This document shows, in pieces, positions 1 to 25,579 of a DNA stretch of 25,579 nucleotides; the first letter of the stretch is position 1, and each line of letters starts with the position of its first letter. A program made the position numbers and the translations under genes. The notes beneath the pieces were generated by a model, which did not search any database, was not told where the DNA came from, and was given only the letters and a program-made list of their open reading frames with translations. Source of the stretch: a virus; IMG/VR virus record IMGVR_UViG_3300021959_000340, positions 1 through 25,579 of that record; one strand, written 5' to 3'.

Positions 1-3000
1 TTTGGTTGATCGTCAACATCAGCAATTACTGCTGTAATAATATCAATCGAAGTACCAATAAATGTTGAAGCACCTGCGCTACCTGCTGTTCCTCTTATTT
101 GTGGAACAACACTTTGTAATGCTGTAATAGTAGTATTAGTTGCAGCATCTTGCATTATTGCTTTTAATTTATTGTACGCTGCAATAGTTGCTGCTGTTTC
201 TGTGCTGTCAATTTGTAATGCACCTGCTGCACCATCATAGTATGCCATAGCAGCAATTCTTGATTGGCTCTTACCACCGTATGTTAAGTCATAACAAATA
301 GAGTCAACAATGTAACCTACATCTTGACGACATTTCATTTTGCTGTATTTTACATTCGGGTAGTTAGCAGCAATAAATGCAATTAATTCTTCTTTAAAGA
401 ACTGTTTGTTTTCTCTAAGTCTAGCTCTTGCATCACCGTATCCGCTTAAGAATGAGCTGTTATATCCTGTAGGATCAGCACTGTTTCTTAATTCAAATTC
501 ACCAACTCTAAAGTCGATGTTTTGTTGCATTGTTCTAATCAAACGCTCAACATGTGTTTCTTCTACTGTGTCAGCAAAAGGAACAGCAATATCTTGTGAG
601 TAAGCATTGCCTGTTGTTTTAGTAACACTTGAACCTTTGATAATATTACCAATGATTGGCTCTAAGTGTCCTAATGCGCTAATTGTATATCTTGCATCAG
701 TTTTATCTGTAATTGGTCCTGAAGGTCCAACGTTTGTAGATCTAACTTCATCACCAAGCACAACAGTATTTTCTGGAACAATAATTGGTCCAATTTCTCT
801 GTACTGTCCTGTCTTGATTTTAATACTGTTCTGTGGAACATATCTTGCAGGAATATTATCTGCATTACCTGCTGCAATTGCATCAGTAATAATTTTTAAG
901 TTTGCTGCAAGTACAGTATTTGAACTTGCTTCTGCAATCAATGTTGATGCTTTAAATTGTGCAACAACAGCAGTTGAATTATCACCGTTTGTTGTTTGAT
1001 AGTTTACTGTTGGATCAGTTTGTGCTAATACATTATTAACCAATGTTAACATATATGCATATGCTTCTGCTGAGTTTTCTGCTTCTGATGCTAAGTTTGA
1101 ATATGGGCCTGTGTTGTAAGGTGCTTCGTAAAGAGCTCCAACAAATGCATTTGCAGCACCTCTTGATCTCTTGTTACCACCATGACACATGTCATAGATC
1201 ATAGCATCTAATACTAGTCCAACATCTCTTTCACAACGATCATCTTCGTAATCAAAGTTTTCCCAAATGCTACCACTTGCAGCATTTGCGATTTGATATG
1301 TAATCCATTCTGTAACTTCACGTTGGATAAACGCTCTGTTCATTTCTAATAGTTTTCTTGCTTCTGGATGTCTTGGTCCGTGCAATACTGCTTCACAAGC
1401 ATATCTAACTGTTTTAAATGGTTTATCAATAGTTGCACCATGTACTGGATACGGACTATCTTTACCGTGTGTTGCCACATAGTAAACATAATCGTTTGCG
1501 CCCATTGAACGCCATTCTGGATAATTTGCTCCAGCTTGTAAAACTTGTCCTTCTACACCAATTGGAAGTCTAGCAACACCAGCACCACCATAGTAAACCA
1601 AATCACCTTTTGTTGTTAGTAGTGAAGTTTCACTACCTGTGATCATCTGATTCCAGTAAGTACCTGTTGTGTCTTGGTCTGGACGACTGTTGTCTGCTCC
1701 ACCACCTTGTGCACCAATTGTTGATCCGTCATCGCCTTCTGATCTATGTTTGCTAATACAAACGTATGCGTTGTCGCCGAACTTAACACAATCGCCTACT
1801 TCGTATTCGTAATCATCTTGCCATGTACCTGCCCAGTAAAAACCACTTGACAGTTTGCTCCAGTAGTTAGGTTCAATTGGATGAGCTGCAACTCTTGCAG
1901 TCATTGATCCTGTACCTAGAGTTGGTGTAAATACTGTTCCGCCATGTGCAATTGAAATTGTAAATGTTGTTGCATCATCAACTGTCTTAATGTAGTATGT
2001 TGCACCTTCATTAACGTTACCATAAACAGCACCGCTAAAGTATACTGACATACCAACAGCCATTCCTGTTGTGGATGTAACTGTAAATTTATTTGTTACG
2101 TTACTTGTTTCTGTTACTGTAAAGTCGTTGCTTGTTGAATCAACTGTAGCAACATATGACTGACCGTTAACTGCTACAACTTGACCAATTTTATAATCTG
2201 TTGCGTTGCTCCAGTTATTCTGGAAGTCAAAACCTTTGCCAAACAATGCAAAGTTTGTAGTATCAGTTGAAGGGTTAGTTGAACCTGAATGGTATACTTT
2301 TGTTACGTATTGGTTACCACCGTATGATACAACATCACCTGGTTGGTATACTGTTAAGTTGCTCCAAGCATTTTCATATTCAAAGCCTTCAATAAACTGT
2401 GTCCAGTTTGATGCGTCAGTTGCAAAGTTTGATGCATTTGAAGTATGCTGTGTAGTACAAATATATGTACCAGCACCTTGTTTAACAACATCGTTGTACT
2501 TGTATCTTGTATTACCTGTCCAAGCACCTTTGTATTCAACTCCTTGATTAAAAATGTCCCACTTAGATTGATCGTTTTCTAATCCATCGCTGGCAGTAGC
2601 GGCAGATGTATGACCTGTATTACAAACATAAGTTGTTGCACCGTATCTAACTAAATCATTAATTTTGTATCTAGTTGCAACGTTCCAATCGCTTTTCCAA
2701 TCAAAACCTTCTGCAAAAGCGGTCCATTTTGCTAAATCATTTTCGAGACCTAGAGAAGCAGTAGCGGCAGATGTATGCGGAGTAGAACAAATATAAATCT
2801 GTCCACCGTACTTAACTAAGTCGTTTGTTTTATAATATGTTGATGTAGCCCAATCGCCCTTCCAGTCCTGACCATCTGTCATTTGGTTCCATCTTGAAGG
2901 ACTTACGTTCAAGTCTACATAAAAATCCGTATCGCTTGTATGTCCAGTAGTACAGATAAACGTTTTACCGCCATATCTTACTACGTCATCTTTGTAGTAG

Positions 3001-3065
3001 ACTTTTGGAGAGGACCAATCGCCCTTCCAAACAAATCTAATTCTACCTAATTTAAACTCTGCCAT
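1..3065 (-). CDS. Large tail-fibre-like structural protein, 3' end outside window
   Basis: An open frame starts at an ATG at 3065 and runs without a stop to the window edge, giving 1021 visible codons with the C-terminus missing. A GGAG sits about nine bases before the ATG. The first ~400 residues hold about seven repeats of ~50 residues with the pattern W-K-G-x-W, Y-x-x-x-D-x-V-x-Y-G-G, then Y-x-C-x-x-x-H-T-S. This resembles carbohydrate-binding (chitin-binding type 3-like) modules. The later part contains a segment rich in K-P-F-K-T-V-R-Y-A and V-V-L-G-D-E-V-R-S, as in beta-helix fibre proteins of marine T4-like phages. The N-terminus (MAEFKLGRIRF) is closely paralogous to that of the neighbouring 1862-aa protein (MAEFKISRIRY). 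It is probably a virion-exposed fibre or baseplate-attached adhesin. The structural role is fairly secure; its exact place in the virion is inferred. Confidence 0.8.
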   Translation of the reverse strand, partial: MAEFKLGRIRFVWKGDWSSPKVYYKDDVVRYGGKTFICTTGHTSDTDFYVDLNVSPSRWNQMTDGQDWKGDWATSTYYKTNDLVKYGGQIYICSTPHTSAATASLGLENDLAKWTAFAEGFDWKSDWNVATRYKINDLVRYGATTYVCNTGHTSAATASDGLENDQSKWDIFNQGVEYKGAWTGNTRYKYNDVVKQGAGTYICTTQHTSNASNFATDASNWTQFIEGFEYENAWSNLTVYQPGDVVSYGGNQYVTKVYHSGSTNPSTDTTNFALFGKGFDFQNNWSNATDYKIGQVVAVNGQSYVATVDSTSNDFTVTETSNVTNKFTVTSTTGMAVGMSVYFSGAVYGNVNEGATYYIKTVDDATTFTISIAHGGTVFTPTLGTGSMTARVAAHPIEPNYWSKLSSGFYWAGTWQDDYEYEVGDCVKFGDNAYVCISKHRSEGDDGSTIGAQGGGADNSRPDQDTTGTYWNQMITGSETSLLTTKGDLVYYGGAGVARLPIGVEGQVLQAGANYPEWRSMGANDYVYYVATHGKDSPYPVHGATIDKPFKTVRYACEAVLHGPRHPEARKLLEMNRAFIQREVTEWITYQIANAASGSIWENFDYEDDRCERDVGLVLDAMIYDMCHGGNKRSRGAANAFVGALYEAPYNTGPYSNLASEAENSAEAYAYMLTLVNNVLAQTDPTVNYQTTNGDNSTAVVAQFKASTLIAEASSNTVLAANLKIITDAIAAGNADNIPARYVPQNSIKIKTGQYREIGPIIVPENTVVLGDEVRSTNVGPSGPITDKTDARYTISALGHLEPIIGNIIKGSSVTKTTGNAYSQDIAVPFADTVEETHVERLIRTMQQNIDFRVGEFELRNSADPTGYNSSFLSGYGDARARLRENKQFFKEELIAFIAANYPNVKYSKMKCRQDVGYIVDSICYDLTYGGKSQSRIAAMAYYDGAAGALQIDSTETAATIAAYNKLKAIMQDAATNTTITALQSVVPQIRGTAGSAGASTFIGTSIDIITAVIADVDDQP

Positions 3066-3132
3066 GTTTATCTACTCCGTAGTGTTCCATTGTATTTACC
3101 ATTAATTTGTTATCTTCTAATATTAGTGCCAT
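3052..3132 (-). CDS. Possible 26-aa mini-ORF between the two giant fibre genes
   Basis: An ATG one base after the stop of the 1862-aa gene opens a 26-codon frame (MALILEDNKL... ending ...DKHGRV). It overlaps the start of the next fibre gene by 14 bases in another frame. An AGGA lies about ten bases upstream. The composition looks protein-like, and it fills the whole 68-bp gap. It could be a real micro-protein, a translational coupler that delivers ribosomes to the next ATG, or chance. Nothing about its function can be read. Confidence 0.3.
   Translation of the reverse strand: MALILEDNKLMVNTMEHYGVDKHGRV
3093..3100 (-). promoter_or_regulatory. Candidate late promoter box GGTAAATA
   Basis: Read on the minus strand the box is GGTAAATAC, 28 bases before the ATG at 3065. 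It matches the last six bases of the T4 late box TATAAATA except for G at position 2. The same GGTAAATAC occurs upstream of the tape-measure-like gene. In AT-rich DNA this is suggestive only. Confidence 0.35.
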
Positions 3133-3133
3133 G

Positions 3134-6100
3134 TTAGTCAGTCCTAATACCTTTATGCTCAAAGCTTCTATAGAACATAGATTGTGCTAGATAACTTCCA
3201 CCAATTCCCGCTTTCGGGCCTTGTAATTCGAACATCACTGGGATGTTCACTGCCTGTCCTGCTGTATTACCAATTTCGTCAGGACCAACCTTAACTGTAC
3301 CTGCAATAAAGCTCGCTGTTAGCAAGTCCGCTCCACCGACGTTAAGTCTGTTTGCTAAGTACGCTTTGATTGCTCTCTGTGTAGGGATAATATTATTTGA
3401 ATCCGCAATAAACAGAGGATCTGTTGAGAACTCTCTAATAACTGTACCAGTACCACCAACTCTAATACCACCTAGTGCAAGTTCTGTAAGACCTGCTAGA
3501 TCGAAAAAGTCAGCACTAATAGTAACAATACCAGTAGCCTGTTCAACAGCAAACAATTCACCAACCCTAAAGTTACCTGATTGGTCTGTACTTGAGTAGA
3601 ATACTCTACCACCATTTAATTCTTGTACTTCATTCTCTGGATAAGAAATATAATTCTGTGAGTACAATGTTGGATAGTTGGTTTGTGTAAAGTTACCAGT
3701 ACCAATATCCAGGAAGTCATGGTTTGAAATTCTACATTGTGAATATCTTGTATTAATTGTTACAACATTACCGTGATTTGTTGAAGGATCGTCCTCAATT
3801 TTAAGTTCAGGACTTACTCTAAATCTTAGTGTAAAGGTTCCGCCAGTATCAATACTTTCTTGTTCAATAACAACAACAGTGTAAAGTTCTGGGTTACCAT
3901 TAAGTCTTAACTGCGCACCTGGGCCAATAACAACTGGCATTCCAGAAACTGTTACAAACTTACCTACAGGAATAATATCTGCAAAACCATCACCTGTAAC
4001 TGTTACAGTAGTTGTACTTGTTTTATATGCATTACCTCTATTAGTCCAACTTGGTTGTGCTAATACACCGTCTGCAAATCTTGTCATATCAAGTACAAGT
4101 TCACCTGTGTTGTTAGGATCAATAACTGAGTAACCAACAGGAGTATTAACAGGATCATAACCTGAACCCGGATCCCAAAGTTTTACAACTCCAATTGATC
4201 CAGCAGCTACATCTGCTCTACCTTTAATCTGTTTACCTGTATAGACAACCTGGTGAGCAAATTTAACATCTCTATCAAGAACTACCCATCTACCTTTTCT
4301 GTTGTCAACACCATCTGTAGGATCTGCATCTGGATTACCAAATGCACATCTGTTCCAGTTACCTGTTACTTCAATGTCTCTTTGTGTCCAAAGAATTCCA
4401 TCTTCTGATGTATAAATGTATCTTACTGGACCTGTTGTTGCATCACCTGCAATGGTTCTACCTGCTGTATCGTAAAGTGCCATAAACACACCTTGACCAT
4501 ACTGTAAGTCATTCCATTGTAATAATGTTGAGCCGTCTAACAATGGTGTTGTTGCAGGATACCAAGTTTGTCCATCGAATGAATAACCAATTTCGCCTGT
4601 GTCTGCCATTGCAACATATCTGTTGTTACCATAAGCAACACGTTTCCAGTCTCTTTGCGAACTGTCTGCAATAACATCCATAATGTAAGTAGTCCAACTA
4701 ATAGTCGAACCGTTCCATGTACCTACTGCTGCTAAGTTATTACTTTGTGCAATTGCAACAAACTGTCCTTTACCGTAAGTAACACTTGTCCACTGGTTTA
4801 TTGTTGAGTCACCTGCTGCTGGAAAGTTAATTGCTGACCAAGTTGCTCCACCGTTAGTGGATAATGCAGCATTGTTTCCTGATGTTGAAACTGCAACAAA
4901 TAAGTTTGCTTGTACTTCGTCATATACTGGATTACCAAATGCAACATCTGCCCAGTTAGTTGATGCTGGTAATGTAAATGCTGTCCATGTATTACCATTT
5001 AAACTGTAAGCACCTACATCTGACGAATCTTTAATTGCAGCAAATCTTCCGTTACCTGCTGCGATTGAAGTCCATACACCTGTGGATGGTAATTGTGAAG
5101 TTGTCCACGATGTACCATTAAGTGAATAGTTAGCAGTAGAACCTGTACTTGCAACAGCAACAAATCTGCCGCTTTCTGCAAATCCTGAGTGTTCAAATGT
5201 AACAATACTGTTTGTACTATCGTCAGTTACACTGTGTACTGTAATAGTAATGTTGTTATCGTCGCCGGCACCTAAACTAGTACCTAAAATTGTAAGAGTA
5301 TCACCTACTGCATAACCAGCACCACCATTCCTTAGTTTAATTGTATAGTCTTTACCAAGTTTAGTAATATCAAATGTTGGATTTGCTGCTGGAACACCAA
5401 TTGTAGTACCTGTTCCTGTACCTGTTGCTGAAATAGATGTAAACACTCCTGATGTTTCACCGTAAGTAACTCCACCCCATGTTGTACCTGCGTCAAGAGT
5501 AGATACTGCATGACTAAATGGTGGTTGATCAAATATAACTCTAGGCTCAAATCTATAAGTTGTACCTGTTAACAACTGTGTTAAGATTAGTGTACCTGGA
5601 ACTACATGATCCCAACCTGGTGTACCATCAGATTCTTTGTAAACTGTTACAACTTTTGAAGTACTGTTGTATGCATGTACATAACCGTACTGTCCTGTAC
5701 CTGGACCCGATGTTAAAATAATTCTTAAACCTAATAAGTTTGCTTCTTCGTTTTCATCGTTAGTAGCAATTGTAACTGTTAGATCGTCACCAGACTGAGC
5801 ATTGTTACCAATAAGTGTAAATCCACCTCCACCTGCTGCGGAAGATGCTTCACCTGTAACAATTCTTGCTTCATACATAGCGTCATCTCTATAATCTTCT
5901 TGTATAACTGCTGCGTTTGTACCAGAACCAACAAATGTATAATCTGCATTTGTATAGTTTTGACCACAATGTTTAAATTCTAGTGCAAGAATTTCATCAT
6001 TTACTTCACCAGCAAATGCTGATACAACTTGTGCTTCTTCTAATCTGTTATTAAGTGTAGCAGTAATAGGTGTTTCTGAAGGATCAGTACCATCTGCTAA

Positions 6101-8722
6101 CGCACCAATGTAACCATATGAACAGTTACCGTTTGTAGCACGTATAACTCCGCCGTTTTCTGCTAGGTAACCTACCTGTGCATAGTACGTAAACACTGAT
6201 ACAAGTTCTGCTCTACCATTGTTAAGAACGTGAGCACCAATACCATCACTAATTACCTGTGTAAAGTCGTTGGATACAATTGATTTGTTACCACCTGCGT
6301 GTAATGCACCATCAATTTTTTGTCCTGTACAATTGTTACCAAATGTAGATACACCTTGTATATATGGAGAACGTGTTGTAATCCAAACTTTGTTATCTGC
6401 TGTACCCCAACCTGGATCAAGTGAAATATAATTAGGTCCAGTTGGTCTTTGATATTGTTCAAAAACGTTTGGCGGATTAAGTGTACCTGTTAACCCATCT
6501 AGTGTACACTGTCTAACACCACAAGCATCTCTTACATAGAACATGTCTGATGATTGACTACCTTGTACCATGCTTTTGTAAAACTTGCCTTCTCTTAAAA
6601 TTCTATAGTTTCCTTCATATCTTAAATCATATGCAAGTGCATTACAAATTCTGTGCATGTCATCGTTATAAATTGCACTGTCGTATACATAATCACTAAA
6701 TGTGTTGTCAAGATATGCAGTGGCTTCTTTCATTAAGAAGTCTTTGTTTGTTTCGATCATTCTTGCAGCATTTAATCTGTTTGTTTGATCTGTAATTTCA
6801 TTAGTACCAGTAACAACAGGATCAGTTCCTGTGCTTTGTACGTGGAAGTTAATGTACTGTATGTAAGCAGATAATCCGTTGTCAACTAAGTTTGCTGCAA
6901 CTGAATCAGATGTAACCTGAACATAGTCAATAATTTCTAATCCGTCTCCTGTTGGTGGTCCTGGATTAAATGTTCCTGTTGGAATAGCATCTGTAATTAC
7001 TGTAACTTCAGCAGTATTTCCTGCTTGTTTTGTAAAGTTTGTACCTGTTAAAATATTTCTAATAACACCTTGTAAATGAACTGCTACAGCATTTCTATAT
7101 ACAGCATCACTTGCCATAGAAGCAATTGCTTGTCTTGGTTTAATTCTAGAAGATCTAATTTCGTCACCAAGTACAACTGTTCTAGTAGGTAAACTAATTG
7201 GAAGTATTTCTTCGTATACTCCTGTTGTTAATTGTATCGTGTTATGTGAATCTACACCATCGTCAGCAAGTTCTGCTGCGTATCTAATTGTTTTAACTGG
7301 TTTGAAAGGATCAATACCTGCATTAGGATTTGATCTATCGTCAACACCAATTATTGGATCAACATGGAAGTATCTTGCACTTCTTCCCCAGTTGTCGTAT
7401 TCAATTGTATCACCTGGTCCAACTTGTAAAAGTTTTTCTGCTGTATCAATTGGAACATTTGTAGCACCTAATGTGGATCCGTCACCAGCAATGGTTCTGC
7501 TTAAACCAAATGTTAATAAATCACCTGGATTAACAAGTCCAACATTTTCTGCACCAGCTAGTAAAAGATCCCAATATTCAAATCCACTACCGCTATCGCC
7601 TGGAAAGTTTTCAGTACTTGCTGTATGTTCTACGTTTGCTTTATATGCACTGCCTCTGTAAGTAATTACATCTCCTACAGCATAAACTGTCGCAATAGTC
7701 CAAGCATTTTTCCATGCTTGACCTTGAATAATAAGCTCCCAGTTACCTGCATCAAGATAGTCTAATGAACTTCCGTCGTCTGTTGAATCTAGTGTAGCAA
7801 CATAAATTGATCCACCTCTTTCAACAACATCACCTGTTTTATATGCTGTTCCAGTAGCCCATTTACCTGCAAGATTTATACCTTTTGAAATTACTGCCCA
7901 ATCAACTTCTGTTGGTTGATAAATTGAATCTCCTGGAGTACGTGCATAGTTGTTTGTACGTGATTGATAAACATAACCACCGTGTTGTACAACATCACCA
8001 ACGCCATAATATTCAGCACCTGTCCATTGTCCTCTAATTTTAGCACCTGGTACTTCTAAAATAAAGTTTGATGCTGTTAAATTAGTTGTTGATGTATGTC
8101 CTGTTAAAACTCTTAAAAGTGACCCACCATACTTAACAAGGTCTTGTGCTTTGTATCTAGTATCACTAGCAAATTCACCTTTGTAAGTTTTACCGTAGTA
8201 GTAAGTTGACCACTTAAATTGGTCGTCTTCTAAACCTAATGCTGCTGTTGCTGCTGATGTATGTGCAGTAACACATCTATAAACAATACCGCCGTAGTTA
8301 ACAACATCTCCTACACCATATGTAGTTGCTACAGTCCAGGCGCTTCCCCAGTCTGCACCCGGTACAAACACTGCCCAATTAGCAATGTCAGCATTAAAGT
8401 CTGCTGTTGATGTATATCCTGTTGTGTTGATAAAAAGAGTACCACCGTTATCTACAATGTCTCCGTTATAATAAGTCGTTGACGGTGTCCATGCACCTTT
8501 AAATTCTCTACCATCAGACATTTTCAACCATGCTGGTTGTCCAATTGTATCACCTGGTGGAATGTAATCTACATCTGCTTTAAAGTCTGCAGATGTGTGT
8601 CCTCTAAGTGCAATATATACACTACCTCCATACTGTATAACATCATCAATGATGTATGCAGTTGAAGTTGTCCATGGTCCTTTCCAAGTATATCTAATTC
8701 GACTTATCTTAAACTCTGCCAT
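3134..8722 (-). CDS. Giant multidomain tail-fibre-like protein (1862 aa) with N-terminal binding modules and a predicted beta-propeller
   Basis: The ATG at 8722 is preceded by AGGGG at good spacing. Residues ~1-395 hold seven ~50-residue repeats (W-K-x-x-W ... Y-x-x-G-D-V-V-x-Y-G-G ... Y ... H-T-S), resembling chitin/carbohydrate-binding folds. Residues ~450-950 look like a beta-helix fibre shaft (N-T-I-Q-L-T-T-G-V-Y, then V-V-L-G-D-E-I-R-S). Residues ~1170-1490 contain seven repeats of the type W-x-x-V-x-x-G-x-G-x-F-V-A followed by a Y-S-x-D/N-G-x-x-W strand, as expected for a seven-bladed, Asp-box-like propeller. The last ~200 residues carry S-S-T-D-Q-S-G-N-F-R-V-G, G-G-I-R-V-G-G-T-G and I-I-P-T-Q-R-A-I-K, from memory a conserved tail-end block of marine T4-like phage structural proteins. 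It is probably a receptor-binding or baseplate-periphery protein. Domain names rest on visible repeats only. Confidence 0.85.
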   Translation of the reverse strand: MAEFKISRIRYTWKGPWTTSTAYIIDDVIQYGGSVYIALRGHTSADFKADVDYIPPGDTIGQPAWLKMSDGREFKGAWTPSTTYYNGDIVDNGGTLFINTTGYTSTADFNADIANWAVFVPGADWGSAWTVATTYGVGDVVNYGGIVYRCVTAHTSAATAALGLEDDQFKWSTYYYGKTYKGEFASDTRYKAQDLVKYGGSLLRVLTGHTSTTNLTASNFILEVPGAKIRGQWTGAEYYGVGDVVQHGGYVYQSRTNNYARTPGDSIYQPTEVDWAVISKGINLAGKWATGTAYKTGDVVERGGSIYVATLDSTDDGSSLDYLDAGNWELIIQGQAWKNAWTIATVYAVGDVITYRGSAYKANVEHTASTENFPGDSGSGFEYWDLLLAGAENVGLVNPGDLLTFGLSRTIAGDGSTLGATNVPIDTAEKLLQVGPGDTIEYDNWGRSARYFHVDPIIGVDDRSNPNAGIDPFKPVKTIRYAAELADDGVDSHNTIQLTTGVYEEILPISLPTRTVVLGDEIRSSRIKPRQAIASMASDAVYRNAVAVHLQGVIRNILTGTNFTKQAGNTAEVTVITDAIPTGTFNPGPPTGDGLEIIDYVQVTSDSVAANLVDNGLSAYIQYINFHVQSTGTDPVVTGTNEITDQTNRLNAARMIETNKDFLMKEATAYLDNTFSDYVYDSAIYNDDMHRICNALAYDLRYEGNYRILREGKFYKSMVQGSQSSDMFYVRDACGVRQCTLDGLTGTLNPPNVFEQYQRPTGPNYISLDPGWGTADNKVWITTRSPYIQGVSTFGNNCTGQKIDGALHAGGNKSIVSNDFTQVISDGIGAHVLNNGRAELVSVFTYYAQVGYLAENGGVIRATNGNCSYGYIGALADGTDPSETPITATLNNRLEEAQVVSAFAGEVNDEILALEFKHCGQNYTNADYTFVGSGTNAAVIQEDYRDDAMYEARIVTGEASSAAGGGGFTLIGNNAQSGDDLTVTIATNDENEEANLLGLRIILTSGPGTGQYGYVHAYNSTSKVVTVYKESDGTPGWDHVVPGTLILTQLLTGTTYRFEPRVIFDQPPFSHAVSTLDAGTTWGGVTYGETSGVFTSISATGTGTGTTIGVPAANPTFDITKLGKDYTIKLRNGGAGYAVGDTLTILGTSLGAGDDNNITITVHSVTDDSTNSIVTFEHSGFAESGRFVAVASTGSTANYSLNGTSWTTSQLPSTGVWTSIAAGNGRFAAIKDSSDVGAYSLNGNTWTAFTLPASTNWADVAFGNPVYDEVQANLFVAVSTSGNNAALSTNGGATWSAINFPAAGDSTINQWTSVTYGKGQFVAIAQSNNLAAVGTWNGSTISWTTYIMDVIADSSQRDWKRVAYGNNRYVAMADTGEIGYSFDGQTWYPATTPLLDGSTLLQWNDLQYGQGVFMALYDTAGRTIAGDATTGPVRYIYTSEDGILWTQRDIEVTGNWNRCAFGNPDADPTDGVDNRKGRWVVLDRDVKFAHQVVYTGKQIKGRADVAAGSIGVVKLWDPGSGYDPVNTPVGYSVIDPNNTGELVLDMTRFADGVLAQPSWTNRGNAYKTSTTTVTVTGDGFADIIPVGKFVTVSGMPVVIGPGAQLRLNGNPELYTVVVIEQESIDTGGTFTLRFRVSPELKIEDDPSTNHGNVVTINTRYSQCRISNHDFLDIGTGNFTQTNYPTLYSQNYISYPENEVQELNGGRVFYSSTDQSGNFRVGELFAVEQATGIVTISADFFDLAGLTELALGGIRVGGTGTVIREFSTDPLFIADSNNIIPTQRAIKAYLANRLNVGGADLLTASFIAGTVKVGPDEIGNTAGQAVNIPVMFELQGPKAGIGGSYLAQSMFYRSFEHKGIRTD

Positions 8723-8732
8723 TTATCTACCC

Positions 8733-9098
8733 CTAACTTGATGTTCCTGACGGATAAGCATAGTTCTGGTTAATTCGCTGAACTAACATACCTTCATCGT
8801 CTACATAATATAATATGCTTCTTTGGTCCCATTTATATTGAGTCCAATACATATTCTCTTTGTCTTTAACATGGTTAACATTAATACCGTCAAAAAAGTC
8901 AACACCTGGCTCCAAGTCCTCAAAAGTTTCTTCTGGTGGACCAGGCAAGTTAATATCAATTGAGTCTTTATCTTTCAATTGATCACTTCTTAGAAGATAT
9001 AATTCACCATCGCTGTTTCTTCTTATTGCATAAAAATATCTAGGGCTATCACCTAGTGATTCATCTGGGCTTTGTCCGAAATAATATGGATTTGGCAT
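8733..9098 (-). CDS. Small putative virion protein (121 aa), unknown function
   Basis: The ATG at 9098 follows a strong GGGAGG ribosome site. The gene lies 13 bases after its upstream neighbour and 10 bases before the giant fibre gene. The protein is acidic and aromatic-rich, with Y-Y-F-G near the start and M-Y-W-T-Q-Y-K-W-D-Q-R-S-I-L-Y-Y-V-D-D in the last third. It has no signal peptide or membrane segment. I do not recognise the family. Its position inside a run of fibre genes suggests a structural or fibre-assembly protein. Confidence 0.7.
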   Translation of the reverse strand: MPNPYYFGQSPDESLGDSPRYFYAIRRNSDGELYLLRSDQLKDKDSIDINLPGPPEETFEDLEPGVDFFDGINVNHVKDKENMYWTQYKWDQRSILYYVDDEGMLVQRINQNYAYPSGTSS

Positions 9099-9111
9099 AC
9101 TCTATTCCTCC

Positions 9112-9444
9112 CTATGATATCTCTACGAAACTAATTGTTGCATCAACACTTGATTCCGTATCGCTTGTTATTCTTAAACCAGCCGTTGCTGGCAAAATTA
9201 ATCTTTCACCTTGCGTAATTACTTTAGCACTCGAACCCGGAGGTATTGGTACTGATCTAGCATAGTTACCAACTGTTGAATTTTCGTCAACTACTTGTAC
9301 ATCAACAACAACTGTATCGTAATCTGAATTGTTTGCAAGGTTACAACCTACTACGGTTGCTTTAACACCTTCTTGAATTTGTAATACGTCAGTAGGTGTT
9401 GTTCCAATGTCTGTTACTACGCTCTGTTTAAATACTGTTGGCAT
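9112..9444 (-). CDS. Small beta-rich structural protein (110 aa), paralogue of 12552-12929
   Basis: I place the start at the ATG at 9444 (MPTVFKQSVV), which follows AGAGGA at good spacing. The longer frame up to 9558 would overlap the 3' end of the fibre gene, and its extra part is cysteine-rich and unlike its neighbours. The protein alternates beta strands with V-V-G-C-N-L-A-N-N, then V-P-I-P-P-G-S-S-A-K-V and then L-I-L-P-A-T-A-G-L. The same order (L-C-N-L, then I-V-P-A-G-E-T-V, then I-I-L-D-S-G-D-E-I) occurs in the 125-aa protein at 12552-12929, so the two are probably duplicated beta-sandwich proteins. It may be a virion decoration or fibre accessory protein. Function is unknown. Confidence 0.75.
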   Translation of the reverse strand: MPTVFKQSVVTDIGTTPTDVLQIQEGVKATVVGCNLANNSDYDTVVVDVQVVDENSTVGNYARSVPIPPGSSAKVITQGERLILPATAGLRITSDTESSVDATISFVEIS

Positions 9445-9455
9445 ACTATTTTCCT

Positions 9456-10508
9456 CTATCCTAACATCAATGCATACGATGCTGCAATTGTGTTTGCTTG
9501 AATTTCTGATACCGCACCTGATGCACCTGCTGGACTTGCCCATGCAGTACCTGTCCAAATTTCAATTGCTTTTGCATCTGTGTTATATCTTGTCATACCT
9601 GCAACCGCATATGAAGTTGGACGTTGTGCGTCATTACCTCTTGGTGGAACAAACCCGTTGTTGGTATCAATTTTAAAATAACCTGTTCCGCTTTGTACAA
9701 TCTGTGTAATACCACCTGGTTGTACGTTAGTAATTGTATTTCCTGAAAATCTAAAGTTACCTAATCTAGCACCACCAGTTCCATTACCTTCAATGGTTAA
9801 GTCAGTACCAGGTGCTGATGTAATTGTACTATCTCTAAATGTTAAGTCACCAATGTCAAGTGTTGGAAGATTTAATGTTGTTGTATATAGATCATTAACA
9901 TGAATTTCTTTCCATCTTGTTGTTGTGTCACCTAATTTGTATGTGTTATCAGTTTCTGGAATAAGATCACTTGCAATACTTGCATTAAATTCAATAGTGT
10001 CTGTATCTGCGTCACCAATAGTAATGTTACCACCAATAGTAATATTACCATCAGTGTTAATGTTACCGCTAACATACAAGTTACCTGTAATATTGGTGTC
10101 ACTGGTAACTTCTAACGTGCCGGCGCCATTAGGACGAAGTTCTAAGTTAGTATTTGAAACTATTGTTGAAATTGTGTTACCTGTAAGTTGCAAATCGTCT
10201 ACTTGTAATTTAGAATTATAAATTACTGGATCTGAACCTGAAGGTGCGAATGAGATAGTATCAAGCGAACTGGAAATAGTATTACCAGTAATGCTTAAAT
10301 TTCCTACATCTAGTTGATTGTCTACTGTGAGTGTTGTTGATCTTATTGTACCTACAACATCGATATCCGTGGTGGGAGAAGAGTTGTTTACTCCTAAACG
10401 AGCATTGTTTACGTCTATGTAAAGTAAGTCGTTCTCAAAAGCTAAATCAACCCCGTTTCTAACGAGATTTGCCTTTAAGAGCGGACCCGAAATACGACCA
10501 ATTGCCAT
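9456..10508 (-). CDS. Tail-fibre-like structural protein (350 aa), paralogue of 10626-12017
   Basis: The ATG at 10508 follows AAGGAG. The N-terminus (MAIGRISGPLLKANLVRNGVD) matches the next fibre gene (MSQVGRIGGHLLEANLERQG), followed in both by L-Y-I/L-D-V and R-L/I-G-V. The middle is a run of I-T-G-N and I-G-G-N strand repeats typical of trimeric beta fibre shafts. Then come I-P-E-T-D-N-T-Y-K-L-G ... R-W-K-E-I-H and, near the end, Q-R-P ... M-T-R-Y-N-T-D ... I-E-I-W-T-G-T-A-W. These blocks are common in phage fibre and whisker proteins. It is the first gene after a late-promoter-like box and a hairpin leader. It is probably a virion fibre; its attachment site is unknown. Confidence 0.8.
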   Translation of the reverse strand: MAIGRISGPLLKANLVRNGVDLAFENDLLYIDVNNARLGVNNSSPTTDIDVVGTIRSTTLTVDNQLDVGNLSITGNTISSSLDTISFAPSGSDPVIYNSKLQVDDLQLTGNTISTIVSNTNLELRPNGAGTLEVTSDTNITGNLYVSGNINTDGNITIGGNITIGDADTDTIEFNASIASDLIPETDNTYKLGDTTTRWKEIHVNDLYTTTLNLPTLDIGDLTFRDSTITSAPGTDLTIEGNGTGGARLGNFRFSGNTITNVQPGGITQIVQSGTGYFKIDTNNGFVPPRGNDAQRPTSYAVAGMTRYNTDAKAIEIWTGTAWASPAGASGAVSEIQANTIAASYALMLG

Positions 10509-10605
10509 TACGCTCTCCTTTTCACGGGGATCCTGTCCCTCTAGCCACCTTACATTGCGGGCTAACCACAGTAAAAGATTAATGCTTGGTCGGCATTAAC
10601 AGTAG
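10509..10605 (-). promoter_or_regulatory. Structured 5' leader of the 350-aa fibre gene operon
   Basis: No gene is present here. Directly after the CTAAATA box comes a perfect 7-bp hairpin (10579-10599, TTAATGC/GCATTAA, 7-base loop) followed by TCTTTT. It could protect the 5' end of the late mRNA or act as a weak terminator of the upstream operon. Further along, TAGCC/GGCTA and GGGA/TCCC can pair just before the AAGGAG ribosome site. The pairing is seen in the sequence; the role is inferred. Confidence 0.4.
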
Positions 10606-10613
10606 TATTTAGC
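10606..10613 (-). promoter_or_regulatory. Candidate late promoter GCTAAATA
   Basis: GCTAAATAC on the minus strand lies just after the stop of the 463-aa gene and about 100 bases before the 350-aa fibre gene. It matches TATAAATA in its last six bases and resembles the box upstream of the riboswitch (ACTAAATA). Confidence 0.5.
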
Positions 10614-10625
10614 AAATTGTCTTAA

Positions 10626-12017
10626 TTAACCGAGGATAAGGCTATATACATCGCCTAAATCTTCCATAAGGTCTTCACTAATTTCAGCACCACCACCAGT
10701 TGCTACTGCGTAGCCATCATTGGACTGTGCGCCTACTGTTAAAGTGATATCGTTGGCCGGACTAGAACCACCAGGAATAAGTGTTCCTGGAATCACAATC
10801 TGATCACCTTGTTGATATCCAATTCCTTGCGATAAGAATTGAACTACTGTTACCGTTTCTGCTAATAAATTCATTCTACAACTAAAATCAGTTCCGTATA
10901 CAGAGTTTGATGTAGTAGTTCCTGAAAAAATATTAGCTGCATCTGCTAATCCTGTAAATGTTCCTGTTACTGTTACTGATTCAACAATACCAGCAAAACA
11001 TTCCATAATTTGTTCATCTGTATTCCATCTAGTATCACCAACTTCTGGTAACCCTGGACGTTCAGCATTTGTACCTGCTGGCATTTTAAATGCACTGTCG
11101 CCCATAAATCTTAAATAACCAATACCTGTGTTTCCAAAACTGAAAGCATCGTTACCAGTATTATGAATATTATTATTTTCTATTTTTGTACCGTCAATAA
11201 AATAATTGCCTGTATCAGAAACTAACATTGTATCTTCGTTTGACTGAGTTGATGTAATCGTTGGAGTAACTAAAATCTGATCACCTGTTTCGCCTCTGAG
11301 ACTAAGCTGGTTACTGACTAATGCTCCCATAGGTCGAACATTATTTGTATTTGTTAAATTATCAGGTGTATGTAATTCTGAAAATCTTCTTGGGGTAGAA
11401 TCACGTTCATCTTGTCCAAAGCTATATGTATTATCAGTTTGTGGTACAATGTCTTGTGTTAAGTCAGGATTGATAACAACAATATCAAGTGGACTATCAC
11501 CCACTATAACATTTCCTGCTAGTGTTACATTTCCGTCTAATGAAATATTTCCTGTTGTACCTAATGTACCGTAAATATTTGTATTTGCATATATGTTAAC
11601 TGAACCAGTACCACTTGCATCTAAAGTAACACTATCGTCTGTACTTTTACCTTGTATAAAGTTATCGCTAATATCTAAGTTGTCTGTTTGTAATCTTTGC
11701 CAGACAATTGAACCTTGGTCTGTTGCAGGAACAATATTTAATGGTCCTGTAATAGTAGAAAATGTTGCAGGTGCATTTATAAGAACGTTATCTAGTCTTG
11801 CTTGTGCTGTTGCTTCAGCATTTGTTGTAGAAACATCTGTTTGTATATCTAAATCGTATTGTGGGGAATCTGTTTTAACACCAATTCTATTATTAGTAAC
11901 ATCTAGATATAATATTGGTGTTGAGTCAAAAGTTGTATTCTTGAAAGCAACATCAATTCCTTGTCTTTCAAGATTTGCTTCTAATAAATGTCCGCCTATT
12001 CGCCCTACTTGTGACAT
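10626..12017 (-). CDS. Tail-fibre-like structural protein (463 aa)
   Basis: The ATG at 12017 shares one base with the stop of the upstream gene (TAATG), so translation is probably coupled; no strong ribosome site is seen. The N-terminal block (M-S-Q-V-G-R-I-G-G-H-L-L-E-A-N-L) and the Y-L-D-V-T-N-N-R-I-G-V-K strand pair with the 350-aa paralogue. The shaft has G-N-I-S-L-D-G-N-V-T-L-A-G-N repeats, then I-V-P-Q-T-D-N-T-Y-S-F-G and R-R-F-S-E-L-H. The block A-E-R-P ... D-T-R-W-N-T-D is shared with its neighbours. The extra C-terminal ~110 residues carry a G-Y-Q-Q-G-D-Q-I-V-I-P-G strand absent from the paralogue. It is probably a beta-structured virion fibre. Confidence 0.8.
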   Translation of the reverse strand: MSQVGRIGGHLLEANLERQGIDVAFKNTTFDSTPILYLDVTNNRIGVKTDSPQYDLDIQTDVSTTNAEATAQARLDNVLINAPATFSTITGPLNIVPATDQGSIVWQRLQTDNLDISDNFIQGKSTDDSVTLDASGTGSVNIYANTNIYGTLGTTGNISLDGNVTLAGNVIVGDSPLDIVVINPDLTQDIVPQTDNTYSFGQDERDSTPRRFSELHTPDNLTNTNNVRPMGALVSNQLSLRGETGDQILVTPTITSTQSNEDTMLVSDTGNYFIDGTKIENNNIHNTGNDAFSFGNTGIGYLRFMGDSAFKMPAGTNAERPGLPEVGDTRWNTDEQIMECFAGIVESVTVTGTFTGLADAANIFSGTTTSNSVYGTDFSCRMNLLAETVTVVQFLSQGIGYQQGDQIVIPGTLIPGGSSPANDITLTVGAQSNDGYAVATGGGAEISEDLMEDLGDVYSLILG

Positions 12018-12541
12018 TAGTTTGAGAATCCATAGAAGGTTGTAATATATTTGGTAGCAGGTACCGGAGAATTAAATTTAAAATAATATCCATCTGCGTA
12101 TGGAGCATTAGGTCCTGTTAAATTACCAGCTGTACTTTGTTCAAGTGTAAAGTTAGTTGTAGGAATTTGTAAAACATTTTCAACTAAACATAAAACGTTA
12201 TTTGCACTTGTTGATTCAAATACTGGTCCAAACACAGTTTCAGTTCCATCTCCCGGTCCTAGTGTTTGTACTGTAATAGCAGAAGCCGCCGGCTGCACAA
12301 CTAATTCCCAGTTACCACCAACATATGCTTCAATAGCAGTAATGTCAGTATTATATCTAATAGTTCCGTCTGCTGTACCAGGCTGTCTTACACCTACTAA
12401 GTCTGGTCTCTGTGCTGACGTTCCTTTAGGTAACATCAATCCAGCAGTTGTACCCATCACAACTCTTCCATAAGGATTAATTGAAATAGCGGTATCGCTT
12501 GGACTGTACCTTGATGTGTTTTGGTATTTTAAAAACTTCAT
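12017..12541 (-). CDS. Small fibre-associated structural protein (174 aa)
   Basis: The ATG at 12541 follows AGAGGA, 10 bases after the 125-aa gene. Residues ~35-80 contain M-L-P-K-G-T-S-A-Q-R-P and then I-R-Y-N-T-D-I-T-A-I-E-A-Y-V-G-G-N-W. This is the motif found near the C-terminus of both fibre paralogues in this cassette. The rest is beta-rich (T-E-T-V-F-G-P-V-F-E ... Y-I-T-T-F-Y-G-F). It may be a fibre tip, connector or whisker protein. The family motif is clear but the function is not. Confidence 0.75.
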   Translation of the reverse strand: MKFLKYQNTSRYSPSDTAISINPYGRVVMGTTAGLMLPKGTSAQRPDLVGVRQPGTADGTIRYNTDITAIEAYVGGNWELVVQPAASAITVQTLGPGDGTETVFGPVFESTSANNVLCLVENVLQIPTTNFTLEQSTAGNLTGPNAPYADGYYFKFNSPVPATKYITTFYGFSN

Positions 12542-12551
12542 TAGTTTTCCT

Positions 12552-12929
12552 CTACACTTGCATTGAACTTACTGTAACAGTAATTAAATCTGCTACTGAA
12601 GTACCAACCCAAATTTCATCACCTGAGTCTAAAATAATTTTTTCATCGCTGAAAAATACTGTTTCGCCTGCAGGTACAATTAAGGTATTAACAATAATAT
12701 TATCGGTATCCGGAGTATCGCCTGCTTTTACTAAGTACACGCTTACATTACAAGTATTAACAGACTCATCTGTAATAGTTGGTGTACCAAGATTACAAAG
12801 GATCATTGTTGTGATTGCATTTACTTGACCTGTAACACCGCCTCCAATAGGAGCTCCTGTAGTTGTACTAGTATAGACTTTTTCCGGAACACTAACATTT
12901 GTTGCAGATACTTTTGTACTTTTAATCAT
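12552..12929 (-). CDS. Small beta-rich structural protein (125 aa), paralogue of 9112-9444
   Basis: The ATG at 12929 follows AAAGGA. The protein is built from short hydrophobic strands: M-I-L-C-N-L-G-T-P, then N-V-S-V-Y-L-V-K-A-G, then T-L-I-V-P-A-G-E-T-V-F-F and K-I-I-L-D-S-G-D-E-I-W-V-G. The order matches the 110-aa protein nearer the giant fibre. The pattern suggests a small beta sandwich. No catalytic motif, signal peptide or membrane segment is visible. It is probably a virion surface or fibre accessory protein. Confidence 0.75.
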   Translation of the reverse strand: MIKSTKVSATNVSVPEKVYTSTTTGAPIGGGVTGQVNAITTMILCNLGTPTITDESVNTCNVSVYLVKAGDTPDTDNIIVNTLIVPAGETVFFSDEKIILDSGDEIWVGTSVADLITVTVSSMQV

Positions 12930-12941
12930 TTGTTTTTTCCT

Positions 12942-13904
12942 TTAAAATATCATACTATAGAGTAATGCTCTATTTCTATTTACTAATTCTCCTGTTCTAG
13001 TACCGTTAGTAAAGAACACACCTGTTTGACCTAACTCTTCTTCATTGTGATAAAGAATAGTTGATTCATTTACATATGCCGGAGTAACTGCAATTTTTTC
13101 AAGCTCAAGTCCATAGTTAATTTTAACTTTACCTGTACCTTGTGTTCTTAAAAAGATATTACCGTTAGTATCGTTATTTGTTATTTCGTTATTAATAAAT
13201 TCAAGGTCTTGTATTACTGCCCTATTTGAATAAAATTGAGCACCTAGCAAACCGTCAACAATTACTGAAATAGCACTTTCACCAAAAGAACTGTATCCGG
13301 TGTTATCAACTAGATAAGTTAATGCTCCGCTGACGTCCTTATCAGTAACAATAACTCTTGTGTCATTATCAATAATTTGGAATGTTGGATTATCTCTAAT
13401 AGCATCGTCAACATATTTCTTATTAGGAATATCATCGTCATGCGTTACTTGTTCTTCGTATGTTGTAGTACCAATAACTTTTACAACACCTAATCCTGTA
13501 CCGATAAGAGTTAAATCTCCACCGTCTGTAGTTTGATTAGTTGTGATAGTTTTTAATCTTAAACTACTATCAGTAAAGTTGTAACTGCCGTCGGTTCCTT
13601 TTGCAAGGTTAAACGTATCATCATTTTCATCATAAAAGAATGAAACAGGCGTTTCTGTTCCTCTGTCAATCTGTATACCAGAATATCTTAGAGAAACGCC
13701 TGTGCCTGTTTCACCATAGTTTAATTCAATAATGTTATCGTTAACGTTTAAGTTTTCGGCTTGAACAGTTAGTGTGTCACCTTCAACAACTAAGTTACCA
13801 GTGATTTTTACTTCACCAATACCTGCACCAGTGTCAAATATTACATTTGACCCTTCGCCTGTTTTAATGGTATAATCACCATTGGTTTGTACTAACTGTG
13901 CCAT
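12942..13904 (-). CDS. Fibre-like virion structural protein (320 aa)
   Basis: The ATG at 13904 follows AGGT at acceptable spacing, 13 bases after its upstream neighbour. Near the N-terminus it has V-K-I-T-G-N-L-V-V-E-G-D-T-L-T-V, then A-E-N-L-N-V-N-D-N-I-I-E-L-N-Y-G-E-T-G-T-G-V-S and I-Q-I-D-R-G-T. From memory this signature recurs in structural proteins of marine T4-like phages. The middle has I-P-N-K-K-Y-V-D-D-A-I, a common phage-fibre motif. The C-terminal part is beta-rich and ends in a hydrophobic L-L-Y-S-M-I-F. Role in the virion (fibre or whisker) is inferred. Confidence 0.78.
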   Translation of the reverse strand: MAQLVQTNGDYTIKTGEGSNVIFDTGAGIGEVKITGNLVVEGDTLTVQAENLNVNDNIIELNYGETGTGVSLRYSGIQIDRGTETPVSFFYDENDDTFNLAKGTDGSYNFTDSSLRLKTITTNQTTDGGDLTLIGTGLGVVKVIGTTTYEEQVTHDDDIPNKKYVDDAIRDNPTFQIIDNDTRVIVTDKDVSGALTYLVDNTGYSSFGESAISVIVDGLLGAQFYSNRAVIQDLEFINNEITNNDTNGNIFLRTQGTGKVKINYGLELEKIAVTPAYVNESTILYHNEEELGQTGVFFTNGTRTGELVNRNRALLYSMIF

Positions 13905-13917
13905 TATCTATTACCTA

Positions 13918-14322
13918 TTAACTAATTGCAGTTAAAACAATGTAATCTGCAGATGAATCGTTTTCTAGATACCAAGTATACTTGTTTCCAGAAAAATCAG
14001 TTGCAACACGCTTTGTAATTTTAGCAATATTAACTAGGTCTGCATCTAAGTTACCTGTTGTAGAACCTTGCATTTGCATTTCAAATTCTGCACTAGGTGT
14101 ACCGTCTTTTAATTTACAAGTGATCTGTTTACCTGCTGTTGTATCAGCAACATCGCCAATACGAGCACAAGTAAATGACTGTCCGCCTCTTTGTTTAACA
14201 ATTACGCCATCAGTTCTGTTTGAACCGTCTTGATAAAAGTTTACTGTAATACCTGTAGCAGCACCAGTAGGTACTTTAATTGCGTCAACTCCGTTAACGT
14301 CTTTTCTAAGTGGTCTTCCCAT
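13918..14322 (-). CDS. Putative virion protein (134 aa), first gene of the fibre cassette
   Basis: The ATG at 14322 follows a strong AGGAG. It starts MGRPLRKDVNGVDAIKVP and contains G-V-I-V-K-Q-R-G-G-Q-S-F-T-C-A-R-I, followed by short beta strands. Similar short proteins beginning MGRPL are, as I recall, frequent among structural genes of marine myoviruses, without an assigned function. It is the first gene after a GATAAATA box and a leader with three adjacent hairpins, so its expression may be controlled separately. A capsid decoration or fibre-base role is possible but cannot be read from the sequence. Confidence 0.75.
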   Translation of the reverse strand: MGRPLRKDVNGVDAIKVPTGAATGITVNFYQDGSNRTDGVIVKQRGGQSFTCARIGDVADTTAGKQITCKLKDGTPSAEFEMQMQGSTTGNLDADLVNIAKITKRVATDFSGNKYTWYLENDSSADYIVLTAIS

Positions 14323-14346
14323 TTGTTTTCTCCTATTTAAGTAGTC

Positions 14347-14403
14347 CTATGCGGGTTCTATCCGCTACGCTGTGGTGCAGCATAAGTCCGCCACACTATG
14401 CGG
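14347..14403 (-). promoter_or_regulatory. Structured 5' leader with three adjacent hairpins and a repeated CCGCATAG
   Basis: Between a late-like promoter and the ATG at 14322 there is no gene but a compact G+C-rich fold. The hairpins are 14351-14365 (GCGG/CCGC), 14366-14384 (7 bp with one G-U pair, 5-base loop) and 14388-14403 (CCGC/GCGG). CCGCATAG occurs twice (14347-14354 and 14396-14403). Either copy can pair with either GCGG, and GCATAG can pair with CTTATGC, so alternative folds are possible. A TAGT/ACTA pair could close the whole. I do not recognise a known family. Confidence 0.5.
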
Positions 14404-14420
14404 CACACTATCGACACAAG

Positions 14421-14428
14421 TATTTATC
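14421..14428 (-). promoter_or_regulatory. Candidate late promoter GATAAATA
   Basis: GATAAATAC on the minus strand overlaps the stop codon of the upstream short ORF. It differs from T4 late TATAAATA at one position. It would produce a leader of roughly 90 bases before the 134-aa gene. Confidence 0.6.
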
Positions 14429-14693
14429 TTCTGCTAAGAATAGATAAGAGTTCTTGCTGCCCAACAGTTTTAAGAAGAATGTTAATATTGTCGATTTCTG
14501 CTTGGGCACGTTCTAAATGTATAGTACGTTTTGTCTGCCTGTGCATAATCATATGCTGACTATGATTATCAATGAGCTTTTCTAGCGATTCGGATAATTG
14601 ACGAACATCGTGTTTGAACATAGAATGATTCTTGTTCCACTTGCTTACCTGTTCTCTTAGTAAAGAGAAGTCTTTTTCGTCTTTTATCTCCAT
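14424..14693 (-). CDS. Small charged helical protein (89 aa), possibly leaderless
   Basis: I choose the ATG at 14693 (MEIKDEKDFSLLREQ), giving 89 aa. An ATG six codons earlier (14711) would give 95 aa but lies upstream of the predicted transcription start. Neither has a Shine-Dalgarno site. The -10 TATAAT ends seven bases before 14693, so the mRNA may begin at the AUG itself. The protein is almost wholly helical and charged (L-S-E-S-L-E-K-L-I-D-N-H-S-Q-H, then E-R-A-Q-A-E-I-D-N-I-N-I-L-L), suggesting a short coiled coil. No family is recognised. The sigma70-type promoter suggests early or middle expression and perhaps a host-directed or regulatory role, unlike the structural genes around it. 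Confidence 0.6.
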   Translation of the reverse strand: MEIKDEKDFSLLREQVSKWNKNHSMFKHDVRQLSESLEKLIDNHSQHMIMHRQTKRTIHLERAQAEIDNINILLKTVGQQELLSILSRR

Positions 14694-14699
14694 GCTAGT

Positions 14700-14728
14700 A
14701 TTATATAGCATTTTGGACAGTTAGTCAA
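14700..14728 (-). promoter_or_regulatory. Sigma70-type promoter TTGACT-17-TATAAT
   Basis: On the minus strand TTGACT (14723-14728) and TATAAT (14700-14705) are separated by exactly 17 bases. The -35 box sits in the tail of the preceding terminator. Predicted start is near 14693, the ATG of the 89-aa ORF. Confidence 0.7.
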
Positions 14729-14729
14729 G

Positions 14730-14756
14730 AAAAAAGGACCAATTAAGGTCCTTTTT
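14730..14756 (-). terminator. Rho-independent terminator, probably bidirectional
   Basis: A 10-bp stem AAAAAGGACC/GGTCCTTTTT with a six-base loop is followed on the minus strand by a run of six T. It ends the small RNA transcript and separates it from the 89-aa gene. The A/T symmetry allows function on both strands. Confidence 0.85.
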
Positions 14757-14974
14757 AATATAAGCAAAATAGGTAGGACTTGGTTACACCTACAAGCACG
14801 TACCCGAATACCATTCTAATACGTACAACCTAACCCCGCTAGTGACTGCGATGTGATACTGCGTATTTCTACTACAGCACCTGGGTACCATCCCTGGCTA
14901 GTCAAGTTCGACCCTTCTGGTAAAGGCCTCTTCCTTGCACTATAAACAAAAGTTAATTACTCTTTTGTTGCTAT
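14730..14974 (-). ncRNA. Orphan structured small RNA (~245 nt), unknown family
   Basis: No convincing ORF occurs here. The interval is bounded by a sigma70-like promoter (14981-15008) and a strong terminator (14730-14756) and is visibly richer in G+C than the flanking AT-rich DNA. Visible helices on the minus-strand RNA are a 5' AACAAAAG/CTTTTGTT hairpin (14945-14969), a nested CAAG/CTTG plus CCTT/AAGG arm (14903-14937), and a long arm pairing 14831-14835 with 14782-14786 and 14820-14826 with 14796-14802 (7 bp including a G-U). I looked for tRNA, tmRNA and 6S features and found no complete cloverleaf, tag reading frame or T-arm. It could be a regulatory RNA acting on host or phage mRNAs. The promoter, terminator and folds are seen; the function is unknown. 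Confidence 0.65.
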
Positions 14975-14980
14975 ATTATT

Positions 14981-15008
14981 AATATAACACAAAATAAGTA
15001 TTTGTCAA
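14981..15008 (-). promoter_or_regulatory. Sigma70-type promoter TTGACA-16-TATATT
   Basis: On the minus strand a perfect -35 TTGACA (15003-15008) is followed after 16 bases by TATATT (14981-14986). The predicted start near 14974 opens the small RNA. It is one of only two such promoters I found in the window. Confidence 0.65.
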
Positions 15009-15030
15009 CCTATTTTATTTTGGACAAAAA

Positions 15031-15225
15031 CTATATGTTATTACTTGAAGTAACAGATATATGTTTTAGTACTTTGCCAGTATTTTCGCCACTTTTCACA
15101 GTATAACCACTAGTACCGCTGCCATTAATGTTTGCCTCAGAACGTGACATCATTAAGATGCGTTCCTTGCGTTCTCTCATTTTTTGCTCACGATATGAAT
15201 TAAGTAGATGATCGAATCTGTTCAT
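15031..15225 (-). CDS. 64-aa basic peptide under a glutamine riboswitch; possible glutamine synthetase inactivating-factor-like protein
   Basis: The ATG at 15225 follows GGGAG and lies just downstream of a glutamine-riboswitch-like RNA, the arrangement that gave the Downstream-peptide motif its name. The N-terminal half is basic and helical (Y-R-E-Q-K-M-R-E-R-K-E-R-I-L-M-M-S-R-S-E-A-N-I). The C-terminal half is rich in Gly, Ser and Thr and probably unstructured. In Synechocystis the glutamine riboswitch controls gifB, which encodes glutamine synthetase inactivating factor IF17. The related IF7 is a ~65-residue basic peptide whose arginines bind the enzyme. The M-M-S-R-x-x-A-x-I segment looks similar to my memory of IF7, but this is not an alignment. 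The gene is well supported; the function is a hypothesis. The alternative is a small structural or unknown peptide. Confidence 0.7.
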   Translation of the reverse strand: MNRFDHLLNSYREQKMRERKERILMMSRSEANINGSGTSGYTVKSGENTGKVLKHISVTSSNNI

Positions 15226-15247
15226 TACACTCTCCCTTTTACAGTTA

Positions 15248-15297
15248 AGTGCGTTCCTTCGCTAATGCTACTTCCGTCCCGATTGGGATGAACGATA
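15248..15297 (-). ncRNA. Glutamine riboswitch, Downstream-peptide/glnA class
   Basis: Read on the minus strand, CGTTCATCCC (P1 5' side and P2) leads to GGGACGGAAGTAG, then GCGAAGGAACGC. These are the conserved blocks of the glnA/Downstream-peptide aptamer. P1 pairs CGTTC (15290-15294) with GAACG (15252-15256), and P2 pairs TCCC with GGGA. The element sits directly after a late-promoter-like box and ends about 22 bases before the ATG of the 64-aa gene, so it probably controls translation of that gene according to glutamine. In Synechocystis this class is known to raise gifB expression when glutamine is high. The match is by recognised consensus, not by a covariance-model search. Confidence 0.85.
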
Positions 15298-15301
15298 CTA
15301 T

Positions 15302-15309
15302 TATTTAGT
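15302..15309 (-). promoter_or_regulatory. Candidate late promoter ACTAAATA
   Basis: ACTAAATAATAG on the minus strand lies between the capsid-operon terminator and the riboswitch. A start about six bases downstream would place the aptamer at the very 5' end of the mRNA. Confidence 0.5.
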
Positions 15310-15312
15310 CAT

Positions 15313-15343
15313 AAAAAAGGGCGATATAAAAATACCGCCCTTT
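15313..15343 (-). terminator. Rho-independent terminator of the capsid operon
   Basis: An 8-bp stem AAAGGGCG/CGCCCTTT with a 12-base loop is followed on the minus strand by six T. It lies 27 bases after the gp23 stop codon and ends the head-gene transcript. Confidence 0.9.
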
Positions 15344-15369
15344 AGTAGATTTTTTAAATCTATACTTGC

Positions 15370-16542
15370 TTACGCAAATCTTAGGTTAGCTGAAGTAACT
15401 CCAACTTTTCCTAAGTAGTCAGCTGCATTACCAAGAGATGATGCAGTGTTTGTTAACTCTACATAACCATATCTTGTCATGAAACTAACAACTGGCTCAA
15501 ATGTTGCTGGATCAAGTACAACACCGCTTGACATTAAAGGAATGTATGGGCAGTAGAACGCAGCAGCGTCTGATTCCGAAGAACCTTTGTAACCGATCAA
15601 CACATCGTCGTCAGTTGCATAACCGTTTACGTACACACGCATTGCACTGTTTAAAGTTCCTACAAACTTAGTGTTTGTTGGTGCTTCAAAAGTACCTTCA
15701 GTTGTTCTTGCAAACGCTGAAGTTGTAGCAGATTGTAACAAAGTTAATACTGTTGGTGAAACAACAGCCCAGTTACCTGCGCCACGTCTTGTACGCTGTG
15801 CAATCAAGTTAGCAACTCTGTTGATTTGAACAGCTAAAGCAGCATGTTCGTCACCAACGAAAGTAGCAGTACCTGATACTGCACCTTGGTCATAAGTTAA
15901 AGCAGCCGTACCAGCAAGTGTTTTCAAAGATTGAATAACTTCTTGGTCAATTTCAGCTGTAATTTCTTGTGCTAAAGCAGCCATTACTTCTGCTTCGATG
16001 TCAATACCCTGTTGAGCTTGTGCATCTTGAGCAGCTTCAAACGTCCAACGAGCACTCAATTTACGAGTTTTCGCTTCGACAGTTTGTTTCAAGATTTGAA
16101 TGCTTAGTCTGTTTCCAGCTACACCTTCTAAAGCTGCTGTAGAAGCTGCTTTATCATTAGTAGCACCAGAATAACCTTCTGCAATCTTGAAAGGTGATAG
16201 TGCTTCGTCACCTGCTGTAGTGTCAGTTCCACTTGCAGAGTTGAATGCATCAGCATAACGTACTCTTAATGTGTGGATTTGACCAACAGGTCCAGTCATT
16301 GGCTGAACGCCAACTAGTTCATTAGCGATGACCGTAGGCATCACACGTCTGATCACTGGAAGGATCACACGGTTTAGTGTTGCAACGTTACCGGCAGATG
16401 TAGCACCTGCTGTAGCAGACTCGTTCAAATACGTGCGGGTATTCTCCAGAGTTGTTGCCATAACAGTACGCTTGTTACCTTGAAGTCCTTCTAAAAGGGC
16501 ATCTTTGGTTTCTGACCAGCGACTTTCTAGTAGTTGTGACAT
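15370..16542 (-). CDS. 23: Major capsid protein, T4 gp23 family
   Basis: The ATG at 16542 follows AAGGAG, 11 bases after gp22. The signature V-I-R-R-V-M-P-T-V-I-A-N-E-L-V-G-V-Q-P-M, then T-G-P-V-G-Q-I-H-T-L-R-V-R-Y, corresponds to the T4 gp23 segment around M-V-R-R-A-I-P-N-L-I and G-V-Q-P-M. The order gp21-gp22-gp23 is that of T4. At 390 aa it is clearly shorter than T4 gp23 (521 aa). T4-type prohead protease cuts after (L/I)-x-E. The best candidate here is L39-N40-E41, just before the serine/alanine-rich start of the conserved body, leaving a mature protein of about 349 aa. Other L-x-E sites occur at residues 4-6 and 17-19 (approximate). As the last gene of its operon, with its own terminator, it is well placed for high expression. 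Confidence 0.95.
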   Translation of the reverse strand: MSQLLESRWSETKDALLEGLQGNKRTVMATTLENTRTYLNESATAGATSAGNVATLNRVILPVIRRVMPTVIANELVGVQPMTGPVGQIHTLRVRYADAFNSASGTDTTAGDEALSPFKIAEGYSGATNDKAASTAALEGVAGNRLSIQILKQTVEAKTRKLSARWTFEAAQDAQAQQGIDIEAEVMAALAQEITAEIDQEVIQSLKTLAGTAALTYDQGAVSGTATFVGDEHAALAVQINRVANLIAQRTRRGAGNWAVVSPTVLTLLQSATTSAFARTTEGTFEAPTNTKFVGTLNSAMRVYVNGYATDDDVLIGYKGSSESDAAAFYCPYIPLMSSGVVLDPATFEPVVSFMTRYGYVELTNTASSLGNAADYLGKVGVTSANLRFA

Positions 16543-16553
16543 TGTTTTTCTCC

Positions 16554-17648
16554 TTAAACTTTTAAGCCCGCAAGCCTGCGGATGTCAAATATCTCAGCAG
16601 TTTTTTCTCCACTGCTAATTTGATTGCCTTGTGCTTTATCGCCTGTTATTTCTTTTGCCTCTGTCAACGCCACTTTAGTTGGAGCACTTCCTTCCATTAC
16701 GGAATTAATGTACTTGTCATAAGCTGCGTGTAATTTATTAGTCTGTACAGATTCTAGTAACTCACCCATTACCTCACGCTTCTCTGCAGACAATGGTCCT
16801 AGCAATTCTGCCATTACTTCTTGTCTTGCTGCGCTATTTTTGATACGAGCAATCTCTGCATCTCGACTTTCTACTAACTTTTTAGATTCTGCAACAATCT
16901 TTGCTGCTTCTGCTACTTCAATTTCTTTCTGTTTTACAACTTTAAGAAGTTTTGAAGTTTCAGATTTTTCATTTAAATGGCTAGTAGCATATTCACTTGC
17001 GAATGATTCAAAAAGTCTACGACCGAAGTCGTTTTCTCTCGCTGCCTGAATATCTTCTTTCAATTGTACCATTTCAGATTTAATACCTTTCGATACTGTA
17101 CCTTCAACGATTTTCGATGCTTTATTGATAAAGTCTTTCTTAACTTCTTCAAATTTAGCCTTGCTATCTCTAACAAGTTTAACTTTGGTTTCTGCTAAGT
17201 CTTTCTTATCAGCATGGAATTCTGCAATTTCTTTTGAAAGTGCATCAACAATAAAAGATTCAAGTTTGGCAACATTACCTGCAACTGCTTTACGATCTTC
17301 ACGAAGTTCTGCTAACTCATTCTTAAGATTCTTAAGAACAAATGCTTCCATAGCTTTAGAATCTTTTACGATTTTTTCAGCATATTTTGCTTTAGCTTCA
17401 ATAAGTCCTTGGCGGTCTTCAGCAAACTCAGAAAGCTCTGCTGTAATTCTGTCAGCCAGCATCTTCTCAACTGCTTCAACCATTGCGGTCTTATCGTGTT
17501 CGTACTTCTGTGCATATTCTTCACGCAATTGTGTAGTAACATTATCACGGTTATCTTGAACGGTTTTTTCCCAAGCGGTCTCAATTTCCGACTTGACTTC
17601 TTCGGAAATCACATTGTTTTCAAATAGTTGTTTTACAAACTCTAGCAT
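16554..17648 (-). CDS. 22: Prohead scaffold core protein, T4 gp22 family
   Basis: The ATG at 17648 follows AGGAG. The 364-aa protein is almost entirely charged helix, with long runs of heptad-like K/E/A/L and no membrane or catalytic features, as expected of a scaffold. It lies between the protease and capsid genes exactly as T4 gp22. The C-terminus has E-I-F-D-I-R-R-L-A-G-L, which I recall as common at the end of gp22 in marine T4-like phages. It is about 95 residues longer than T4 gp22 (269 aa). It would fill the prohead, guide gp23 assembly and be degraded by gp21. Scattered L/I-x-E sites fit that fate. Confidence 0.9.
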   Translation of the reverse strand: MLEFVKQLFENNVISEEVKSEIETAWEKTVQDNRDNVTTQLREEYAQKYEHDKTAMVEAVEKMLADRITAELSEFAEDRQGLIEAKAKYAEKIVKDSKAMEAFVLKNLKNELAELREDRKAVAGNVAKLESFIVDALSKEIAEFHADKKDLAETKVKLVRDSKAKFEEVKKDFINKASKIVEGTVSKGIKSEMVQLKEDIQAARENDFGRRLFESFASEYATSHLNEKSETSKLLKVVKQKEIEVAEAAKIVAESKKLVESRDAEIARIKNSAARQEVMAELLGPLSAEKREVMGELLESVQTNKLHAAYDKYINSVMEGSAPTKVALTEAKEITGDKAQGNQISSGEKTAEIFDIRRLAGLKV

Positions 17649-17658
17649 TGTGATTCTC

Positions 17659-18291
17659 CTACGTTTTATTAAGACTTGAAATGAAGTTTTTCAAGCTCTC
17701 TGCTATATATCTTTGTGCCTGTGTGTCGCCTTGGACTTCTTGTGCCACTTGAAATGCCTTGTAGCCACCTTGTGCATTCATAAGGTGTTCGTAAACTGGT
17801 GTTGGATATGCTCCCGGGGCAGATGGTTGAGCTACAACGTCAACAGTAATAATTTCAAATCCTTGAACATTACCATCTCCGTCAACTTCCCCTGAACCTC
17901 TGCTTGAGACTCCCAACTTGACTCCTGATTCCAACATCGATGAAACAATTTGTCCCATCGGCGTTGGTAACATTTTAAGTTTTCCGTAGCCATTTGGACC
18001 ATCCATCCACATTTTTGTAATCATGTGACTGACCCTGTCCAAATTGATGCGTAAATCTTGTGGGTGATCAACTTCACCTAGCACTGAATACCCCCCAGAA
18101 ATCTGTTCGTTGAGCGTCTTGACAGCCCTATCAATTTCTTTAGAAGAATAAACACGCTGATTGGCATTACGAATGTCACCTTGAATACAGATTCCACTCA
18201 AATGTAATGTTTTACCATCATCATGCTCATCACGCTCAAGTACGATTTTAGCCTGATCGAAGCTCAGATGTTCTGCTAGTGTAGTTTTCAC
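17659..18291 (-). CDS. 21: Prohead core protease, T4 gp21 family
   Basis: The start is GTG at 18291, preceded by AAGGAAG. The protein (210 aa, T4 gp21 is 212) shows the typical order: L-S-G-I-C-I-Q-G-D near residue 31, N-A-N-Q-R-V-Y near 43, G-E-V-D-H-P with the likely catalytic His76, then G-V-S-S-R-G-S-G with the likely catalytic serine at 129 or 130, then V-D-V-V-A-Q-P-S-A-P. It is a herpes/T4-type serine protease that digests the scaffold and trims gp23 after assembly. It lies 10 bases before gp22 and 19 after the acidic core protein. Confidence 0.93.
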   Translation of the reverse strand: MKTTLAEHLSFDQAKIVLERDEHDDGKTLHLSGICIQGDIRNANQRVYSSKEIDRAVKTLNEQISGGYSVLGEVDHPQDLRINLDRVSHMITKMWMDGPNGYGKLKMLPTPMGQIVSSMLESGVKLGVSSRGSGEVDGDGNVQGFEIITVDVVAQPSAPGAYPTPVYEHLMNAQGGYKAFQVAQEVQGDTQAQRYIAESLKNFISSLNKT

Positions 18292-18310
18292 TTATAGTCT
18301 TCCTTTTTTA

Positions 18311-19231
18311 CTATCGTTTGCTACGGAAAATCGATTGCTTGTTATCAGCTGATTCGCCTGCACCTTTCTTTTCAGCACCATGTCCTTTTGTGCTGTCCAT
18401 TTTAGTTGCATTTTTTGAACCAGGTGTGTTAACATTACCTGCATTTTCTTCTTTAGGTGTAATATCAGCTAGGCCACCGTCATTTTTACCTGACTCTTCG
18501 CCGCCTTTAGCAATATTAGCTGTAGTTCCGCCCATGTCGTTTTTCATATTATCAACAACTGACTTCTTGTTGTCTGCAGATTCTGCGCCGCCTTTTTTCT
18601 CAGCACCGTGTCCGCCAGCAACTTTTTCTACGTACTCTCTAAAAGTATCTAGTTCGTCAACTTCTGGAGCAGCTTCTGGAGCAAAAGCTTCTTCTTCTGA
18701 ATCCATATCTGAATCCATATCGCCTTCCTCTCCGTCTTCACCTTTGATCTCGTCAAATTTTGCTTGTAACTCATCAACAATTGAATCTAGATCTTGAAAT
18801 AACTCTTCCGGCTCTTTATCGCCTTCTTCTGAGTCTGCATCAATTTCTGATTCTAAATCGTCTGTAGCGTCGCCACCCATGTCAGGCATATCGTCTTCGC
18901 CTTCAATTGCAACGTCTTCAAACTCTTCATCAACTTCTTCGTCTTTTGAGTCTTCGTCAGTAGCTTCGTCAACTTTGTCTTCTGCGTCATCATCTGATGC
19001 TTCGTCAACTTTGTCTTCTGCGTCATCGTCTGATGCTTCGTCAACTTTGTCTTCTGCGTCATCGTCTGATGCTTCGTCTACTTCCTCATCTTTCATTTCT
19101 TCTTCAATAAGGTTTTCGTAGATTTCACGTGATTTAGTTACCACGTACTCGTGAAATAATTCTTCTGCTTTCTCTTGGTTATCGTTAACCAAGTTCTCAA
19201 GCATTTGTTCTAATGTAGATTTATCTGCCAT
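18311..19231 (-). CDS. Acidic prohead core protein, gp67-like, expanded by tandem repeats
   Basis: The ATG at 19231 follows a strong AAGGAG. The N-terminal ~45 residues (L-E-Q-M-L-E-N-L-V-N-D ... A-E-E-L-F-H-E-Y-V-V) form a helix reminiscent of the start of T4 gp67 and related core proteins. The rest is extremely acidic. Residues 51-98 hold three perfect and one degenerate copy of a 12-residue unit, V-D-E-A-S-D-D-D-A-E-D-K. The tail contains two copies of G-H-G-A-E-K-K-G ... E-S-A-D-N-K. T4 gp67 is only 80 aa, so this 306-aa protein is much enlarged. The position between gp20 and gp21 matches T4 gp67/gp68. It probably forms part of the scaffold and is cut by gp21. Confidence 0.75.
   Translation of the reverse strand: MADKSTLEQMLENLVNDNQEKAEELFHEYVVTKSREIYENLIEEEMKDEEVDEASDDDAEDKVDEASDDDAEDKVDEASDDDAEDKVDEATDEDSKDEEVDEEFEDVAIEGEDDMPDMGGDATDDLESEIDADSEEGDKEPEELFQDLDSIVDELQAKFDEIKGEDGEEGDMDSDMDSEEEAFAPEAAPEVDELDTFREYVEKVAGGHGAEKKGGAESADNKKSVVDNMKNDMGGTTANIAKGGEESGKNDGGLADITPKEENAGNVNTPGSKNATKMDSTKGHGAEKKGAGESADNKQSIFRSKR
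18938..19081 (-). repeat. In-frame 36-bp tandem repeat in the acidic core gene
   Basis: Three nearly identical 36-bp units (18974-19081) differ by a single silent change (GATGAT versus GACGAT). A diverged fourth unit continues to 18938. The nucleotide identity suggests recent slippage expansion of an acidic 12-residue spacer. Confidence 0.9.
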
Positions 19232-19272
19232 TTTTGTTCTCCTTGAAATTATCGGTAAGGCTGTTTGTTATA

Positions 19273-19280
19273 TATTTACA
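19273..19280 (-). promoter_or_regulatory. Candidate late promoter TGTAAATA
   Basis: TGTAAATATA lies 42 bases before the ATG of the acidic core gene, in a 69-bp AT-rich gap. It is a weak match to the late box but sits at the head of the core-gp21-gp22-gp23 operon. Confidence 0.35.
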
Positions 19281-19300
19281 TAATTGTTGTAAAAATAGGG

Positions 19301-19948
19301 TTAAATGGTATTATTTTGACTCATTTTGTGTTGATATATAGTTCCTTCAAAGGTATTCTCAAAATCACGCATACTAATGTGTTTTAAATTAGTGTGCTGC
19401 GGACCTAGTTTATCGGGTATAAATGCGCCATCATCAATGATTCTGTAAAAGGTTACCTTGGTAAATTCCTTAATTACCTTCTCAGTTTGGCTTAGCCAAT
19501 TGCCAAAAAACGTTGCAGAATCAGTGGTTTTCTTGTAATTAAAGGTATCTGCGTATATATTATTAAACTTTCCTTTAAGTCCTTGATAGTCAAATCCAGC
19601 AATATAAATGTGTCTATGGCCGTTTTGTGCTGCAAACCACAGTGCAGTAGGACCGCTACTCCATCCTTTGTGTGGACTAAAAAAATTAATATTACTATTA
19701 GTTTTAATCCCTTTATTAGGATTAGTCCATACTGTACCCTTTTGATGGTAGTTTGCTTCGATTATCTCATTAACCATTTTAACATCTACTGCTACAATGT
19801 AATGAGGATCAAACTCTCTGTATTGTGCATTACAACCATATACTGTTCCAATGTTTAAAAGTTTTTCACAGTTAATGGTGCCGCGGCTCATGCCGTTGCC
19901 TAATACGAATGCTATATCTTTGTGGTGTTTTTTATTCTTCTTGCTCAA
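19301..19948 (-). CDS. GT42/DUF115-like Rossmann-fold protein (215 aa), accessory gene in the head module
   Basis: The frame opens at TTG (19948), overlapping the end of the 79-aa gene by 17 bases. No ATG precedes the key motif, so TTG is likely the real start. Motifs are F-V-L-G-N-G-M-S-R (residues 14-22), V-Y-G-C-N-A-Q-Y-R (36-44), I-V-A-V-D (51-55), S-S-G-P-T-A-L-W-F-A-A (97-107) and I-Y-I-A-G-F-D-Y (114-121). This order recalls the family 42 sialyltransferases (Cst type) and DUF115/MptE-like proteins: a G-N-G nucleotide loop, then C-N, then S-G and G-x-D. I cannot find a clear equivalent of the catalytic histidine of CstII after the G-x-D block. It may be a sugar-nucleotide transferase that modifies virion or host surface glycans. 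The fold is moderately likely; the substrate is unknown. Confidence 0.65.
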   Translation of the reverse strand: MSKKNKKHHKDIAFVLGNGMSRGTINCEKLLNIGTVYGCNAQYREFDPHYIVAVDVKMVNEIIEANYHQKGTVWTNPNKGIKTNSNINFFSPHKGWSSGPTALWFAAQNGHRHIYIAGFDYQGLKGKFNNIYADTFNYKKTTDSATFFGNWLSQTEKVIKEFTKVTFYRIIDDGAFIPDKLGPQHTNLKHISMRDFENTFEGTIYQHKMSQNNTI

Positions 19949-20171
19949 GCTTCGCCCCGTACATTTGTCTAATAAAATCTAGCTCTGATTCTTTTTCAGC
20001 AACATGAGCTTCGGATTGTAATCTTAATTGATTAATCTGACGTAATGTAAGGCGTACTTTTCTGGTGTCATCTTTTGAAAGGACATTATCATCTTTCTTG
20101 TTGTCGTAACGACGGTCGACGGAAAAGTCGTTAACGTCATCATTAAAATATAAAAATTCTCTCAAAAGCAT
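19932..20171 (-). CDS. Small charged protein (79 aa) in the gp67/gp68 position
   Basis: The ATG at 20171 has no Shine-Dalgarno site and lies about six bases after a late-type AATAAATA box, so it may be translated from a leaderless mRNA or by read-through from gp20. The protein starts MLLREFLYFNDD and ends in a helix (R-K-V-R-L-T-L-R-Q-I-N-Q-L-R-L-Q-S-E-A-H-V-A-E-K-E). Short proteins with this position and character occur between gp20 and gp21 in marine T4-like phages. A minor prohead-core role like T4 gp67/gp68 is plausible, but no direct motif proves it. Confidence 0.65.
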   Translation of the reverse strand: MLLREFLYFNDDVNDFSVDRRYDNKKDDNVLSKDDTRKVRLTLRQINQLRLQSEAHVAEKESELDFIRQMYGAKLEQEE

Positions 20172-20176
20172 ACTAG

Positions 20177-20184
20177 TATTTATT
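20177..20184 (-). promoter_or_regulatory. Candidate late promoter AATAAATA
   Basis: AATAAATACTAG on the minus strand overlaps the gp20 stop codon. It differs from T4 TATAAATA only at the first base. The start would fall at or next to the ATG of the 79-aa gene. Confidence 0.55.
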
Positions 20185-21877
20185 AAACTGCAGGTGTTTC
20201 TGCTGTTTCTCCGCCACTTACATCATCAGCAGGAGGTGCTTCAGTTGGAGCTTCTGTTTCTTCAGCCGCGCCGTCTGCTGCCATCCCTGTAGGTGTTACG
20301 CCTACTGATCTTAATTCACTGCCTGCATCTCCAGGATCTTGTAAATTACCTGCGTTTTCTTCTCTCCACAACTTTTCATTTTCTGCAATTTCTTCTTGTG
20401 ATAAACCTAAGTAACGTTTCATTGCAAAACGTTTACTTAAATGTGGAATTGCGTCTACAACGCTAAAGATGTTTGCTCTAGTAGTATCAAGTTCTGCTTG
20501 TCTGTATGCTGCAAAGTTTTGTGGTGGTTGGAAGTTAATGTTAAACAGTGATGCATCAATGTTATAACCATTGCCATCTAACCAAAGTTTAAACTCTTTG
20601 TCAAACGCTTCAGCCATAATGTTTTGTAGTCTTTCGCAATATCTATTGAATCTTAATTCTTGGATATATGCTGTTCCTACTTTACCGTCTGATACAGTGT
20701 TTGCTTGGTCATCGATTGATGTTGGCAAATAACTTGCAGGAATACGTAATGCTCTAAACAGTTTGTTGGTAAAGAATTTTAAGTCTGTAATTTCGCCTAG
20801 GTTAGTACCACCTGGTAATGTTTCAACTTTAGATCCTCTTCCTTCTGCTGTTTGTGGGAAGAAGTAATCTTCGTTAGTTGACAGAGGATTGTAACTTGCG
20901 TCAATAACACTTGTTCCGCCACCTGTTGAACTAGGAATACGTCTTTGTTGAATTTCATTTTTAACTTTTTCAACAAAACTCATTGCCATGTGTGCAGGCA
21001 TGTTACCTACATCAACATAAAAAATTCTTCTTTCTGGAGCACGTTGAATTCTGTAAATGATAATTGCATCTTCAAGTAATTCTTTTTGCTTGTAAACTTT
21101 AAACACACTTTCAAGTAATGAGTTACCAAAAGGATAGTTGTTGTCTAATCCTTCTGACAACGAAATGTGTACAATATGTTTTGCGTCTACTGTAATTTCG
21201 TTTTGTCCGTTTTGAAAACGTGTGCCTGTTGGCTGTGCTGCATCTCCTACCATGCCACGTGCAAATCCACCGCCGCTTGTGTATGAACTTGTTCCGCTTG
21301 GTGACGTATTTGTTGTACCGTGTGGTGTAGTTGCAACTAAATCTTTAAAGTTAAAATTAATATCTTTGATTACATATTGTTCTGGAATTTTTCCTAAAGA
21401 TTCATTAACAATAATTTTAGAAACTTTTGCGTTATCAATATAAAGTAATTTTTTAGTTTCTGGATCTCTTAAAAAGAAACAATCTCCGTATTTAAAAGTG
21501 TTACGCACAATACGAAACATTCTATTGTCGAAACGCTGCTGCTTACTCCACTTTTGCATTGCTTCTTTAAGAAGTTTAGTTTCAGTACTGGAAGGTTGCC
21601 CTCTAAAGTTAAAGTTAAAATTGCTTAAATTACCGTTGTCTTTTCCTGTACAAAATTCTGCTAGAATATCCAGTGCTGCGTTTACTTCTGAATCCATATC
21701 CATTGTGTCGTACTGCATGTATTTTTCAATACGATTTGGACTACCAGCATATACGTCAGGTAGGTAAGAACTATAGTTTGACCGTGCAGGTCCAGGACGG
21801 CCGCCTCCGCTTATTGGGCTGTAGCTACCCGAATTATTATCAACTGCTACAGGCGTAAAATATTTTTTCCAGCTCAT
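20183..21877 (-). CDS. 20: Portal vertex protein, T4 gp20 family
   Basis: The ATG at 21877 follows AAGGA, 8 bases after the tape-measure-like gene. The protein is 564 aa (T4 gp20 is 524). The segment Y-M-Q-Y-D-T-M-D-M-D-S-E-V-N-A-A-L-D-I-L-A-E-F is the classic gp20 N-terminal motif. Later come Y-R-I-Q-R-A-P-E-R-R-I-F-Y-V-D-V-G-N-M-P and L-P-G-G-T-N-L-G-E-I-T-D, then R-A-L-R-I-P-A-S-Y-L. All are strongly conserved in T4-type portals. It forms the dodecameric ring at the unique vertex through which DNA is packaged and the tail attached. The low-complexity C-terminus (T-E-A-P-T-E-A-P-P) is probably disordered. Confidence 0.96.
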   Translation of the reverse strand: MSWKKYFTPVAVDNNSGSYSPISGGGRPGPARSNYSSYLPDVYAGSPNRIEKYMQYDTMDMDSEVNAALDILAEFCTGKDNGNLSNFNFNFRGQPSSTETKLLKEAMQKWSKQQRFDNRMFRIVRNTFKYGDCFFLRDPETKKLLYIDNAKVSKIIVNESLGKIPEQYVIKDINFNFKDLVATTPHGTTNTSPSGTSSYTSGGGFARGMVGDAAQPTGTRFQNGQNEITVDAKHIVHISLSEGLDNNYPFGNSLLESVFKVYKQKELLEDAIIIYRIQRAPERRIFYVDVGNMPAHMAMSFVEKVKNEIQQRRIPSSTGGGTSVIDASYNPLSTNEDYFFPQTAEGRGSKVETLPGGTNLGEITDLKFFTNKLFRALRIPASYLPTSIDDQANTVSDGKVGTAYIQELRFNRYCERLQNIMAEAFDKEFKLWLDGNGYNIDASLFNINFQPPQNFAAYRQAELDTTRANIFSVVDAIPHLSKRFAMKRYLGLSQEEIAENEKLWREENAGNLQDPGDAGSELRSVGVTPTGMAADGAAEETEAPTEAPPADDVSGGETAETPAV

Positions 21878-21885
21878 CTAATTCC

Positions 21886-24630
21886 TTATGCTCTCATACT
21901 AGCCATTTCTTCAAGTGCATCTAGTATTCTAACTTGTACTTTTAAAGTTTCAGATTGTATCTGTAAACTTGCTTGTGTATTTAGTGCAGCTTGAGCTGCT
22001 GCTTCTTTTTCTGACTGTCCAGGAACGTAATCTGGATTGTCCATTTTCTTTTGGCGATAGTTTTGTTCACTTATAACATCCAAAGCGTTAGTTTCATCAC
22101 CTGCTCTAATAGTGCCTCTTACTCCATTATCTCTAGCACTACTGTTCTGTCCAACTGGCACACTTGCTCTAGTATCTTTAATTACTGAACCATCTGGTGA
22201 TACCAAAAAGCTATCTTCGTTTTTGGCAAAATCTTTTAGTGTATTTGTTGCATTGCTTAAACTTTGGTTAAGTTCTAGTTCTGCTTTTTTTTGAGCATTA
22301 AGTTTTGCATCAGTAACTACAGTATCTTTTGTTTGTTGCAATTCACCTTTAAGAGCTCTGGCTAAATTTTCTTTGGCTATTGCTAGTTTATCTTCAAGCT
22401 CTTTGTCACGCTTGCCGCGTTCTGCTAATTTTGCTTGAGCAATTGCTGCGGCTTCTACTTCAGATTCGTAACGGTTTATAGCAAATCTATTAGCAAGTGC
22501 TTCACGATCTGCTGCATTTTTTTCTTTCATGATGTCGATGTTTTTTCGCATCAAATCTTGCTCGGCTTGTTCTTCATCACTTGTACCAAGTGTTAATGTA
22601 TCACCCCATGCCTTTAATTGCAGACCTAGCTCATAAAATGATATTCTCATATCTGCTATTGCTAGTTTGAAAGCGTCAAATACATCACCTAGTGTTCTAA
22701 AGCTATTAAAGAAATCAGTAAAATACTGCCCAATCGTATCAATCTTTTCTCCTAGCCAACCAAATGCGTCTGCAATTGGAGTTATCACAGGTTCAAACGC
22801 ATCGCCAAACCAATTTAACCCGTCTCTCACCCAGTTTAGTGCTGTTGAGAAACCGCCCATAAAGAAGTCACTAACAGCTTCAATTGCAGGATATAAATTT
22901 TGATCTATCATCTTACCTACATCGTCAGCCATTCTGCCAACAAACTCTATAGGTGGAGCAAAAGTATCTTCTAAAAGATCTTTAGTAGAATTAAATGCGC
23001 CCATTAATTTTATTCCAACTACATCTGCTAACGGTTGGAATATTCCAGTAACATAACCTACACCGTCTGCTAACAATCTAAGTGGGCTAAGAACAAAATC
23101 AAGAGCATTTGCAAGTGCTGTAAATCCGTAACCTAATACTGTAATTACAGGATTAAGCACAGCACTAATAATATCTACCACAGGCATAATAACAGCACTG
23201 AGCATTCTAAATATAGGGAATAAAATCTTTTCTGTAAATCCTGCAATAGTTTCAAAAGCACCCATCATGGTATCCATGATTCCTGTTGATGCTAACAGTC
23301 TAGTGAATGTTTGACTTATTTCATTAATACGTCTGCGCATTGCTTCCATAGCACTCATTTGCCCATCGGTAGCTTTTGCTTGTTCTTTTGATGAGTTAAG
23401 TAATCCGTCTATCGGAATGTTACTTGCTTCAACAAGGTTATTAAAATGGGAAGCCATTTCAGCATCAAATCTAGCAACGTCTCTAAATCTGCCTTTACTC
23501 TGTTTGCCTTCTCTAGCCAGTGTATTGTTTAATTCATTTCTTTGTTTCAGACTGATTGTGCCACCAGCTTCTGTGATTTTTGCAAACTCCATCATCATAG
23601 CTGCTGAGTGTGGCATCGTCGATGCAAACAATTGAGATTCTTTTGTTGTTGCACTTCCTGTAGTAATAATATCCTTAGCAATATCTTGTAAGCCTCCCTT
23701 AAGGCCTGTTATTGTATTCGTAAACGAAGCAGCAGCTTCGGCGGACATGCCTGAAACTTTTGCATTGTACTGACCGTCTGTTAATAGTTGCTGCTGTTTA
23801 TCTTCAATTGCACTTCTTTCTTGACCTGTTGCTTTTGCAAGTAAGTCAATCTCTTTCATGTAATCTGCTGATGCTTTTGATAACTGTTTTGTTGACATGT
23901 CTTGCAGTTTACCAGTTCTACCAAGGATAGTGGTATAACGTGCCATGCTTTCATTTACTTGTAAAGTTGTGAAACCCATGTTGTTAAGTTCACGCATGAA
24001 TCCACTCTTACGTAAATCTTTAGACAAATCATCAAAGCGTTTACGTCCTGTTTCAACGTCTCCGCCTAGCAGCCTGAATGCCTCACCACTCTTTCTAACA
24101 AATGAACTGTATTCATTTATTGTCATACCTGCTCTACTTGCAGCATTTGACATTTCAAAAACACTTCCGCCAAAAGTTGCTCCGCTGTTTGAAGCATTCT
24201 GAGTTGCATTAACTAATTTTTCTGTTGCTGCTGCTGCCGCTTGGAATGTGCCGCCTAATAATGGAATTTTTGCTGCTGCGGCAGTAACATTGTTGTCTAA
24301 ATTTGAATAACCAGCCATTGCACCTGCAATAGCATTACTCATATCAATCATTTTGCCTGCAGCACCTACAACGGCGCCACCAAATTTAGCAACTGCACCA
24401 AATGCTTTTCCTAATGATGCTCCTAATTTACTTGATGTTGATGCGGCTGCTGCATTACCTTTTGCTAAATTTCCTGCTGATTTTGCTGCTGCTTTATTTG
24501 CTGCGCTACCACCGCCACCGCCTCCTGCTTTTCCACCAAGAGATTTCAGTATTGCCTGTAGAGTAGCTTCAGAAGCAGCATTTTGGGCTTCTACTTGGCC
24601 AACTCCGGGTATGTCGATCATTACTGCCAT
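21886..24630 (-). CDS. Tail tape-measure-like protein (914 aa)
   Basis: The ATG at 24630 has only a weak ribosome site. The protein starts MAVMIDIPGVGQVEAQNAASEATLQ, followed by a glycine/alanine-rich stretch (residues ~33-80). A long helical region follows. A hydrophobic segment (~465-545: I-L-F-P-I-F-R-M-L-S-A-V-I-M-P-V-V, then V-L-N-P-V-I-T-V-L-G-Y) is typical of tape measures. The C-terminal part is a charged coiled coil (~700-810). By the usual 0.15 nm per residue, 914 residues would span roughly 137 nm of tail, longer than T4 with its 590-residue gp29. Gene order directly before the portal differs from T4, where gp29 is elsewhere. A large inner-tail or baseplate hub protein is the main alternative. 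Confidence 0.7.
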   Translation of the reverse strand: MAVMIDIPGVGQVEAQNAASEATLQAILKSLGGKAGGGGGGSAANKAAAKSAGNLAKGNAAAASTSSKLGASLGKAFGAVAKFGGAVVGAAGKMIDMSNAIAGAMAGYSNLDNNVTAAAAKIPLLGGTFQAAAAATEKLVNATQNASNSGATFGGSVFEMSNAASRAGMTINEYSSFVRKSGEAFRLLGGDVETGRKRFDDLSKDLRKSGFMRELNNMGFTTLQVNESMARYTTILGRTGKLQDMSTKQLSKASADYMKEIDLLAKATGQERSAIEDKQQQLLTDGQYNAKVSGMSAEAAASFTNTITGLKGGLQDIAKDIITTGSATTKESQLFASTMPHSAAMMMEFAKITEAGGTISLKQRNELNNTLAREGKQSKGRFRDVARFDAEMASHFNNLVEASNIPIDGLLNSSKEQAKATDGQMSAMEAMRRRINEISQTFTRLLASTGIMDTMMGAFETIAGFTEKILFPIFRMLSAVIMPVVDIISAVLNPVITVLGYGFTALANALDFVLSPLRLLADGVGYVTGIFQPLADVVGIKLMGAFNSTKDLLEDTFAPPIEFVGRMADDVGKMIDQNLYPAIEAVSDFFMGGFSTALNWVRDGLNWFGDAFEPVITPIADAFGWLGEKIDTIGQYFTDFFNSFRTLGDVFDAFKLAIADMRISFYELGLQLKAWGDTLTLGTSDEEQAEQDLMRKNIDIMKEKNAADREALANRFAINRYESEVEAAAIAQAKLAERGKRDKELEDKLAIAKENLARALKGELQQTKDTVVTDAKLNAQKKAELELNQSLSNATNTLKDFAKNEDSFLVSPDGSVIKDTRASVPVGQNSSARDNGVRGTIRAGDETNALDVISEQNYRQKKMDNPDYVPGQSEKEAAAQAALNTQASLQIQSETLKVQVRILDALEEMASMRA

Positions 24631-24658
24631 AATTTATTTTTGTCCAGTTAACTGCGCA

Positions 24659-24666
24659 TATAAATA
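24659..24666 (+). promoter_or_regulatory. Late promoter TATAAATA (plus strand)
   Basis: A perfect T4-type late box TATAAATA lies 48 bases before the ATG of the hub-like gene on the plus strand. It sits in the divergent region between the two transcription units. Confidence 0.7.
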
Positions 24667-24694
24667 GTTATACTAAGTATTGCAATATATAATG

Positions 24695-24702
24695 TATTTA
24701 CC
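24695..24702 (-). promoter_or_regulatory. Candidate late promoter GGTAAATA (minus strand)
   Basis: GGTAAATAC on the minus strand lies 64 bases before the tape-measure-like gene. The two divergent late boxes face away from each other across the 84-bp gap, overlapping in their leaders. Confidence 0.4.
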
Positions 24703-24714
24703 GGAGATAAAACC

Positions 24715-25579
24715 ATGGCAGAACAAAATGTATCAAATGATGCAAAAAAAGATGAGCAACCTAGTATTGCTCCAACAGTAACAGTTAATACGCCGCCTGC
24801 AAACCCACTAAGTGGATATTACAGACAGCCTAAAATTTATATTAGATTACCATCAGGTGGAGATTACTATCCTGAAGGTGCATTAGATGTTAGTGAAAAC
24901 GGAGACTATCCTGTTTTTGCTATGACAGCGAAAGACGAACTAATGTTAAAAACACCAGATGCTTTATTATCAGGGGAAAGCACAGTAGAAGTTATCAAGA
25001 GTTGTATACCTGCCATTAAGCAACCTTGGTTGATGCCTACGATTGATATTGACGCAGCATTGCTGGGTATTAGAATTGCTACTTATGGTTCAGAAATGGA
25101 TGTATGGTCAAACTGTCCAAGTTGTAAAGAAGAAAACAAATACACTATTCCACTGGTTGATTATATTAACCAAGGTCCTGCTGCATGGAAGAAGAAAATT
25201 ACAGTGGGTGATTTAGTTTTTAATCTTGTACCTTACAACTATAAACAAATGACAAAGGCTAATATTAAAACACTTGAGGAACAAAGGGTCTTTGCTATTG
25301 TTAATGACGAAGACATGTCAGACGAAGAAAAGATGATAAAGTTTCAAAAGAGTTTTGTTAGATTAACAAATATGACCGTTGATACTATTGCCGATGTTGT
25401 TACTGCTATTGAAACTCCTCAAGGTAAAACAGACAATGAAGATCAAATAAGACACTTCCTTAACAATTGTGATAAGCAAATCTTCCAAGGACTTACTGAT
25501 CACTTATCAGACATTAAGGGTAGACAGGGTATTCCAGATCAGCAAGTTAAATGTGAAGCATGTAATCACGAATGGGATT
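24715..25579 (+). CDS. Baseplate-hub-like protein, T4 gp26/gp51-type family, truncated at window edge
   Basis: The ATG at 24715 follows GGAG with 8-base spacing. The frame is open to the window end (288 codons). The first ~35 residues are polar and proline-rich. The body then has R-Q-P-K-I-Y-I-R-L-P-S-G-G-D-Y-Y-P-E-G, then M-T-A-K-D-E-L-M-L-K-T-P-D-A-L-L-S-G and V-I-K-S-C-I-P-A. This order is typical of T4-type baseplate hub proteins of marine phages (Pfam T4 baseplate protein family, named from memory). Two C-x-x-C pairs (C-P-S-C and C-E-A-C) flank the C-terminal half and could bind zinc. It is the only plus-strand gene here and is divergent from the tape-measure-like gene. The choice between gp26 and gp51 cannot be made from this sequence. 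Confidence 0.72.
   Translation, partial: MAEQNVSNDAKKDEQPSIAPTVTVNTPPANPLSGYYRQPKIYIRLPSGGDYYPEGALDVSENGDYPVFAMTAKDELMLKTPDALLSGESTVEVIKSCIPAIKQPWLMPTIDIDAALLGIRIATYGSEMDVWSNCPSCKEENKYTIPLVDYINQGPAAWKKKITVGDLVFNLVPYNYKQMTKANIKTLEEQRVFAIVNDEDMSDEEKMIKFQKSFVRLTNMTVDTIADVVTAIETPQGKTDNEDQIRHFLNNCDKQIFQGLTDHLSDIKGRQGIPDQQVKCEACNHEWD

Follow-up and report, generated by a model that had tools for sequence, protein, structure and literature searches.

The stable RNAs C and D of phage T4 are small phage RNAs of unknown function, which are encoded near tRNA genes. In the T4-like cyanophage S-PM2, an antisense ncRNA of about 225 nt, CfrI, was described, whose function is likewise unknown (PMC2984593). 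The manA RNA (RF01745) is treated as a cis-regulatory riboswitch candidate by Rfam and by Weinberg et al. 2010, who note 5'-UTR positions ahead of metabolic genes (PMC2864571). It has been an unsolved riboswitch candidate since 2010. No functional test of manA was found in those papers naming 'manA RNA' that were searched, and a term search of the P-HM2 infection RNA-seq paper (PMC5082946) revealed no mention of the manA locus (P-HM2 4771-4969, plus strand). A survey of pelagimyophages with Riboswitch Scanner reported no riboswitches in those phages (PMC7029224); the pelagiphage-type contigs analysed here carry manA, glnA and freshwater-2 RNAs. Judged from the sequences of about 200 related marine phage loci, manA resembles an independent small RNA gene, which in most cases has a bacterial-type promoter and in many a terminator as well.

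The RNA locus and its surroundings

The window, i.e. the whole stretch of DNA that was analysed, is the 25,579-nt virus record IMGVR_UViG_3300021959_000340 of a T4-like phage. On its minus strand, gp23 is followed by a glutamine riboswitch, a 64-aa ORF, the manA interval, a 95-aa ORF, a freshwater-2 RNA and a 134-aa ORF:

20183-21877, minus strand: gp20 portal
15370-16542, minus strand: gp23
15296-15248, minus strand: glutamine riboswitch (glnA, RF01739) from the Rfam scan, first element 3' of gp23
15225-15031, minus strand: 64-aa ORF between glutamine riboswitch and manA interval
15008-15003, minus strand: -35 hexamer TTGACA, at the same position in most relatives
14986-14981, minus strand: -10 hexamer TATATT, predicted transcription start at about 14974
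14757..14974, minus strand: manA RNA of the pelagiphage subfamily (RF01745 match 14763-14967)
14970..14972, minus strand: 5' arm of the outermost closing helix, pairing with 14763-14765
14763..14765, minus strand: 3' arm of the outermost closing helix, with covariation
14756-14730, minus strand: intrinsic terminator AAAAAGGACC-TTAATT-GGTCCTTTTTT, hairpin of about -13.6 kcal/mol
14700..14728, minus strand: second sigma70-type promoter TTGACT-17-TATAAT, directly 3' of the terminator
14424..14711, minus strand: 95-aa ORF, the next ORF after manA (89 aa if it starts at ATG 14693)
14405-14320, minus strand: freshwater-2 RNA (RF02980), 3' of the 95-aa ORF and ahead of the 134-aa ORF

The predicted transcript (14974-14730, minus strand) comprises 245 nt, and its RNA part about 220 nt. 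The initial annotation had proposed a free-standing RNA gene at this site, and the promoter (TTGACA-16 nt-TATATT, 11 of 12 consensus bases), the foldable stretch of about 245 nt and the terminator were all found in place. Its remarks on base composition and coding capacity were also correct: the RNA has a G+C content of 43% versus 38% in the window, and a conserved ORF is absent, as each sense frame contains a stop in 37 to 39 of 39 relatives. Folding of positions 14974-14724 yielded -76.2 kcal/mol (z = -2.8 versus shuffles), and the RNA and its terminator can fold simultaneously. The terminator was absent from the list of the pattern scan because its U-run pairs with an upstream A-run.

Taken alone, the manA promoter of the window is not beyond chance. 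Between positions 8000 and 25579, 48 sigma70-type sites were observed versus 52.8 expected, and further sites with 10-11 of 12 consensus bases occur at 13847 (+), 23238 (-) and 22153 (-); the statement that sigma70-like promoters are confined to this part of the window was therefore overstated. It is because of its conservation among the subfamily loci that the promoter stands out from chance.

The second promoter is predicted to drive the 95-aa ORF separately, and a second promoter of this kind was also seen in the relatives L003, L015, L050, L069 and L074. ATG 14693 is located 7 nt past the TATAAT box, and with this start the ORF is probably leaderless. Homologues of the 95-aa ORF (43% identity) in contigs such as L144 lie directly after gp23 and its terminator, and manA was not found in the 219-, 86- and 60-kb contigs (L144, L141 and L142) that were searched.

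The order glnA, manA, freshwater-2 was also observed in L017, L020, L066 and L100. In the window, freshwater-2 starts directly after a late promoter and runs into the 134-aa ORF. No tRNA or tmRNA genes were found within the window; permuted or alphaproteobacterial-type tmRNA genes were seen in SAR11-phage-type sequences (L001, 2593-2934; L012, 4516-4781).

Relationship to the manA family

The initial annotation had found no matching RNA family and had suggested an Rfam search. At gathering thresholds, such a scan of the whole window did not report the interval, but a sensitive scan identified RF01745 over model positions 1-192 of 192 (41.7 bits, E 1.3e-9), a score below the curated cutoff of 55.2. 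A genome search of the window with RF01745 returned nothing because no candidate passed its first filter; searches of this kind thus under-report the subfamily. The relative in the Pelagibacter phage Mosig EXVC030M (L001), which covers 73% of the query at 71.5% identity, reaches 64 bits with RF01745. Further members of the subfamily also exceed the cutoff (L008 61.9 and L024 58.7 bits), and others lie below it at 44-50 bits. A covariance model (R1) was built from 39 subfamily sequences including the window, which as one of these input sequences scores 231.5 bits. R1 recovered the cyanophage manA RNAs with E-values down to 2.7e-10, and model positions 1-220 were aligned in most cyanophage copies. 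The copy of phage HTVC008M was not found with R1 (E 0.28); it is more divergent (25.9 bits with RF01745), has a promoter matching 12 of 12 consensus bases and a closing helix of 7 bp (ATCTTAT/ATAAGAT), and is followed by TATAAATA and gp32. Judged from these matches, the interval can be regarded as a divergent manA RNA, with a secure family relationship and a window copy below the curated cutoff. The view that it belongs to no RNA family thus had to be given up, and that of a free-standing RNA gene was retained.

The 19-base subfamily motif TATAGTGCAAGGAAGAGGC is present in at least 119 viral stretches and had 0 matches in bacteria and archaea (one genome per species); a cyanophage-type pattern matched 3 contigs in the bacterial and archaeal set. 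With RF01745, no manA was detected in six Synechococcus phages (Syn9, S-PM2, S-SM1, S-RSM4, Syn19 and S-SM2). A weak R1 match in Syn9 (NC_008296.2, 27936-28101, minus strand; 18.8 bits, E 2.3e-4) could be a remote manA or a chance hit. In four deposited genomes, genes for a 'hypothetical protein' overlie manA (PHM1_121, SSSM5_127, PSSM4_169.1 and PHM2_011; L146, L150, L152 and L153); these are probably spurious genes.

Conservation of the fold

The covariation analysis which the initial annotation had recommended was positive, since both partners vary in 31 of the 54 base pairs in the alignment of the 39 subfamily sequences. In this alignment, 97.4% of the paired cells can pair versus 80.7% after shuffling, and the covariation score was 0.472 versus 0.162 for shuffled alignments and at most 0.096 when slid. 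In the outermost helix, A-U/U-A exchanges occur in 12 of 39 relatives, and HTVC008M has its 7-bp helix at this place. Through this helix, the predicted start of the RNA is joined to its 3' end immediately ahead of the terminator. Furthermore, the AUAG/CUAU helix of the window subfamily has its counterpart in GGGAG/CUCCC in the cyanophages and in GCUAC/GUAGC in HTVC008M; its invariance within the subfamily is partly due to the search motif, which contains its 5' arm. The conserved fold together with many fixed loop bases makes binding of a protein or ribonucleoprotein seem likelier than action through a short antisense seed.

Some variants of entire hairpins are shared by RNAs with differing backbones (e.g. 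L027 and L105), as if hairpin modules had been reassorted by recombination between phages.

Promoters and terminators of related loci

Two sets of loci were compared, a pelagiphage type collected with the exact 19-mer and a cyanophage type collected with the exact 16-base pattern GGGAGTGACTGAATAA plus named phages. As exact patterns were used and related sequences are included, the fractions given below are descriptive and do not represent a random sample. A promoter with at least 10 of 12 consensus bases within 85 nt upstream was present, among the matches listed, in 86 of 91 pelagiphage-type loci (shuffled mean 3.3) and in 97 of 102 cyanophage-type loci (shuffled mean 2.25). Among these matches, both sets thus show a sigma70 promoter at a near-fixed upstream place (183/193 loci versus about 6 in shuffles), and the -10 box ends 35-39 nt ahead of the 19-mer in 83 of the 86 promoter-bearing subfamily loci listed. 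For loci with TTGCTT instead of TTGACA, a MotA box was considered and rejected; TTGCTT was kept as a variant -35 box because its spacing of 17 nt to the -10 box is that of a -35 box.

Hairpins that reached -7 kcal/mol or less and were followed by a T-rich tail were scored as terminators. Among the matches listed, such a hairpin followed the RNA after 12-17 nt in 55 of 80 distinct pelagiphage-type loci, with 32 distinct sequences, and the same energy limit yielded terminators in 37 of the 102 listed cyanophage-type loci. The remaining 25 of the 80 and most cyanophage-type loci listed lack a hairpin terminator by this criterion; there, transcription may therefore run on into genes such as gp32 and talC. 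The free-standing RNA gene with a host-type promoter and terminator, as initially annotated, is supported far beyond this window by conservation across loci.

The late-promoter motif NATAAATA, as given in PMC2984593, follows at a distance of up to 150 nt in 52 of the 80 listed pelagiphage-type loci, versus 5% at random positions, and after the RNA in 19 of the 25 listed loci of this type without terminator. The null for this motif and the antiterminator test described below cover the pelagiphage type. In 38 of the 102 cyanophage-type loci listed, a hairpin with a T-run ahead of manA extends into the -35 box and would thereby set manA apart from the preceding gene. Additionally, 22 cyanophage-type loci (e.g. 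L185, L207, L232 and L240) possess a conserved terminator-like hairpin, GACCTAAGATGCAACTC..GAGT.GGGCAGATGGTC, about 8-16 nt after manA; it occurs nowhere else in those 22 loci and received no Rfam assignment.

Copy number and neighbouring genes

Whole-record searches with RF01745 revealed exactly one manA copy in 22 of 22 manA-positive records. The downstream ORFs of 186 loci fell into 45 clusters among the matches listed, and in the named phages manA is followed by purL, talC, gp32, tRNA-Gly and others. A tRNA gene lies within 260 nt downstream in 7 of the cyanophage-type loci listed. In Mosig, manA ends about 20 nt ahead of the start of rubrerythrin, which is located between manA and gp32, and gp32 keeps its own late-promoter-like site. 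The position of manA is independent of any one neighbouring gene, and its copy number is low. Two observations count against a free RNA gene: among the matches listed, gp32 is the only large downstream cluster common to both sets (33 loci) and thus occurs in both host groups, as a cis-regulatory link would look, and the upstream location is shared as well, with gp23 as the largest shared upstream cluster (55 loci).

Independent RNA gene or riboswitch

The best explanation, which we consider fairly probable, is that manA of this T4-like, pelagiphage-type marine phage is an independent, single-copy RNA gene that is driven by the host polymerase and acts in trans. It builds on sequence evidence, namely manA homology, the conserved fold, promoter and terminator, the single copy in the records searched and the changing neighbours. 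With somewhat less confidence, though still leaning towards it, we extend this to the whole family: manA would not be a riboswitch but a single-copy RNA gene under a host promoter, which changes its place within the genomes of T4-like phages infecting picocyanobacteria or SAR11 and acts in trans on the infected cell.

If manA were instead a cis-acting riboswitch, the window terminator (14756-14730) would be the expression platform controlling the 95-aa ORF. Riboswitches commonly have a terminator directly behind the aptamer, the fold is complex and conserved, the downstream genes lie on the same strand, and the short distance to rubrerythrin in Mosig, the recurrence of gp32 in both host groups (33 of the listed loci) and the placements before metabolic genes noted by Weinberg et al. 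(PMC2864571) fit as well. Nevertheless, we regard this as unlikely. The terminators comprise 32 distinct sequences behind a nearly constant 3' end of the RNA, and in the pelagiphage type the antiterminator test gave no signal, as the 5' arms of the terminators showed no preference for their own RNA over others as pairing partner (mean -8.2 versus -8.3 kcal/mol; Wilcoxon p = 0.82); in the window, RNA and terminator do not exclude each other. Transcriptional continuity with the downstream gene is also missing in the window, where the terminator and the second promoter lie ahead of the 95-aa ORF, a homologue of which occurs without manA. Single copies beside many unrelated neighbours, including tRNAs, likewise argue against a switch, as does the opposite layout of the neighbouring leaders, glnA and freshwater-2: among the matches listed from the same contigs, late promoters were found at 18 of 20 glnA and 24 of 24 freshwater-2 RNAs, and a terminator within 75 nt downstream at 0 of 44.

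The two architectures (55 of the 80 listed loci with and 25 without terminator) and the 33 listed loci with gp32 downstream could also reflect a dual use, in which the gp32-linked, terminator-less manA is an early leader that additionally regulates gp32, and terminated lineages, as here, release a free RNA. The proposal that middle genes of cyanomyoviruses have overlapping early and late promoters (PMC2984593) would be in line with this. A cis role in terminator-less lineages, chiefly ahead of gp32, is possible, but the late promoter after the RNA in 19 of 25 such loci listed and the late-promoter-like site which gp32 of Mosig keeps despite the intervening rubrerythrin make dual use quite improbable as a general explanation. 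Least of all do we expect that the RNA stands outside all known families as an orphan class of its own: the silence of the gathering-threshold scan would agree with it, but the E-value of 1.3e-9 to RF01745, the relatives above the cutoff and the reciprocal R1 match leave it hardly any room.

As an independent RNA gene, manA would be transcribed from its own promoter by the unmodified sigma70 RNA polymerase of the host. The RNA of about 220 nt would fold into a multi-helix structure with paired 5' and 3' ends, and the intrinsic terminator would end the transcript, so that it does not have to serve as a leader for the following gene. The single copy in each genome and the different neighbours point to action in trans; most likely, the RNA would act away from its own locus and, in the course of infection, bind a protein or ribonucleoprotein of the host or the phage. 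The T4 functions by which the polymerase is redirected to early phage promoters are absent from cyanomyoviruses (PMC2984593), and early expression would therefore fit the sigma70 promoter. Transcription, early timing, trans action and a bound partner are what we infer for manA, and a regulatory role, as initially annotated, may be added to these.

Should manA indeed act in trans as an RNA gene, searching for a ligand would be the wrong approach, and the search for its function shifts elsewhere. Abundant ocean phages would then have a small RNA in common, and pulldown experiments with cultured isolates could be used to look for its host target, i.e. with Mosig and HTVC008M on SAR11 and P-HM2, P-SSM2 and P-SSM4 on Prochlorococcus.

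Comparison with known RNAs

The window RNA resembles manA (RF01745) in its full-length alignment, a similar order of helices, its occurrence in marine T4-like phages and the site after gp23, which is found in several phages. It differs in its score below the gathering threshold, in forming a distinct subfamily with its own 19-base motif, and in the terminator after the RNA; Rfam files RF01745 as cis-regulatory, unlike the layout seen here. The glnA riboswitch (RF01739) and freshwater-2 (RF02980) are structured RNAs of the same intergenic block, but in contrast to manA they follow a late promoter, have no terminator and are succeeded by a ribosome-binding site and an ORF. By description, T4 RNAs C and D are comparable as small phage RNAs near tRNA genes. 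CfrI is, by description, an ncRNA of similar size from a T4-like phage; however, it runs antisense to psbA and to a gene for a homing endonuclease, whereas manA lies between genes.
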